Below are positions 1 to 64,000 of a stretch of 64,000 bases of DNA, piece by piece. The notes under the pieces were generated by a model. The model did no database searches and was not told the origin of the DNA. It saw only the letters and a program-made list of their open reading frames with translations. Numbering within the stretch: position 1 is the stretch's first letter; each line of letters opens with the position of its first letter. Source of the stretch: Opitutia bacterium ISCC 52 (GTDB lineage: Bacteria > Verrucomicrobiota > Verrucomicrobiia > Opitutales > UBA2995); contig CP076040.1 in the NCBI GenBank assembly GCA_014529675.2, positions 2,933,894-2,997,893 of the forward strand. Direction: 5' to 3'. The position numbers and the translations under genes are program-made.

Positions 1-164
1 TGCAAGGCTCCTTCGTAATACTGCTTCTTTCTCTTATGCTTTATGTAACTGTATTTGATGGGAAACGTATATCACGAGAACGGGCAGATGTGAAAGCAAG
101 CTCGACTGATTCTACACAGCCTCAACTTGTAACAGAAGAAGATTCTCCGACTGGTCAGCCATGA
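1..164 (+). CDS. rseP: RseP-type site-2 protease, C-terminal end (partial)
   Basis: An open frame enters from the left edge, reading in codons from base 3, and stops at TGA 162-164. It encodes a final hydrophobic helix (FVILLLSLMLYVTVFDG) and a short polar tail. The end of the helix, LMLYVTVFDGKR, matches the last membrane segment of RseP/MmpA intramembrane zinc metalloproteases, which release anti-sigma factors from the inner membrane. The HExxH and PDZ regions lie outside the window, so the call rests on the tail and on the neighbour: rseP next to isoprenoid genes is a common arrangement. Its stop overlaps the ispG start as ATGA, which suggests translational coupling. Confidence 0.65.
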   Translation, partial: QGSFVILLLSLMLYVTVFDGKRISRERADVKASSTDSTQPQLVTEEDSPTGQP

Positions 165-2194
165 CCCAGTACTGCTCCTCCAGATTCACTTCCGTACGAA
201 GAAACACCCGAGAGGTAAAAGTCGGTAGTGTAGGCGTAGGCGGATCAAATCCCATACGGATTCAGTCGATGACTACAACATTGACGACCGACGTGGCGGC
301 AACCGTAAAACAAGCCAGAGCACTTGTAGAAGCTGGCTGCGAGATTGTCAGAATTACGGCCCCGAATGTAACCGCAGCAGAAGCGCTGGGCCCTATCCGA
401 GATGCCTTGCGCAAAGACAAAATCCAAGTCCCTTTAGTAGCCGACATTCATTTTCTACCCTCAGCGGCCATGGAGGCGGTCGAACATGTTGAGAAAGTCA
501 GAATCAATCCTGGCAACTATGCAGACAAAAAGAAGTTCGCCATTCGGGAGTATTCAGACAACGAATACGATATCGAAATAGAGCGCCTTTACGAAGTATT
601 TACTCCCTTAGTGCTTAGATGCAAAGAGCTGGGGCGATCCATGAGAATTGGAACCAACCACGGCTCACTATCCGATCGAATCATGAATCGGTTTGGAGAT
701 TCCCCATTAGGAATGGTCGAATCTGCGCTGGAATTCATTCGAATCGCGGAATCTCACAATTACAAAGATATCATCCTGTCCATGAAGGCCAGTAATCCGA
801 AGGTGATGATCCAAGCCTATCGATTAGTTGTAGCAAAGATGGATGAAGAGGACATGAACTATCCACTTCACCTAGGAGTAACTGAAGCGGGAGACGGTGA
901 GGATGGTAGAATTAAAAGTGCCATAGGAATAGGAAGCCTACTCATGGACGGACTAGGCGATACTATAAGGGTATCTTTAACAGAAGACCCCGTCTATGAA
1001 ATCCCCGTTGCAAAGGCACTTGCCGAAAAAACCAGAACATTGTGGCGGTCCACTAAAGACGCGCTCGATGCAACAGAAACTATCGATCCTTTTGATTTCA
1101 CAAGGCGCGCCATTTCACCCATTAAGATCTCAGAATCTGTCTCCACAGGCTCGAACATACCTCCAAGCGTATTTATTAAGGCCCCAGGTAACTTAAATAT
1201 CGCAGAATCATTCGTTCAACTAAGCCAAATAGCTCGCTCAAGAAGCACCAAAGACACTCCCCTAGAAGGTTGGCTGATAGAACTGAAAAATACAGAAGAT
1301 ATTAAAGCAGTTTTAAGCGAAGAGAATCTCCCTGACAGCAACACGGGCCTTATTCTAGAAATAGAAGGCAAGCTGGCTTTTGACCCAGAGTCCCTAGATC
1401 CGCTACTAAAGTCAGACCTTTCTATTATCCCAGCGATTTCACTCCACAACAATAGGGTTTCCACAATAGAGGCGTGGATCAAATGGACCTTCAAACATTC
1501 AATTCCCTTAGCCCTAGGAATAAATGCCGGTTTGCTGGCCAAAAACAGTCACTTATTTTTATCTAACGATCTACCAGACCTCATTGTTTGGGCAGATTAC
1601 CAAGACTCGAAAGTGCATAATCTAGGGGAACATCGGCTTCTGTCTTCAGTACTGGAATCCATCCATCTTAAAGCCTCTATCTGGATTCGATGCAAATCAG
1701 ATACCTATATCAGCCAGGACGCAGGCTTTCTGAATGATCTACTCGAAGCATCCTTAATTTCAGGCGGGCTTCTTGCAGATGGGATCGGAGATATTCTCAG
1801 CATTGAGTCAGTAGGAGATCCAAGGAAGGCGCTCTCCCTGGCATACAACACACTTCAAGGAGCTGGTGCACGCATTTCAAAAACAGAATACGTTGCCTGC
1901 CCTAGTTGCGGCAGAACTTTGTTCGATCTTCAGAAAACGACACAAAAAATAAGAGAAGCCACTGATCACCTCAAAGGAGTCAAAATTGCAGTAATGGGTT
2001 GCATAGTAAATGGCCCAGGAGAAATGGCCGATGCTGATTTCGGATATGTGGGCGGCGCTCCGGGAAAGGTAAACCTATATATAGGGAAAGATTGCGTTGA
2101 ATACCATGTTCAAGAAGACAAAGCTGTCAGTCATTTAATTGATCTAATCCGGACCGAAGGCAAGTGGGTCGACCCCGATCCTGAACTAAAATAA
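161..2194 (+). CDS. ispG: 4-hydroxy-3-methylbut-2-enyl diphosphate synthase (long form)
   Basis: IspG (GcpE) converts MEcPP to HMBPP in the MEP isoprenoid pathway with a [4Fe-4S] cluster and reduced flavodoxin or ferredoxin. The N-terminal barrel carries IQSMTTTLTTD and VPLVADIHF. The C-terminal cluster domain has Cys580 and Cys583 (CPSCGR) and Cys614 (GCIVNGPGE). At 677 residues it is far longer than the roughly 370-residue E. coli type: about 270 residues separate barrel and cluster domain, as in chlamydial and plant enzymes with an inserted second barrel-like domain. The inserted domain has no catalytic motif that I recognise. The start ATG overlaps the upstream stop. Two more pathway genes (ispD, ispF) and ispE lie about 29-31 kb downstream. 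Confidence 0.96.
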   Translation: MTQYCSSRFTSVRRNTREVKVGSVGVGGSNPIRIQSMTTTLTTDVAATVKQARALVEAGCEIVRITAPNVTAAEALGPIRDALRKDKIQVPLVADIHFLPSAAMEAVEHVEKVRINPGNYADKKKFAIREYSDNEYDIEIERLYEVFTPLVLRCKELGRSMRIGTNHGSLSDRIMNRFGDSPLGMVESALEFIRIAESHNYKDIILSMKASNPKVMIQAYRLVVAKMDEEDMNYPLHLGVTEAGDGEDGRIKSAIGIGSLLMDGLGDTIRVSLTEDPVYEIPVAKALAEKTRTLWRSTKDALDATETIDPFDFTRRAISPIKISESVSTGSNIPPSVFIKAPGNLNIAESFVQLSQIARSRSTKDTPLEGWLIELKNTEDIKAVLSEENLPDSNTGLILEIEGKLAFDPESLDPLLKSDLSIIPAISLHNNRVSTIEAWIKWTFKHSIPLALGINAGLLAKNSHLFLSNDLPDLIVWADYQDSKVHNLGEHRLLSSVLESIHLKASIWIRCKSDTYISQDAGFLNDLLEASLISGGLLADGIGDILSIESVGDPRKALSLAYNTLQGAGARISKTEYVACPSCGRTLFDLQKTTQKIREATDHLKGVKIAVMGCIVNGPGEMADADFGYVGGAPGKVNLYIGKDCVEYHVQEDKAVSHLIDLIRTEGKWVDPDPELK

Positions 2195-2244
2195 TTCAAT
2201 ATAATTTACTCGCATTAAAAGTTCACAATCGCTTGCTTGTGATT

Positions 2245-2988
2245 ATGGATACGAACGAGGATTTTGAACGGCCTGACGGAAGGGCGATAGATCAACTGAG
2301 AGAACTTACCTTCACTCCCGATTTTGCTCCAAATGCTGACGGATCAGTGCTTTGTGCATTTGGAAATACTAAGGTTATTTGCGCAGCATCCATTGATAAT
2401 AATGTCCCTCGATGGATGAAAGCCCAGGGTGTAAAAGGAGGTTGGTCGACGGCGGAATATTCCATGCTCCCCTATTCAACTCTTGACCGAAAATCACGGG
2501 ACATATCCAGAGGAAAACAAGATGGGCGCACAGTTGAAATTCAACGATTAATTGGTCGGTCATTAAGAGCAGTACTCGATCTCCAAAAACTCGGGGAACG
2601 CACACTGTGGATTGATTGCGATGTACTACAAGCAGATGGAGGGACACGAACCGCTTCCATTACCGGAGCCTATGTCGCATGTCGGATGGCCATCGCCAAA
2701 TTACTGGCTAACGGAGACATCCAAGAAGATCCTTTCAACGATACCATTGCAGCGGTATCCGTTGGCGTATTCAAAGATCAAGAAATTTTGGACCTCAACT
2801 ATCTAGAAGACCGTGACGCTTCAGTAGATTTTAATGTGGTTATGACCGGGAAGGGGAATTTCGTCGAAGTGCAAGGAACCGGGGAAGAAGCCGTTTTTAG
2901 CGAACAACAGCTTCAGAACCTTCTCAAGTTAGCCAAAATTGGCTGTACTCACATTTCTTCATCACAACAAGCAGTCCTAAACGCGTAG
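2245..2988 (+). CDS. rph: Ribonuclease PH
   Basis: RNase PH is a phosphate-dependent 3'-5' exoribonuclease that trims tRNA 3' ends. The protein begins with RPDGRAIDQLR, followed by the phosphate-site and core motifs EYSMLPYSTLDRKSRD and GRTVEIQRLIGRSLR, then DCDVLQADGGTRTASITGA. The full length of 247 residues is normal for the family. A TTG four codons upstream (2233) is also possible, but the ATG at 2245 gives the usual short N-terminus. It lies 50 nt after ispG on the same strand. A perfect 7-bp hairpin at 3026-3044 without a good T-run follows the stop. Confidence 0.95.
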   Translation: MDTNEDFERPDGRAIDQLRELTFTPDFAPNADGSVLCAFGNTKVICAASIDNNVPRWMKAQGVKGGWSTAEYSMLPYSTLDRKSRDISRGKQDGRTVEIQRLIGRSLRAVLDLQKLGERTLWIDCDVLQADGGTRTASITGAYVACRMAIAKLLANGDIQEDPFNDTIAAVSVGVFKDQEILDLNYLEDRDASVDFNVVMTGKGNFVEVQGTGEEAVFSEQQLQNLLKLAKIGCTHISSSQQAVLNA

Positions 2989-3210
2989 GATATATCGCCA
3001 GAAATAAGGAATAGCCGCCGCCCTTGAAACTCTCAGCGAGTTTCTTCACCACCATTCTTACTCAAATTAGAGGTTCACTGTATTTGATAACGTACGGGCT
3101 GATTCATCGATAGATTGAGAAACAACCAAACGGATTGTTTCTAGCTACTGATACCTAATATAGATACATAGGAAATCTGAGCGTTAAGGACGAGGAATCC
3201 TTGGTATTTG

Positions 3211-3256
3211 TATAATAAAAGGCGGGCGAGAACCCCCTCATGATTCCTCACCCGCC
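3211..3256 (-). terminator. Rho-independent terminator, minus strand
   Basis: On the minus strand the 10-bp stem GGCGGGTGAG/CTCGCCCGCC (3247-3256 with 3221-3230, one G-T pair) closes a 16-nt loop and is followed at once by TTTTATTATA. It lies about 250 nt beyond the broken oppA-like gene, so it could end that transcript. It could equally end a short RNA that starts near 3306. Confidence 0.75.
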
Positions 3257-3306
3257 ATCTCTGAGCCATGCAGTTAGCTTGGGTCGGGAAAACAAAACTG
3301 TTTCCA
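3211..3306 (-). ncRNA. Candidate sigma-54-dependent small RNA (about 95 nt)
   Basis: A near-consensus sigma-54 promoter at 3318-3332 predicts a start around 3306, and a strong terminator closes the unit at 3211-3256. Between them lies a weaker hairpin (GGAAAC near 3303 with GTTTTCC near 3287). The only frame inside is 19 codons, its ATG sits at the predicted start, and it runs into the terminator stem, so an untranslated RNA is more likely. This is inference from signals alone; no known RNA family was recognised. Confidence 0.3.
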
Positions 3307-3317
3307 TGGAGTTAATA

Positions 3318-3332
3318 GCTACACTCGTGCCA
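3318..3332 (-). promoter_or_regulatory. Sigma-54 (RpoN) -24/-12-like promoter
   Basis: Read on the minus strand the site is TGGCACGAGTGTAGC. It matches TGGCACG-N4-TTGC at every specified base except one (A for the second T), and the GG-to-GC spacing is exact. No RpoN activator site was identified nearby. Confidence 0.4.
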
Positions 3333-3508
3333 ATCTAAGATGTAAAAACTCAAACCACTGATAATCAATAATATATAGGGTTAATTAAATAGATCTAAAC
3401 CTTAAAAATAATAGGATTGCATTTTTCATGTAATATTTTCCTATTTTTTAATTATTTAATACTCTTTATAGTGAATATTTCATACATTATAATGACTCCC
3501 CTTGATCG

Positions 3509-5165
3509 TTAGTTAATCTCCTGAAGATAATCTAAGAATTTGAAGGGATGACGATCCATCAGATCCGAAAACCACCCTGATACTTTCGAATCAATCAGAT
3601 ATACGCTATTATAATAAAATACAGGGATAATGGGCGCATCACCAAGAAGAACATCTTCTGCCTCCATAAATAAGTTGTCCCTTTTCCTGGGATCAACCTC
3701 TACCTTCGCCCTCTCTACCAATTGATCGTATTTAGGATTACTCCACCCAGTGAAGTTCTCAGTACCTTCTGTGGTGAATATCTGAAAAAGCGGGTAAGGA
3801 TCAGGATAAAGAGGAACGTAACCATAACGAGCGATCTGGTAATCACCCGATTCCACCGCACTTAAAAAGTGCCTTCCATTCTTGATTTACAATTTCAACT
3901 TCAATACCGAGGTTCTCTTTCCAGCCAAACTGAACAACCTCAGCCAGGGCCTGATAAGCCACTGAAGTATTGATCGCAAATTGCAACCGAGGAAATCCGC
4001 TCCCATCCGGAAAACCAGCAAGATGCAGAAATTCTTGCGCTTGCTTAGGATTATAACCAAGCGGATCTGAATCATCGGACCGGTCCAACACCTCAGACGG
4101 AGCAATTCTTGGGGCCAGTTTTTTACCATCCTTCAATACAGATCCAACAATCAACTTTCGATCAATCGACTTTGCCAGTGCCCGCCTAACATAAATATTA
4201 TCAAGCGGCGCAACCGAATGATTTAATTGAATAAAGAATAGCCCCACACGAGGTTCAACACGAAGTAGCTCTGGATGATTTTCTACGTACCAGGGCATTC
4301 TGGCAGAAGGAACCTTGGAAGTAACCTGTATCTGACCACTTCTAAATGCGCGTTCTTCAGCTAGTGAATTCTCAATGGGATAAAAAACAATCCGATCAAC
4401 TGAAACATTCGAAGAATCCCAATAATTTGTATTTCTCCGAAGCACAACCTGCTCGTTTGTAGTCCACGAGTCCAACAAATATGGACCATTCGAAACCCTC
4501 ACATCTCCCCTGCCCCATTGATACGCGCCATCAAAATAGTGACCTTCAATTGAACCTTTTTCTTTGACCGGGAAGAAGTAACTCAACTGCGTAAGGAAGG
4601 CCAAACTCGAATACTCTAACTCAAAGAGAAGGGAATCATCGGATTCCGCAACTATCCCTACCCGCTCGAAGTCATTTATCTGCCCCCGATGAAAAGCTTG
4701 GGCATTTCGCAGGGGATACAGAAAGTGCACGACAATATCTGACCCAAAACTTGGACCCAGCATACGCTGAGCAGACTTCACAAAATCATGAGCTGTAATC
4801 CGTGAACCATCAGACCAATTTGCACCTTTCCTAATCTTAAATCTCCAGTTCCTCCCTTGGCTCCATGATTCCCAAGAATCAGCCACACCTCCCACTGGCT
4901 CCTTTGAAACGGGGTCCAATAGAACGAGTCCTTCAAACAATCCTTCAATCACCCGCAAATCAGCCCATGAAGAAGCTTTATGCGGATCTAGCGTAACAGG
5001 CTCACGTCCATTACCGATTGAAAGAGTCTTAGATTTTTTAGTCGATAAATCCACCCTTGAACGGGATGATTTTTCACATCCCATTGGTATCACAGAAAAT
5101 GCAACAATAGTCAGCATTACGACTAAGCGACTCCCAATAATAGATGTGACCCTAAAAAGACTCAT
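3509..5165 (-). pseudogene. Peptide/oligopeptide ABC transporter substrate-binding lipoprotein, frameshifted
   Basis: This is an OppA/DppA-type solute-binding protein (SBP_bac_5) of about 551 residues if the frame is repaired. It starts at 5165 with a lipoprotein signal (LTIVAFSVIPMGC, lipobox Cys), followed by LDPHKASSWADLRVIEGLFEGL, here cited as a family hallmark. The first frame ends after QEWKALFKCGGIG. The downstream frame continues with ESGDYQIARYGYVPLYPDPYP, the expected family sequence. Removing one base from the A5 run at 3864-3868 (T5 on the coding strand) gives ALLSAVESGDYQ without a gap. The run lies inside a GCACTT-AAA-AAGTGC palindrome. No permease genes are adjacent, so it may be an orphan binding protein. 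It diverges from the acyltransferase gene across 24 nt. Confidence 0.85.
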
Positions 5166-5189
5166 CCAAACACAATTAAGCAATAAATC

Positions 5190-5990
5190 ATGAGATTCGA
5201 GCTGGATTTCCCAATAATAGAAGATCAATACCGGGCTGAAAATAAAAGTATACCTTGGTTTTCAAAGAAATTCCCTTCCCTATCGTTCTACCGCAGAATG
5301 ATGGGAGTGGTGTGGAAGGCCTCCAGATTAGCAAAAAAAGGGCAATACGATGATCAAAGCTGGTGTAAAAGCAGCTACGATATCCTAAAAGCGCTTGAGC
5401 GGCTTGGAACCAAGATAGACATCCAACATTTAGAGAATCTGACCAAGCTCCAGCAGCCATGTGTAATCATCGGAAACCACATGAGCACCCTGGAAACATT
5501 CCTGCTTCCCTACCTGATCTGCCCCAAGAAGAGCTTAACATTCGTCATCAAGGAAGCGCTCACAACCTACCCTGTATTCAAACACATAATGATTTCCAGA
5601 AATCCGGTCGTTGTTGGCAGGAGCAATCCCAAAAAGGATTTCCTAACAGTCCTAAACGAAGGATTGGATAGAATCCAAAATGGATACAGTGTTGTCGTAT
5701 TCCCCCAAACAACTCGCATGATAGACTTTGATAAGACTCAATTTAACTCCATAGGCATTAAACTAGCTAAGAAAGCCAAAGTTCCGGTCGTTCCACTAGC
5801 CCTTAAAACCGATTGCTGGGGCAACGGAACTCTTATAAAGGATTTTGGAAGCATCGATCCATCCAATGCCATTCATTTCGACTTCGGAAAACCCTTAGAA
5901 ATTCAAGGGAATGGAAGAGACCAACATGAAACCGTAATTTCTCATATTGAAATTTGCCTCCAAGGTTGGAGGACAAACAATAAAGATTAA
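5190..5990 (+). CDS. PlsC-like lysophospholipid acyltransferase with variant motifs
   Basis: A 266-residue protein of the PlsC/LPLAT fold, which transfers acyl chains to glycerophospholipids or related acceptors at the membrane. The catalytic motif reads NHMSTLE at 96-102, so the usual HX4D is HX4E. The second motif, normally FPEGTR, reads FPQTTR at 171-176. A third region, KVPVVPLALK, matches the family. There is no strong transmembrane segment. It heads a same-strand group with a coiled-coil membrane protein and a methyltransferase, which does not reveal the acceptor. The motif changes suggest a distinct subfamily, possibly with another acceptor, rather than decay, because the rest of the frame is well kept. 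Confidence 0.75.
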   Translation: MRFELDFPIIEDQYRAENKSIPWFSKKFPSLSFYRRMMGVVWKASRLAKKGQYDDQSWCKSSYDILKALERLGTKIDIQHLENLTKLQQPCVIIGNHMSTLETFLLPYLICPKKSLTFVIKEALTTYPVFKHIMISRNPVVVGRSNPKKDFLTVLNEGLDRIQNGYSVVVFPQTTRMIDFDKTQFNSIGIKLAKKAKVPVVPLALKTDCWGNGTLIKDFGSIDPSNAIHFDFGKPLEIQGNGRDQHETVISHIEICLQGWRTNNKD

Positions 5991-6027
5991 TTCCAAAAGC
6001 TCAACGCACCAACACAGCCATATATTC

Positions 6028-7209
6028 ATGTCCGAGAATCCAAACACCAATTTACCCAAATGGCCGTTTCTTACAGGAGACATCGTATTAATCCTACTTG
6101 CATGCTTTATTGTAGTTGCTTCACCGAAGCCCATGTCAGGTATGGGAATCTTCGCCTGTGCCCTAAGCGTCATATTAGGAATGCTGGTATACGTAACTCC
6201 ATACATTATTGAACACCTCACTCAGCAGCAACGGATCAAGCTCAAACAAGCCAAAGCAGAAGAGACTCTCTTAAAGGCCGTTGAACTTGCTTCTGATTTA
6301 CTGAATCGCACCGAATCAATCCATGCGGAGCTAATGAAAGGTGTATTAAACGTTAAGCAAGTCCCAGCGATACTAGAGGAAAAAACTGAAGAACTACTGG
6401 AAATCGTAGATTCAGAAAAACTCGCCGCCTCGCTCACGGAGCTAGGAGACCTACTAAACAGATTAGAATCCCAACCCTTCACCCATCAGGATGAAACGGA
6501 GAAAGCCGACCAATCTGAGGAGCAATTTAGAAATTTGCATAAGGCCATCTCAAACATACCTACACCTGACTATAATGAGATATCGGAAACCCTGGAGACA
6601 AAGCTTGAACAAATTCGGAATGAAGTAATCGAAAAACTGTCAGAAATTGAGGACAACAAACTAACCGAGACAAAAATCGAAGAAGTTGAGGCCGAATCCA
6701 GCCCAGATACCGAAATTGACTCAGAGGATGACTCTGACGAATCAACGACATCGGAAGAAAAGGATTTAGAAATAATAAAAAGCATTCCAGAAGAGGAAGC
6801 TGAGACCGAGTCACTGTCTAAACAGGAAGATTTCCCCGAATCTGAAGAAATTAATCTAATCGATGACCCAACTGAAGCAGAAGATTCTATTCTCCAAACA
6901 GAAGAAGACCTATCCCAAATCACCCAAGACTTTAATTCTCAACCCAACGAAGATGGGGCTACGAGACTCATTGTTGGCGCCTTTATAGGCATTTCCAATA
7001 AACTCTATATACGCGGAGATGGACCAGGACTAGATTGGGACAAAGGCACACCCATGGAATTAGTAGGGATAGGCAAATGGGAATGGAAGACATACGCCGC
7101 AAGCGCTGCCATTCAATGCAAAGTCCTGATCAATGACGAACAATGGACAGACACAGAAAATCTTACAATCGAGCCCAATACAACCTTAGAGACAACGGCC
7201 TCGTTCTAG
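6028..7209 (+). CDS. Membrane-anchored coiled-coil protein with C-terminal starch-binding-like domain
   Basis: About 393 residues, starting at MSENPNTNLPKW; the longer frame begins inside the preceding gene. Two adjacent hydrophobic segments (about residues 16-33 and 38-56) are followed by a predicted coiled coil rich in Lys, Glu and Leu. A strongly acidic Glu/Asp/Ser linker then spans roughly 215-310. The last 80 residues (RLIVGAFIGISNKLYIRGDG, WDKGTPMELVGIGKWEW, CKVLINDEQW) resemble the beta-sandwich of CBM20/CBM48 carbohydrate-binding modules. I recognise no named family for the whole. It could link the inner membrane to a polysaccharide or to other proteins; this is inference. Confidence 0.6.
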   Translation: MSENPNTNLPKWPFLTGDIVLILLACFIVVASPKPMSGMGIFACALSVILGMLVYVTPYIIEHLTQQQRIKLKQAKAEETLLKAVELASDLLNRTESIHAELMKGVLNVKQVPAILEEKTEELLEIVDSEKLAASLTELGDLLNRLESQPFTHQDETEKADQSEEQFRNLHKAISNIPTPDYNEISETLETKLEQIRNEVIEKLSEIEDNKLTETKIEEVEAESSPDTEIDSEDDSDESTTSEEKDLEIIKSIPEEEAETESLSKQEDFPESEEINLIDDPTEAEDSILQTEEDLSQITQDFNSQPNEDGATRLIVGAFIGISNKLYIRGDGPGLDWDKGTPMELVGIGKWEWKTYAASAAIQCKVLINDEQWTDTENLTIEPNTTLETTASF

Positions 7210-7227
7210 ATTTGATTCACTACATTG

Positions 7228-8022
7228 ATGCCTAAAAGCAGCCCATCTCAAAACTATATTCAAACTTATCCAACGGATCAGCATGCTATCGATATATTCA
7301 AATCCGAATGGTCCTCAAAATTCCCAGAATCATTCGGTATAGATTCAGGCGCCGTTGCTGACCTATTTAATGACCAAAGGATTATTTGGGCTGAACAGGA
7401 AGGAGTCAGTTTCGAGGATAAAACCATTCTCGAGCTAGGACCGCTAGAAGCGGGCCATACCTGGATGATGGACCAACGAGGTGCGCGAGAAATACTTGCA
7501 ATTGAAGCGCATGAAAGGGCCTATTTAAAATGTCTGGTCGTTAAGGAAATTGGTAAGATTACCTCGGCTAGGTTTCTTCACGGAAACTTCGATGAATACC
7601 TGTCTACAAATAAGCAGCAGTTTGATATCTGCCTCGCTAGTGGGGTTCTATACCACTCAACAAATCCAACAAACTTGCTGGATCAGATATGCAGCTGCTG
7701 CAGCACGATCATTTTGTGGACTCACTATTTTGATAAAGAAGCAATTGTGAAGCACGGGGCTGAGCTATTACAACGGTTTCAGGAACCATACTCGATTGAC
7801 TACAAGGATTTAAAAGTCACCCATTATCCGTTCTCCTATGAAGAGGAGGCTTCAAAGGATGCATTTTGCGGTGGACTGGCCTCCAACAGCATCTGGCTTG
7901 AAAAATCAGATATTAAATTGGTTTTAGAAACTAATGGATTCAATATTTCAGCCTACGGATTTGATCATCCCCATCACCCAAATGGACCAGCTGTAGCTTT
8001 AATAGCTAACAAGCCTCAATAA
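7228..8022 (+). CDS. Class I SAM-dependent methyltransferase
   Basis: A 264-residue methyltransferase of the Rossmann type. Motif I is ILELGPLEAG around residue 72, the acidic residue after strand 2 sits in AIEAHE, and FDICLASGVLYHSTNP is a motif IV-like stretch. The substrate is unknown. The ATG at 7228 follows a possible TTG start by one codon and lies 18 nt after the previous stop. A strong terminator follows the gene, so it ends the group that begins at 5190. Confidence 0.8.
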   Translation: MPKSSPSQNYIQTYPTDQHAIDIFKSEWSSKFPESFGIDSGAVADLFNDQRIIWAEQEGVSFEDKTILELGPLEAGHTWMMDQRGAREILAIEAHERAYLKCLVVKEIGKITSARFLHGNFDEYLSTNKQQFDICLASGVLYHSTNPTNLLDQICSCCSTIILWTHYFDKEAIVKHGAELLQRFQEPYSIDYKDLKVTHYPFSYEEEASKDAFCGGLASNSIWLEKSDIKLVLETNGFNISAYGFDHPHHPNGPAVALIANKPQ

Positions 8023-8036
8023 ACTAGCATTCCATT

Positions 8037-8074
8037 AAAAAAAAGACTCCGGTAATACCGGAGTCTTTTTAAAT
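8037..8074. terminator. Bidirectional rho-independent terminator
   Basis: A perfect stem, AAAAAGACTCCGG/CCGGAGTCTTTTT, with a 5-nt TAATA loop and A and T runs on both flanks. It separates the convergent methyltransferase gene and the minus-strand secreted-protein pair and can serve both. Confidence 0.93.
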
Positions 8075-8093
8075 TTCTTATGCAGCTGTCGAT

Positions 8094-9776
8094 TTACTCA
8101 GGATAGTCGTAAACTTCAGCGTTTGCGAAACCTACCCCGTCACTTACTCCTCTTACAATGAGAGAGTAGAGTGCATTTTGTGCTAATGTAGCAACCAATG
8201 CTGATTCAACATCGTTGGCAGGTGGAATAAAGGTAGCTGTAATTTCAGCCTCTTGGCTAGAATTGTCGGCCGCATTTACTTTCCAATTATCATTCGAGGA
8301 AAGCAGTGCATTATCACTAAAGCGTCTTAGCTCCAGATCAGGATCAGCTAAAAACTCTGTAATCCCCGCACCCTCTAACGCAGGTCCTGCTACCCGAGAA
8401 TAGATTCTCTGAGGCGCATCACCAGAGACCTGGAATGAAGCAATCAAGATATCATCACCAGTGCCAACTCTTGCCCGAGTTGAAAGATTGGTAAGCTTGC
8501 CTGGATTTGCTTCACCTGGATCTGGAAATTCATATAGCTCAACATTTGCGAATCCGGTCACGTCGTTTACTCCTCGAACCACAATGGAATATAGGCCTGG
8601 AGTATCCAAATTAGCAATCAGAGCGGATTCCGCATCATCTGCAGGAGGAATAAAAGTTGATTCGATATCTGCTTGCTGGCTGGACTGGTCAACTGCATTA
8701 ACCTTCCAGTTATCGTTAGACGCGATAAGAGCATTATCACTAACTCTCCTAAACTCCATAATTGGATCAGATAGGAAATTGGTGATACCCGCACCCGCAA
8801 GGTCCGGACCTGCAACTCTTGAATACACACGAAGTGGACCTCCAGAAAGCTGGAATGAAGCGATCAGGATATTGTCACCGGTTTCAACCAAAGCACGCGT
8901 GGAAAGATTTGTGAATCTTGCACTAGCAGCAGAAGATTCTACGGCAGTAGAAGTATCATAATCTGATTGAGAAGGACCTCTCAGAGCGAGGACTCTATAT
9001 TGATATGAAGTACTTCCTTCTACTGAATCATCATTATAAGAAGTCACTCCGGCTCCAACTTCACCCAAGATAGACCAGTTACCAGATCCATCCAAAGATC
9101 TTTCAACTCGATATCCGGTTTCGTCTGAAGCGTTATCAGTCCAAGTAACAGTAATCGCCAAGCCATCAGCAACACCCGCAATTCCAGAAGGAGCAGCAGG
9201 GCCAGCTCCTGGAGTTACGTTTGCGGAAATTCCATCAGCGGCATCCGCCTCACCTCCGGGATTTAAAATAGTAGCGTCGGTTGTCAGAAAGATCAAATTG
9301 TGTCCAGAAACACCATCAGCAGGCGTGGCCCAATCATCTGTTCCATTTGGATTACCTGTTGTAACTGTATACATTCCATAAGGAACTGCAGCACCAGGTG
9401 TCTCAGCTGCAGTCGTCGATGTTGGAAACCACATTATGGCGAGCGGATCCCCCGCTCCCCAGTCGCCTGAGAAACTTAGACTTCCAGTAGATCCCAGGAA
9501 AGCTCCTGGAGTTCCACCGCCTCCGGTTGAGATATCCCAAGCTGCCAGCAAAACATCGTCAGCCTGAACAGGTGCCGTGTCAGAAGGACCGCCAAATCCA
9601 TCCGCAGCAGCATCTGCTACGAGAATAAGCACTCCATCGACTGCCATTGAAAATCCTCCAGGGTCTTTCAACTTCTCAGCAGAAATATTAATATTAACAG
9701 CTGCCTGAAGCTGACTTACTGCAAGTCCGATTCCCAGAATCGAGAGGCATGCGACTTTGCTAATTTTTTGGCTCAT
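8094..9776 (-). CDS. Secreted protein with fibronectin III domain and two C-terminal LSTRA-NDNW repeats
   Basis: About 560 residues, starting at MSQKISKVACLS with a signal peptide (LSILGIGLAVSQLQA). The N-terminal 200 residues are Gly/Ala/Asp-rich and unassigned. A fibronectin type III domain follows (APSGIAGVADGLAITVTW... YQYRVLALRG, about 200-285). Two copies of a module of about 130 residues complete the protein; each runs TNLSTRA..., DNILIASF, RVYSRVAGP, NDNWKVNA, FIPPA, YSIVVRG, AxVEVY-like. Such modules are frequent in Verrucomicrobia surface proteins and are probably structural or adhesive. The two copies are about 65 % identical by eye, so the duplication is fairly recent. It lies 60 nt downstream of the next gene, likely one transcript. 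Confidence 0.85.
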   Translation of the reverse strand: MSQKISKVACLSILGIGLAVSQLQAAVNINISAEKLKDPGGFSMAVDGVLILVADAAADGFGGPSDTAPVQADDVLLAAWDISTGGGGTPGAFLGSTGSLSFSGDWGAGDPLAIMWFPTSTTAAETPGAAVPYGMYTVTTGNPNGTDDWATPADGVSGHNLIFLTTDATILNPGGEADAADGISANVTPGAGPAAPSGIAGVADGLAITVTWTDNASDETGYRVERSLDGSGNWSILGEVGAGVTSYNDDSVEGSTSYQYRVLALRGPSQSDYDTSTAVESSAASARFTNLSTRALVETGDNILIASFQLSGGPLRVYSRVAGPDLAGAGITNFLSDPIMEFRRVSDNALIASNDNWKVNAVDQSSQQADIESTFIPPADDAESALIANLDTPGLYSIVVRGVNDVTGFANVELYEFPDPGEANPGKLTNLSTRARVGTGDDILIASFQVSGDAPQRIYSRVAGPALEGAGITEFLADPDLELRRFSDNALLSSNDNWKVNAADNSSQEAEITATFIPPANDVESALVATLAQNALYSLIVRGVSDGVGFANAEVYDYPE

Positions 9777-9836
9777 AAACTGTCTTATCATTTCCAAAAT
9801 TTGGTCAGAGGTTTGAGATAACTTTATCGTGAGGGG

Positions 9837-10868
9837 TCAAGGTTGGTTGACGTAATTTGGATTATTAACCCAATTAACTTCATTAACCTCTGCTCCAGTA
9901 GCTTTTCGGATGATGAATCCAGTTCCAGGAGTAAACACTAATTCGGCGCCCACATCTTCGCTTCCGCCATCTTTTACCCATTTAGCACCGTCCCAAGTGT
10001 ATACGGTAGCATCGGCTGCGAGTCGATTCTGCTGAGCTTGGGCATTGTCCCATACAAGAAGCTCATCTCCTGTTGCAAATACACCACTAGCAGCTAGTCC
10101 TGATTCATCTAGTGACATTTCAATAGGACGTTGAAGACCGACTAAATTGTCTTGTTGTGAGGAGTCTTGGAAAACCAAAGGCAAACCGAGATCACCCATA
10201 ACCACTTCACCAGTAAATGTCACTGTCGTAGACGTTAAATCATTACGCAAAACAAAGTAAGAGTCAGGGAGTAAAACTGTTCCACCGAAGTCACCGCTAA
10301 GGTCTCCCCCGATTTTGCGCCAACTACCATCATAATAATAATAGGTTGAGTCCGCAGCCAAATTGATGCCTTCACCAAAGGAAGGAATAAAGATTTCACT
10401 GTCACGCATTGCATGAGACGTAGACGCGTTAACTCCTGCTCCTTCAGGAAAAAGAAGATCAAGTGTCCAGAATGGATGAATTGAGAAGCTGACGCCTTGA
10501 ACCAGGTCTGAAATATCCTCCTCAACGTCAAAAGTGATTGCGTTAGCGGTATTTGAACTGATACCTGCATAATTGCCTGCTGCTGCTCCCGAACGGAAAA
10601 ATCCGTAGTGAGTGCCCGCCCATTCGTCGACATCCCAACCAGGACTTCCTTCCGCAGTAAGGGTAGCACCACTAGCGGAATTGACCACACCATTGAATAC
10701 AGCTGGCTGCTTCAAAGGTATAGAAAGGATCGTATCAGAATCTCCAAGAGCAGTTACTTGAATAACTCCTACCGGGTTCGTAGTGGCATCAATGGCAAAG
10801 GCATTTATAGAAAATGACCCCAATATTGCGATCAAGAGGGGGAGGCGGGACAACTTAGCTAATCTCAT
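9837..10868 (-). CDS. TIGR02597-type secreted protein
   Basis: 343 residues with a signal peptide (LPLLIAILGSFSINAFA). The body has YYYYDGSWRKIGGDL, DSYFVLRND, ATGDELLVWDNA and GAKWVKDGG followed by GTGFIIRKATG near the C-terminus. This layout, with two Tyr/Trp-rich blocks each followed by a 'fixed-up value' Gly-rich strand, is what I associate with TIGR02597, a family largely confined to Verrucomicrobia and of unknown function. It is probably exported to the periplasm or cell surface. It is the first gene of a two-gene unit with the repeat protein at 8094-9776. The upstream 200 nt are A+T rich and likely hold the promoter. Confidence 0.7.
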   Translation of the reverse strand: MRLAKLSRLPLLIAILGSFSINAFAIDATTNPVGVIQVTALGDSDTILSIPLKQPAVFNGVVNSASGATLTAEGSPGWDVDEWAGTHYGFFRSGAAAGNYAGISSNTANAITFDVEEDISDLVQGVSFSIHPFWTLDLLFPEGAGVNASTSHAMRDSEIFIPSFGEGINLAADSTYYYYDGSWRKIGGDLSGDFGGTVLLPDSYFVLRNDLTSTTVTFTGEVVMGDLGLPLVFQDSSQQDNLVGLQRPIEMSLDESGLAASGVFATGDELLVWDNAQAQQNRLAADATVYTWDGAKWVKDGGSEDVGAELVFTPGTGFIIRKATGAEVNEVNWVNNPNYVNQP

Positions 10869-11080
10869 AGTTTAATTAATTAGAATTACTATAATTAGTG
10901 TGCAACAATTTACTTAATAAGCGCAAAATCTTTTTTATTAAATTTCTGTCAGAATTAGACTCTGTAATTTCTAAAATATTCCTGTCAGTTTTCGATAAAC
11001 GACCCCTAGGAATCAAAAAACATTAGGCAGCACGATTTTTGCCGAATGCGAGAACAATCTTGACGTTCTTTTTACCCCTT

Positions 11081-12664
11081 TCAGGCGTTTTCGTCCTTAA
11101 GGAGCTTGTATTCGGCGGCATCAAGCAAAGCTTCCAGACTTGCAGCCACAATATTATCGCTGGCTCCAACCGTGCCCCAGATCTCGTCTCCGTCGGTGGA
11201 TTCGATAAAAACACGGGTTTGAGCGTCTACTCCATTCTCGGACTCAAGGATTCTCACTTTGAAATCTCGAAGCTCTACTTCCATAATGGCCGGGAAATCC
11301 ACAGCAAGAGCTGACCGTATGGCTTTATACAAAGCACTCACCGGGCCCGTAGACTCTGCGACGCAATGATTTACCTGTCCATTAACTTCGACTTTCACCG
11401 TAGCCTCAGAGACGACAGACTGAGAATCATCGCGGTGACCCTCAATCACTCGGAATCCTTTCAAAACGAAGAAGGGACTGTGGTGCTTCAAGAACTTTGA
11501 AAGCAGGAGTTTAAATGAGGCATCAGCGGCTTCGTACTCATAGCCTTTATGCTCGAGTGCTTTCAGTTGATCTAGAAATGCCTTCATCTCAGGCGATTTT
11601 TCCTCAACTTCCATCCCGAGCTCTTTTGCCTTCATCATCAGGCTACTCCTTCCAGACATGTCGGAGACGAGGATTCGCTGACGGTTCCCCACTTCCTCCG
11701 GACGTATGTGCTCGTAACTCCGAGCGACCTTCAAGGCTGCATTCGCATGAACTCCACCTTTATGGGCAAAGGAAGAAGCTCCAACAAAAGGAGCCCTGTT
11801 GTCAGATCGAACGTTGGCAAGATCATCAATGTAGAGAGAAAGGTCACGAAGCTCATTCAATCTGGATCGACAATTCATATCTCGATCCATCTTCAATACC
11901 AGGTTTGGAATGATTGATGTCAGGTTGGCATTCCCATTACGCTCACCATACCCATTCATAGTTCCCTGAACCATGGTAGCACCGATATCAATTCCAGCGA
12001 GACTTACAGCTACGCCAACCCCAGCATCGTTGTGGCAATGGACGCCGACCTTTTCACTACCAAACTTATCAACTACTACCTTGGTGATTGATTCCACCTC
12101 TGATACCAGCTTTCCGCCATTCGTATCGCACAGAACAATAAAATCCGCACCCCCTCGTTCAGCAGCTTCGAGCGTTTTCAATGCATAGTCTGAACTGTCG
12201 ACGTATCCATCGTAGAAGTGTTCAGCATCATAAATCACTTCCCTTCCCGACTCTTTCAGATATCGGACCGAATCTTCAATCATAGCCAAATTCTCTTCGG
12301 CCGTGGTACGTAAGACATCAGTTACATGGAGTAACCAGGTTTTCCCAAAAATGGTCACAACCTCAGTTTCAGCATCTAATAATAGCTGAATTTGAGGATC
12401 ATCTTTAGCCTCTAGCTTTGCACGCCTGGTAGAACCAAAAGCGGCAACTTTGGCATGCTTGAGTTTAACCCCTTTGATTTCTTCAAAGAATGCCATATCT
12501 CTTGGATTAGATCCAGGCCATCCCCCTTCGATATAATCCACGCCAAATTGATCCAATTTCTGCGTAATTAGGATTTTATCAGTAGCAGAAAATGAAATGC
12601 CTTCTCCCTGAGTTCCATCTCTCAGGGTCGTGTCGTAGATAAGAACCGAATTGTTTCCACTCAT
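11081..12664 (-). CDS. cimA: (R)-citramalate synthase
   Basis: CimA condenses acetyl-CoA and pyruvate to citramalate, the threonine-independent entry to isoleucine. The 527-residue protein opens with the HMGL-like barrel motif YDTTLRDGTQGEG, then GGWPGSNPRD, VHCHNDAGVGVA (metal ligands HxH) and TMNGYGERNGNANL. A C-terminal LeuA-type regulatory domain ends in DGDEIWGTVGASDNIVAASL, typical of allosteric control by isoleucine or leucine. FGKTWLLHVTDVL and the length fit the TIGR00977 citramalate type rather than LeuA. It ends an amino-acid operon, 17 nt after thrC. Having cimA with thrC implies two possible carbon routes to 2-oxobutyrate. Confidence 0.92.
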   Translation of the reverse strand: MSGNNSVLIYDTTLRDGTQGEGISFSATDKILITQKLDQFGVDYIEGGWPGSNPRDMAFFEEIKGVKLKHAKVAAFGSTRRAKLEAKDDPQIQLLLDAETEVVTIFGKTWLLHVTDVLRTTAEENLAMIEDSVRYLKESGREVIYDAEHFYDGYVDSSDYALKTLEAAERGGADFIVLCDTNGGKLVSEVESITKVVVDKFGSEKVGVHCHNDAGVGVAVSLAGIDIGATMVQGTMNGYGERNGNANLTSIIPNLVLKMDRDMNCRSRLNELRDLSLYIDDLANVRSDNRAPFVGASSFAHKGGVHANAALKVARSYEHIRPEEVGNRQRILVSDMSGRSSLMMKAKELGMEVEEKSPEMKAFLDQLKALEHKGYEYEAADASFKLLLSKFLKHHSPFFVLKGFRVIEGHRDDSQSVVSEATVKVEVNGQVNHCVAESTGPVSALYKAIRSALAVDFPAIMEVELRDFKVRILESENGVDAQTRVFIESTDGDEIWGTVGASDNIVAASLEALLDAAEYKLLKDENA

Positions 12665-12681
12665 AAAATATCGTTAGTTAA

Positions 12682-14037
12682 CTAGATTGACTGACGGATG
12701 AAGGTTTTTACGGCATCTACATCGGATGCAACCTTATGTTTCACTAGAGGCATAGTTTTCAATACCTCCAAGGAGGGGTGCTTCGGCTGAGAACCTATAC
12801 ACTCAATAATTGTTTCTGGAAACTTTGCCGGATGTGCAGTGGATAGCACAACTTTCGGATTCCCAGAATCAAAGCCAGTGAGACCACATGCAGTATGCGG
12901 ATCAGCTACATAGCCATGTGCCTGATGAAGTTTAGTAATGATATCTCTAATTTCCGTATCCGTAGTCCGACTGCTGGTGAAGGTGCTCGAATCAAAATCA
13001 ACGAATTCGTATTCACCGGACGCCTTAAAAGCATCCATTATGTTTCGGACTTTTTCTGGGTTCTCACCCTCCGCAAAATAGATAAATCGTTCAAAATTTG
13101 AAGCCACCTGGATATCCATCGATGGAGCCAAACTGGGACTCACATCATGAACGACATAGTTTCCAGATGAAAACAACCGGTGCAAAATGTCATTCTGATT
13201 GGTTGCGACACGGAAAGAACCAATGGGCAATCCCATCTGCTGAACCATCCAACCAGCGAGTATGTTTCCAAAGTTTCCGGTAGGCACCACAAACTCTGTT
13301 GACGCACGTACAGATTCTGGAAGCCGCCAGTATCCATGTATATAATAGACACATTGAGCCAAAACACGGGCCAGGTTAATTGAGTTAACAGCCGATAGGT
13401 TGACTTCCTCACGAAAAGCTCGGTCACCAAAAGCTTCTTTTAATACCTTCTGCGTGTCATCGAAACTTCCCTCAACAGCCAATGGGTAAACGTTTCCTTC
13501 ACCCGTGCAGGCCATCTGCCTTTCCTGCAGCGGAGAGATCCGTCCGTCTGGATATAAAATAAAAATGCGAACACCCGATTTGCCAAGCAGTCCATGAATG
13601 GCAGCAGCCCCCGTATCGCCCGAGGTAGCCCCAAGGACCGTGATAGGTCGTCTGGTCTTCTCTATTTGGTATTCATAAAGGTTCCCCAGAAGCTGAAGGG
13701 CGAAATCTTTAAAAGCCAGAGTAGGACCGTGAAACAACTCTAGAATAAATAAGTCTGGGCTCAGTTGCTTCAAGGGAGCAATCTCTTCATGATCAAACTT
13801 CCCATAAGATTTGGCGACGATCTCTCTAAGAACCGAAGGCTCAATATCCGTAGCAAAATGCCTCAGGAATTCGAAACAGAGTTCTTCATATCCTAGATCT
13901 TTCCATTTCGAAAAATGCTTACTTAGATCTGGCATTGCCTCGGGAACAAACAGTCCACCATCCGGAGCCAGTCCAAGGGCAACCGCTTCTGAAAATGAAA
14001 CAGCCGGTGTTTGACCTCTAGTACTAACAAACTTCAT
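12682..14037 (-). CDS. thrC: Threonine synthase
   Basis: This PLP enzyme converts O-phosphohomoserine to threonine. The N-terminal STRGQTPAVSFSEAVALGLAPDG is the fold-type II threonine synthase signature. The PLP lysine lies in GPTLAFKDFALQLLGN, and GATSGDTGAAAIHG and VPTGNFGNILAGW are the other cofactor motifs. At 451 residues it is of the E. coli type. Its ATG overlaps the lysC stop by one base (TGATG), suggesting coupled translation. Confidence 0.96.
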   Translation of the reverse strand: MKFVSTRGQTPAVSFSEAVALGLAPDGGLFVPEAMPDLSKHFSKWKDLGYEELCFEFLRHFATDIEPSVLREIVAKSYGKFDHEEIAPLKQLSPDLFILELFHGPTLAFKDFALQLLGNLYEYQIEKTRRPITVLGATSGDTGAAAIHGLLGKSGVRIFILYPDGRISPLQERQMACTGEGNVYPLAVEGSFDDTQKVLKEAFGDRAFREEVNLSAVNSINLARVLAQCVYYIHGYWRLPESVRASTEFVVPTGNFGNILAGWMVQQMGLPIGSFRVATNQNDILHRLFSSGNYVVHDVSPSLAPSMDIQVASNFERFIYFAEGENPEKVRNIMDAFKASGEYEFVDFDSSTFTSSRTTDTEIRDIITKLHQAHGYVADPHTACGLTGFDSGNPKVVLSTAHPAKFPETIIECIGSQPKHPSLEVLKTMPLVKHKVASDVDAVKTFIRQSI

Positions 14038-15254
14038 CAGCCAGCTGTTTTCAAATCGAAAGCGGTATGAGCTAATTGAGCTGCCAAGTCTGCGTGCTCC
14101 AAATTGATGGCCACCGAAATTTTAATTTCAGAGGTACCAATCAACTTAATATTTATACCACCATCCGCCAGCGTCTTAAACAACTTTGCAGCTACTCCCG
14201 AATGACTCCGCATCCCGACTCCGACGACGGATAATTTCGCAATGTCGGTTGAGCTGGTTAGGGTTCCACCAATGTCTTGAAATACTTGATTCACTACTCC
14301 CTCAGCCTTCAAGGTATCATCTTTGGGAATAGTGAAGGTCATATTCGCTTTTCCTTCACGACCGATATTTTGCACGATCATATCGACCAGAATATTTGAC
14401 TCAGCAAGCGCAGTGAACAACTTACCGGCTGTGCCAGGTTCATCGGGGAGATCACTGACGACAACTTGAGTTTGGCTTTTGTCCACGGCAACGCCACGCA
14501 CCAATACTTCTTCCATCGAGGAAACTTCTTCTTTCACAATTGTACCGGGTTCATTGTTAAAACTGGATCGCACCTCAAAGGTGACTTTGTACTTTTTCGC
14601 AAATTCAACAGCACGAGCTTGCATAACCTTAGTGCCCATACTGGCGAGCTCGAGCATTTCGTCGTAACTGACTTCATCTAACTTCACCGCATCTTTTACA
14701 ATCCTCGGATCAGCCGTAAAAACTCCTTCGACATCCGTAAAGATCTGGCAGAGATCAGCCTCTAATCCGGCCGCCATAGCAACCGCACTCAAATCCGACC
14801 CACCCCGACCAAGAGTGCTAATTTGGCCTACACTGTTTATGCCTTGGAATCCGGCAACAATCACCACCTTGCCAGCGGCTAAAAGATCGGGAATACCGCC
14901 ACCTTCAACACGAACGATTCGAGCCTTAGTATGAGAATCGTCAGTGATCACGCCAGCTTGAGGCCCAGTTCGGGACTCAGCTGGAATGCCCAACGCATGC
15001 AAAGCCATCGCCATGAGGGCAATCGTCTCCTGTTCGCCTACGGCAAGCAGCATGTCCATTTCGCGCTCGTTAGGTTCCGGATTGATACTTTTAGCCCTTG
15101 AAACTAATTCATTGGTAACCCCGGAACGTGCGGAAACGACTACCACAACTTCATTTCCGTTGTCGTAAGTCTCCTTGATACGCTCAGCTACCGCTTGAAT
15201 TCTTTCAACGGTGCCAACAGATGTGCCTCCATATTTTTGTACTATCCTTGCCAT
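14037..15254 (-). CDS. lysC: Aspartate kinase
   Basis: It phosphorylates aspartate, the first step towards lysine, threonine and methionine. The kinase domain begins VQKYGGTSVG and holds STLGRGGSDLSAVA and FTDVEGVFTADPRIV. Two C-terminal ACT domains (about 260-405; VRGVAVDKSQTQV, LSVVGVGMRSHSGVAAK) are the usual sites of lysine/threonine feedback. At 405 residues it is the monofunctional type, separate from homoserine dehydrogenase. It begins 5 nt after the hom stop and overlaps thrC. Confidence 0.96.
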   Translation of the reverse strand: MARIVQKYGGTSVGTVERIQAVAERIKETYDNGNEVVVVVSARSGVTNELVSRAKSINPEPNEREMDMLLAVGEQETIALMAMALHALGIPAESRTGPQAGVITDDSHTKARIVRVEGGGIPDLLAAGKVVIVAGFQGINSVGQISTLGRGGSDLSAVAMAAGLEADLCQIFTDVEGVFTADPRIVKDAVKLDEVSYDEMLELASMGTKVMQARAVEFAKKYKVTFEVRSSFNNEPGTIVKEEVSSMEEVLVRGVAVDKSQTQVVVSDLPDEPGTAGKLFTALAESNILVDMIVQNIGREGKANMTFTIPKDDTLKAEGVVNQVFQDIGGTLTSSTDIAKLSVVGVGMRSHSGVAAKLFKTLADGGINIKLIGTSEIKISVAINLEHADLAAQLAHTAFDLKTAG

Positions 15255-15259
15255 CGAGC

Positions 15260-16609
15260 TTAATCGTTAAAATTAGCAATCCTCAAAAGGAAGGGTTTGG
15301 AGAGAACAGGACTTGAACGCTTTAATGAACGAAAAGCTCGTGCAATAGCTGACTCAGAGCATTGATGAGTAGTTAAAGTTAAAACAGCAGAAGCCTTCGT
15401 CTTTTTATGGGATGGCTTGCTATCCAATTGTTGGACGACCCGAGCAATGCTAATTTTCTCCTTTGCCATAAGAGCCGTTACTTTTGAGAGCACACCAGGC
15501 TGATCGATTACAGATAGACGGAGGTAGAAGCTCGACTTCACTTCTTCCATGGAAGCGATCTGAAGCTCCTCAAGCGTCGAGGTTAGGGGATCATTCTTTT
15601 CATCAATCAGATTCATGAGCCCAGCACCTTGAGTCGTAAATACGGCATCAGCGATATCACTGATAACTGCACTGGCAGTAGCATCTTGCCCTGCCCCTCG
15701 CCCGATATGAATGGTGGATCCGACTACATCACCACTGACGCATACTGCATTATATACATCATCGACCCGACCCAGGATATGAGTTTTCGGAATAAGCGCA
15801 GGATAAACACCGACAAAGAGAGAATTTTTCTTCACATCACTTACGACAGAGGCAAGATGCTTAATCCGGTAGCCCATTGCATCAGCGGCCAAAATATCGG
15901 ACGTAGTTATCTCGCGGATACCTTCAATCAGCATCTTGTTCATGGGGATCCATTTTCCATGAGCAAGGTAAGCTAGAATACCCGCCTTGTGAGCGGCATC
16001 AATTCCATCAACATCTAAGCTCTCATCCGCTTCGGCATATCCCAGGGCTTTTGCTTCAGCTAGGATTTCACCGAAAGGTTTACCCTCCGCCTGCATTCTA
16101 GTTAGGATATAGTTACAGGTTCCATTCAGTATACCGTGAATCCCAGGGAAGCGATTCGCGACCAGCCCTTCTCGGATGGATTTAATAATCGGGATTCCTC
16201 CAGCCACACTCGCTTCAAAAAAGATATGACCTTCACTTTTCTTAGCAGCCCTGATCACCTGATTACCGTGCTCGCACAATAGTGCCTTATTTGCGGTAAC
16301 AACAATCTTACCGTTCTTGAGCGCTTGTAAGGTCAATTGCTTCGCCAAGGTGGTGCCACCGATGAGCTCGCAGACAACCTGAATGGAAGGATCATTAACC
16401 ACTTCAAAACCATCTTCAGTTAATAAGTTCGGATTTACCTTTACGTTTCGCTTAAGCCGTTTGTTTCGAACGGCAATCTTGGAAACCTTGAGCCGAACTC
16501 CTAATCGTGATTCGAGAATCTTTCGATTACGGTTCAGGTGTTTCAACACACCTTGCCCCACGACCCCAAGGCCTAGAATTCCTAAATTTACTGTTGGTTT
16601 GTTAGCCAT
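15260..16609 (-). CDS. hom: Homoserine dehydrogenase
   Basis: NAD(P)H-dependent reduction of aspartate semialdehyde to homoserine. The Rossmann motif is NLGILGLGVVGQGV; VTANKALL, EASVAGGIPII and GILNGTCNYILTRM are catalytic-domain hallmarks. A C-terminal ACT domain (YLRLSVIDQPGVLSKV) implies feedback control, usually by threonine. I place the start at MANKPTVNLG (16609), giving 449 residues and a 16-nt gap after plsY. The longer frame would overlap plsY and add sequence not seen in the family. It opens the hom-lysC-thrC-cimA run. Confidence 0.95.
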   Translation of the reverse strand: MANKPTVNLGILGLGVVGQGVLKHLNRNRKILESRLGVRLKVSKIAVRNKRLKRNVKVNPNLLTEDGFEVVNDPSIQVVCELIGGTTLAKQLTLQALKNGKIVVTANKALLCEHGNQVIRAAKKSEGHIFFEASVAGGIPIIKSIREGLVANRFPGIHGILNGTCNYILTRMQAEGKPFGEILAEAKALGYAEADESLDVDGIDAAHKAGILAYLAHGKWIPMNKMLIEGIREITTSDILAADAMGYRIKHLASVVSDVKKNSLFVGVYPALIPKTHILGRVDDVYNAVCVSGDVVGSTIHIGRGAGQDATASAVISDIADAVFTTQGAGLMNLIDEKNDPLTSTLEELQIASMEEVKSSFYLRLSVIDQPGVLSKVTALMAKEKISIARVVQQLDSKPSHKKTKASAVLTLTTHQCSESAIARAFRSLKRSSPVLSKPFLLRIANFND

Positions 16610-16625
16610 ACTAAAATTGACCGAT

Positions 16626-17231
16626 CTATTTTTTGACAGATCGATTTTCGGTTCCATTTAAAAGCCGGATGATGTTCGACCGGTGAAGAACAATCAGCAA
16701 GCACGCAATCAAGGCGCAAAAGCCCAATATCCATTGCGACATGCCGAGGAAATATGAAGAGATGGGCAAGCTGACTCCAAATAACATGGAGGCCAACGAT
16801 ACATACCGCAGGCTGTAGAAAGTAATAATCCACACAACTGCCCCTATTAAGAGTACCCAAGGAGCAAGCGCTAGAAAACCACCCATGGTTGTCGCAACTC
16901 CCTTTCCTCCTCGGAATTTTAAAAACACAGAAAAGCTGTGCCCTCCAATGGCTGCTATCACTGCGCATATGGAAAGCAACTCACGGTATTCAACAGAGGC
17001 AATCAGTAGAGGAACCAAGGCAGCCACGAATCCTTTAAGGAAATCAAAAAAGAAAACGGTATTACCTGCTTTCTTTCCAATGACACGTTTTACATTGGTA
17101 GCTCCAGGGTTGCCACTTCCCTCCTTAAAAATGTCTACGCCGTTTTGTTTTGCGATTAGGACAGCAAATGAGACTGAGCCGAGGAGATACCCGAGCGTAC
17201 ATGCCAGCACAATTTTCCAGATCAGATGCAT
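16626..17231 (-). CDS. plsY: Acyl-phosphate:glycerol-3-phosphate acyltransferase
   Basis: PlsY makes lysophosphatidate from acyl phosphate in the inner membrane. The 201-residue protein has five or more hydrophobic segments and all three signature loops: GYLLGSVSFAVLIAK, GSGNPGATNV and FLKFRGGKGVATTMGG. The lysine-rich C-terminus ends just before hom. It lies 30 nt after serA, so a lipid gene sits inside the amino-acid run. Confidence 0.95.
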   Translation of the reverse strand: MHLIWKIVLACTLGYLLGSVSFAVLIAKQNGVDIFKEGSGNPGATNVKRVIGKKAGNTVFFFDFLKGFVAALVPLLIASVEYRELLSICAVIAAIGGHSFSVFLKFRGGKGVATTMGGFLALAPWVLLIGAVVWIITFYSLRYVSLASMLFGVSLPISSYFLGMSQWILGFCALIACLLIVLHRSNIIRLLNGTENRSVKK

Positions 17232-17261
17232 GAATGGTAATCGCTAGATAGAAAGGAAGAA

Positions 17262-18851
17262 TTAAAGAGAAACTACGATAGCCGACTTGATGTTCTCGCT
17301 GGAAACAATTTCTTGAAAGGCATCATCGTTGGGAGCCGTATCCAGGTTCACAACGTTCAATGCCAGACCACCCACATGATTTCGACTTAAAGACATGGAT
17401 GCAATATTCACACCGGACTTAGCAAGGGTGGTTCCAAGAACTCCGACAATTCCTGGAACATCTTGATTCTCTACAACCAACATGACTCCTTCTGGAGAAG
17501 CTTCAACGTCACGCCCATTGATGTGAACCATACGAGGATGACCCGCTTTCCCTATTAAAGTGCCTTGGACGGAATATATTTCTCCATCACTGGCTGTTGC
17601 TTCCAAAACAATCAGTTCATTGTAGTCGCTTTCTTCACTCGACTTCACCACCTCGTTCTCAATGCCCAATTGCTTGAGAAGAATGGGAGCATTGACCGAA
17701 TTCACATTATCTCCACTGATGTTGGTCAAGTAGCCTTGGAGAATGCTTCGAGTAAGAGGATCTGCATCAATATCTACGATCTTGCCGAAGTAAGTGATCT
17801 TAAGCTTGTTCACCTGGTCAGGCGTTATCTGCTGGAGAAAGTTGCCAAGGTTGGCACCCAAATTAAGGTAAGGCGACAGAGCATCCAAGGTCTTGCTATC
17901 AACTGAAGGCATGTTGAGTGCATTCTGAATGACTCCACCCGCAACGGCTTTTGCTACGTTTTCAGCGATCTCAATCCCCACACTTTCCTGCGCTTCTTTA
18001 GTAGATGCACCCAAGTGTGGCGTTAGCACTAGATTATGAACCTGTCGCATGGGGTGATCCTCAGCGAGTGGCTCGCTTTCATAAACATCCAGACCAGCGT
18101 ATGCGACCTTGCCAGACTCAATCGCTTCAACGAGGTCGTCCTGATTAATGATTCCACCACGAGCACAATTGACCAACCGGACTCCGTCCTTCATGGTAGC
18201 AATCGACGTTTTATCGATCATATTGCGCGTCGAATCTGTAAGCGGCATGTGAACGGTTATAAAGTCAGCCTCCTTCAAAACATCTTCCAATGTCATGGCC
18301 TCAACTCCCATTTGTTTAGCCCGGCTCTCGACCAGAAACGGATCATAAGCCAGCACACGCATTCCAAATGCTTGAGCACGGGAGGCAACTTCAGCACCGA
18401 TTCGACCCAAGCCAAGAATACCGAGTGTTTTTCTAAACACTTCAGCACCCCCGTAAACTTTGCGGTCCCAACGACCTGCCGTCATTGAGGCATTTGCCTG
18501 GGCGATCTGACGCGTGGTACAAAGCAAGTGGGTAAAAGTCAGCTCAGCGGTCGCGATGGTGTTTCCGCCAGGGGTGTTCATCACCACAACTCCGTTTTCA
18601 GTAGCAGCCTCGATGTCGATATTGTCGACCCCTACCCCGGCGCGGCCGACGGCTTTTAATTGAGGTGCTGCTTCAATTACCTCACGGGTAATCTTAGTAT
18701 CACTTCGCACAATGATTCCGGAAACGTCTTTGACGAGTTCCAGAATTTGCTCTGGTGAAGATCCGTAAGCCTCGATGACTTCGAAATTATTTTGGTTCTT
18801 GAGGAATTCGACGCCACTAGCGGCGATCTTGTCTGCGACGAGTATTTTCAT
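17262..18851 (-). CDS. serA: D-3-phosphoglycerate dehydrogenase
   Basis: First step of serine synthesis, oxidising 3-phosphoglycerate with NAD. The 529-residue long form has the N-terminal substrate domain (IVRSDTKITREVIEAA), the NAD motif LGILGLGRIGAEVASRA, the catalytic HLGASTKEAQ and GRAGVGVDNID. An intervening ASB domain and a C-terminal ACT domain (QDVPGIVGVLGTTLAKSGVN) follow, where serine commonly inhibits. The start is MKILVADKIAASG; the frame extends 11 codons further upstream, but those are not family-like. It is downstream of hisS. Confidence 0.96.
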   Translation of the reverse strand: MKILVADKIAASGVEFLKNQNNFEVIEAYGSSPEQILELVKDVSGIIVRSDTKITREVIEAAPQLKAVGRAGVGVDNIDIEAATENGVVVMNTPGGNTIATAELTFTHLLCTTRQIAQANASMTAGRWDRKVYGGAEVFRKTLGILGLGRIGAEVASRAQAFGMRVLAYDPFLVESRAKQMGVEAMTLEDVLKEADFITVHMPLTDSTRNMIDKTSIATMKDGVRLVNCARGGIINQDDLVEAIESGKVAYAGLDVYESEPLAEDHPMRQVHNLVLTPHLGASTKEAQESVGIEIAENVAKAVAGGVIQNALNMPSVDSKTLDALSPYLNLGANLGNFLQQITPDQVNKLKITYFGKIVDIDADPLTRSILQGYLTNISGDNVNSVNAPILLKQLGIENEVVKSSEESDYNELIVLEATASDGEIYSVQGTLIGKAGHPRMVHINGRDVEASPEGVMLVVENQDVPGIVGVLGTTLAKSGVNIASMSLSRNHVGGLALNVVNLDTAPNDDAFQEIVSSENIKSAIVVSL

Positions 18852-18945
18852 CAGCTGGAATGTCGGAAAAAGCGATGAATACAAGAACCGGATTTTTTAA
18901 TTGCAACGACGAAATCAGGCCTAATTCACCGAGTAGCCTAAAAAA

Positions 18946-20268
18946 TCAGCTTTCGTCCAATTCCCGCAATGCTTCAACCAGTCGATTCAGAGGGATTTCA
19001 ATCTCCTCTCCAGAGGCCAAGTTTTTCAATTTCACCTGCCCCTGAGATACTTCCTCCTCGCCAAAAACGGCAGCCCAACGAGCTCCAGATTCATTGGCGG
19101 ACTTAAATTGCTTACCGAAACCAACCCGTTTGATGGGATAATCAACTGAATACCCAGCCAAGCGCAGGGCCTGAATTTGTTGAAGAGCTGCGGTGAGCAC
19201 CTCATCACCCCCTAAGACAACATAGACGTCTGGCGCTTGAATGTAGGTTGGTAGAAGGCCTTTTTCTTCGAGCAAATCCTTAATCACGACATCACCCATG
19301 GCGAATCCAACCGCCGGCATATCAGGCCCACCCAGTTTTTTAACGAGATGATCGTAACGACCTCCTCCAGCAATTGCCCGGTGTTCTCCTTGGATATCGA
19401 AAGCCTCGAATACAAATCCAGTATAATAAGCTAAACCACGGACAATTCCCAAATCGATGCGAATGAAGGATTTCATGCCCATGCCATCGAGTCGTTGGAT
19501 AAGTGCCTCCCAAGCATCAAGACGCTCAACGACCGCATCGGCCAATTCTCCAGCCGCAACATGGGCTTTGAAAAAAGAATTTAGATCAGCGAGCTCACGA
19601 ATTTGGGTCAAAGTCTCTACTTTTACCAAGAAGTCTTCGGACGCTTCGTTGAAATAAGGCCCCAGCTTCTCCAAGAGAACTTCGCGCGGCATCCGCTCCA
19701 TTTTATCCACCAGACCAAGAACGGCAAACACCGCCTCTTCCTCTAGACCGAGGCTCTGTAGATAAAGGACCCAAAGATGGCGATCGCTGACTCGGATAAC
19801 AAAGTCATCTGAATTGAGCCCCATCACGCAGAGGCTGTGAATGAGAATGGCTATGATTTCCGCATCAGCACCGGCTCCCGCCTCGCCAAAGATATCTGCA
19901 TTAAATTGATAGAATGAACGGAGGCGGCCCTTCTGCTTCCGCTCGTATCGAAAATTTTCTTCGATCGTGAACCACTTGATGGGTCGTTTAAGTGCATTGG
20001 CACGAGCCCCAATCATACGAGCCAAGCTGGGAGTCATCTCGGGACGGAGAGCCACAGCCCGTCCACCTTGATCCTCAAATGCAAAGAGTTGGCTTACAAT
20101 CTCATCGCCCGACTTTTGCTTAAACAAATCGAGCGATTCAAGGATCGGCCCATCATACTCTTTAAAACTAAAAGACTGGGCTGTCTTTCGCCAAATCTGG
20201 AAGAGGTGGTTTCGTAGGGCACAATCTTCAGGATAAAAATCCCGAAAGCCTGGAAGGGTCTTAAACAT
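18946..20268 (-). CDS. hisS: Histidine-tRNA ligase
   Basis: Class II aminoacyl-tRNA synthetase that charges tRNA-His. It begins LPGFRDFYPEDCALRN. Motif 2 is FTIEENFRYERKQKGRLRSFYQFNADIFG, cited here as spanning about residues 99-127. The histidine-binding loop is RGLAYYTGFVFE, and motif 3 lies in GFAMGDVVI after GGGRYDHLVKKLGGP. A C-terminal anticodon-binding domain starts near residue 345. At 440 residues it is of normal length, and it lies 36 nt after the HU-family gene. Confidence 0.95.
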   Translation of the reverse strand: MFKTLPGFRDFYPEDCALRNHLFQIWRKTAQSFSFKEYDGPILESLDLFKQKSGDEIVSQLFAFEDQGGRAVALRPEMTPSLARMIGARANALKRPIKWFTIEENFRYERKQKGRLRSFYQFNADIFGEAGAGADAEIIAILIHSLCVMGLNSDDFVIRVSDRHLWVLYLQSLGLEEEAVFAVLGLVDKMERMPREVLLEKLGPYFNEASEDFLVKVETLTQIRELADLNSFFKAHVAAGELADAVVERLDAWEALIQRLDGMGMKSFIRIDLGIVRGLAYYTGFVFEAFDIQGEHRAIAGGGRYDHLVKKLGGPDMPAVGFAMGDVVIKDLLEEKGLLPTYIQAPDVYVVLGGDEVLTAALQQIQALRLAGYSVDYPIKRVGFGKQFKSANESGARWAAVFGEEEVSQGQVKLKNLASGEEIEIPLNRLVEALRELDES

Positions 20269-20304
20269 CTGAAGTGGCCATGTTAATTCTACGGCCTGAC
20301 CGGG

Positions 20305-20616
20305 TTACGCCAAGTTATCCAGCTCCAGGTCTTTCAGGTTGGCTTTCAATTCTTTTCCGGCTTTGAACTTTACCACTGCACGAGTTGGAATAATTACATC
20401 CTTCTCCGGTTTATTAGGGTTACGTCCAATCCGGGCCTTTCGAACCTGAATTTCAAACACACCAAAATTCCTCAACTCAACATTTTGACCGGAGCTCAAT
20501 GCGTTTGCGATGGCGTCCAAGGTAAGTTGAACAACCTCCTTGACTTCCTTTTGCGGATAATTGGTTTTCTGGTAGATATCCAGAACGATATCTCGCTTAG
20601 TTAAATTGTCTGACAT
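20305..20616 (-). CDS. HU/IHF-family DNA-binding protein
   Basis: A 103-residue nucleoid protein that bends DNA as a dimer. It starts with MSDNLTKRDIVLDIYQKT and carries the IHF/HU core GQNVELRNFGVFEIQ and the beta-arm ARIGRNPNKPEKDVIIPTR, with the conserved proline at the tip (RNPNKP). FKAGKELKANL ends the fold. The N-terminus and the EL.NFG sequence resemble IHF-alpha more than HU, but one gene alone cannot settle this. It is the first gene of the minus-strand run and diverges from the ClpX-like gene over about 100 nt of A+T-rich sequence, probably a shared promoter region. Confidence 0.9.
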   Translation of the reverse strand: MSDNLTKRDIVLDIYQKTNYPQKEVKEVVQLTLDAIANALSSGQNVELRNFGVFEIQVRKARIGRNPNKPEKDVIIPTRAVVKFKAGKELKANLKDLELDNLA

Positions 20617-20719
20617 ACTGTCTGTAGCTCCTTTTAGACTTAATTAAATACATACAAAAAAATCCGAATTTCCTTACGTCAATGGCAAACAAATATTTGC
20701 CTCCGAATTTTCCAAGTAT

Positions 20720-22345
20720 ATGAGTGACAAAGACACAAAAAATCCCTTCGAAGAAATCCAGAAACAACTTCAGGAACTTTTAAAAACCAATAATCCCAAC
20801 GTCACGGTAAACCCTTTCGTTCCGCCGCAGCAAGCGCCACCCACCTCTTCTACGCCAGAAGAGCCGAAGGAATCAGATGAAGTTTTAAAACAGATTCAGG
20901 CGTTTAAAAGGAAGCCGAAGGAAATTCGCGACTATTTGGATCGATTTGTAATTCGTCAGGATGAGGCCAAGAAAGTTCTATCCGTTGCTATTTGCGATCA
21001 CTACAACCACGTACGGCAGTGCATAGAAGATCCTTCCTTGACGAAGAAAGAGTATAACAAGCAGAACATCCTCCTCCTCGGCCCGACCGGTGTCGGTAAA
21101 ACTTACCTGATGCGCAATATCGCCAAACTGATCGGCGTTCCCTTTGTCAAAGCGGATGCGACAAAGTTCAGCGAAACAGGCTATGTGGGCAGCGATGTCG
21201 AGGATTTGGTTCGAGATCTCTACAAACTGTCAGACCAAAATGCAGAGTTAGCACAATATGGTATTATATACATAGATGAGATCGACAAGATAGCCGGCTC
21301 CTCGGAAATGGGAGGCAAAGACGTCTCTGGTCGAGGCGTGCAGATCAATTTGTTAAAGCTCATGGAGGACGCCGATGTAAACTTGGTCAACCCACAGGAC
21401 ATGATGAGCCAGATGCAGGCCATGATGAGCATGGGGCAAGGCGGTAAAAAACAGAAACGTACACTAAGCACCAAAAATATTCTCTTCATCGTTTCCGGTG
21501 CGTTCGACAAATTGGCCGAAAATGTCCGCAAACGTCTCGATCAAGGACAAATTGGTTTCTCATCCCAACGGAATGGCGAAGAGGCCGACGATTCTCACTT
21601 CCTCAAGTTGACCGAGACGCGTGATTTTATGGACTACGGATTCGAACCAGAATTCATTGGTCGACTTCCGGTCCGAGTTGCTTGTGAAGCGCTTTCGAAA
21701 GAAGACTTGGCACAGATTCTAAAAAACTCTGAAGGCAGTATCCTCGATCAATACCATCGAGATTTCAAAGGTTACGACATCGACTTCTCGATCACCGATG
21801 AAGCCATTCTTGCAATCGCTGATCGCGCCTCTAAAGAAAAGACAGGCGCTCGAGGTCTAATGACGGTTTTGGAAAAAACCTTTCGTGAGTTTAAGTTCGA
21901 GCTCTCCTCTACCCTCATTCAAAACTTTGAAGTAACCAGCGATACAGTGGAAAACCCACAGGAAGCGCTAAAGGACATTTTGCTAAACAATCAGGCCGCA
22001 TTGAACGATTTTCTTTTCAAGCGCGTGGCAGAGTTCATATCAGACTTCAAAGAGAAGCACGGTCTCGACTTGGAATTCTCCGAAGATGCCTGCGCCAAGA
22101 TTGTCGAACTTGCCGTCAATGAAGACCGCTCTACGAGCTCCATCTGCGAACAGCTTTTCAAGGACTATGAGCACGGCTTAAAAATTGTCAGCCGAAACTC
22201 AGGGAAGACTCGCTTCCTCATAACAGCCGATGCGGTCGACAATCCCGATGGTGAACTTTCCAAATGGGTCGTTGAAAGCATCAAGGGAAAAGATGCCGTA
22301 GCCGAGGAAAAGCCGGAAGCAGAACCTGAGGAAGAGAAAGCCTAA
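20720..22345 (+). CDS. ClpX-like AAA+ ATPase lacking the zinc-binding domain, with C-terminal extension
   Basis: 541 residues. Walker A is GPTGVGKT (121-128), Walker B IYIDEID (183-189), the pore motif is GYVGSDVED, sensor II is GARGL (376-380), and EPEFIGRLPV is the ClpX/HslU signature. IGF at 278-280 is where ClpX carries its ClpP-binding loop, so ClpP docking is possible. The N-terminus differs from ClpX: no four-cysteine zinc domain, but a Pro/Gln-rich tail. A Met/Gln-rich insert (QDMMSQMQAMMSMGQGG) precedes sensor I. About 130 extra residues follow the usual end, including a helical block and an acidic tail (KPEAEPEEEKA). Substrate choice must differ from classical ClpX. It is followed after 2 nt by menG/ubiE. 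Confidence 0.85.
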   Translation: MSDKDTKNPFEEIQKQLQELLKTNNPNVTVNPFVPPQQAPPTSSTPEEPKESDEVLKQIQAFKRKPKEIRDYLDRFVIRQDEAKKVLSVAICDHYNHVRQCIEDPSLTKKEYNKQNILLLGPTGVGKTYLMRNIAKLIGVPFVKADATKFSETGYVGSDVEDLVRDLYKLSDQNAELAQYGIIYIDEIDKIAGSSEMGGKDVSGRGVQINLLKLMEDADVNLVNPQDMMSQMQAMMSMGQGGKKQKRTLSTKNILFIVSGAFDKLAENVRKRLDQGQIGFSSQRNGEEADDSHFLKLTETRDFMDYGFEPEFIGRLPVRVACEALSKEDLAQILKNSEGSILDQYHRDFKGYDIDFSITDEAILAIADRASKEKTGARGLMTVLEKTFREFKFELSSTLIQNFEVTSDTVENPQEALKDILLNNQAALNDFLFKRVAEFISDFKEKHGLDLEFSEDACAKIVELAVNEDRSTSSICEQLFKDYEHGLKIVSRNSGKTRFLITADAVDNPDGELSKWVVESIKGKDAVAEEKPEAEPEEEKA

Positions 22346-22347
22346 GT

Positions 22348-23046
22348 ATGCCAGAAGCGGAAGCAGTACGCTCCATGTTTGGTGGGATTGCCAAACGCTA
22401 CGATCTAGCTAATCACCTACTGAGTGGCGGTATGGATTACTGGTGGCGACGAGTACTCGTAAAGAAGGTGAAGCAAATGAATCCTTCCGTCGTAGTTGAT
22501 TTAGCAACCGGAAGTGGAGACGTCGCATTCTCACTGAAAAACAAATTGGGCGATCAGGTGAGTGTGTCAGGGCTCGACTTCTGCCAGCCCATGCTCGACG
22601 AAGCAGAAAAAAAGCGTCTAGAACGCACCCCCTCCCCCGACATCAGATTTGGGATCGGCGACATATTAAATCTACCTCTCGCTGATAATTCGGCAGATGC
22701 CATCACGGTCGCATTCGGCGTTCGAAACCTGGAAAATCGAAATCAAGGCCTCAAAGACATCCGCCGTTGCCTGCGTCCAGGCGGCAAACTTTTCATTCTC
22801 GAGTTTTCCCAGCCTTACAATTGGTTTCGCCCTCTCTATTATAGTTACCTGAAATACATACTACCGACAATCGCCGGTTGGGTAACGAAAAAGCCAGAAG
22901 CTTACGATTACTTAGGGAACTCAATAGAAGGCTTCCCCAGTACGCAAAAACTCATCGATGAGTTGGACGTTGCTGGCTTCCAGGACATGAAGGCAACTCG
23001 CATGACTCTCGGGATCGTAGCGATTCACGAAGCGGTAGCTCCTTGA
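22348..23046 (+). CDS. menG: Demethylmenaquinone methyltransferase (UbiE/MenG family)
   Basis: Methylates demethylmenaquinone in the last step of menaquinone synthesis. The family signature FGGIAKRYDLANHLLSGGMDYWWRR opens the protein (residues 11-35); motif I is VVDLATGSGDVA, and ITVAFGVRNLENRNQGLKDI with LRPGGKLFILEFSQP completes it. At 232 residues it is typical. It lies 2 nt after the ClpX-like gene, so the two are cotranscribed. Its 3' end overlaps the convergent gene by 22 nt. ubiE is the alternative symbol; the quinone type of this organism is not shown here, and menaquinone is the inference. Confidence 0.92.
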   Translation: MPEAEAVRSMFGGIAKRYDLANHLLSGGMDYWWRRVLVKKVKQMNPSVVVDLATGSGDVAFSLKNKLGDQVSVSGLDFCQPMLDEAEKKRLERTPSPDIRFGIGDILNLPLADNSADAITVAFGVRNLENRNQGLKDIRRCLRPGGKLFILEFSQPYNWFRPLYYSYLKYILPTIAGWVTKKPEAYDYLGNSIEGFPSTQKLIDELDVAGFQDMKATRMTLGIVAIHEAVAP

Positions 23047-23690
23047 GCTGATTCGGTATTCCAGATAATGCAGTTCAACTCCGTCGCGATAATGGTTGCT
23101 GCGATCAAAGAGCGCTTAAAACCGAAATCCGTTGAACCACCTCGGCGCCTCAGATCCATGTAATCTCCAAATCCTAAAAGCGCATAATTATAGACTTTTA
23201 CAACGAGATTGAGGAGTGCAGCTCCACCGACAAAAGGATCTAAGGCGGATGGCTGAATGACAGCTCTGGGACGATCTTCATTGGCTACACCGTCGTCAGC
23301 CCGCTGGAATACCTGGCCCAAATGGTTATCCCAAACTGTTTTCCCATAAACATTGGAAACAGTCAGACATGGCTGCAAATTAACCAAGCTGGGGACCAGC
23401 AGCCCCAAGTGAAACTGCCAGAAGATCTCGTAGGTCTTTATTCCGGTCTGTTCATCCAATACGAAACCACAGTTACTTTGTAATATGGTCGTACTACTGC
23501 CTCCAGGCAGTATTTTAGATCCATCGGGCATGAGAAACCCAAATTGAATACTATAATCCTGATCTCCTTTGGCGATGGAATCCTGCAAGCTAACCGGCAA
23601 CGATAAGCGAATGCTGAATTGATTATTCTTGGGGTTGTAGATCTGCTCGAGAAGCGTCTGGCCAGACAGAGCACTTGAAAGGCCTCCCAT
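23025..23690 (-). CDS. Hypothetical exported protein; start codon uncertain
   Basis: A 221-residue frame of unknown function. The annotated ATG at 23690 starts at MGGLSSALSGQ, but the frame is open for 26 more codons up to 23768. Those codons encode a convincing signal peptide (CGWFLILSLAMGGLSSALSG after a basic stretch). No ATG, GTG or TTG exists in that extension; the farthest codon that could act as a rare start is ATA at 23768. Either the protein uses a non-standard start or one base has changed. The mature part has LLVPSLVNLQPCLTVSN and a C-terminal hydrophobic ALLNLVVKVYNYALLGFG. It converges on and overlaps menG by 22 nt. Confidence 0.55.
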   Translation of the reverse strand: MGGLSSALSGQTLLEQIYNPKNNQFSIRLSLPVSLQDSIAKGDQDYSIQFGFLMPDGSKILPGGSSTTILQSNCGFVLDEQTGIKTYEIFWQFHLGLLVPSLVNLQPCLTVSNVYGKTVWDNHLGQVFQRADDGVANEDRPRAVIQPSALDPFVGGAALLNLVVKVYNYALLGFGDYMDLRRRGGSTDFGFKRSLIAATIIATELNCIIWNTESAQGATAS

Positions 23691-23768
23691 GGCTAAGCTG
23701 AGGATTAAGAACCATCCACAGACCTGTTTTAGACTGCGAGATGTGTGAGGAGATTGATGGAGGAGTAT

Positions 23769-24037
23769 AGTTTAAAACTGTAGATGTCGCACTTGACCCA
23801 TGTCAATCGGCCCACGTTCTCAGACTCTTTGGAGAGCCAATTTACTATAAACACCTAATAAAATATGCCGGAATACATCCAAATCTGATGGATATCTGCA
23901 TTTTGCTGAGGCGGAGGTTGATTCAAATGGATGATATTTCCCATCCATAAAAATTTCGGGAATGAAAACATGGTCTTGAAACATCTTACATTTTTGCTTT
24001 TCTAAGTTCCCCAGCAAAGCCTGATAATCATTTTTAT
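23769..24037. other. Intergenic, no gene seen
   Basis: The gap between the divergent hypothetical genes. An 83-codon minus-strand frame covers part of it, but it runs into the start of the next gene and shows no family motif, so it was not accepted. The promoters for both flanking genes should lie here. Confidence 0.5.
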
Positions 24038-24757
24038 ATGAAACTGTATTACCTGACTCTTTTCCTTTCACTCATTTTAAGCCCGCTTTTCGCTCAAGTC
24101 GACGAAGCCGAGCTCAACGAGGAAGGATTCAAAACCTCCACCGTTTCAGATTTTCTAAAATCCAAGTATACCTGGGAAGCTCCGAAGAAAGAGGGAGAAG
24201 AATCTGAGAGTGTAGTCGATAATAAGACTCCTTATAAACCCTTGGACCAACGACTGGCCGAACGAAACGAAGAGATAAAAGCACGGCTTCAACCCACCCT
24301 GGATATCGACGACCCCGCAAAGGAGAACTCTCCCGAGGACATTCCTTTGGATGAACTTGGTCTCGATACCGTTGAATTAAGGGAATTCCAGGTCAACGAA
24401 CTCTACTCCCCTTTGATGCGTATGTCGGAGATAAAGGATCTGGACACACTCGATCCTGCATCAGGTGGCGCCTACTTAAGTGATGAGTATTTCTCTAATT
24501 TTGAAAACCGTTGGCTAAACCGCTACCACATCCCACTCATCGGAAAGTCCCAGGAGCAGCTTGCACAGGAACGGTATCGACAGCAGCAGTATGAAAGTTT
24601 CCTTGGTGATGTTTCAACTACCATTAGTGGATTGGAGAGCTTGGACCCAGCTAGGTCCAAGGAGATCAAAACGCTACTGAACGACACCAAGTCGCAGTAC
24701 AACTTCAATCACAAGAACGACGATCTGCGCTTCAACGGTCCCGACGCAAGGTTTTAG
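24038..24757 (+). CDS. Hypothetical secreted protein
   Basis: 239 residues with a clear signal peptide (YYLTLFLSLILSPLFAQ, cleavage after Ala). The mature protein is highly charged and acidic, with many Asp/Glu/Leu (EEGFKTSTVSDFLKSKYTW, DIDDPAKENSPEDIPLDEL), a central VELREFQVNELYSPLMRM and a Gln/Arg-rich helix near 185-200. I recognise no family. VELREFQVN resembles the start of plug-type sequences in outer-membrane receptors of this phylum, but no barrel follows. It probably stays in the periplasm. Confidence 0.6.
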   Translation: MKLYYLTLFLSLILSPLFAQVDEAELNEEGFKTSTVSDFLKSKYTWEAPKKEGEESESVVDNKTPYKPLDQRLAERNEEIKARLQPTLDIDDPAKENSPEDIPLDELGLDTVELREFQVNELYSPLMRMSEIKDLDTLDPASGGAYLSDEYFSNFENRWLNRYHIPLIGKSQEQLAQERYRQQQYESFLGDVSTTISGLESLDPARSKEIKTLLNDTKSQYNFNHKNDDLRFNGPDARF

Positions 24758-24778
24758 GTGTTTGTTGAACGATAATTC

Positions 24779-25505
24779 CTATAAAGAATGCTTTAATGTA
24801 TTAACCATTAGGAAGAGTGACTCCAATGCTCCACCTGATAATGGCGGGACAATAAAACAGCCCATAGTCGCATCATCTTCAAATGGTTGAGCGGAGTAAT
24901 TTAAATTCGTAGCCTCATGGTTGTTGGACCCTCCAAAAGCACTCATTAGAGTGTAATCATTCAATTCTGGAATGTAGGGACAAAAGACAATTTTAAATCC
25001 TTCAACAGGATCGAAACTAACCAAGGACCAGAAATAGTCGTAAGGGTCTTTTGGATCTGTTCCAGCTGCAAATTCTTCCTCATTCGTCATGCCATCTCCA
25101 TCGAAATCGGTATCAGCCTTTTTGTCATCAGCAGACGCAGTAGAAGGAAATGTTCCAGGACTGTTAGCAAAATCCTCATAGTCTTGCTCGTCTACGATAT
25201 GTTCGATGACAGTTACTGAAATACACTGACTGTCCATTCCGACAGGATCACCTGCATCAGATACTTCAACGGTAACTTCATAAACATTGTCCGTATTGGC
25301 GTCAGTAGGTGTCGCAACAACCGGTGCTGTTTTAAAAGTCAAAACACCGGTACTCGCAACGATGTCGAAAAGTGCAGCGTCTGCACCACCATTAATAGCA
25401 AAGGACAAAGTGTCACCTGGAAGGTCCGGATCAGAGGCGGTGACCGTTGTCAATGCAGTTTCGTTCTCTTCAACATTGATTCTTATATCCGTATACTCAA
25501 TGGTT
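24779..25505 (-). pseudogene. C-terminal fragment of a cadherin-repeat secreted protein
   Basis: From about 25505 downward the minus strand encodes one complete cadherin-type repeat (YTDIRINVEENETALTTV, SDPDLPGDTLSFAINGGADA, STGVLTFKTAP, VYEVTVEVSDAG). A calcium-binding type-3 loop (DTDFDGDGMTNEEEFAAGTD) and a C-terminal domain end at 24779. Such repeats occur in long arrays in giant surface proteins, so the upstream part is missing. The frame stays open above 25505, but that stretch is the antisense of the aldo/keto reductase and is not cadherin-like. The break coincides with the reductase start, so a deletion or insertion joined the two. Confidence 0.75.
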
Positions 25506-25511
25506 GATGGT

Positions 25512-26711
25512 ATGGATATTACCCCTAACAAAACTCCACATTCTAGGAGATCTTTTCTGAAAGGAGCCGTAATCTCAGCCGGGGTACTCGCCGCCGCTGG
25601 ACCCGCTGCATCAGCAAATACCGAAACCGCCAAGATAGCTCGCAAGCAACATCCCATCGAGTGGAGAAACAAACAAGCAGACATGGCCTATCGTCAGTTG
25701 GGTTCGACGGGCTTGATGATTTCTGAAGTGATCCAAGGAGGCAGCGGCCCGATGTTGCCCGAAACGTATCATCGCTTTAATTACGCGATCGAACGGGGAC
25801 TCAATTATTTTGACACCAGCTCCCGTTACAGTGGCGGAAAGAGCGAGGAAGTCTTGGGCATGCTCCTCAGCCAGCCGGGCGTGAGAGACAAAGTATTCGT
25901 CTCCACCAAAGTAGCCAGTTACACCGCTACAACGAATACCATCTGCAATGAAATCTTCAAAGGACTGCCCGGAGAAAAGCAAAGCGCCCTAAAAAAGAAA
26001 GCTCTGGATATGCTGAATGAGCGAGGGGTTCGAAAGCCAGGGTATTTCTATCCCTACTTCGGTGGGCACTACGAAAGTGTGGAGCGCGATTACTTAGGAT
26101 TGGTCATTAAACAGGAATACGGCTATAAACGAGCGTGGAAGCAGCGGATAAAGAAGGACATGTTCGAAACGCTGGAAACGAGCCTTCGAAGATTAAAAAC
26201 CGACCACGTTGATATCTGCCACTGCCCACACGGAATTCGACTCCCCGAAGAACTGGAGGATGAAATAATCGACGAGTTTTTTGAAACCGTAAAACGTCAA
26301 GGGAAGATACGTTTCACCAGCTATTCCTGCCACACCGATGCGCCTCGAATCTTGGAAAAGGCAGTCGTTCAACGTTCTCGTGACCTCGCTATGTCGACCT
26401 ATAACATTGCAAACCAGGGCAGCATGGAAGGACCGATCGAACGGGCGCACAAGAATGGTATGGGCTTTATCGCCATGAAGGTCGCAGCAGCAGTTCAAAC
26501 CCGTTTTGAGCCACTGAAACCCATCCCCGAATGGCGTATCAAAAAACTGGAGACAACCGTTCCCGGCAATTACTCCCTTCCCGCCAGAGCCTATTTATGG
26601 GCTCTTCAGAATCCTCACATCTCCGCCGTCATCTCAGAGATGTATGACCAAGACATGATGATCGACAACTTTGCCATTGTGGGGAAGAAAGTTGAACTCA
26701 AACCAGCCTAA
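25512..26711 (+). CDS. Aldo/keto reductase with Tat signal
   Basis: A 399-residue oxidoreductase exported folded by the Tat route: SRRSFLKG at about residues 10-17 precedes the hydrophobic AVISAGVLAAAGPAASA. The AKR barrel begins YRQLGSTGLMISEVIQGG. The catalytic tetrad is visible: Asp and Tyr in FDTSSRYSGGKSEE, Lys in VFVSTKVAS and His in CHCPHGI. An inserted segment (KPGYFYPYFGGHYESVERDY) is unusual for the family. The longer frame upstream of 25500 is antisense to the cadherin gene and is rejected; ATG 25500 is an alternative. Related proteins in this phylum are predicted sugar or alcohol reductases; the substrate is unknown. Confidence 0.88.
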   Translation: MDITPNKTPHSRRSFLKGAVISAGVLAAAGPAASANTETAKIARKQHPIEWRNKQADMAYRQLGSTGLMISEVIQGGSGPMLPETYHRFNYAIERGLNYFDTSSRYSGGKSEEVLGMLLSQPGVRDKVFVSTKVASYTATTNTICNEIFKGLPGEKQSALKKKALDMLNERGVRKPGYFYPYFGGHYESVERDYLGLVIKQEYGYKRAWKQRIKKDMFETLETSLRRLKTDHVDICHCPHGIRLPEELEDEIIDEFFETVKRQGKIRFTSYSCHTDAPRILEKAVVQRSRDLAMSTYNIANQGSMEGPIERAHKNGMGFIAMKVAAAVQTRFEPLKPIPEWRIKKLETTVPGNYSLPARAYLWALQNPHISAVISEMYDQDMMIDNFAIVGKKVELKPA

Positions 26712-26727
26712 TCGCAATCATAGCACT

Positions 26728-27933
26728 ATGAAAATCACCTTATCCTTCGCACTCACAGTTTTAGGCATCATTTCAACTGGGAGTTTCCATCTTCAGGCAC
26801 AACGGGGCTCCGAAGTACAGCAATTGAGACGAGCGGCGGAACGATCACGCCAACAAGAAGCTACCCTCGAAGACAATCCCTTTGTAGGAATAACAGAAGA
26901 TGGTTCCGTCCAAAAGGGACTCTTTAAAATTGAATTCACGGGTGTTTCAGCCGCCTCCATCCAGCAAGCGGCCGAGGCCTTTATTGCGACTCTAAGCGAC
27001 AGCCAAAAAAAGGACACCTTGCATCCGGTGGATAGCCCAGAATGGCGACAGTGGATGAACCAGCACTTTTATGACCGTTGGGGGATCAGCTTTGAAGAAA
27101 TGACCGAGGCGCAAAAGGAAGCTGGCTTTGATTTACTCCGAGCATCACTCAGTCCCCGCGGTTTTGAACTCGCCAGAAACATTATGAAGCTCAATCACAC
27201 GCTGGGCGAAATGCAGGGCAACCAATTCATGCTCGGAGAATGGGCTTACCACATAACAATCATGGGCACCCCTTCTCAGACAGAACCCTGGGGCTGGCAG
27301 ATCGATGGACATCATCTGATCATTAATTTCTTCATCCTTGGAGACCAAGTAGTCGCCACTCCAACTTTTGTAGGTTCCGAACCCATGATCGCTGAGGACG
27401 GGAAATTCAAGGGAATCGCCATTATGCAGGACGAGCAAAACAAAGCTCTCGCATTTGCCCAAAGCCTGACTCCAAAGCAACAATCGAAGGCGATTATTCG
27501 ACATAGCAAACCAGGCAACGATAATAAAACGGAGGCATTCAAAGATAATGTCGTCATGCCTTATCAAGGCATACCGGTTAAGGAGTTAAACAAGAAACAA
27601 ACCCAAGCGCTGCTCGAAGTAATCGGCCTCTATGCTGGCTACATGAAAGACGGCCATGCAAGAGTCCGCATGAGCGAAATTAAAGATCATTGGGACGACA
27701 CCTATTTTGCATGGAAAGGCCCCACCGATGAAAATGCGGTATTTTATTACCGGATACACAGCCCGGTTGCATTAATTGAATTTGACCATCAGAATCCAGT
27801 CGGTCTAAGACGACAGTTCCCTGAGCGGAAGCCCATTCGCCAACACGTGCATGCCGTTATCCGAACCCCCAACGGAAACGATTATGGCAAGGACCTACTC
27901 AGGCAGCATCGCGAAAAGCACCACAGCCATTAA
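26728..27933 (+). CDS. DUF3500 secreted protein
   Basis: 401 residues. The signal peptide is LSFALTVLGIISTGSFHLQA. The DUF3500 core is PWGWQIDGHHLIINFFILGDQV with TPTFVGSEP, and DTYFAWKGPTDENAVFYYRIHSPVALIEFD marks the C-terminal half (cited as about residues 337-366). The ending HVHAVIRTPNGNDYGKDLL is also family-like. The function of DUF3500 is not established; members are exported and often sit near oxidoreductases. The ATG at 26728 is chosen because the longer frame overlaps the reductase gene. The gap to that gene is 16 nt, so the two likely share a transcript. Confidence 0.88.
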   Translation: MKITLSFALTVLGIISTGSFHLQAQRGSEVQQLRRAAERSRQQEATLEDNPFVGITEDGSVQKGLFKIEFTGVSAASIQQAAEAFIATLSDSQKKDTLHPVDSPEWRQWMNQHFYDRWGISFEEMTEAQKEAGFDLLRASLSPRGFELARNIMKLNHTLGEMQGNQFMLGEWAYHITIMGTPSQTEPWGWQIDGHHLIINFFILGDQVVATPTFVGSEPMIAEDGKFKGIAIMQDEQNKALAFAQSLTPKQQSKAIIRHSKPGNDNKTEAFKDNVVMPYQGIPVKELNKKQTQALLEVIGLYAGYMKDGHARVRMSEIKDHWDDTYFAWKGPTDENAVFYYRIHSPVALIEFDHQNPVGLRRQFPERKPIRQHVHAVIRTPNGNDYGKDLLRQHREKHHSH

Positions 27934-28019
27934 TTCAATCTCACAGAGTATTGACCTACTGGGAACCTGAGCAAGTATAGAGGCACTCAATCAATCTAAC
28001 CTTAAATTATAATAGTCTT

Positions 28020-28289
28020 ATGTTATTCCATATCACCTAAGAAGTTGATCTCAACCAGCGAAATACTGCCCAAGATCGTTTTACCTCTACCGGAGCACTT
28101 CCACCCGAAGGTGTGACCATGTTGGGTCGTTGGCATAGTGTCGCTGGCAGAAAGGGATGGATGATGGCCGAATCGGACAATGCGGAAGCACTCATGACAT
28201 GGACCCAGGGTTGGACCGATGTAATCAGCTTTGATATCTCACCTGTGATCGAAGATGAAGGAGCTGCCCGAGTCTTATCAGCTTCGTAA
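28020..28289 (+). pseudogene. DUF3303 protein with in-frame stop at codon 7
   Basis: ATG at 28020 reads MLFHIT and then TAA (28038-28040). The same frame continues EVDLNQRNTAQDRF, GALPPEGVTMLGRWHSVAG, GWMMAESDNAEALMTW, GWTDVISFDISPVIEDEGAA, ending at TAA 28289. With the stop read through, the length (89 codons) and pattern match the small DUF3303 family, in which MLFHVTxEVD is a plausible N-terminus. A single base in codon 7 explains the break. The first usable internal start, ATG in GVTMLGRWH, would lose a third of the domain. A good terminator follows at 28311-28347. Confidence 0.75.
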
Positions 28290-28310
28290 ATTTATTTCAG
28301 ACTTTTATAG

Positions 28311-28347
28311 GCTCAGGGATGGACATCATCCCTGAGCTTTCTTTTTT
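28311..28347 (+). terminator. Rho-independent terminator
   Basis: A perfect 9-bp stem, GCTCAGGGA/TCCCTGAGC (28311-28319 with 28329-28337), with a 9-nt loop, then TTTCTTTTTT. It ends the transcript that contains the DUF3303 remnant and argues that this gene was once a functional unit. Confidence 0.93.
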
Positions 28348-28362
28348 GTGAGAGTTGCAGAA

Positions 28363-28833
28363 ATGAAATTCCCTTCATCGACCAACAACTTTCAAAAAGA
28401 ACACGTGCAATTGCTCTGCTCCAGTTATCAACATTGGACAGGAAAGCCTCTGCTACCCGGAAACCACCCGGAGACTGAAACCGCGCAATTGATATTCGAA
28501 GCTCCATTCCCAGTGCTTTCCCATGATACGGCCTCGAACCCCATCCTCAATTATGCTAATCAGGCTGGGCTAGAGCTCTTTGAGATGACTTGGGATGAGT
28601 GGACATCCATGCCGTCGACCGATACGGCAGAAGCCATGCTTCGTGAGGAACGAGCGGCCCTGATGAAGCGTGTCACTGAAAACGGATATATCGACGACTA
28701 TTCAGGCACGCGTATATCCAAAACGGGAAAACGCTTTTTTATAGAACAAGCCACCGTGTGGAACTTAATCGATGAAAGCGGAGATTATCGAGGTCAAGCC
28801 GCCACCTGCTCCGATTGGGTACGAGTCAAATGA
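28363..28833 (+). CDS. MEKHLA domain protein
   Basis: About 156 residues. QLLCSSYQHWTGKPLLPG, FEAPFPVLSHDTASNPILNYANQAGLELFEMTWDE (cited as about residues 45-80) and SGTRISKTGKRFFIEQATVWNL are the MEKHLA domain, a PAS-like fold found alone in bacteria and at the C-terminus of plant HD-ZIP III regulators. It may sense a small ligand or redox state; no effector domain is attached. The start is ATG 28363: the alternative GTG at 28348 directly abuts the T-run of the upstream terminator. It converges on ptsI with a 1-nt gap. Confidence 0.85.
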   Translation: MKFPSSTNNFQKEHVQLLCSSYQHWTGKPLLPGNHPETETAQLIFEAPFPVLSHDTASNPILNYANQAGLELFEMTWDEWTSMPSTDTAEAMLREERAALMKRVTENGYIDDYSGTRISKTGKRFFIEQATVWNLIDESGDYRGQAATCSDWVRVK

Positions 28834-28834
28834 C

Positions 28835-30586
28835 TTATTTCTTGGAATCGTAGAAGCCTTTCAAGCGTTCTATAATCGCATCGGCATCGCTCATACCCAA
28901 CACCTCTTCGGCCACCGCTTCTACTTCTTCCAATGATACATTTCTTAAGAAGTGCTTAATCGAGGGTACAAAATTAGGCGAGACGCTCAAACTGCGAAGT
29001 CCCAAACCAATAAGTAATGGAATAAAATAGGCATCTCCAGCCAGCTCACCGCAGATACTGACAGGTTGTTCTTTCTCCTTCGAATTTTCGACAACTAATT
29101 TAAGGACACGATGCAGAGCCGGATGACCTGGCTCGTAAAGATGAGCCACTCGCTCATTCCCACGATCGACTGCAAGCATGTACTGCATCAAGTCATTGGT
29201 TCCTATACTGAAAAAATCGCAATAGTCGGACAGGATATCACTTACCAGAGCAGCGGAGGGAATCTCGATCATAATCCCCACTTCCGTTGACTTATCAAAC
29301 TTCACCTTGTCTGCCTGCAGCTCCTTCTTCACTTCCTTAACCAAGGCGTTCGCCTGATTGAGTTCCTCAAGGTTGCTGATCATAGGGAACATGATCTTTA
29401 GATTGCCATAGGCACTCGCCCGCAGCATCGCACGTAATTGATCTTTGAATACTTCAGGATAAAGCAAACTGAACCGAATCGCCCGACACCCCAAGAAAGG
29501 ATTATCCTCTTTACCGATAAGGTCTTTTCGTTGAAGTACTTTATCGCCACCTAAATCATAGGTCCGAAGGATAACCGGGGTTCCCTTCATCGACTCGACG
29601 ACTTCCTTGTAGGCAGTAAACTGTACTTCCTCGGTAGGGAAATTGCCTGACTTCAAAAATAGGTATTCCGTTCGATACAGCCCAATTCCATCAGCCCCCG
29701 TCTCGAGCACGCGAGGTATTTCATTATTCCCTTCAATATTGGCCATGACGCTGATTTCAACACCATCGGTCGTAATTGCAGGTTCGCCTGAATGCTTGAG
29801 GAATTCGAGTTCCTGAGAGTCGCGAAGTTTCTTACTTTCACCATACTGGAACAATGTGGCCTCAGTTGGATTAAGAATAACCACGCCTTCAAACCCATCG
29901 ATGATAATATCATCGCCATTCTGCAGTACTTTAAGAATGTTGTGTACTCCGACTACAGCAGGCACGCTCGCAGCCTTGGCCATAATTACTACATGACTCG
30001 TACGACTACCTGCTTCAGTGATAAATCCTTGCAAATATTCGGTTTGAATCGCTGCGGCATCAGAAGGAGTGAAATCGTGGGAAACGACAATCTGTTCCTT
30101 ATCTATCGATTCGAGACTCTCAAGCGTTTCTCCCGATAAATTGTAGAGGATTCTTCGAGAGACGTCCTTAATATCATTCAAGCGCTCCTTAATAAACTCG
30201 TCGTCTATTCTCTGAAAAGCCTCGATGTACTTCTGCGAAATCTTATGAAAACAGGACTCAACATTCTGACGATTTGTTTTCAGCTCAGTGATCGTCTCAT
30301 CAATCAACGCTGGATCCTCAAGAACCATCAAATGGGCATCAAAAATCTGAGCCTCCTCTTCCCCAAGGCGATCAGCCACCTGGTGGCGAATCTCCGAGAT
30401 TTCGTGGCGGGTCTTAAGCAGAGCCAGTTCGAATCGCTTTATTTCGCCATCAATCTCTTCGGCATCCACCAGATAATGAGGGATGTAGAGCTCGTTTTCG
30501 ACGTGCACGAAAGCCTTGCCAAAAGCAACGCCTGGCGCAGCGGCAATACCTTTAAATATCTGTTCTTTTCCTATACCCGATGACAT
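28835..30586 (-). CDS. ptsI: Phosphoenolpyruvate-protein phosphotransferase (PTS enzyme I)
   Basis: Enzyme I takes phosphate from PEP and passes it to HPr. The 583-residue protein begins KGIAAAPGVAFGKAF. The phosphorylated histidine is His198 in GSRTSHVVIMAKA. The PEP-binding barrel has ADGIGLYRTEYLF, LRTYDLGGDK, GCRAIRFSL, FFSIGTNDLMQY and the active cysteine in VSICGELAG. No HPr or enzyme II gene is nearby, so the role may be regulatory, as is frequent in bacteria with partial PTS. There is no N-terminal GAF domain, which separates it from PtsP. It begins about 115 nt from ispE on the same strand. Confidence 0.95.
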   Translation of the reverse strand: MSSGIGKEQIFKGIAAAPGVAFGKAFVHVENELYIPHYLVDAEEIDGEIKRFELALLKTRHEISEIRHQVADRLGEEEAQIFDAHLMVLEDPALIDETITELKTNRQNVESCFHKISQKYIEAFQRIDDEFIKERLNDIKDVSRRILYNLSGETLESLESIDKEQIVVSHDFTPSDAAAIQTEYLQGFITEAGSRTSHVVIMAKAASVPAVVGVHNILKVLQNGDDIIIDGFEGVVILNPTEATLFQYGESKKLRDSQELEFLKHSGEPAITTDGVEISVMANIEGNNEIPRVLETGADGIGLYRTEYLFLKSGNFPTEEVQFTAYKEVVESMKGTPVILRTYDLGGDKVLQRKDLIGKEDNPFLGCRAIRFSLLYPEVFKDQLRAMLRASAYGNLKIMFPMISNLEELNQANALVKEVKKELQADKVKFDKSTEVGIMIEIPSAALVSDILSDYCDFFSIGTNDLMQYMLAVDRGNERVAHLYEPGHPALHRVLKLVVENSKEKEQPVSICGELAGDAYFIPLLIGLGLRSLSVSPNFVPSIKHFLRNVSLEEVEAVAEEVLGMSDADAIIERLKGFYDSKK

Positions 30587-30700
30587 GCACTTTCTAACTG
30601 TAGTAGCTCTAATTAAGACAAAACTTCAGCAGCAATTGTGCCTGAGAGCAAAGGTTTTTATCTTTGATGAAGGGCCGCAGCAGGAATTATAACTCCTTTG

Positions 30701-31585
30701 TTACACATGGGCTCCCAATCGGCAGACCTTGAAGAACACCGAATCGCTAAAGGCATCCTTTACAAGGACTTCCAACGACTCCTGCATGGCCAGATCGGGT
30801 AATAAACAGAAACAACTCGCCCCGCTACCGCTCATTAAAGGGCGAAGTCCCAATTCTGAACGAATGCGATCAAAAAGGGTCGGAAATGCGACAAACTTCT
30901 CAAATACAGGCCGCTCGAAGCTATTATAGAGCAGCTTTTCAAGCGGAAGCTCACACTTCTTCCATGACTCCAGGCGTTTCTCAACTGCCACACTATCAGC
31001 ATAATAGCTGGGGTGCTCGGCCAACACACCATATGCCCAAGGGGTTGAAATACCAATACTTGGCTTGAATACAGCAATCGCCTGGCCTTTCAACGATTCG
31101 GAAGCTTCAGCAGAAAGAGGCTCTATCTGCTCTCCTCGCCCACGCATGATCAGGGGCGTCCGATGCAGGAACAGGGGACAATCTGACCCCAGTGTAGCTG
31201 CCAGTTCAGAAAGAGCCTCCATGTCCAGAGGCTTTTCAGTCAGCTCATTGAGGGCTAATAAAGTAGTGGCGGCATTACTGCTTCCGCCCCCGAGTCCAGC
31301 TTCCATTGGAATATGTTTTTCCAGATGAATAGTCAGACCCCAGTTACAACCGGTAACTCGCCTGAAAGCCTCAACCGCCTGCACGACGAGGTTCTCGGCT
31401 CCAAGAGGCACAGAAGATTCGCTACAAGTGAATTGAACGGAGCCTGCCTCACCAGAAACCGCTACTTCCAAGAAATCTCCAACATCAAGGGGAGTGACCA
31501 AAGATACCAAATCATGAAAACCGTCGTCTCGTTTACCCGTCACGGCCAAAAGCAGATTAACCTTGGCAGGGGAAAATAATCGCAT
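30701..31585 (-). CDS. ispE: 4-diphosphocytidyl-2-C-methyl-D-erythritol kinase
   Basis: A GHMP kinase that phosphorylates CDP-ME in the MEP pathway. It opens FSPAKVNLLLAVTGKRDDGFHDL. The ATP loop is PMEAGLGGGSSNAA, and the C-terminal GHMP motif is LMSGSGASCFCL. I start at MRLFSPAKVN (31585), 294 residues, because that is where the family starts; nine further codons are possible. It diverges from pyrF across about 86 nt. Confidence 0.95.
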   Translation of the reverse strand: MRLFSPAKVNLLLAVTGKRDDGFHDLVSLVTPLDVGDFLEVAVSGEAGSVQFTCSESSVPLGAENLVVQAVEAFRRVTGCNWGLTIHLEKHIPMEAGLGGGSSNAATTLLALNELTEKPLDMEALSELAATLGSDCPLFLHRTPLIMRGRGEQIEPLSAEASESLKGQAIAVFKPSIGISTPWAYGVLAEHPSYYADSVAVEKRLESWKKCELPLEKLLYNSFERPVFEKFVAFPTLFDRIRSELGLRPLMSGSGASCFCLLPDLAMQESLEVLVKDAFSDSVFFKVCRLGAHV

Positions 31586-31671
31586 TGTGCTGTTGGTTTT
31601 CACACGCATCACGCTGTCATTCAGTCCGATTGCTACAACTGAAAAATCTTCCTACTACCTGAACCGTATTC

Positions 31672-32367
31672 ATGAAATCCTGTGAAATGATACTAGCGCT
31701 CGACATTGAGTCTCGAGAAGAAGCACGCAAACTTCTCAATGACATCGGCCCAGAACTAAAATGGGTCAAAATCGGCTTGCAGATGTTTACTGCTCACGGA
31801 CCTGAGTGGGTTAAGGAAGTTGCAGGTCTGGGCTTCAATGTATTCCTCGACCTCAAGCTCCACGACATCCCCAATACGGTCGCTAAAACGGTTCAAAGCT
31901 TAAGCCAGCTACCCATTGGAATGCTGACGATTCACAGTAGTGGCGGCGTGGAAATGATGCGTGCCGCTGACCAAGTCAGACAGGAACTAAAACCAGAGCT
32001 TCTTTTATTAGGCGTGACCGTGCTCACCTCAATGGACGAAACTCAACTTCGGCGAGTGGGCATTCCAGCCACCCCACCCGATCAAGTCCACAACTTAGCA
32101 AGCGCGGTAGTCGAATCCGGAGTCAAGGGATTGGTATGCTCCGCTAAAGAGCTCGACACACTTGCACCCAAATTTTCCAACGACTTGCAGTTTGTTACAC
32201 CCGGCATACGACCGGTTGGAAGCTCAGCAGACGACCAAAAGCGAATTGTAACTCCAGCTCAAGCAGCGGTCAATGGTTCCAACTACATTGTCGTCGGACG
32301 TCCAGTTTACAAAGCCGACTCACCTCGCGAGGCCGTCCAGGCCATCAACGCTGAATTGGCAAGTTAA
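31672..32367 (+). CDS. pyrF: Orotidine 5'-phosphate decarboxylase
   Basis: Final step of UMP synthesis. The 231-residue barrel starts ILALDIESREEA. The catalytic Lys-Asp array is in FLDLKLHDIPNTV, the phosphate loop includes VTPGIRP, and the end VVGRPVYKADSPREAVQAI is typical of the short bacterial class. It is 5 nt upstream of ispD, an unusual pairing of a pyrimidine gene with isoprenoid genes; CTP is the ispD cosubstrate, but a functional link is only a guess. Confidence 0.96.
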   Translation: MKSCEMILALDIESREEARKLLNDIGPELKWVKIGLQMFTAHGPEWVKEVAGLGFNVFLDLKLHDIPNTVAKTVQSLSQLPIGMLTIHSSGGVEMMRAADQVRQELKPELLLLGVTVLTSMDETQLRRVGIPATPPDQVHNLASAVVESGVKGLVCSAKELDTLAPKFSNDLQFVTPGIRPVGSSADDQKRIVTPAQAAVNGSNYIVVGRPVYKADSPREAVQAINAELAS

Positions 32368-32372
32368 GGAAA

Positions 32373-33086
32373 ATGAGTACAGTCGCTATACTGCTTTGCG
32401 CTGGATCGGGAAACCGTATGCAGGGCAAGGTTGAGGACAAAATTTTGGCCGAGCTAAACGGCCGCATTGTATTCGAGCACAGCGTAGTAGCATTCGAACA
32501 ATCAAACTTTGTTTCTAGCTTTATCGGCGTGTTTCGAGACGCTGCACAACGTTCCCAGCTGGAGGAGCATTTCAAAGCCTGCTCCTCAAAACACATTCAA
32601 TGGGTAAGTGGTGGTGCTGAACGGCAGGACTCCGTATTAAAAGCTCTGGAAGCGGTTCCCGAAGATACGAACTTCGTCATGATTCATGATTGCGCTCGCC
32701 CTCTGGTTACCAAGGAAGCCCTGATTGAGCTTCATGAAACCATGGTTAAGGACAAGGCAGCAGTACTTGCTCATCGCGTGGTAGACACCATCAAACAGCT
32801 CAGTTCCGAATCGAGCCAAATACGCCAAGCTAAACTAAACAACCTGGATCGTAGAAATCTCTGGGCCATGGAAACTCCCCAGGCATTTTCCTGGAAATTA
32901 ATTTTAGGCGCCTACCGTAAATTGAAAGAAGATAACATTCAAGCCACTGACGATACGGCAGCCGTCATTGAATATGGCTATCCTGTATCCATTGTAGAAA
33001 ATAATCTGGCTAATCCCAAAATTACACACCCAGAGGATTTGGCCATTGCGGAACTGATGTTGCAACAAAGGTCGCAGCTATCCTAA
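32373..33086 (+). CDS. ispD: 2-C-methyl-D-erythritol 4-phosphate cytidylyltransferase
   Basis: Joins CTP and MEP to give CDP-ME. The nucleotide loop is LLCAGSGNRMQGKVEDK, a slightly altered form of AxGxGxRM...K; WVSGGAERQDSVLKAL, MIHDCARPLV and LWAMETPQAFSW are the remaining hallmarks, and ATDDTAAVIEYGYPV completes the site. At 237 residues it is of normal length. It is cotranscribed with pyrF. A 45-nt imperfect palindrome separates it from ispF. Confidence 0.95.
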   Translation: MSTVAILLCAGSGNRMQGKVEDKILAELNGRIVFEHSVVAFEQSNFVSSFIGVFRDAAQRSQLEEHFKACSSKHIQWVSGGAERQDSVLKALEAVPEDTNFVMIHDCARPLVTKEALIELHETMVKDKAAVLAHRVVDTIKQLSSESSQIRQAKLNNLDRRNLWAMETPQAFSWKLILGAYRKLKEDNIQATDDTAAVIEYGYPVSIVENNLANPKITHPEDLAIAELMLQQRSQLS

Positions 33087-33094
33087 TAGGAACC

Positions 33095-33139
33095 TATCTC
33101 AAAATAAAAAATAATGCGCATTTTGGAATGTGAGATAGA
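33095..33139 (+). repeat. Inverted repeat between ispD and ispF
   Basis: CTATCTCA (33095-33102) is mirrored perfectly by TGAGATAG (33132-33139), with an inner AAAAT/ATTTT pairing. No T-run follows. It could be an attenuating hairpin, an operator, or an mRNA processing site in the pyrF-ispD-ispF transcript. Confidence 0.45.
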
Positions 33140-33157
33140 TACTAACCGACTTCATTT

Positions 33158-33646
33158 ATGACCCACCTTCCCTACCGAATCGGATTTGGCTATGACATCC
33201 ACCGCCTGGTGGCAGACCGCAAACTAGTATTAGGAGGTGTAGAAATCCCTTCAGAATTTGGACTGGACGGCCATTCAGATGCCGATTGCCTCACGCATGC
33301 CATTGCCGATGCTATCCTGGGCGCCTGTAGCCTTCCCGATATTGGTCACCAATTCCCCAACACAGATCCAGAGATTGAAGGCATTGATTCTCAAATCATA
33401 TTGGCGAAATCCGCTGCATTGGCAGCCGAAAAAGGCTATCGAATTGGCAATATCGACAGCTGCCTCATCGCAGAAAAACCCAAAATTGCGCCCTATATTG
33501 ACGATATAAAGAAGATCATTGGGAAAACACTGGACCTTCCGGGGGATTGCATCGGAATAAAGGCTACCACTCAGGAAAAACTGGGGTCTCTGGGCGCAGG
33601 AGAAGGCATTGCAGCTCATGCAGTATGCATGTTGTACAAGCTTTGA
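33158..33646 (+). CDS. ispF: 2-C-methyl-D-erythritol 2,4-cyclodiphosphate synthase
   Basis: Cyclises CDP-ME 2-phosphate to MEcPP, the substrate of IspG. GFGYDIHRLVADRKLVLGG holds the zinc ligands Asp and His; GLDGHSDADCLTHAIADAILGA and LPDIGHQFPNTDPE complete the site, and IGIKATTQEKLGSLGAGEGIAAHAV ends the fold (cited at about 134-158). At 162 residues it is the standalone form, not the IspDF fusion. It is 71 nt after ispD. Confidence 0.96.
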   Translation: MTHLPYRIGFGYDIHRLVADRKLVLGGVEIPSEFGLDGHSDADCLTHAIADAILGACSLPDIGHQFPNTDPEIEGIDSQIILAKSAALAAEKGYRIGNIDSCLIAEKPKIAPYIDDIKKIIGKTLDLPGDCIGIKATTQEKLGSLGAGEGIAAHAVCMLYKL

Positions 33647-33711
33647 TTTTGAAATCTTTGAACGCCTTCAACTAGCATCAGTCTCTTTTAGTATCTCAAA
33701 CTCTCTCTACT

Positions 33712-35442
33712 TTGGATAAATTTTTCGCATTTCGCCGTTATCTCCGTTCCTGCAAAGGCCGATTCCTCCTAGGAATTGCTGCTGGATTAATCATGGGCGT
33801 AAGCAGTGGATTCGGCGTCCCCTATTACATACAGGTTGTATTCGCCAATGTGTTCGAATCGGCATCTGAAACATACAGTGGTTTCGAAATTTTCTTCATT
33901 GCGGCTCAATTGCCTGGAGTATTCCTCATCCGGGGCATTTCCGGGTATTTTAATCAGCTATGGATGAACCACTGCGGACTGACTATTCTGAAGGGTATCC
34001 GCGCTGATCTTTTTGCCAAAATCCAGCACCTGCCGCTTGCTTACCACGACAGAACCAAAAGCGGGGACCTGCTATCACGAATCCTTTCGGATACCACGCT
34101 GCTGCAACATACCCTACAGGAAACCGCCAACGGCATCTTCGCCTATCCCCTTCAAGTGATAGGTGCATTCAGCTACTTGGTATTCTTGTCCATCCAGCAA
34201 AAGGAAGTCGTTTTTATTCTCTTCATTATTTTAACCGCACCCTTAGCAGTCGTCCCCGTTCTTCTGATTGGCCGTCGACTTAAGAAACACGGTATCGACA
34301 TGCAGGAGTCCCAAGGAGAAATGACTGAGGGACTTAGCGAAAATCTGGACAGCGCCACCGAGGTAAGAACCTTCAATCTTCAGGATCAGCAGATTTCCAT
34401 TTTCGATCGCTTCCTGCAGAAACTGTTCAGAAAGCAAATGAAGGTCGTCAAATATGAACGGATGGCCCAACCCTTGATTGAGTTCCTCGCCTCTGCCCTC
34501 GTCTCGGTTACTTTCATTTTCTGCTACTTGAATGAAGTCAAACTCTCCACGTTCTTAGCATTGGGCGGTGTCATGTTCATGACCTACGATCCGCTAAAAA
34601 GAGTATTTCGACTTTATGGGAATATCCAGAAATGCCAGGGCGCCATTAATCGCATCAACGAAAGCCTCGAGGAGCCTGATTCGATGCAAGACCCTGACAG
34701 ACCTGTGCAATGCGATATTCCGGAAGGAAGAATTACCTTTGAGGATGTGTCCTTCGGATATGCAGACGTACCGGTCATAAAACACCTTTCAGCCACTATT
34801 GAACCCGGATCAGTGGTAGCTTTGGTCGGCCCGAGTGGAGCAGGCAAATCGACTTTCGCGAAGCTGATACCACGACTTTATGAGATTACTAATGGCAGTA
34901 TCCAAATAGACGGTACGGACATTCGACATTTCACAAAGAAACACTTGCGGGACAAAATTGCGGTCGTCTCCCAACATCCCGTATTGTTCGACGACAGCCT
35001 GTTCAACAATATCCTGATTGGCCGCCCAGACGCTACCCGAGAGGAAGTCATCCAAGCTGCTAGAGACGCTCACGCTCACGAATTTATTGATGCGTTTGAA
35101 AAGGGTTACGATACCATGGCCGGAGAACGTGGAGGACAACTTTCAGGTGGCCAAATACAGCGCATAGCCATTGCACGTGCATTCCTACGTAACTCTCCTA
35201 TTCTAATTCTAGACGAAGCTACTTCGGCCCTCGATTCGCACAGTGAAGAAGAAATTCAAAAAGCCCTCGCCTCACTCGTGGTAGGGAAAACGGTGATCAT
35301 CATCGCTCACAGGTTCAGCACCATTCGACTGGCAGATGACATCATGGTGTTTGAAAATGGCGAACTAGTTGCATCCGGATCGCACGAAACATTGTATCAG
35401 ACTGATCCATTGTATACAGCACTATACACAAAACAACTCTAG
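33712..35442 (+). CDS. MsbA-like ABC exporter
   Basis: A half-transporter of 576 residues with an N-terminal six-helix membrane domain (about 1-310) and a C-terminal ATPase. Walker A is GPSGAGKST, the signature LSGGQIQRIAIARAF, Walker B ILILDEATSAL, followed by the H-loop AHRFSTI. It most resembles lipid/lipid A flippases (MsbA type), but drug export cannot be excluded. The start is a TTG at 33712; no ATG occurs before the first helix, and the N-terminus DKFFAFRRYLRSCKGRF fits the family. It follows ispF by 65 nt, possibly in the same transcript. Confidence 0.88.
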   Translation: MDKFFAFRRYLRSCKGRFLLGIAAGLIMGVSSGFGVPYYIQVVFANVFESASETYSGFEIFFIAAQLPGVFLIRGISGYFNQLWMNHCGLTILKGIRADLFAKIQHLPLAYHDRTKSGDLLSRILSDTTLLQHTLQETANGIFAYPLQVIGAFSYLVFLSIQQKEVVFILFIILTAPLAVVPVLLIGRRLKKHGIDMQESQGEMTEGLSENLDSATEVRTFNLQDQQISIFDRFLQKLFRKQMKVVKYERMAQPLIEFLASALVSVTFIFCYLNEVKLSTFLALGGVMFMTYDPLKRVFRLYGNIQKCQGAINRINESLEEPDSMQDPDRPVQCDIPEGRITFEDVSFGYADVPVIKHLSATIEPGSVVALVGPSGAGKSTFAKLIPRLYEITNGSIQIDGTDIRHFTKKHLRDKIAVVSQHPVLFDDSLFNNILIGRPDATREEVIQAARDAHAHEFIDAFEKGYDTMAGERGGQLSGGQIQRIAIARAFLRNSPILILDEATSALDSHSEEEIQKALASLVVGKTVIIIAHRFSTIRLADDIMVFENGELVASGSHETLYQTDPLYTALYTKQL

Positions 35443-35769
35443 CCCAAACTTCTCATCAAATACGCACAATTATTAGCTAACAATTATTATGGAGAAGAGT
35501 TGCAATCAATGATCAGGATTCTCTCCGGCATTATGCCTATTCCACGTATTTTCAGGCCGACATGCCGAGTGTTGTTCCGGTCTGCTCCGCATCCGGTCTT
35601 GTCGAAGCTTCGCTTCTCGGAACTCCATCACAGCTTAGTTAAGCACAGAAGTGTGCGCCCGCGCTTCTCCGTCGTCAGCCTCAACATTGGACCGATTCGC
35701 TTCGCGTTCGGTCATGTCACCACTCCATTCTTCGGAACAACTCTGTGAGAAAATTGCGCTAGGTTTTTC
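35443..35769. other. Intergenic region, no gene accepted
   Basis: The only long frame (82 codons, plus strand) has unusual Arg/Ser/His-rich composition and no family motif. The sequence contains palindromes such as GACCGA...TCGGTC near 35691-35715 and a G+C-rich segment unlike the A+T-rich flanks, which may be a structured repeat. Confidence 0.4.
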
Positions 35770-36153
35770 ATGGACTTCTTTTACCTCAGATTCCTCATCA
35801 AGGTCCTAAAAGGGAACAGCCTGTTATTCTCCCTCATTATAGCCCTCGGATTCATTGGCTTCTCGGTATTTGGAGAAATCCGTTCTACATTCAGAAGCGT
35901 TGGACTTGCCTGGCCCATCGCATGGATCGGTTCGATCGTCCTTGTCACCTATTTGGCAAAGCAGGAAACCAAACTACAACTCAGACCCAAATTCAAACTC
36001 GCCTTCTGCCTGGGCGTGGTCTCCTTTGGCATACTTTCAAGTTTCATTCTGGGTGCTTACGAAAAGTCGCTCATGAAAGACATTCCCAAATACGATCTGG
36101 ATACGACACCAGCCAATAATATCCAACGCCGACCAGGACCGCGCGGAAAGTAG
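35770..36153 (+). CDS. Small hypothetical inner-membrane protein
   Basis: 127 residues with three predicted membrane helices (about 18-36, 47-64 and 77-98) and a basic Pro/Arg-rich tail (NIQRRPGPRGK). No family was recognised. The helices and charge pattern look like a real membrane protein rather than a chance frame. It converges directly on the SRPBCC gene with no gap, so the two 3' ends meet. Confidence 0.55.
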   Translation: MDFFYLRFLIKVLKGNSLLFSLIIALGFIGFSVFGEIRSTFRSVGLAWPIAWIGSIVLVTYLAKQETKLQLRPKFKLAFCLGVVSFGILSSFILGAYEKSLMKDIPKYDLDTTPANNIQRRPGPRGK

Positions 36154-36687
36154 CTACTCCTTTTCGGCGAGCTGCTTGAGATTAGCCAAGCCCTTTTCGT
36201 AGTTTTCGCCCACCATCTTCTCCATTAGGATACCATAATACCGCTTGATGGGGTTTCCGTGAAACTCACCCGCGAAGCTCCAGGTGACGTGTGTCGAATT
36301 TTCTTCAGGACTTAGAGTGAACGAGGCAAAGGACGGGCTATCCTCCCACCCCTTAAATTGCATTTCGAACGTAGCGCCCTTCGGTGGATCAAACTCAGAA
36401 ATGGTAATTATTCCGCTGCCTGCTGTTTCTCCCGCCCAATGGTAGTTTCCTCCCATTCCCGTGGTAGTGGTGCCATAAGTGACTCTCATTTCCGGATCCA
36501 TTTCAATCCAGGGAGACCATTCAGGCCAATTTCGTAACTCCCCGACTAAGGGAAAGATGGCCTGAGCCGGAGCGTTAATAACAAAAGACCTCTCGTATTG
36601 GTATGACTTGGGCAGTACCAGGGAACCAGCAAACACCACTAAAAAAACAACAGCCACAACAGCCGATAAGATCTTTAATATCTTCAT
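36154..36687 (-). CDS. SRPBCC (polyketide cyclase-like) protein
   Basis: 177 residues starting at MKILKILSAVVAVVFLVV, a single N-terminal membrane anchor. The START-like fold is marked by YERSFVINAPAQAIFPLVGELRNWPEWSPWIEMDP (about residues 30-64), with GSGIITISEFDPPKG and a C-terminal helix (MEKMVGENYEKGLANLKQL). Such proteins bind small hydrophobic ligands; the ligand is unknown. The longer frame to 36810 is not family-like. It diverges from the DUF4097 gene. Confidence 0.82.
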   Translation of the reverse strand: MKILKILSAVVAVVFLVVFAGSLVLPKSYQYERSFVINAPAQAIFPLVGELRNWPEWSPWIEMDPEMRVTYGTTTTGMGGNYHWAGETAGSGIITISEFDPPKGATFEMQFKGWEDSPSFASFTLSPEENSTHVTWSFAGEFHGNPIKRYYGILMEKMVGENYEKGLANLKQLAEKE

Positions 36688-36812
36688 AGGAAAGCTTTGG
36701 GACTGTGAGTAATCCACACCCCTTTGACAAGCGATCGCTTCAAGGATCATTTTTTTGAAATACTGTAACTTATAGCAATCAGCCGGGTAATAAGATAAAC
36801 AACCTTTCATAT

Positions 36813-37817
36813 ATGAATATCAGAAAACTCGAAAATCTGGGCCTCTGAGCTCCCTTTCTCCTCTCACTAGTAGCCTCGACTCAACTTTCCGCCAAAGTCG
36901 AAGACACTGTAAAAGAAACGTTCACCACCAGTGGCTCAGGGCTACTCTCCCTGGAGCTCCAATCAGCTGGAGTCGATATCGACACTTACAATGGCTCAGA
37001 AGTGAGTATTGAGATTACTCGCACTCTCAAACGGGGTGACCAAGACGATTTCGACAAGGAGCTGGAGAAACTCGATCTTACTTTCGAGCAATCAGGAAAC
37101 GACATCCGTTGTATCATGACCTACGACAACAAGCTTACAGGGTGGAGTTTGTTTGGATCTAGCAAACGTCTCAATTTCAAGGCTGCGGTCCGATTACCAA
37201 AGTCATTTGACGTAATTACCAAAACCTCTGGCGGCGGGATCAACCTATCATATCTGGAAGGCGATGCCGAACTACGCACCTCAGGTGGGGGAATCGTCAT
37301 GGAGTCTGTGGACGGAAATGTGATCGCAAGAACTTCCGGTGGAGGTATTCGAGCCAACAATTTGAACGGAGATGTGGAAATGAGAACCTCTGGAGGATCC
37401 ATCAAGTCAGAGACGATCACTGGTAAATTGCAGGGACGTACTTCAGGGGGTAACATTGTCATCAACGACGTTCATGGAGATGCAAACGTCTCGACCTCCG
37501 GTGGCTCTATTCGCCTGGGCATTGTCCAAGGAAACTTGGAAGCAACCACCTCAGGTGGAGGTATCACGGCTTCAATCGCGAGTCAGCCAACCCAAGACTG
37601 CTATCTTAAAACTTCCGGTGGAAGTATCACCGTAGCCATCAACCGAGAAGCCAATTTGGCCATCGACGCATCCACATCAGGAGGTGGAGTGTCAACACAA
37701 CTGCTCCTTTCAACATCGCATGTGAAACGCTCTTCCTTAAAAGGAACTTTGAACGCGGGCGGTCCACTTCTGAAGACAAGAACCTCGGGCGGCAGCATCC
37801 ATCTCAACTCGATTTAG
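36813..37817 (+). pseudogene. DUF4097-type beta-helix protein with in-frame stop at codon 12
   Basis: ATG 36813 starts MNIRKLENLGL, then TGA (36846-36848). The same frame goes on APFLLSLVASTQLSAKVED, which together with the first codons forms a normal signal peptide. The body is a DUF4097-like right-handed beta-helix with ten TSGG(G/S/N) turns spaced about 18-20 residues apart between 37220 and 37805. Changing the TGA to TGG (Trp) would restore one protein of 334 residues. A GTG at 37002 could start an unexported 271-residue form. TGA is an ordinary stop elsewhere in the window (cimA, lysC, menG), so this is a nonsense change or a sequence error. Confidence 0.75.
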
Positions 37818-37830
37818 AACGCTGCCCTTT

Positions 37831-37860
37831 CCTGGGAACGCGGGGCACCAGTTGTACCGC
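37831..37860 (+). repeat. REP-like element, copy A
   Basis: CCTGGGAACGCGGGGCACCAG. It shares the head CCTGGGAACGC and the middle CACCAG with copy B at 46609-46635. Here the hairpin arm has lost pairing (GCGGGG against GTACCGC), which suggests an old copy. Confidence 0.5.
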
Positions 37861-38029
37861 TCGAAGCTTTGTGCGTAGGCTGGCTCGGCAAATAAACTCG
37901 ATACTCAAAAAATGGTAGGGCAATTGCGTCCTCGCAATGCCGAATCGTACGCCCCACTAGGTGGCAGGGCAAGGATACCAGTGCCTTCCATACAACCAAA
38001 GCGGACAAACTAATCCTCATGTTTCATTG

Positions 38030-38092
38030 AACAGAAGGCAACGAAGACACAAACGTACATCCTAACCTTCGTTCCCTTTGTTGCCTTCTGTT
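38030..38092. repeat. Long palindrome AACAGAAGGCAAC/GTTGCCTTCTGTT
   Basis: Perfect 13-bp outer arms (38030-38042 and 38080-38092) enclose an inner pair AACGAAG/CTTCGTT (38040-38046 and 38067-38073). I recall similar ACAGAAGG...CCTTCTGT palindromes between genes of related bacteria, but this could not be checked. It may act as a terminator-like or REP element. Confidence 0.7.
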
Positions 38093-38207
38093 TAAATTTG
38101 ATCCGCTCCTACACTTTCACACTTCATCGGCTCACCCATTCTATCAGCTTGCTTTCATTTCTCACTTGAATAAAGGTCAGGCCATTAACGACTCTTTGTT
38201 CAATCAT

Positions 38208-38834
38208 ATGAAAATACTCCCCTATCTCACACTCTCACTCATCGCTTCTCTCTTAGTTGGCTGCGGCTCAGCCACCGAAGAAAGTTCAAACACCCTTTCC
38301 CTGTTCAATGGTGAAAACCTTGACGGCTGGGAAATTCAGAATGGGGGTCAATTCTCCGTTGCTGACGGAGTGCTCACGATCAACAAGGGCACGGGATGGC
38401 TCAGGTCAGCCGATACCTTTGGCGATTTTACGCTGACCATGGAATTTCGTTTTATGGAAAAAGGCGCTAATAGCGGTATCTTTGTCCGAACCGGCCCCAC
38501 CAGCAACGACGACGAGAACGGCTGGCCCAATAATGGCTACCAAGTGCAATGTCTCGATGAAATCGAACATCAATATCCACTTGGCTTTATTATTCCCTAC
38601 GGCGCTCCTGAATTTCAATCCGAGTCCAGCCTCGATGCATTGAAGAGCGTCTACAAGCCAGCTTTGGAATGGCACACTTACGAAATCACCTGCCTAGGAG
38701 AAACCATGGAGGTAAAACTCAATGGAACGGTGATCACCACTTGCACAAGCATCAAGAATTTGACCGGCCATATTGGCATTCAAGGTGAACTCGGTCATCT
38801 GGAGTTTCGTAAGATTGAAGTGACTCAACTGTAG
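38208..38834 (+). CDS. DUF1080 (3-keto-disaccharide hydrolase-like) lipoprotein
   Basis: 208 residues starting MKILPYLTLSL. The lipobox is LLVGC. The DUF1080 concanavalin-like fold is marked by LSLFNGENLDGWEIQNGGQF, GDFTLTMEFRFMEKGANSGIFVRTGP and GHIGIQGELGHLEFRKIEV (cited in parts). Family members act on 3-keto-glycosides or bind sugars in Planctomycetes and Verrucomicrobia. Here it is probably anchored at the outer membrane or periplasmic face. The next frame, a glycosyltransferase remnant, begins directly at its stop. Confidence 0.88.
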   Translation: MKILPYLTLSLIASLLVGCGSATEESSNTLSLFNGENLDGWEIQNGGQFSVADGVLTINKGTGWLRSADTFGDFTLTMEFRFMEKGANSGIFVRTGPTSNDDENGWPNNGYQVQCLDEIEHQYPLGFIIPYGAPEFQSESSLDALKSVYKPALEWHTYEITCLGETMEVKLNGTVITTCTSIKNLTGHIGIQGELGHLEFRKIEVTQL

Positions 38835-39578
38835 GAGCGGCTCCTCAATCTCGCTGTCGATTCGTTGCCTGATGAATGTGAATACATCGCCTGGATTGAT
38901 TGCGATGTGATCTTTGAAAAACCGGATTGGGCTGAGGCAGCGATGGAGGCTTTGAAAAGCTTCAATCTGGTGCATCTGTTTCAAGAGCGCAAAGACCTAC
39001 CCATAGACGCTGACCTTGCGATGGTTTTACAGGGTGACGCACATTCTTCCGCTGTAGACACGAGGCCTTCAACCGGCTACCGCATTGTCCTGGGTGACTC
39101 AGTGCAGGAAGATTACCAGCGCGTATCAGGAGAAGCCAAGTCAACCACGGGACTGGCCTGGGGTTGTCGCCGGGAATTGCTTCAGACCCACGGTCTGTAT
39201 GATGCCTGTATAGTCGGGGGTGGTGACCGTGTCATTCTGGGATCTGCCATGGGTTGGCTGGAGCTCACTGCCGATTACCACAGAATGTTTGGAGCGAGGA
39301 GGGATCATTACTTCGCCTGGGCGCAGGCCTTTCACCAATCCGTCCAGGGACAGGTGGGATACATCGATGGCAGCCTGGTTCACCTCTGGCATGGAGAGAC
39401 CAAAAACCGACGCTACGTCAGTCGACTGAACATTCTTCCCAGGCATGATTACACCCCTCAACACGATATCGCCCTGGACGCTAACGGAGTGTGGACATGG
39501 GCATCCGAAAAACCCGCCTTGCATCAGGATGTAAGCGAATATTTCGCAGGGCGGCTGGAAGATGGAAGGGCTAGTTAG
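38835..39578 (+). pseudogene. Glycosyltransferase, N-terminally truncated
   Basis: The open frame starts directly after the DUF1080 stop. It reads ERLLNLAVDSLPDECEYIAWIDCDVIFEKPDW, an internal glycosyltransferase-A segment with the DxD-like IDCDV, then TGLAWGCRRELL, VGGGDRVILGSAMG and a C-terminal HLWHGETKNRRY. Related proteins that I recall carry about 70 more residues (the nucleotide-binding first strands) ahead of this point. TTG 38865 is the first start-like codon, but it would leave the enzyme without its first strands. The 5' part was probably lost by a deletion that joined it to DUF1080. The 3' end stops 4 nt from the convergent sulfatase. Confidence 0.7.
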
Positions 39579-39582
39579 CCCT

Positions 39583-40923
39583 CTACTCTGCTTCCAATAA
39601 CTGAACCAGCCCGGCGAGCAGCTCAGGGTTATCAGGGGCCAGGTTTTTTTCTTCGCCAATGTCCTTGGAGAGGTCGTAGAGTTCCCAGTCCGCATCCTCG
39701 CTGTTTTGAATGGCTTTCCAATTACCCAAGCGGACGGCCGCTTTGCGACCACGACGTTCCTCATACAACCAGAACAGGGGGTCCATACGTTTCTCCTCTT
39801 TACCCAGGAAGGCAGGTAAGAGGGAACTGCCATCCACATGGTCGGGCGTTTCTATCCCTGCCAGTTCGCAAGCCGTGGGTAACCAATCCCAGAATGCGGA
39901 AGTGAACGCCGAGGTGGTCCCCTGCTCGATCCTGGCAGGCCAGCGGGCAATCATGGGCACGCGAATGCCGCCTTCGTAGAGGTCGCGTTTATAGCCTTTC
40001 AAAGGACCATTGGAATTGAAGAATTCATGATCGTGATTGCCCTCATGGTGAGGGCCGTTGTCGGAGGTGAAAATGACGAGCGTGTTATCATCGATTTTCA
40101 GCTCCTTAAGCAAGGTCATGATCTTTCCAACATCGCGATCCATGTGCGTGATCATGGCGGCGAAACCCTTTTCCGGATTGGGCCAGTCTTTATCGGCAAA
40201 CTCACGATAGCTTGGCACTTCCATACCATCCATCCAGGCACGACCCCCTTCGTTGTTGGCGTGGGGAATGGTCCAGTGCACGTGAAGCAGGAACGGGTTC
40301 TCGGCATTGCGACGAATGAAACCCAACGCCTCATCGGTCATCACATCATGCGAGTAGGTCTCACGTCCATTAGCCACGCGCCCACGATACGGTTCATGCG
40401 CTGGCCCAGGTAGATTTCCTTTGAGAGGCACCTGCTCTCGATTGCGCCAAAGATAAGGAGGATAAAAATTGTGTGCGTTACTTTGGTTTAAAAACCCCAT
40501 CCAGAAATCGTAACCATGGTCATTGGGATGCCCATCCTCACCGTCAAACAATGCCCACTTGCCAACACCGCCCGTTACATAACCTGCATCCTGCAACAAC
40601 TCTCCCACGGTGACATCCGAGTCCTGCAAGGCGTAGGCCGCATTCCCAGTAATGGGTGCATGCCTGGGATCAAGGCCTGTCCAAAGCGCTAAGCGTGATG
40701 GACGGCAAACGGTATTCCCCGAGTGGTAGTCGGTAAACTTCATACCTTCCGCAGCCAGACGATCAATGTGAGGCGTCGCAAACCCGGTCTGACCGAAGCA
40801 ACTCAGGTCACCATACCCAAGATCATCGACCATGATGTAAATTAAGTTGGGTTTTCCACATATACCCAGAGGCAGAGCTAACAGTAAAAAGACAATTAGT
40901 TTTGAGAAGCTAGAGGTAGACAT
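39583..40923 (-). CDS. Secreted sulfatase (Cys-type, arylsulfatase family)
   Basis: 446 residues starting MSTSSFSKLIVFLLLALPLGICGKP (signal peptide; about 1-22). KPNLIYIMVDDLGYGDLSCFG gives the metal-binding Asp pair. The maturation motif is Cys73 in VCRPSRLALWTG (CxPxR), converted to formylglycine by an FGE-type enzyme. VIFTSDNGPHHEGNHDHEF and GPLKGYKRDLYEGGIRVPMIARWP complete the site. Similar enzymes desulfate algal or animal polysaccharides. The frame extends 77 codons upstream, but over the start of the divergent M20 gene, so it is not used. No polysaccharide lyase or GH is in the window to reveal the polymer. Confidence 0.93.
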   Translation of the reverse strand: MSTSSFSKLIVFLLLALPLGICGKPNLIYIMVDDLGYGDLSCFGQTGFATPHIDRLAAEGMKFTDYHSGNTVCRPSRLALWTGLDPRHAPITGNAAYALQDSDVTVGELLQDAGYVTGGVGKWALFDGEDGHPNDHGYDFWMGFLNQSNAHNFYPPYLWRNREQVPLKGNLPGPAHEPYRGRVANGRETYSHDVMTDEALGFIRRNAENPFLLHVHWTIPHANNEGGRAWMDGMEVPSYREFADKDWPNPEKGFAAMITHMDRDVGKIMTLLKELKIDDNTLVIFTSDNGPHHEGNHDHEFFNSNGPLKGYKRDLYEGGIRVPMIARWPARIEQGTTSAFTSAFWDWLPTACELAGIETPDHVDGSSLLPAFLGKEEKRMDPLFWLYEERRGRKAAVRLGNWKAIQNSEDADWELYDLSKDIGEEKNLAPDNPELLAGLVQLLEAE

Positions 40924-41057
40924 AAGCTTGAATAAAGATACCGCTGGATGAATTGACAAGTCATGCCTGCAAAGATTCATGCGATTAAAAAGGGATGGAC
41001 CGCATTCGATCCATTTTCTGTTTGTGAGTCTATCATTGGAATTCAACAATAGAACCC

Positions 41058-42347
41058 ATGAAGAAACTTTCCTTACTCCTTTTGCTACTTCCCACGTTTG
41101 TGGTGGCAGATTTAGGCAAAACCGTCGATAAGCTGGCCTCAACCGTCGAACCAAAAGTGATAGCGTGGAGACACGACATCCACCAGCACCCTGAACTTTC
41201 GAACCAGGAGTTCAGAACCGCCGCCCTGGTGACCGATCACCTCAGCAGCCTGGGGTATGAAGTGCAAACCGGAGTCGCCGTCACCGGCGTAGTTGGTGTT
41301 CTCAAAGGCGGTAAGCCCGGACCCGTGGTGGCCTTGCGAGCCGATATGGATGCCCTACCCGTTACGGAAGAAACCGGCCTACCCTATGCATCGAAAGTGA
41401 AAGCTGAGTATGGAGGCAAAGAAGTGGGAGTCATGCACGCTTGTGGTCATGACGCTCATGTCGCGATCGCCATGGGAGCTGCCGAGGTATTTGCCAAGAT
41501 GAGAGATGAGCTGCCCGGCACCATTAAGATGATCTTTCAGCCTGCGGAAGAAGGTGCCTGGCCGGCCTCGGTTTGGGGAGCCCAACAAATGATCCAGGAA
41601 GGGGTTTTAGAACATCCAAAAGTAGATGCGATTTTCGGTCTGCACGTCCGTCCCGGTATATCGGGTTCGGTTCTCGTAAAACCAGGCCCACTCATGGCGA
41701 GTTCCGATTTCCTAAGAATCACGGTAACCGGGAAACAAACGCATGCAGCCATACCTTGGGGGGGCATCGATCCGATCACCGTATCAGCCCAAATCATCCT
41801 GGGTGTTCAAACCGTGGCCAGTCGCCAGGTGCCGATATTGGGCAGCCCATCGATTGTATCCATCGGTACCATACAAGCTGGAGAACGAAACAACATCATT
41901 CCCGACGAAGTGGTCATGACCGGTACCATACGAACCTTTGATCACGATGTCCGATCGGCCTACCACGAGAAAGTTAAACGAACCGCTGAAAAGATTGCCG
42001 AAAGCGCTGGGGCAAAGGCAGACGTTTACATCGGTGCTGACACCGGTTATTCACCGACCATCAACCATCCGGAGCTGACCGAAGCGATGACTCCAACCCT
42101 CGAAAGAGTGGTGGGCGCCGACAAATTATTCGAGAGCACCATGACCACGGGAGCCGAAGATTTCTCCTTCTTTCAAAAAGAAGTTCCCGGTATGTTCTAC
42201 TTTCTAGGCGTGACTCCAGATGGCCAACTCACAGAGGACACACCGGTCAATCACTCCCCACTGTTTATGGTCGATGATGGTGCGATGCTCAATGGCATAC
42301 GAACCATGTCGCACCTCGCGGTGGACTATATGTTACAGAATCAGTAA
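41058..42347 (+). CDS. Secreted M20-family amidohydrolase
   Basis: 429 residues with a signal peptide (LSLLLLLLPTFVVA). The M20D metal site is visible: IAWRHDIHQHPELS, ADMDALPVTEETG, MHACGHDAHVA, FQPAEEG and the C-terminal MTTGAEDFSFF. These match N-acyl-amino-acid or hippurate/IAA-conjugate hydrolases, which use one or two metal ions. Export suggests scavenging of acylated amino acids or peptides in the periplasm. It diverges from the sulfatase; no operon partner. Confidence 0.93.
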   Translation: MKKLSLLLLLLPTFVVADLGKTVDKLASTVEPKVIAWRHDIHQHPELSNQEFRTAALVTDHLSSLGYEVQTGVAVTGVVGVLKGGKPGPVVALRADMDALPVTEETGLPYASKVKAEYGGKEVGVMHACGHDAHVAIAMGAAEVFAKMRDELPGTIKMIFQPAEEGAWPASVWGAQQMIQEGVLEHPKVDAIFGLHVRPGISGSVLVKPGPLMASSDFLRITVTGKQTHAAIPWGGIDPITVSAQIILGVQTVASRQVPILGSPSIVSIGTIQAGERNNIIPDEVVMTGTIRTFDHDVRSAYHEKVKRTAEKIAESAGAKADVYIGADTGYSPTINHPELTEAMTPTLERVVGADKLFESTMTTGAEDFSFFQKEVPGMFYFLGVTPDGQLTEDTPVNHSPLFMVDDGAMLNGIRTMSHLAVDYMLQNQ

Positions 42348-42361
42348 GACCGATCCCAGAT

Positions 42362-43132
42362 TTACTTCATGCGAGAGAAGTCGGTCGGCTCAAGAAACTC
42401 GTAGGTCACTCCACCTTTGACCGTCAATCCACCTCCGGCTCTTTCTTCAGAGGCTTTGCGAGCAGACTTCCAATCGGGATCCTGTCCAAACGCTCCAAAG
42501 GAAGCTTTGCGCGCCTCTTCACTGTCGTGAGTAATCAGATAAATAAGCGTGTCGGCCGCTCCTTCCTGATCAGCTTGCGGCTGCATATAGATAACATTCT
42601 CGATACCATGCTTCTCAAAAAGACCAATGGTGTGGTCACGGAAGCGGGCATGCAAATGAGGCAAACGACCTTCAGCTGCTTTGTAAGTGCGGATCTCAAA
42701 CAAACGATTGGGAGAATCCTGGCGTCTCACAACTCGAGGAGAGTATTCGGTCGCATCCAGGAATACGCTGTCGATCTTGGTAATCAGTCTTCCATTCACA
42801 GAAGAAGCCTTTGCTGCTGCTTTCCAAGCTGGGTCATCTTGAAAGGCGCGCCACATGGTTTTTTGCTCTACGCGATCAGGAAAAGCGATGATGTAGACCA
42901 ATTTGTTGTCCGTATTATCCTTCGGAACCCAGTAACCGATATTCTCAATCCCGTGCTTTTCGAATAACGCGCAGGTGTGGTCACGAAATCGGGCGATAAG
43001 ATCGTCTAACTTCCCTTCAGCAGCGTAGTAAGTACGGATCTCAAAGCTCCGGGTATCGTGCGCTTGGGTAGCAGCAAATGATAAAAGTTGGGTAACAATC
43101 AGGGTGACTATCAGTGAAGAACGAATTTTCAT
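42362..43132 (-). CDS. Secreted NIPSNAP-domain protein
   Basis: 256 residues from MKIRSSLIVTLIVTQLLSFAATQA (signal peptide). Two NIPSNAP-like ferredoxin-fold repeats follow. The first runs FEIRTYYAAEGKLDDLIARF (about 30-50) with KHGIENIGYWVPKDN; the second runs FEIRTYKAAEGRLPHLHARF (about 140-160) with KHGIENVIYMQP. The repeats are very similar, so it is an internal duplication. The function of secreted NIPSNAP proteins is unknown; small-molecule binding or dimeric alpha/beta-barrel enzymes are possible. It converges on the M20 gene. Confidence 0.88.
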   Translation of the reverse strand: MKIRSSLIVTLIVTQLLSFAATQAHDTRSFEIRTYYAAEGKLDDLIARFRDHTCALFEKHGIENIGYWVPKDNTDNKLVYIIAFPDRVEQKTMWRAFQDDPAWKAAAKASSVNGRLITKIDSVFLDATEYSPRVVRRQDSPNRLFEIRTYKAAEGRLPHLHARFRDHTIGLFEKHGIENVIYMQPQADQEGAADTLIYLITHDSEEARKASFGAFGQDPDWKSARKASEERAGGGLTVKGGVTYEFLEPTDFSRMK

Positions 43133-43330
43133 TCGCCCAAATTGAGGAAATTCAGGGCGGCAGTCACCCAAAATATCAAAAATTGATAGATCCGATTATT
43201 CAGTCACCCCCTAAGTTGATAATTACCAGCCTGGCATGCCGGTTTCAGCTCCATAAAATGAAGCGAGTCTTCCGGTTCCTTGCCGCTCGTGAATCTGGAG
43301 CGGAGTGGATACATTTCACAGACATAATCT

Positions 43331-43370
43331 ACAAAGAAAAAGGCCAACCCGATCTGGGTTGGCCTTTATA
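43331..43370 (-). terminator. Rho-independent terminator
   Basis: A perfect 12-bp stem, AAAGGCCAACCC/GGGTTGGCCTTT (43339-43350 with 43356-43367), with a 5-nt loop and, on the minus strand, TTTTTCTTTG after it. It lies just beyond the cytochrome b562-like gene. Confidence 0.92.
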
Positions 43371-43390
43371 AATTGTTTGGAAGCTAAAGA

Positions 43391-43852
43391 TTAATCTTCA
43401 TCAGGCTTTTTGTAAGCCTTGTGACCTTTCTTTTGGGCATCACGCAACTTAGCAATGATGGCTTCAGCTTTTGCATTGTCGCCACCTTTGAATGCTTTCT
43501 CAAGAGCGGTCAAATGAGCAACCATTTGCTCCATGCCCTTTTTGTATCCCTTAACGAAGTCGGCTTGTTCACCCTTAGGCTGGTCTTCTTTCCAGGCAGG
43601 TTCGAATTCGAGAGATTTTTGGGCTGCAGCTAGCATCTTACCCGCGAGTGCGGCTGAAGAAGCGTTCTTGGCAGGGTCTTTTGCTTGGCGACGCAATGTA
43701 CGAAACGCCTTGCTGATAGTTTCCATCTCTTCGCCGAGAGGAGTATGGTCATGGCCGCCTCCACCGTGAGACGCGGCATTGAGGACAGAGAGGTTAAGAC
43801 CGCCAAATGCGATCACGAGGGCAATTATTGAAGCGAGTAAACGTGTTTTCAT
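43391..43852 (-). CDS. Cytochrome b562-like periplasmic protein
   Basis: 153 residues from MKTRLLASIIALVIAFGG (signal peptide to LNA). The mature chain is a four-helix bundle pattern: HDHTPLGEEMETISKAFRTL, SSAALAGKMLAAAQKSLEF, VKGYKKGMEQMVAHLTALEK and IIAKLRDAQKKGHKAYKKP. The Met in EEMETISKAF and the His in KKGHKAYKK correspond to the axial haem ligands of cytochrome b562. There is no CxxCH, so haem c attachment is not expected. A His/Gly-rich N-terminus (HGGGGHDH) may bind metal. It stands alone with its own terminator. Confidence 0.8.
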   Translation of the reverse strand: MKTRLLASIIALVIAFGGLNLSVLNAASHGGGGHDHTPLGEEMETISKAFRTLRRQAKDPAKNASSAALAGKMLAAAQKSLEFEPAWKEDQPKGEQADFVKGYKKGMEQMVAHLTALEKAFKGGDNAKAEAIIAKLRDAQKKGHKAYKKPDED

Positions 43853-44175
43853 TAAGGTGTATTGATTGGTTTGATGTAAAAGTGTTCCGCTAGAGACGCA
43901 AAAAAGTGGAGACAGTTCAAGTTTCATTCAACACAGATTTAACTGCCTAAGATAGCAGAAAGTTACAAAAAACGCAGAATCTTCAGCAGAAATACCCTGA
44001 ATCTACCCCTCTTTGTAGTCCAATCGGCTGCATTTCTGTCATTTGCCCCAAGGTATTTTGGATTCCCTCTTCCCAATCGCTTCCGCACGAATGATCCCCC
44101 TTAGCCACACGGATAACATGAAATCACTCACCAGGAAGCCCTCGAAAGGCCGTATGTTAGACCGAGGGAGCTAAT
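43853..44175. other. Intergenic region, no gene seen
   Basis: No convincing frame. It has an 18-codon frame near 44118 without family features and no strong hairpins. Confidence 0.5.
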
Positions 44176-46535
44176 TCAGGATTCTTCCCGGATTTTCCGG
44201 TAGATTTCTTTCGCTTGGTCGTAAGCTAGTTTAGCGGCTTCAATATCACGGTCTTCGATTTGCCCTTTCTTTGATTCCCAACAGGTATCCACCGCGTCCA
44301 TGCACCACTGAGCACTGCGTTTATTCGCGCGAATAGGTTGTCCATCCACCTCAATAAAAACGGGATTGGTGTGCGCAGTCGGCAATATCCGTAAGGCCAC
44401 CCAACTGGACTTTTCAATATCCAGATCAAACTCCATGCGGCTCATAGCTCCATCCGCATAAACTTCCTTTATCGCCGCCACTTCTCCATTAACGATCAGT
44501 TCAATCGGCACTTTTCGTGTATTGCCAATCCGACTACGCTCATCATGCCAATAGGGCTTATTATCTAAACGGGAGTTTCTAATGCTCTCGGTCCATTCAG
44601 TAGGTTCTGGCTCCAGCATCGCAGCAACATCCACACTCACTTTTACTTTTCCTGGTGCCTTCAAATCTAGCTGACTGATTTCGCCACCCGAACCTGCTTC
44701 TCCCACAGCTACCTCATTCACTTTAAAATCAATTAAGTGACTCATGCCGTCGCCTACGTAACTGCGGCCCAATTTCACGCCCTGAATCCAGGTATCGAAG
44801 TCGAGCGGCTGGCCTTCGTCCAACTTCACATAGACTCGACCTAGACCCACTTTGTCTCCGTATATGCATGGAAAGTCAGTTTCGCCAGATATGCGCGTAC
44901 GAAATCCACAATTCAATGTGTAGTACCAGACATTGAGTTCCCAAATAACAGGTGTATCAACCGTCGAGATAAAGTCGCACACATTGTGAGCTGCAGCCAC
45001 CACATATTCATTAGCCCCGATACCATCGAAAGGAGGCATCTCATAGTCAGGCAACTTATCGGCAGCCCGTCCTGATCGAGCATTGAATCGGGTTCGATAG
45101 GGCATGGTTTGCATTCGTTGTCCATTAGGACCAATATCGGGTAATCCAAGCCCCCAACCAGAATGGCTATAGCCAACCACACCCCCCCTGCTTTTTTCCC
45201 ATTTCAAAACGGGAAGCGTCCAACTAGGCCACTCTTCAACTTTGGTCGTTCCTGGGAGTCATCTTCTTTTAAGCGCAAAAGACAGAGGTGCCCGGCATGA
45301 GAAGAGGGAAAACCGCTGACCTCGACATCGTAACGCATTACATAGTTCTCTCTGGATAAGGCGGAAACCTTACCTTCGAAATACTCCTTTTGCGCATACC
45401 AGCAGGGTCCCCAGGTAAGCACGCAGCCTACATTTAAATCTTCACCAAGAATATGCCTCATCATATCCGAAGGAGAAACTCCCTCCGTTGGGTTTTCGTA
45501 ATGAGCACAGCCGGCTGCATGCACATGATGATCACCTGAATACCAACCAATGGCCGCAGGGTGAATCCAACGTTTGAGTTTAAAGTCGACGCGTTGACTC
45601 ACGTATCCAGTTCCAACTACAAGCTCACGGGTTTCCGGATAATATTCAGGGCCACGAGAAATAGTCATCGAGTATTTTCCAGGTGGTAGAAGAATCGATT
45701 CTCCATCGGCCCGGTAAACCTGGTCGTGAAAAAAGAAGTCAGGCGCCAAGCGACGAGCGGGATTTGGGTAAACGCGTCCGTCTTGATCTTTAACAACAAA
45801 AGCAGCACTCGTCGGTTCACCATCGTGATCCTTCACTCCCAGCACTACATCCACTGCAGGAACACATTGAAATAAAATCCCCACGCCATTTCTGAAGCCG
45901 ATATCTTGGGTCCCCTGCCCCACATTGAAAGCCAGGGTCGCTTCCCTACGACCTACGTCGCGGCTGTAGAGTTGAATGATGCGATACTCCAGTTCGAGTC
46001 CGGAAAGTCGAGGATTCATCGGCCGCTTATCATACATGGTCAAGTCGAGCCAACGTTGCGCCACGTCGGAAAAAGTGATATCGAGCGACGGGGATTTCGA
46101 ACCGGTGCTTCTACGGTATTGGGGAGCTGCATTCGGACTTTCGGCGACCAATGTAGGTGTTATTTCAGCCTCATTGTGTACTTTGACCAGGAAGGTCCGC
46201 CACCTTTGCTGGACCAGTTTCTTATCCACGGAGCCCATGTCTACTTTCACCCGACTCTCATCACTGATATGGACGCCAGCTACGCAGTAGCGATCTAGGA
46301 TCTCCTGAATCCCATCTACAGCACGCTCTCCATCGTCGTCTCGAAATAACGCTTTGATTTGCGCTTCGTCCTCTTCACTAAGCGGTGCTCCGACATAGTC
46401 CAGTGCATCCAATAAGCGTTGAGTTGCCGAGATTAAGGGTTGGTGCTCAACTTCATACACCGGAAGAAAATCCTGAGCATACAAGGGATTGAGCAGCGTA
46501 AATAAAAGAGTACCGAAGAGAAGAAGTTTTTTCAT
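44176..46535 (-). pseudogene. CehA/McbA-like metallohydrolase, frameshifted
   Basis: Two frames of 453 and 343 residues are parts of one secreted protein of about 786 residues. The first begins MKKLLLFGTLLFTLLNPLYAQ (signal peptide) and carries GWYSGDHHVHAAGCAHYENP, the first metal motif of PHP/CehA hydrolases, then stops after an out-of-frame tail near LRLKEDDSQ. The second contains KWEKSRGGVVGYSHSGWGLGLP, where GYSHSG supplies a later metal-site His, and a long C-terminal beta domain. Adding one base in the G3 run at 45254-45256 joins them as EDDSPGTTKVEEWPSW. The total then divides by three. Its role may be in carbohydrate or phosphoester hydrolysis; the substrate is unknown. Confidence 0.82.
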
Positions 46536-46608
46536 AGGGCAATAGACGGGGTTTGGAAATCCCATCTAAAGCCGAAGGCGAAAAAAGATAAAGCTTGCAG
46601 CTTAGGGA

Positions 46609-46635
46609 CCTGGGAACGCCAAGCACCAGCTTGGC
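46609..46635 (+). repeat. REP-like element, copy B
   Basis: CCTGGGAACGCCAAGCACCA, then GCTTGGC. The hairpin GCCAAGC-ACCA-GCTTGGC is perfect (7 bp), so this copy is less decayed than copy A at 37831. A second perfect hairpin, CACGGCA-TCC-TGCCGTG, lies at 46698-46714 in the same gap. Confidence 0.65.
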
Positions 46636-46759
46636 CTTTTTGGTAGGGCTACCGATGAACGAAGGGAGGACACATCTACAAGCGAAGCGCTGAATAACAC
46701 GGCATCCTGCCGTGCCGATTCCTTATCATCCGCAACGGCGGAGCAGGGACGCTCTTGGC

Positions 46760-46930
46760 CTACTCTTTTTCTAACTGCTCCACAGCCTGATCGTTCTCTG
46801 ACTCCGAACTTCGATTCACCGACCAGAAATATAGACATACATTAAATACAACTAACAGCATCGCTACCCAGAAAATGGGCTGTGAGGTAATCTTTACCTT
46901 CTTATCTTCATCATATTCGGACTCTTCCAT
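46760..46930 (-). CDS. Small single-span membrane protein downstream of glnB
   Basis: 56 residues from MEESEYDEDKKVKITSQPIF. One hydrophobic helix (FWVAMLLVVFNVCLYFW) has an acidic N-terminus and an acidic C-terminal tail (SESENDQAVEQLEKE). The longer frame above 46930 is the antisense of glnB and is rejected. The position after the glnB terminator makes it a likely separate or readthrough product. Function unknown; its place beside amtB/glnB hints at membrane work linked to nitrogen, but that is a guess. Confidence 0.5.
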   Translation of the reverse strand: MEESEYDEDKKVKITSQPIFWVAMLLVVFNVCLYFWSVNRSSESENDQAVEQLEKE

Positions 46931-46981
46931 AATGCAGTCACTAGTAATAGTGGGGTCCAACTCCAGCACAAGCCGGTCCGT

Positions 46982-47016
46982 ACAAAAGAAACGGGGCCCA
47001 ACGAATTGGACCCCGT
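46982..47016 (-). terminator. Terminator after glnB
   Basis: An 11-bp stem, ACGGGGTCCAA-TTCG-TTGGGCCCCGT, with a UUCG tetraloop (46991-47016), read on the minus strand and followed by TTCTTTTG. Confidence 0.9.
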
Positions 47017-47033
47017 GAAAAATAAGCGTAGAC

Positions 47034-47381
<348 letters not shown>

Positions 47382-47427
47382 TTAAGTTTGTTGGTGAAAA
47401 TAAAGTGATTATAGTTAGAAACCATAT

Positions 47428-48732
47428 TTATTCATAGTTGTAAGAAGTTTCACCGTGTTCCTCTTGATCGAGGCCAGTGTGTTCGACTTCTTCAGAGACT
47501 CGCAATCCTGTGACAGCTTTACAAATAAATACGATGATTGCGGTAGCCACAGCGGACCAAATAACGGTAACACCAACACCCTTCACTTGGGTGACCAGTT
47601 GCGCTCCGATGCCGTGGTCGCTCAGCCCTCCGAAAGCGGCAACACCAAAAAGGGCAACCAGAATGGTGCCCATGATGCCTCCCACTCCGTGAACAGCAAA
47701 CACATCCAGAGAATCGTCGATACCCAATGAATTCTTCACAATGCCGCAGGCGAAGTAGCAAATGAGACCGGCCAGGAAGCCGATGCATACGGCACCCATA
47801 GGGCCAACCGCACCTGAAGCAGGTGTGATCGTAGCAAGACCAGCGACCATACCAGTAACGATACCGACGAGACCCGGCTTACCAGTCTTGAGCCATTCTA
47901 CGACCATCCAGGTCAAACTCGCTACCGCAGCGGAGATGTGAGTGACCAGCATAGTCATGCCAGCCGCTTCATTGGCGGCCACCTGGGATCCGGCGTTGAA
48001 GCCGAACCATCCCACCCAGAGCATGGAGGCACCAATCATGACCATTGCAGGATGGTGTGGAGGACGAATGCGTTTGGGGAAGTCAGACCGAGGTCCTAAC
48101 ATTTTGGCAAGGACTAAAGCGGAAATACCAGCCGTCGCGTGAACGACGATTCCTCCAGCGAGATCAATCGTGCCGTTATTGAACATCCAACCATTGCCAC
48201 TCCAAACCCAGTGACAGACTGGAGCATATACAAGAAACAACCAAAGCGTAGTAAACAGGAGGATGGCAGAAAATTTCATCCGTTCAACAAAAGCTCCGAC
48301 AATCAAACCAGGGGTGATGATGGCGAAAGTCATCTGGAACATAATGAAGACCGTTTCCGGGAACGTGCCCCCGTTCAGCTCACCCACCGTGATTCCTTTG
48401 AGGAATATGTGGTCGAGGTTTCCAATCCAGGCATTGCCATCGGAGAATGCCAGGCTGTAAAGGCAGACGACCCAAAGCACGGAGGCCAAACAGGCGACCG
48501 CAAAACAATGCATGAGTACGGACAGCACATTTCTGGAACGAACGAGACCACCGTAGAAAAGAGCCAAACCGGGCAGGGTCATAAACAAGACCAGCACCGT
48601 GGCGGTTAACATCCAGGCGGTATCGCCCGAATTGAGAGCAGAACTTTCATGTCCGGCTGCAGAAGCTATTGCGGGAGCTATCGAGAGCAGCAGACATGCG
48701 GAGACAATTTTTTTAACGAATCGGAAGAGCAT
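47428..48732 (-). CDS. amtB: Ammonium transporter
   Basis: 434 residues: signal peptide, then about eleven membrane helices. DTAWMLTATVLVLFMTLPGLALFYGG opens the Amt fold (about 37-62). FQMTFAIITPGLIVGAFVERM, VVHATAGISALVLA and FNAGSQVAANE are conserved, with the pore histidines in VVHATAG and VHGVGGIMGT. It moves ammonium across the inner membrane and is gated by P-II. The order amtB then glnB (55 nt apart) is reversed from the glnK-amtB of E. coli. Confidence 0.96.
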   Translation of the reverse strand: MLFRFVKKIVSACLLLSIAPAIASAAGHESSALNSGDTAWMLTATVLVLFMTLPGLALFYGGLVRSRNVLSVLMHCFAVACLASVLWVVCLYSLAFSDGNAWIGNLDHIFLKGITVGELNGGTFPETVFIMFQMTFAIITPGLIVGAFVERMKFSAILLFTTLWLFLVYAPVCHWVWSGNGWMFNNGTIDLAGGIVVHATAGISALVLAKMLGPRSDFPKRIRPPHHPAMVMIGASMLWVGWFGFNAGSQVAANEAAGMTMLVTHISAAVASLTWMVVEWLKTGKPGLVGIVTGMVAGLATITPASGAVGPMGAVCIGFLAGLICYFACGIVKNSLGIDDSLDVFAVHGVGGIMGTILVALFGVAAFGGLSDHGIGAQLVTQVKGVGVTVIWSAVATAIIVFICKAVTGLRVSEEVEHTGLDQEEHGETSYNYE

Positions 48733-48864
48733 AATTGGAGAATAAACGATTTAGAGAGATAACCATCTAACTCTACCCCTCACCAAAGCTCTCTCACAAG
48801 TACTATTTTATTTTATTTATCATTTTGATGAATAAAATTCATACTAAAAGTTACTCTCGAGAGA

Positions 48865-49710
48865 CTACTCAAACAACTCGTGGAGCCACCGAATGAGGGA
48901 ATCCTCCCAACCAAAATCCGTGATAAGACCCAACCCGTGTCGGCCCTTTGGATACACGTGCAATTCGAAAGGTACGCCTTTCGCCTGCAGAGCCGAAGCA
49001 AACAGTAAGCTGTTCTCAACTGGCACCAACGGATCTTCCACCGTATGCCAAATAAAGCAGGGAGGCGTCTCAGCAGTCACCTTCAATTCAGGCGAAACCG
49101 AGCGCCGCAATTCCTTAGACGGATTTTCACCAAGGAGATTCCTACGTGATCCTGCATGGGTGTAGGCTCCGTCCATCTCAACCACCGGATAACAGAGAAT
49201 GCCAAAAGCTGGACGAAGATTATCCGAATATTCGCTGTAGCTGGTCACGGTGTGCGCGCTTAGATGCCCACCAGCCGACGAACCCATCACTCCCACTTTG
49301 CCTGGATCAATTCCGAACTCTGTGGCTCGCGAACGCACGGTCTCAATCGCAGCCAAAGCATCCTCCAGCATGGCGGGGTGCTTATGCCCACCCGGTGCAA
49401 GACGATACTCGACTACAAAAGCAGCGATCCCTTTTGATTGAAAGAAATGCGCGTAACCTGGTCCCTCGTGTTCGGCTAATCCACGGTAACCACCACCGGG
49501 AAAGATGATCACACCGATATCCGTGCGGCCCTTTTCCACGGGCAAGTACACTTCGATTTTGGGTGAGGGATCAGTAGTACCATTGCTGAGCTGACCATGA
49601 ATCACTCTCGTGGAATCTACTGGGGCTCCCACAGCGACAGTTGAATTCGAAGATCCGATAAAGAAAACAACAATGATGAGCGATACTGCTCTATAAATAA
49701 TTAGTCTCAT
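48865..49710 (-). CDS. Secreted alpha/beta-hydrolase (acetyl-xylan-esterase-like)
   Basis: 281 residues, signal peptide AVSLIIVVFFIGSSNSTVAVGA. The BD-FAE/AXE-type core has VIIFPGGGYRGLAEHEG (oxyanion), VGVMGSSAGGHLSAH (nucleophile Ser), HTVEDPLVPVENS (acid Asp) and GRHGLGL (His). It probably removes acetyl or feruloyl groups from plant or algal polysaccharide. ATG 49710 is preferred over the TTG at 49722. Confidence 0.85.
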   Translation of the reverse strand: MRLIIYRAVSLIIVVFFIGSSNSTVAVGAPVDSTRVIHGQLSNGTTDPSPKIEVYLPVEKGRTDIGVIIFPGGGYRGLAEHEGPGYAHFFQSKGIAAFVVEYRLAPGGHKHPAMLEDALAAIETVRSRATEFGIDPGKVGVMGSSAGGHLSAHTVTSYSEYSDNLRPAFGILCYPVVEMDGAYTHAGSRRNLLGENPSKELRRSVSPELKVTAETPPCFIWHTVEDPLVPVENSLLFASALQAKGVPFELHVYPKGRHGLGLITDFGWEDSLIRWLHELFE

Positions 49711-49781
49711 AAGTTTAAACAAAGAATTAAGAAAATAGAAATTACTACAAACTTTACTGGTATCCAGATAAGATTTTATGT

Positions 49782-51052
49782 ATGGAGAAACTAACCCTTC
49801 TCTATATGTGTCAGAAATTAGCCGTCGTATCTATAGCCTTATTACTTCCGATAAAGCTATTCAGCCTTGAAATCTATCTTTCATTTGGGAACTCCCAGAA
49901 TGCATACGTCTATAAATCAGAGGATCTCATAGCACAAGAGGTCTACCTGAATATCTACGAACGCTCAGTCGCTACTCCTGATAGTAGCACCTTTCTGCCA
50001 AGTGGAATTACCATCGTGGGCAATTTCATATACTGGATTGATGGATTGGAAAGGCTATCTGCCGAGCGCCTAGAAATTCCGTCACTGCGAGCGCAGAAAT
50101 CGAACGGGTCCTAGACATGCGCTTAGAAAGCACATTCGAAGCAGGCGACGAAGGATTTCCGCTCAATTCAGAACTCGTTACGGATGGGCAATACTTCTTC
50201 TTTGCCATAGATAGAGCCCTCATGCGCTGCGACATAGATGGAGGAAATCCTCTGATCATCCAAGTCCCTAATGTCTCTTTTCCTGAGCTATCTAGTGTGA
50301 ACATTTCCACCATCGCCACCGCAGATGGACAGGTCTACTGGTGTGACAACAACAATGAAGGCATCTATCGCTGCGACCTGGATGGGGGAAACCCAGAACT
50401 GTTTTTAGATCTTACCACTGCGCCTCTGGCCCTAGAATACGATCCAGCAACCAATAGCCTAGGAACCGCCCCTAGAAATGACGCTGGCTTTCGAGCATTC
50501 GGCATGACGATCGACGACGATCACCTCTTTTGGTCGGATGCAGCTCAAGAGGCGATTTACCGGGTCAACAGAGACGGATCCAATCCTGAAATATGGGTGG
50601 ATGGTCACGCCAACTTCGACCAAAATATCAATTGGGATCCAGCCGGAATCGTACACGACTCAACCAAAATTTATTGGCTAGCCCGTGACGATTTACACTG
50701 GGCTAATAAATCCGGCATCACTCTTGATGCAAACAAGTCGACCGTATTCGGAGGCTCTCATCTGGCCATTGTTCCAGATCCAATTCCTTACACACCGCAA
50801 GAAGGTTCTGCTTCCGGATTCGACTGGGATCTCCGCACACAGGGGCCAGATAGAATCTGGTCACTCACTATTGAATGGTATTCGGTTCCCGGTAACAGTT
50901 ACTCGGTCGAACGCAGCATTGACATGAACAATTGGGAAGTCCTTGCCACCGTCGCTGCTCGGGCAAATGAGACCACGACCTCCTACACCGAGGAAGTTAA
51001 TGCTCCGGAATCGACTCTCATCACGGGGCGTTTCTTCCGGGTAGTCGTGTAG
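49782..51052 (+). pseudogene. YWTD/LDL-receptor-like beta-propeller protein, frameshifted
   Basis: Two frames (49782-50114 and 50117-51052) join into one protein of about 423 residues if a single base is added near 50046-50048. The first has a signal peptide (LAVVSIALLLPIKLFS) and ends out of phase after FIYWIDGL. The second frame is open upstream of its ATG and reads GKAICRAPRNSVTASAEIE directly from that point. The propeller repeats DGQVYWCDNNNEGIYRCDL and DDHLFWSDAAQEAIYRVNRD are YWTD-like. A C-terminal domain (YSVPGNSYSVERSIDMNNWE) is the 'PGxxYxVexSxDLxxW' module common in Verrucomicrobia. The adjusted length divides by three. Confidence 0.75.
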
Positions 51053-51365
51053 TAGTCCTTACTTGGAATATAGCCGTACGAACCAATATTTTAGAGTTTA
51101 GAATAGAATCTTGAATTTAATAGCGATTGAGAGTTAGATTAAACCCATAAGAATCCCAACTTCTTTACCCTGCTTCCAAACATACCAGAGTTTAACTCAC
51201 CAAATTTTTTCTGAATGGGGATTTTATATGGAAGCTCGCATAGCCTTCAAATTGAACGCCGTGAAGAAACCGCTGATACTCTGTATCGCAACTATCGGTC
51301 TGACACAGGATTTAGAAGAGCTATAATTTGTTTACAAAAACGAAGTTGAAAGCCAGAGCTATAAT
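51053..51365. other. Intergenic region with promoter
   Basis: No accepted gene. A 32-codon frame (51228-51326) has no features of a real protein. A sigma-70-type promoter lies at 51300-51327. The 11-mer AGAGCTATAAT occurs twice, at 51317 and 51355. Confidence 0.5.
51300..51327 (+). promoter_or_regulatory. Sigma-70-like promoter
   Basis: CTGACA (51300-51305), 16-nt spacer, TATAAT (51322-51327). It points at the exported protein gene starting at 51366. A second TATAAT in the repeated AGAGCTATAAT overlaps the start region. Confidence 0.45.
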
Positions 51366-51989
51366 ATGAAACAAAAATTCGCATTCCTCATTCTTCTCTT
51401 TGCATCGACCTCGATTTCCTCCGCTAACGACGCAGCCAGCTTGATCGCCGAAACGTACGGTTATCAAAACTGGGAGAAGGTAGAGTCGATCACCTATACC
51501 TTCAACGTGAAGAGTCCTCGCCGGTCCTTTGGACGGACCTGGACGTGGTGGCCACATGAAGATAAGGTCAAGGCACACGACAAGGATGTGACCTACACAC
51601 GTGGGGAAGGGATGGATGCGGAGATTGATAAAGGATTCATAAACGATGTGTTCTGGCTTTTGTTTCCGTTTCAGGTGGTGTGGGATCCAACCCTGACTTT
51701 TGAGGAGGAGGAAAACGTGAAGGATCCGATCAGCGGGGAAACCGTTCATAAACTGCGGTGCATTTATAATAATGAAGATGGCTATACGCCCGGAGATGTC
51801 TACGAGCTGTTTTACACTGCGGACTTTACCGTGACTGCCTGGAGCTTTATCCGTGGTGGTGAAGGCGAAGGTCGGCCCACCGTGTGGAAGGGAAACCAGG
51901 ACTTTAATGGTATCCTTATTTCTACAGAGCACCGTAACCCTGAAGGTATGGGGCTATGGTTCAGTGATGTGGAAGTGACGTTGAAATAA
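51366..51989 (+). CDS. Hypothetical secreted protein
   Basis: 207 residues with a signal peptide (FAFLILLFASTSISSA). The mature part, with QNWEKVESITYTFNV, RTWTWWPHEDKVKAHDKD, FINDVFWLLFPFQVVWDP and YELFYTADFTVTAWSF, resembles LolA/LppX-like folds in lipid-handling periplasmic proteins of the 'outer membrane lipoprotein-sorting' type. That assignment is by pattern only. It precedes two esterase genes and a repeat-like hairpin at 52019-52066. Confidence 0.6.
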   Translation: MKQKFAFLILLFASTSISSANDAASLIAETYGYQNWEKVESITYTFNVKSPRRSFGRTWTWWPHEDKVKAHDKDVTYTRGEGMDAEIDKGFINDVFWLLFPFQVVWDPTLTFEEEENVKDPISGETVHKLRCIYNNEDGYTPGDVYELFYTADFTVTAWSFIRGGEGEGRPTVWKGNQDFNGILISTEHRNPEGMGLWFSDVEVTLK

Positions 51990-52018
51990 TGATTATAACG
52001 AAACGGCGCCCTCAGTCT

Positions 52019-52066
52019 TCGCACGAGGCTACGACCTGACACGGTCGGCGAGGTCGCCCTACCCAT
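52019..52066. repeat. Intergenic palindrome with GTAGGGCGACCT motif
   Basis: CGACCT (52032-52037) pairs with AGGTCG (52051-52056). On the minus strand the element begins GGGTAGGGCGACCTCGCC, a motif reminiscent of the GGTAGGG words at 37915 and 46641. It ends 6 nt before the esterase start. Confidence 0.4.
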
Positions 52067-52072
52067 TACCCT

Positions 52073-52882
52073 ATGAAAAAACTACTACTCCTGAGTCTGG
52101 TCTTCATTCTTCTTCCTTCAGCCTTCATCCTTGGTAATGACCCCGAGGTCCGCATTTACAAAAAAGTCGGAGATCGCGAGCTGGCTGTTCATATCTTCAA
52201 ACCGGAAAAACAGGATGCTCCTTCCCCGGCCGTAGTTTGGTATCATGGTGGAGGTTGGAATCCTAGAGGTAGAGCGGGTCAGTTTTTTGAACATGGAAAG
52301 ATACTCGCAGGATTAGGGGTTGTATCCGTCTCAGTCGACTACCGTGGATATGAAGGCACTGCCCAAAACCGGGACATCTCCAATTGTATTGCAGACGCTA
52401 AATCCGCTTTCCGTTGGGTAAAAGCACATGCGAAGGAACTCAATATCGATACCACGCGAATTGCGGTAGGCGGTGGATCTGCTGGTGGCCATCTTGCCGC
52501 GGCCGTAGCTACCCTCCCAGGCTACGATGATCCCAAGGACGACTTGAGTATCGAGATCAATCCAAGCCTTCAACTTCTATTCAACCCTGCCGTCGATCCA
52601 AGTAAAGTAACCGGAGATGGATACTCACCCCTTCACACCGTTAAAAAAGGTATTTCTCCCGCCGTTATTTTCCACGGCAAAGCCGACACCACCGTTCCCA
52701 TTACGCAAGCCTACGACTATCAACGCGCCATGGATAAGGTGGGAAGTGAATGCACCCTATTTGCCTACGCAGGCCAATCCCATGGATTCTTTAATCACCG
52801 ACCGGGAAGCATGCCTCATTATTATAAGACAGTTGGAGATATGCTCGTCTACCTGGAAAAGCACGGTTACTTTTCGAAATAG
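52073..52882 (+). CDS. Secreted alpha/beta-hydrolase, paralog 1
   Basis: 269 residues; signal peptide LLLLSLVFILLPSAFILG. AVVWYHGGGWNPRGRAGQFFEHG is the HGGG oxyanion region, the nucleophile lies in IAVGGGSAGGHLAAAV, the acid in HGKADTTVPITQAYDYQRAM, and the His in GQSHGFFN. This is the hormone-sensitive-lipase/acetyl-esterase type. It is 48 nt upstream of a close paralog (about 55-60 % identical by eye), so a tandem duplication. Confidence 0.88.
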   Translation: MKKLLLLSLVFILLPSAFILGNDPEVRIYKKVGDRELAVHIFKPEKQDAPSPAVVWYHGGGWNPRGRAGQFFEHGKILAGLGVVSVSVDYRGYEGTAQNRDISNCIADAKSAFRWVKAHAKELNIDTTRIAVGGGSAGGHLAAAVATLPGYDDPKDDLSIEINPSLQLLFNPAVDPSKVTGDGYSPLHTVKKGISPAVIFHGKADTTVPITQAYDYQRAMDKVGSECTLFAYAGQSHGFFNHRPGSMPHYYKTVGDMLVYLEKHGYFSK

Positions 52883-52930
52883 TCTGCCCACTGGAAACGT
52901 ACATTTTTTAGCCATTAAAACCCAGTATCT

Positions 52931-53734
52931 ATGAAAATCCTAAGTTCTGTTTGTCTACTTTTGATTCCGTTTATCCTAGCCGCAGGAGAACGGGAGAAGT
53001 TCATCTACAAAACCGTGGGTGACACGGAAATCGAATTGTATGTGACCCATTCCGAGAAAACAGATGGCCCATCTCCAGCCATCGTCTGGTATTATGGAAG
53101 TGGACTTAACAAACGAGATATGCCGGACCAATTTTTCGAACACGGCAAGATCCTGGCCAAGATGGGAATTACCTCTGTTTATACCAACATCCGTGGGAGG
53201 GTTGAAGGAGAAGAAAGAGACGAGAGCATCGCCATTCGTTGTATTGAGGATGCGAAATCAGCTTTCCGCTGGGTGCGAGCGCACACTGAGGAATTCAAAT
53301 TGGACCCGGAACGCATTGCGGTGGGCGGCGGATCATCTGGCGGGTTCCTATCCACTGTGATTGCGAACCTTCCCGGCTACGATGCGGAAACGGATGACAC
53401 CGATATCCCGCTCAAGCCAAGTCTCCAGATCCTATTCAATCCTGGGCTAGGACTGAATAACCCAGAACATCTATCTCCTATTAAACACATTAAAGAAGGC
53501 GCTCCACCAGCAGTCATTTTTCAGGGCACTGCAGATACAACGACTCCACTTGCTGGTGCCTACGCTTACCAACGAGCCTTGGACAAAGCCGGAAGCGAAT
53601 GCCATATTTTCTCTTATGAAGGCCAGACGCACGGCTTCTTCAACTACCGCGAGGGATCGAATCCATATTACTACAAAACCGTGGGAGACATGATCCTCTT
53701 CTTGGAACAGCAGGGTTATATCAATAGGCCGTAG
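52931..53734 (+). CDS. Secreted alpha/beta-hydrolase, paralog 2
   Basis: 267 residues; signal peptide LSSVCLLLIPFILAAG. It is aligned along its whole length with the previous gene. The oxyanion region HGGG is replaced by YGSGLNKRDMPDQFFEHG; the nucleophile motif is GGGSSGGFLS, the acid is in QGTADTTTPLAGAYAYQRAL, and the His is in GQTHGFFNYREGS. The altered HGGG box suggests a different acceptor or reduced activity. A weak hairpin (GCCGTAG/CTACGGC) overlaps the stop region. Confidence 0.86.
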   Translation: MKILSSVCLLLIPFILAAGEREKFIYKTVGDTEIELYVTHSEKTDGPSPAIVWYYGSGLNKRDMPDQFFEHGKILAKMGITSVYTNIRGRVEGEERDESIAIRCIEDAKSAFRWVRAHTEEFKLDPERIAVGGGSSGGFLSTVIANLPGYDAETDDTDIPLKPSLQILFNPGLGLNNPEHLSPIKHIKEGAPPAVIFQGTADTTTPLAGAYAYQRALDKAGSECHIFSYEGQTHGFFNYREGSNPYYYKTVGDMILFLEQQGYINRP

Positions 53735-54165
53735 AGCTAAATCCCCTACGGCTTCGAAAAACTCCCACATCCCAGCAAGTTTCCTTTAGCTGTTTTATCG
53801 CGTAGATTACGGTCCCATAAATCTAAGGGGCAAAGACCTCATCAACTTCAGGAAAGCGGTTAAATGGGGCAGCATTACAGTCGACGGGCGAATTTTGGCT
53901 GATGACTAGAGCCATCCCCTAAAATGAATCAACCTATCAAAGAATTTTTCTGGCGATAACCACAATCGCTATTTCAAAAAACTACCTGAACGCCGAAGCT
54001 GATATAAGGGAGGACAGCACCTATGCCTCCCCCTGAATCGAATGTTTGATGATCAACATAACACCAAGTAAGTAGCTTGCTAGAAGTCCTCGCTCCCAAG
54101 ACAGGACATTGTTTTGTTTCCATTTGCAGAGGAATCTATAAACAAAAGGTCCTTAATCGGTATTT
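53735..54165. other. Intergenic region, possibly gene remnants
   Basis: No intact gene. A 34-codon open stretch near 53800-53910 (DYGPINLRGKDLINFRKAVK, WGSITVDGR) looks protein-like in composition, but it has no start, ends at TAG, and I cannot assign it. It may be a relic. Confidence 0.35.
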
Positions 54166-55440
54166 ATGGAATCCCAATCGTCCAGGCCTAGTTGGAGCAT
54201 TGCCTGCCTCCTCATATTTCCTGTCTTCATCTATTTCATCCTCATCTGGATCTATGCCTACAACTTTCCGTTTCTAGACGACTATACAACGGTGCTAGTC
54301 CATGCGCTTCAGCCGGCGGCAGAGCAACTCAAAGGCTGGTTTGTTCCTCACAACGAACACATCCATCTCATCCTGAAAGCAACCGCTAGTTTCGACCTTT
54401 GGATATTCGGAGACGTTAACCTGGTGAGGCACCAATGGTTAGGCGGTTTTGTATTTCTATTATTTTATGGGGTGCTTCTAAGGACTCAGGCCAACGAGAA
54501 TATTCCCTGGATCTGGCTTGCTCCTCTACCCTTCTTACTCTTTCAGCCATCCTATTGGGGCACCATCACTTGGAGCACCACGAGCCTACATAATTTCCCC
54601 GGACTGTTGTTTTCCTTGGCAACCATCCGTCTCTGGAGCTCGACACGCGAGAATGACAAATGGCTGGCACTGCTGTTTACGAGCTTGGCTCTCCTCACAA
54701 ACGGCTTCGGGATGGCTGTATTGGGAACACTGATACTTTGGGAGCTTTACAAATATTGGAATCTGCGAAAGGGTTCCGCCAGCTATTCAAAAAAAGCCCT
54801 CATTAGCCTAATCTCACTGACAGTCGTCTGGATCGCGTTTAGGTTTTTTCTTGGACGAACTCACCTCCAGGCAAACATGGAAGGGAACACCCCGATTGAA
54901 TACCTACATTTTTTCACTAATTTCATAGGCTCTTGCTTTCATTTCCTTGGATCACCTTGGCTAAATCTGCTAGCGGTTTTGATGGTGGCCCTTCTCGCAT
55001 TGCTCATCAAGAACGGCCTACTAAAAAAACACCCGGTATTATTTTTCTTTGTTGTCTATCTATTGTTGTCAGCGGTTATGACTACTGTGGCAAGGACTGA
55101 CCTGGGTGCGAAACAAGGACTGGCATCACGCTATCGCATCTACAGCACACTGTTGCTCTGTTGCGTCTACCTCGGCTATGCCAAATTGTATTGGAAAGAG
55201 TGGAGAATCAAATCGTGGATACTCCCTCTGCTATTCGCAGGTTCGATTTCATTCTATAGCATCTCGCTGTTCGTGAACCTCAACAACCTCAACAAGATCA
55301 AACAACGTCTTATCGCTGACAAACAGCGGTGGCATTCTGGAAACCCCATCCAAGAATACCTTAATGCCAGGGATGCTAAATTGATCCTGAATGAAGCCGA
55401 TCAAGCGGGAGTGTTTCCCAAAACAACCGACAAACCGTAA
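54166..55440 (+). CDS. Polytopic membrane protein (GT-C-like)
   Basis: 424 residues with about nine to ten membrane helices. After the first helix the loop FPFLDDYTTVLVHALQ carries an Asp-Asp pair, the position of the acidic catalytic residue in GT-C glycosyltransferases. HNEHIHLILK and ARTDLGAKQGLASRYRIYS are further polar loops. These features fit the polyprenyl-phosphate-sugar-dependent glycosyltransferase fold, but no specific family was recognised. It could modify an envelope glycan. Confidence 0.65.
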   Translation: MESQSSRPSWSIACLLIFPVFIYFILIWIYAYNFPFLDDYTTVLVHALQPAAEQLKGWFVPHNEHIHLILKATASFDLWIFGDVNLVRHQWLGGFVFLLFYGVLLRTQANENIPWIWLAPLPFLLFQPSYWGTITWSTTSLHNFPGLLFSLATIRLWSSTRENDKWLALLFTSLALLTNGFGMAVLGTLILWELYKYWNLRKGSASYSKKALISLISLTVVWIAFRFFLGRTHLQANMEGNTPIEYLHFFTNFIGSCFHFLGSPWLNLLAVLMVALLALLIKNGLLKKHPVLFFFVVYLLLSAVMTTVARTDLGAKQGLASRYRIYSTLLLCCVYLGYAKLYWKEWRIKSWILPLLFAGSISFYSISLFVNLNNLNKIKQRLIADKQRWHSGNPIQEYLNARDAKLILNEADQAGVFPKTTDKP

Positions 55441-55442
55441 AC

Positions 55443-55850
55443 CTACGGTAGCAATCGATTTCTCAGCTCGGGTCTTACGATGGGACATACACCCTCCGGC
55501 TTTTTAAATAACTTCCTTCGGACCGCTGCCACACAACGGTAGCCAAAATCACGTACGGACTTTGGCAGAATTCCGACAAACTTACCCATTCTACTCCAGC
55601 CCGGCGAAAGTGTCTTGAGTGCATATACAGCTGCATCGGATAGAGTCAGAATATCCCCCTCACTTGTCTTGATGATCAAACTATCTGGAAATGCCTCTGC
55701 CTCCCCTTCATTGAAAGAGGCAAGGAATGTTTCCCCACCCAATGGAGCAAACCTAAAGAGTGGCTCTTGTTCACGTTTCAGTACAAACAGCACAAACCGG
55801 TGACACAGGCCACAGTCTCCATCGTAAAATAGTATCGGTTTGTCTCTCAT
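55443..55850 (-). CDS. DCC-family (DUF393) thiol-disulfide oxidoreductase
   Basis: 135 residues. ILFYDGDCGLCHRFVLFVLKR is the DCC signature (DGDCGLC; cited at about residues 6-26); FRFAPLGGETF and SDAAVYALKTL are family sequence. A two-cysteine site (CGLC) suggests redox activity. It converges on the membrane protein gene, 2 nt apart. Function in the cell is not known. Confidence 0.92.
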   Translation of the reverse strand: MRDKPILFYDGDCGLCHRFVLFVLKREQEPLFRFAPLGGETFLASFNEGEAEAFPDSLIIKTSEGDILTLSDAAVYALKTLSPGWSRMGKFVGILPKSVRDFGYRCVAAVRRKLFKKPEGVCPIVRPELRNRLLP

Positions 55851-56078
55851 CCTCCTTGTCTTCTCTTTGGCTACTTCGTCTTGGGCAAACCCTATTTCCT
55901 CACAATATTCATGTTTTGGACGAATTTTGAATAATGTCTTTCGATTTTAGGGCGTAAAAATGAATCAATCCTTGATGCTAGGACTTGATTTTGAGTAATC
56001 AAAATTGCATTTAATAGACACAGTTACTTTTAGGCAATCAGCCAATTCCAACAACGCCCTCAAACCATCAACATTCCG

Positions 56079-56849
56079 ATGCTCGCCAACCATTCTAAAA
56101 GTCTATTCTTCAAATGGGTAACGCACCTATTTTTGGTAGCTTGCGTTCAGTCTGCTCTTATAGCCCAAGTGGAGCACCCTTCGCATCCAACGCACCATGA
56201 TTTGAGCTACGAACATAGCTCCAACTGGTTCACATCTGCCATGTGGGACAGCAAATACATTTCGGAAGGCCGAGACAATTTGGAAGATGGAGGCCTTGGC
56301 TCTGTTGCCCTGGAGTGGAACCAACATTTCGAAAACGGTGGCGAAATGATTCTCGCCGGGTGGTATGCAGAAGGAACGAGCGTAGATTACTCTGAGCTAA
56401 ATCTCGCTGCAGCCTACGGATGGTCACTCGAAAATTTGGATATTGCTATTGGTTATACCTGGCTGGATTTTGCTGAAGACAATGAATCCGATAACGAATT
56501 CGTACTTGTGCTGGGAACCACTGCTTTTAATGACCTGGATTTCGGAGCGGCATTTGTCTACTCCGACGAAGCAGGAGGAACCTTTATCGAACTCGTAGTA
56601 TCACGATCCTTCGAAGACTCCTCCGTTAGCTGGACTCCCTACCTGCTGATTGGTATCAATGAAGGTTACGTGGCAGATGAGCACGATGGCTTAAACAACC
56701 TTCAGATGGGTTTAGAGATCTCAACCCCGTTAAATGACAGCGTAGAATTAGGCGGGTATATAGCCTACACAATTGGTTTGGATGAAAAAGCAGGCGAGTC
56801 ACTGGACGATATATTCTGGGTCGGTGTAAATCTCGGCTGGGGAAATTAA
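56079..56849 (+). CDS. Outer-membrane beta-barrel protein (TorF/putative porin-like)
   Basis: 256 residues with a signal peptide (WVTHLFLVACVQSALIAQ). From residue 40 it is a chain of short amphipathic strands with Gly/Asp/Glu turns (GGEMILAGWYAEGTSVDYSE, LDIAIGYTWLDFAEDNESD, VSWTPYLLIGINEGY, VELGGYIAYTIGL), ending in an aromatic/Gly strand (VGVNLGWGN). YISEGRDNLEDGG near the start recalls TorF-type proteins. It probably inserts in the outer membrane. A copper- or metal-pump remnant follows on the other strand. Confidence 0.75.
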   Translation: MLANHSKSLFFKWVTHLFLVACVQSALIAQVEHPSHPTHHDLSYEHSSNWFTSAMWDSKYISEGRDNLEDGGLGSVALEWNQHFENGGEMILAGWYAEGTSVDYSELNLAAAYGWSLENLDIAIGYTWLDFAEDNESDNEFVLVLGTTAFNDLDFGAAFVYSDEAGGTFIELVVSRSFEDSSVSWTPYLLIGINEGYVADEHDGLNNLQMGLEISTPLNDSVELGGYIAYTIGLDEKAGESLDDIFWVGVNLGWGN

Positions 56850-56868
56850 GACAGTTCGGCCATCCAAT

Positions 56869-57207
56869 TTATACCGGGTCCGCTTTCCCAAACCACGAAT
56901 AGAGACTGGGGATAACTATCATATTCAAGAAGGTCGATGTAATGAGGCCACCGAGAATAACGATCGCCATCGGCGCCTCCAACTCCTTACCGGCTTCTCC
57001 TACCCCCAAGGCAAGTGGAATGAGTGCTAATGCAGCTGTCAGGGCCGTCATGAGAATAGGATTAAGCCTTTCAAGCGATCCCTGCCTGACCGCATCCTGC
57101 AACGGCTTTCCTTCATTCATCAGTGTTCGAATGTGAGAAATGAGCAAGATGCCATTTCGAGCGGCGATACCAAAGAGCGTTATGAAGCCCACCAATGATG
57201 CGAGACG
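56869..57207 (-). pseudogene. CusA/CzcA-type RND efflux pump, C-terminal remnant
   Basis: About 112 residues: RLASLVGFITLFGIAARNGI, LLISHIRTLMNEGKPL, ERLNPILMTALTAALALIPL and AIVILGGLITSTFLNMIVIPSLY are the last helices of heavy-metal RND pumps, which are about 1000 residues long. A TGA lies 4 codons before RLASL, and nothing pump-like precedes it. The upstream frame is a different sequence, so the rest of the gene was deleted. Confidence 0.88.
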
Positions 57208-57532
57208 GTTCCATCACAAAAACTTTCCGCAAAAAAATGAACATCCCCAGACTGATGCTTGCATAACTGAATAACATCCGCAGCGGGGACCGCCAGGGAT
57301 GCAGCAATAAAACAAGCAAGCAAAAGTTTCATAGGGACAACTGGAACAAAAGGAACCGATTTCAAGAAGGTCAAGAAAAGACAGGGGGAATTGATTCTTA
57401 CATCGCTTAATCTCAACACTCGAATCCTTACAGGAATCAACCGCGAATATTCCACCTTGTATTCATTTTGTGAGTGCTCTACGACTGGTATATAATTCAG
57501 GCTTAATTTCTTGAACTCAATCTAGCTTCTCT
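57208..57532. other. Junction region upstream of the RND remnant
   Basis: No intact gene. On the minus strand a frame starting at 57330 encodes MKLLLACFIAASLAVPAADV, a signal-peptide-like start, that runs for 50 codons into the RND remnant in another phase. It may be the front end of a second gene joined to the pump remnant by a deletion. The promoter of the symporter gene should lie near 57480-57530. Confidence 0.4.
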
Positions 57533-59134
57533 ATGTTCGCATTTGTCTCCTTCCTTGCTTTTACCATCTTTGTAGCGGTCATCTCGTGGTGGAAAACCCG
57601 TAATGATGATCAAAGTATTGGAAGCAATTATTTCCTGGCAGGCCGCAGCCTTCCCTGGTTTGTCGTAGCGGGTTCCTTAATGCTGACTAATTTGTCTACC
57701 GAACAATTAGTGGGCCTTAACGGTGGTGCCTACATGAACGGATTTGTCGTCATCGCCTGGGAGGTTATCGCCGCGGCGGCCTTGGTTATGATGGCTTGGA
57801 AATTCCTCCCCATTTACTGGTCTGGTCAAATCACAACCATTCCAGAATTCCTGGAAAAACGCTTCGATAGGCAGACACGTACTTACGTGAGTGTGTTGTT
57901 TCTTTTAGCCCTGGCCCTAAGCTTCCTGCCTTTCATTCTATACTCAGGTGCACTCGCCATGAACGGCTTGTTCGGCGTTTCCGAAGTGTTCGGAATTTCA
58001 GAACAACAATCCGTGTTCATCATGGTCTGGGCTATTGGCATCATTGGAGCGCTCTACGCCATCCTGGGCGGACTTGAAGCCGTCGCGATCTCAGATACCA
58101 TCAACGGAGCAGGATTACTGATTGGCGGACTCCTCATCCCCTTCCTGGGTTTGATGGCCCTGGGTGATGGAAGCATGTTGGGAGGTATTGATCGCATCGT
58201 TGACAATCAACGCCCCATGCTCGACCCGGTGGGTGACAGCGATTCAGATATTCCCTTTGGAGTACTCTTCACCGGCATGCTCATGGTGAATATGTTTTAT
58301 TGGTGCACCAACCAATTCATCATTCAACGGACCTTCGGTGCTAAGTCGCTTAAGGAAGGACAAAAAGGAGTATTGGGAGCTGCGTTTCTAAAACTCTTAG
58401 GACCTCTCTACCTCGTGCTTCCCGGGGTAATCGCACTCGAGCTATTTGGACCTGAGCTACAAAACGGCGACCTCGCCTACCCTATGCTCGTAAAGGCAGT
58501 ACTTCCGACCTGGTTAGTCGGGTTCTTTAGTGCCGTGATGTTTGGAGCCATATTGAGCTCATTCAACAGCTGCCTCCACAGCTCGACGACGCTCTTCGGT
58601 CTCGATATCTATAAGAACCTGATAAACAAGGATGCCACCGACAAACAGGTGGTAAAAGCGGGCAAGATATTTGGTATCTGCTTAGCCTTGTTTGCGATGA
58701 TCGTGGCCCCTTTCATCGTGCACGCACCCGATGGCCTGTTTAATCTGATGAAGAAAATTGGTGCCACCTTCAGTGTGCCGGTTTTTGCACTGGTCGTCTC
58801 AGGTATCATGATCCGTCGCTCACCAGCGCTCGGAGCCAAAATCATCATTTTCGTAGGCATCAGTCTCTATATACTGTTCAACATGATCCTCCCAGGTATG
58901 GGTGTTCAGCTGGTTCACTGGCTCCATGTCACGGGTATGACTTTCGCTCTTCTTATCATCATTATGATGGTGATGAGCAAAACTCAACCGTCAGAGCCCA
59001 AGATAGATATTCCCTCTTTCTGGGGCACGCTTCATGGGGAAGGTACCTCCGAATATTGGTCGGGCACAAAAATTGCCGGTTCAGCTGTGTTGCTGTCAGT
59101 GGTAGCCATGTATGCCTTTCTGCATTGGTTCTAA
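57533..59134 (+). CDS. Na+/solute symporter (SSS family, SglT-like)
   Basis: 533 residues with about 14 membrane helices. SNYFLAGRSLPWFVVAGSLMLTNLSTEQLVGLNGGAY (about residues 28-64) holds the unwound first helix; STEQLVGLNG is the SglT-type sodium/sugar region. IPEFLEKRFD, ALYAILGGLEAVAISD and GAILSSFNSCLHSSTTLF are SSS motifs. Sugar or related solute uptake is likely; the Ser-rich helix 8 (SSFNS) is the usual Na2-site position. It is separated by 67 nt from tRNA-Ser. A second SSS protein lies at the right edge. Confidence 0.92.
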   Translation: MFAFVSFLAFTIFVAVISWWKTRNDDQSIGSNYFLAGRSLPWFVVAGSLMLTNLSTEQLVGLNGGAYMNGFVVIAWEVIAAAALVMMAWKFLPIYWSGQITTIPEFLEKRFDRQTRTYVSVLFLLALALSFLPFILYSGALAMNGLFGVSEVFGISEQQSVFIMVWAIGIIGALYAILGGLEAVAISDTINGAGLLIGGLLIPFLGLMALGDGSMLGGIDRIVDNQRPMLDPVGDSDSDIPFGVLFTGMLMVNMFYWCTNQFIIQRTFGAKSLKEGQKGVLGAAFLKLLGPLYLVLPGVIALELFGPELQNGDLAYPMLVKAVLPTWLVGFFSAVMFGAILSSFNSCLHSSTTLFGLDIYKNLINKDATDKQVVKAGKIFGICLALFAMIVAPFIVHAPDGLFNLMKKIGATFSVPVFALVVSGIMIRRSPALGAKIIIFVGISLYILFNMILPGMGVQLVHWLHVTGMTFALLIIIMMVMSKTQPSEPKIDIPSFWGTLHGEGTSEYWSGTKIAGSAVLLSVVAMYAFLHWF

Positions 59135-59201
59135 ATCAAGCCAAACAGAATACTTGACCTGGAGTTAGAGAAACGCATCTTCGATGCCTTCTGCTATTAT
59201 T

Positions 59202-59291
59202 GGAGAGATGCCAGAGTGGTCGATCGGGCCTGCTTGGAAAGCAGGTGTAGGGGAAACTCTACCGGGGGTTCGAATCCCCCTCTCTCCGCCA
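59202..59291 (+). tRNA. tRNA-Ser (GGA anticodon)
   Basis: Acceptor GGAGAGA pairs with TCTCTCC; D arm, anticodon stem CCTGC/GCAGG with loop TTGGAAA (anticodon GGA), a long variable arm (TGTAGGGGAAACTCTACC) typical of class II tRNAs, and T arm GGGGGTTCGAATCCCCC. Discriminator G, CCA encoded at 59289-59291. Reads serine codons UCC/UCU. Confidence 0.97.
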
Positions 59292-59302
59292 TTTGCCTAG
59301 TC

Positions 59303-62300
59303 GTGCCATTATATAGGAAGTTTAAAAGTGGCCCCTACCTCTTCTTAGCCTTTGTCCTTTTGAATGCGTCCCTAAACGCTGTAACCAATTGGGCCCTAAT
59401 GGATTTTACAGATTCTGATAATGTTTCGACCGAATTGGAGTTCGAGAAAAGCTTCCTAGTTCCCGTTAACTATCCTCCTGGAGCGACAAGTATCCAAGTA
59501 TCCCTAACGGCGAAAAATGCTGAGGATGAAGCGGTGGCATTATGGAATCCAAATAACCTGGGTCTAGCTATCGATGGGAACAATGAGGACTCTTTGGATC
59601 AGGGTGAAAAGTTAGTGCTTCAGCTTTCCCTGAGAGATCAACAAGGAGAAATACTAACTGGTTATGGTTTCAAACTCTTTCAGATGGGTCACTCAATTCA
59701 GACAGAGGTAGCTGACAACGCCCTACTCCTCGATGGAGAAAAGGACGGTCTCGCGGAGATTTCACTCAGCAAAGACTCAACGAGCACATCCCTTTGGAAT
59801 GCATACACGGTTTATGCGGATCAAGTATTCTCAGTACTCAACCAAAACACCGAGGCACCTTTTCACATTCAATCTATCGGACTGACTATTGTACCTCTGG
59901 TCCAAGAAACCATCTACCAACCGTCCAAGAAGTTCATCTACGAGGACTTCAACTTCCCAAGCGCGGGACTCATCGCTTCCAACACGGGGAGCCAAGTCTT
60001 CCAATCCTCCTTAACCACCGGTCATCCATGGGGCGGTTATACGGCAGGAAACAACTTCATTAGGACTCTCGGAGGTCAGATTGCTTTCGCGGGTGCAGCC
60101 AATACTCCCGGATCCTATATTTACACGATATTTCCCGAAGGGACTGACGCCATAGATCTTAGCAATCATGAATCTACGTTTAAGATCCGGGCCACCCAAG
60201 TCGCATCGAATCAAAAGCTCAGGTGGCTGGTCAGGGATGAGTCCCATAAATGGTTCTTATCTGATGAAACCTGGGAACCGACCCTTTCGACGACGGAAAA
60301 CGAACGCCATATGACTGCGTTCCCCGCAGCAAGGAATGATTGGCAATTGGTAACCAATGGCGATGCGCTCAATGCACTTGGCGAAAACGGAACCGCTCTG
60401 GAAACGGGAGAGTCCGCAACACCCGATCTGTCGCAGGTAAGTGGGTACGGAATTTATGTTTCTCAAGGCGATGGAATTAATTCCCTTTTTATTAGCGCAC
60501 TTCGACTGAGCGAATACGAACCCCTCATTTACTACCACCCCGCCAGGGCGTCACATTGGTTCGAGGGCCCGAACAACCTGAGGGTAGGTCTCTCCGATAT
60601 GTCGGGAGCAGCATTCAATGAAATGTATTGGAATACCGATACCAACATCATCGCTTCGCAAAACGGACGACAAGCACAGTATGCCTTTCGTTCCTTCCAT
60701 CACAACGGACGTTGGAACCCGACCCAAGCTGGCTACGACGAATTCTATGGTATGCCCACTCCGGTAAGAACAAGTATCTCCAGCCTGGGTGACGGCCCCC
60801 GCTATGAATGGGGACCCACCCCGATGTCCAATTGGCATGGAGATGGACATTTCGATTTTGTAGAAAACGAGGACCTGACATTGGGAAGTCCCTACAACCA
60901 TATATTTGGCTGGAGAGACCGACCGTCTTATACGGACGATGACTTTATTGATGAAAGCGATCGAAGCCAGGCAGACGAAGTGATATCCGATTTCGACCAA
61001 GGGGGTTTTGTTGAAGATGTTTCCTCATCTACAGACCAAGATGTTTTGGCCATCCGGTTTAATTTGTATCAGAATTTTCCCCGACTCACCCATAACACAC
61101 TGCAGTTTAACGAGGAGGCTATCATCTTTGACACGAGGCGCAGTCCCGAGACCGAGGAGCCACTTATTGACGAAAACCGTACATCCGCAGACCTTTCATC
61201 CGTTCTACCGGGTGCTCAGGCGACAACAGCTACGGACATGACCGAAGTTCCTTACCGTTGGTCAGATCGCCTGGATGTGCTGGCCGCCAATTTCCGGTAC
61301 CTTTGGAATTGGGAATCCAATAGCCAACAATGGACAGTGACCGACCTGGTAAACGAAGAGGGTACTATTCCAGCCTCCAATGATTCCTTTTTCAGCATAA
61401 TAGCCAACAGCCCAAATCCGACAGACGCAGAAACTGCCCAGGCGATCGCCTTGTATTACCCGTCCTGGTCGGAACTTAATCAATACCCCATTCAAGGTAT
61501 TGATCGGCAAACCGGTGAAATTGTCTATCAGGAAGATCGACTCGACCAAGTAGTAGCAAGCGCGATCCAAACCGTGCGAGGGGGATGGATAGGCCCAAAT
61601 GATGAAATTTCAGGAGAATTTACACGTCGGCAACTCGGATTAAATTATGGGGGGATTCTAAGCCCGGACCATACTCCTATCGACGTATACGAAAGGCTCC
61701 GACAGGAGTTCTTTTGGATTTTCGGCACGCCCACTGCCCTGGTGGCGTCTATTCCGGACCTTGAAGCTCAATTCATGGATCCGCCTGAAGAATTGCCTTC
61801 CCGTGCACAACTAAGGGCAATGCCGGACATGGATTCCCTCATTGATGGTTCGATCAACGTGCCGACCAATCAGGAGCTCACCTGGTGGGCCGCTGTAGGC
61901 GCAGACAAATATCACATTTACCTAGGAAAGGATCCCGTAGAAATTGCCACCGCAGATACGAACGCTCCAAGCTACATCGGGGAATCAACGACCAACCGTA
62001 TTTTTCCAACCAACCTGGAGACCAACACCACCTATTTCTGGCGGGTAGACTCAGAGAACTCCACCGGAACAACCCTAGGAGATGTGTGGAGATTCAAGAC
62101 CTCCACACCCGCATTTTTTGAACTCGCGACCCTTGTGACCCTCAACCTTGGATCTGGCGCCACTTCGGCGGCGGAAGGCGTTTCTTCGCATACAGCAATT
62201 TCGGACAATATTCTGGTAGCAACCGGTGCCCATACAGTCGAATTACATATCACGGGATCCAGCGATGGTAGCGAAGCCAATATTCGTAAAGTTCCGTCAG

Positions 62301-63061
62301 GAGTTGCAGCCAATGGACTGGTGGTTGTCGATGGGAACCTTAACGATCTCGGCGTCGGTGAAAGTCTTCACTTTGACTTGCAAGTCAAACGTGGTGAACA
62401 GCCCGCGCACAGCGGCATGTTTCAGATGCTCGATTTCAGCTACAAAGGCAGAACAAACAACGATCAACGTGACTACACGATTACCGATAGTTCAGGGACG
62501 GTACTGGTAGAAGAAACTAATTTCGACCCAATCAATTACGATCCCACAACGCCAAGGCTTCCATTCTCTCCCGGCGAAGGACTTGATTTCAGTTGGAACC
62601 GCACCGGTGCTGGCGGAGCGATCCTCTCCATAGAGACAATCACTCTTCTCATTACCGAGGTCTTTGACGAAGAACCCACTTTCACGGCTCAAGGAACACC
62701 GCACAGCTACCTAGAGCTATACTATAGCGGACTGGACGCGGACGAAGATTACGCAATAGCAGAACTTTCCGACTCGGATGGAGATGGACTCCGCGTATGG
62801 GAAGAGTACCAGTTCGGGACTAACCCGCTAGATGGCACTTCAGTCACACGGATCATCCGTACCGATCTAACGGATACCAATCAGCTCAAACTGCACTGGA
62901 AATCCAAACTGGGCAAATCCTACAGCATCTACCGAAATAGTTCTTTGGACGAAAACGGCTGGCATCTTATTGATTCAGGAATCGAGTCAACACCCCCCGA
63001 GAACGAGAGAGTCATTACCCTCAGCGAACGCCCTCGGTTCATAAGAATCTCTTCGGAATAA
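59303..63061 (+). CDS. Large secreted multidomain protein, function unknown
   Basis: About 1252 residues. The long frame opens inside the tRNA, so I place the start at GTG 59303, which gives a signal peptide (PYLFLAFVLLNASLNA) 11 nt after the tRNA. A lamin-tail-like region (MDFTDSDNVSTELEFEKSF, VALWNPNNLGLAIDG) is followed by a possible sugar-binding-like region (FIYEDFNFPSAGLIA, LRWLVRDESHKWFLSDETW). Next is a long domain that I cannot assign (YHPARASHWFEGPNNLRVG to ARAQLRAMPD, about 445-860), a fibronectin-like domain (TYFWRVDSENSTGTTLGDVW) and a calcium loop (DSDGDGLRVWEEYQFGTNPL). The C-terminal module YSIYRNSSLDENGWHLI is the Verrucomicrobia 'xYxVexSxDLxxW' type. It may act on or bind a polysaccharide; there is no catalytic motif that I can name. 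Confidence 0.7.
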   Translation: MPLYRKFKSGPYLFLAFVLLNASLNAVTNWALMDFTDSDNVSTELEFEKSFLVPVNYPPGATSIQVSLTAKNAEDEAVALWNPNNLGLAIDGNNEDSLDQGEKLVLQLSLRDQQGEILTGYGFKLFQMGHSIQTEVADNALLLDGEKDGLAEISLSKDSTSTSLWNAYTVYADQVFSVLNQNTEAPFHIQSIGLTIVPLVQETIYQPSKKFIYEDFNFPSAGLIASNTGSQVFQSSLTTGHPWGGYTAGNNFIRTLGGQIAFAGAANTPGSYIYTIFPEGTDAIDLSNHESTFKIRATQVASNQKLRWLVRDESHKWFLSDETWEPTLSTTENERHMTAFPAARNDWQLVTNGDALNALGENGTALETGESATPDLSQVSGYGIYVSQGDGINSLFISALRLSEYEPLIYYHPARASHWFEGPNNLRVGLSDMSGAAFNEMYWNTDTNIIASQNGRQAQYAFRSFHHNGRWNPTQAGYDEFYGMPTPVRTSISSLGDGPRYEWGPTPMSNWHGDGHFDFVENEDLTLGSPYNHIFGWRDRPSYTDDDFIDESDRSQADEVISDFDQGGFVEDVSSSTDQDVLAIRFNLYQNFPRLTHNTLQFNEEAIIFDTRRSPETEEPLIDENRTSADLSSVLPGAQATTATDMTEVPYRWSDRLDVLAANFRYLWNWESNSQQWTVTDLVNEEGTIPASNDSFFSIIANSPNPTDAETAQAIALYYPSWSELNQYPIQGIDRQTGEIVYQEDRLDQVVASAIQTVRGGWIGPNDEISGEFTRRQLGLNYGGILSPDHTPIDVYERLRQEFFWIFGTPTALVASIPDLEAQFMDPPEELPSRAQLRAMPDMDSLIDGSINVPTNQELTWWAAVGADKYHIYLGKDPVEIATADTNAPSYIGESTTNRIFPTNLETNTTYFWRVDSENSTGTTLGDVWRFKTSTPAFFELATLVTLNLGSGATSAAEGVSSHTAISDNILVATGAHTVELHITGSSDGSEANIRKVPSGVAANGLVVVDGNLNDLGVGESLHFDLQVKRGEQPAHSGMFQMLDFSYKGRTNNDQRDYTITDSSGTVLVEETNFDPINYDPTTPRLPFSPGEGLDFSWNRTGAGGAILSIETITLLITEVFDEEPTFTAQGTPHSYLELYYSGLDADEDYAIAELSDSDGDGLRVWEEYQFGTNPLDGTSVTRIIRTDLTDTNQLKLHWKSKLGKSYSIYRNSSLDENGWHLIDSGIESTPPENERVITLSERPRFIRISSE

Positions 63062-63078
63062 GTAGACCACATATTGAA

Positions 63079-64000
63079 CTAGCTCGCAGTTTTATTCGTT
63101 CCCATTCGGCGCAGAAAATAGCCGATGCCGCCGATCACCAAGCCACAAAAGAGGAAGCTGATTCGACCCGACATACTGTTTGGAATAATAACTCCAAGTA
63201 GTCCGATAAAGATTCCGTAGATCAGGCAAAGTATGCCCATGGCTTTACCCTGGTTATTGTCGCTGTCTTTCCCACCTTCACCATCGTGGTCTACAGGACG
63301 GTTCTGATTTCTGAAAAACTCCTCCACATGTTCCTCGGGTTGGTAGTTATTCAAACGGCCAATCCAGACAGTAATAAAAAACCAGATGCTACAAATGACT
63401 ATGTTTCCGAGACCGGAGAAGAAATATAGGAAGTCGGACTTTTCACGACCTGCAAGTTCTCCTAATCCAAACCAACCATACTGTTCAACAAGCTTGGAAA
63501 ATATCGAGAAGGCAAAACCGACCAATACGGTACTCCAAGCTGACCAACGCGGTGCTCCCTTTATAAACAGTCCCCATACCAGCGGCATAGCAATCGGTAT
63601 GGCGATCATCGAACCGAATACAGTCATGATCTCGAACAAATCCCAGTCTTTGAGATTCAGCCAAAGTAAACCCGCCAAAATAATGAGAACCCCAAAAACA
63701 GCGGACATGATTTTGCCGACCAGGAGAAGCTCCTTATCCCCTGCATTTTTGCGCAAGATTGGTTTGTAGAAATTACTAACAATGATCCCAGCATTTACAT
63801 TCAATCCGCTGTCCATGGAAGACATGGTAGCAGCAAATAAACTACAGACAAGTAGCCCAATCATTCCAACCGGAAGCACTTCCATACCCATGTAAACAAA
63901 GGCACCCTCGGCTGGGTTCGCTAAGTCCGGAAATACAGAACCCATGTCCGGTTGAAGAACACGCGCAGCCATAGGCGGGATAAACCAGATGACGGGACCG
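63079..64000 (-). CDS. Na+/solute symporter (SSS family), partial
   Basis: The C-terminal part of a second SSS transporter, open to the right edge (upstream residues GPVIWFIPPMAARVLQPDM). GMIGLLVCSLFAATMSSMDSGLNVNAGI (about 28-55 of the visible part) is the helix 8 region, with SMDSGLN at the Na2 position. About six more helices follow, then a hydrophilic linker (HDGEGGKDSDNNQGKA) and two more helices. No close sequence match to the symporter at 57533 is evident by eye. Substrate unknown; it converges with the large secreted protein across 17 nt. Confidence 0.88.
   Translation of the reverse strand, partial: GPVIWFIPPMAARVLQPDMGSVFPDLANPAEGAFVYMGMEVLPVGMIGLLVCSLFAATMSSMDSGLNVNAGIIVSNFYKPILRKNAGDKELLLVGKIMSAVFGVLIILAGLLWLNLKDWDLFEIMTVFGSMIAIPIAMPLVWGLFIKGAPRWSAWSTVLVGFAFSIFSKLVEQYGWFGLGELAGREKSDFLYFFSGLGNIVICSIWFFITVWIGRLNNYQPEEHVEEFFRNQNRPVDHDGEGGKDSDNNQGKAMGILCLIYGIFIGLLGVIIPNSMSGRISFLFCGLVIGGIGYFLRRMGTNKTAS

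Follow-up and report, generated by a model that had tools for sequence, protein, structure and literature searches.

A reading frame of 1252 codons, encoding a secreted multi-domain protein, begins 11 nt behind a tRNA-Ser(GGA) gene in the 64,000-nt stretch of DNA analysed here (the window), and it is most likely expressed by read-through from the promoter of that tRNA. The joint explanation that best fits the evidence, which we hold with somewhat more confidence than doubt, combines this read-through with an exported product that acts on a polysaccharide and with a placement behind the tRNA that is specific to the present lineage. The features at the junction are as follows.

59154..59159, + strand: -35 element TTGACC of the predicted tRNA-Ser(GGA) promoter; TTGAC at the same offset (within 1 nt) in 5/5 family genomes and in 17/29 tRNA genes of the genome
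59176..59181, + strand: predicted -10 element CATCTT after a 16 nt spacer; CAT[C/T]TT with the same spacing in 5/5 genomes; 3/6 positions agree with TATAAT
59202..59291, + strand: tRNA-Ser(GGA) with encoded CCA (ARAGORN; Rfam over cut-off)
59303..63061, + strand: ORF of 1252 codons, secreted multi-domain protein (open frame; homologue under purifying selection)
59303..59380, + strand: putative signal peptide, residues 1-26 (read from the sequence; the N-terminus of the homologue is also hydrophobic and precedes a conserved NW..DFTD)

The tRNA gene, its promoter and the reading frame behind it

The tRNA-Ser(GGA) gene was located by ARAGORN and matches the Rfam tRNA model over its cut-off, and exactly 11 nt (tttgcctagtc) separate its CCA end from GTG 59303, from which the frame runs on the + strand to the stop at 63061. 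An earlier, sequence-only reading had described a giant secreted protein at this distance from a tRNA-Ser, over the range 59202-63061, with GTG 59303 as its best start. The gap, which is unusually short, the tRNA and the 1252-codon frame are confirmed, and residues 1-26 (VPLYRKFKSGPYLFLAFVLLNASLNA) do read by eye as a signal peptide. ‘Giant’, however, is too strong a word for 1252 amino acids, and although 63061 is the ORF stop, 59202 is the start of the tRNA and not of the ORF.

GTG 59303 is the probable start codon. The frame is open backwards into the tRNA as far as GTG 59216, but a start there was rejected because the tRNA would be translated, and ATG 59399 was rejected because the signal peptide would be lost. 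No Shine-Dalgarno match precedes GTG 59303 (duplex energy +1.9 kcal/mol), and such a match is also missing from several other well-formed genes in the window. The GC content of the ORF (49.6% vs. 47.3%) and its codon use are ordinary for the window over the full length, and the RNA fold at the junction is no more stable than its shuffles (z = −0.19).

Ahead of tRNA-Ser(GGA), the pattern TTGAC[C/G]-16 nt-CAT[C/T]TT occurs at one position in the present genome (G000) and in four others of the family (G001, G003, G005 and G007); this footprint sits in the 75 nt before the tRNA, and the flanking sequence differs among the five genomes. Judged by the footprint, TTGACC-16-CATCTT (59154-59181) appears to be the tRNA promoter, with a -10 element that is weak relative to the sigma-70 consensus. 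TTGAC also lies about 40-50 nt upstream of 17 of the 29 distinct tRNA genes of the genome (loci L041-L070), a promoter class whose -10 element barely resembles TATAAT.

Between 59050 and 59450, a scan for the sigma-70 consensus found no + strand promoter, though such a scan would miss a non-consensus promoter inside the tRNA gene. A scan of the same interval found no + strand terminator, and so none was recognised between the tRNA and the ORF on their shared strand. Because the tRNA promoter is conserved, because no promoter or terminator was found between, and because a promoter within the 11-nt gap would start transcription past GTG 59303 and so remove the signal peptide, read-through is the simplest account. 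Transcription would begin at the tRNA promoter and RNA polymerisation would continue, with no recognisable terminator in its path, through the tRNA into the ORF. Once the tRNA 3' end had been processed, an mRNA with a short leader would remain, about 11 nt ahead of GTG 59303, to be translated without a Shine-Dalgarno sequence.

Unlikely, in our estimate, is a promoter of the ORF's own, situated within the tRNA gene or in the few bases just ahead of the start codon and working independently of tRNA transcription. The interval 59050-59450 holds no promoter-like site on the + strand and the tRNA gene sequence is constrained by its own function, although alternative sigma factors or non-consensus promoters could escape a scan confined to the sigma-70 consensus. 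Genes for polysaccharide use are usually regulated by their substrate, and a constitutive tRNA promoter would give no such control, which speaks for this alternative; yet a promoter past the CCA end meets the difficulty of the lost signal peptide. The sequence-only reading had argued that there is no room for a separate promoter and that the mRNA may be released from the tRNA precursor or driven from inside the tRNA. The conserved promoter upstream of the tRNA and the lack of one between tRNA and ORF agree with the first part, at the level of sequence, whereas the linkage itself proved not to be conserved.

The homologue and the placement behind the tRNA

Among 88 genomes, one full homologue was found, in G007 of the same family (53% identity, cut off at the contig end). 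Of two scans of genome contigs, the first gave no match and the second gave the G007 homologue alone; no homologue was found in plasmids. None of the five other genomes of the genus, of which some are incomplete, has the gene, and of two further genomes of the family beyond the genus one lacks it. Over an identity of 52-53%, the ORF and its homologue differ with pN 0.33 and a saturated pS of 0.81. The coding capacity of the ORF is thus real, since pN lies well under the saturated pS. The central region is 65% identical (pN 0.23) and the other regions 34-51%; being the most constrained, the central region is probably the functional core.

These comparisons bear on whether the gene is alive. A rearrangement that moved it behind the tRNA may have cost it its promoter and left it silent or barely expressed, the long ORF being a recent relic. 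The patchy occurrence in the genus and family, the missing Shine-Dalgarno match and a homologue whose leader is unrelated would all fit such a history, but 1252 codons remain open, codon use is normal throughout and the signal peptide is intact. Constraint relative to the homologue is evident too, though this contrast does not date its end. We therefore think a relic quite improbable and retain expression by read-through as the preferred reading.

In the genomes compared, the linkage of tRNA and ORF is not conserved, and the placement appears to be peculiar to the present lineage. In G007, no tRNA lies in the 39 nt before the first possible start of the homologue (69 nt before its ATG), where the contig ends. 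G007 carries its tRNA-Ser(GGA) on a different contig, where a relative of the window gene at 56079 comes before it and a toxin-antitoxin-like pair after it. In two genomes of the genus, G001 and G003, the tRNA is followed by a different sequence and, beyond that, by a gene for an alpha/beta hydrolase. G005 has the same upstream order as the window (hydrolase, membrane protein, DCC-like protein, outer-membrane-like protein, sodium symporter, tRNA), and its contig ends within the tRNA. From this comparison of loci, the tRNA and its upstream side are common to G005 and the window, and the ORF is a lineage-specific neighbour that would have arrived behind the tRNA in the present lineage only. The arrangement was seen in one species of the sampled genomes. 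The sequence-only reading had named a lack of conservation of this linkage, together with an independent transcription start, as what would count against it, and on the linkage the comparison went against it.

Two observations were made at these loci. The pair behind the G007 tRNA-Ser(GGA) reads as HigBA-like and follows directly on the opposite strand (L013:571-1163). In the window, the minus strand carries at 56869-57195 a 108-aa piece of an RND efflux pump, by reading its C-terminal end; it is flanked by the outer-membrane-like gene and the symporter and was not seen at the matching place in G005.

The 3' ends of tRNA genes are common attachment sites, and the genes behind tRNA-Ser(GGA) differ among related genomes, as they would if this 3' end were an attachment site and the ORF the cargo of an integrated element. 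The sequence-only reading had raised this idea and proposed a search downstream for a repeat of the tRNA 3' end. No such repeat was found: across the whole genome, copies of the 21-nt 3' end with ≤3 mismatches occur in tRNA genes only, and in the 52.8 kb downstream no match to any part of the tRNA exceeds 11 nt, a length within the 9-13 nt given by shuffled sequence. Among downstream ORFs over about 50 kb, no integrase was recognised (by reading, with Pfam on a selection), the housekeeping genes dapF, pyrD, hemB and cysS (by reading) lie about 45 kb downstream, and composition is normal. Integration at the tRNA is thus highly improbable.

Domain layout and the central family

The mature part of the protein can be divided as follows.

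59387..59926, + strand: N-terminal region, residues 29-208, probably a beta-sandwich; 34% identity to the homologue, no Pfam match
59927..60502, + strand: second region, residues 209-400, possibly lectin/CBM-like from its appearance; 48% identity to the homologue, no Pfam match
60503..61804, + strand: central domain, residues 401-834, of a putative secreted family with GRxxQ...NPTQAG...GDG...DE..Q..E..S.FD; profile matches in two genomes of another class, six-row alignment, profile-profile match to the NPVQGG family
61805..62125, + strand: fibronectin-III-like domain, residues 835-941; PF16656 E 0.00089, under the curated cut-off, and 35-40% identical stretches in other large ORFs
62126..62692, + strand: C-terminal region, residues 942-1130, probably beta-rich; no credible Pfam match
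62771..62833, + strand: TSP3-like calcium-binding repeat, residues 1157-1177; PF18884 E 0.13 on the whole protein and 0.014 on the piece, under the cut-off

The central region has no match in Pfam, NCBIfam or PDB. Profile searches of the phylum (388 genomes), of one order (43) and of one class (346) were positive in two further genomes only, both from a different class within the phylum (lowest E 1.9e-24); G160 has two copies and G295 has three. A six-row alignment retains GRxxQ, NPTQAG, GDG and DE..Q..E..S.FD, and GRxxQ followed by NPxQxG recurs in that order in secreted proteins (alignments A5 and A7). On these matches, the central region appears to belong to a rare, undescribed secreted family with no curated entry in the databases searched. 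The view that its 400 residues match no family thus stands for curated families but not for sequences at large, given the homologues in other genomes. The G160 and G295 copies lie near sulfatases, a GH78 rhamnosidase, GH99-like proteins, an aldo/keto reductase and a sugar transporter. A frameshift divides one G295 member (L093:8527-10919) into two ORFs (595 and 225 aa), and the same genome also has intact copies.

A second unnamed secreted family, GRxIQQSYY...NPVQGG (L093, L096-L104), appears to be remotely related to the central domain (hhalign 65%, E 6.3e-5, in a single comparison), and the joint alignment of the two families is colinear. The match came from an eight-row alignment of the NPVQGG family; one sequence by itself gave none. 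In both families the GRxxQ and NPxQxG motifs are colinear, and the C-terminal stretch is similar. In contrast to the central domain, NPVQGG proteins are about 280-300 aa long, do not have the inserted GDG and DE..Q..E segments, and are 14-20% identical to it; they too are missing from Pfam and PDB.

Structure prediction for the central region, also proposed by the sequence-only reading, gave only a hint of a galactose-mutarotase-like beta-sandwich. AlphaFold reached pLDDT 31 from two sequences, and a model from 14 sequences had pLDDT 51.5 and pTM 0.52. The best PDB match of this poor model in Foldseek had E 0.0054 and TM 0.28/0.40. Galactose-mutarotase-like beta-sandwiches (aldose 1-epimerase family, e.g. 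3k25, 2htb) were among its best matches, as were beta domains of GH65/GH38 type enzymes, glycoside hydrolases in which one domain is mutarotase-like. Unlike this structural resemblance, the sequence of the central domain has no match to such proteins in the PDB.

Neighbourhood and comparison with other tRNA-led genes

The gene borders a cluster for uptake and degradation of a uronate-containing polysaccharide. Downstream lie a sodium symporter, a GntR/LacI-type regulator, dehydrogenase- and isomerase-like genes, a chondroitinase-B-like protein (PL6-type), a heparinase-II/III-like lyase, a GH76/GH88-like protein, a DUF2264 protein and, by reading, a large outer-membrane-receptor-like protein. 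These lyase and hydrolase neighbours suggest that the substrate is a polysaccharide that contains uronate, for instance alginate. Most of the adjoining polysaccharide genes run on the other strand, so the ORF stands outside their operon. From its neighbourhood, the protein probably acts on polysaccharides and is a putative enzyme; once exported, this multi-domain product would bind a polysaccharide and probably cleave or trim it.

This is a single, modest case: an exported accessory protein that probably depends on a tRNA promoter for its expression. As a system it is ordinary, and it is mildly interesting for its new domain and its mode of expression. It would carry more weight if it exemplified a promoterless gene that came to be expressed by landing behind a tRNA, and the central domain leads to an unannotated, probably carbohydrate-active family that is directly testable biochemically. 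A broader generalisation, which we put forward as a tentative possibility and rather doubt, is that tRNA promoters in this order routinely drive genes 10-30 nt behind them, that the ORF is a recent recruit to this arrangement and that its central domain is an unnamed family of polysaccharide-active enzymes.

Two other short gaps occur in the same genome: ilvH lies 18 nt past tRNA-Val(UAC) (G000:C1:1230496-1230572; L043, L110), and a glycosyltransferase-like ORF of 366 aa lies 22 nt past tRNA-Ser(GCT) (L064:375-1475). Such recurrence is in keeping with read-through at tRNA-Ser(GGA). Across the order, ilvH, the acetolactate synthase small subunit gene, comes next after tRNA-Val(UAC) and on its strand in 19 of 30 loci from at least eight families (L110-L139), with a gap of 12-27 nt in 16 of the 19 and with ilvC visibly next in most cases. 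A valine tRNA thus heads genes of valine biosynthesis with no promoter room between, and the region upstream is conserved within the family. A literature search found no mention of tRNA-Val(UAC)-ilvH-ilvC. It resembles tRNA-Ser-ORF in its short gap, shared strand and lack of promoter room but, unlike it, is conserved over at least eight families and serves a housekeeping pathway, and it looks the more interesting finding of the two.

Our literature search on tRNA-mRNA units gave one usable precedent. In the tufB operon of enteric bacteria (thrU-tyrU-glyT-thrT-tufB), tRNAs and a protein gene form one unit with the promoter before the tRNAs (PMC6134099). The proposed tRNA-Ser-ORF unit would work in the same way, a promoter upstream of the tRNA driving the protein gene. 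The tufB unit, however, is an established one with a gene for an elongation factor, whereas tRNA-Ser-ORF is lineage-specific, encodes an exported accessory protein and is only predicted to be co-transcribed.
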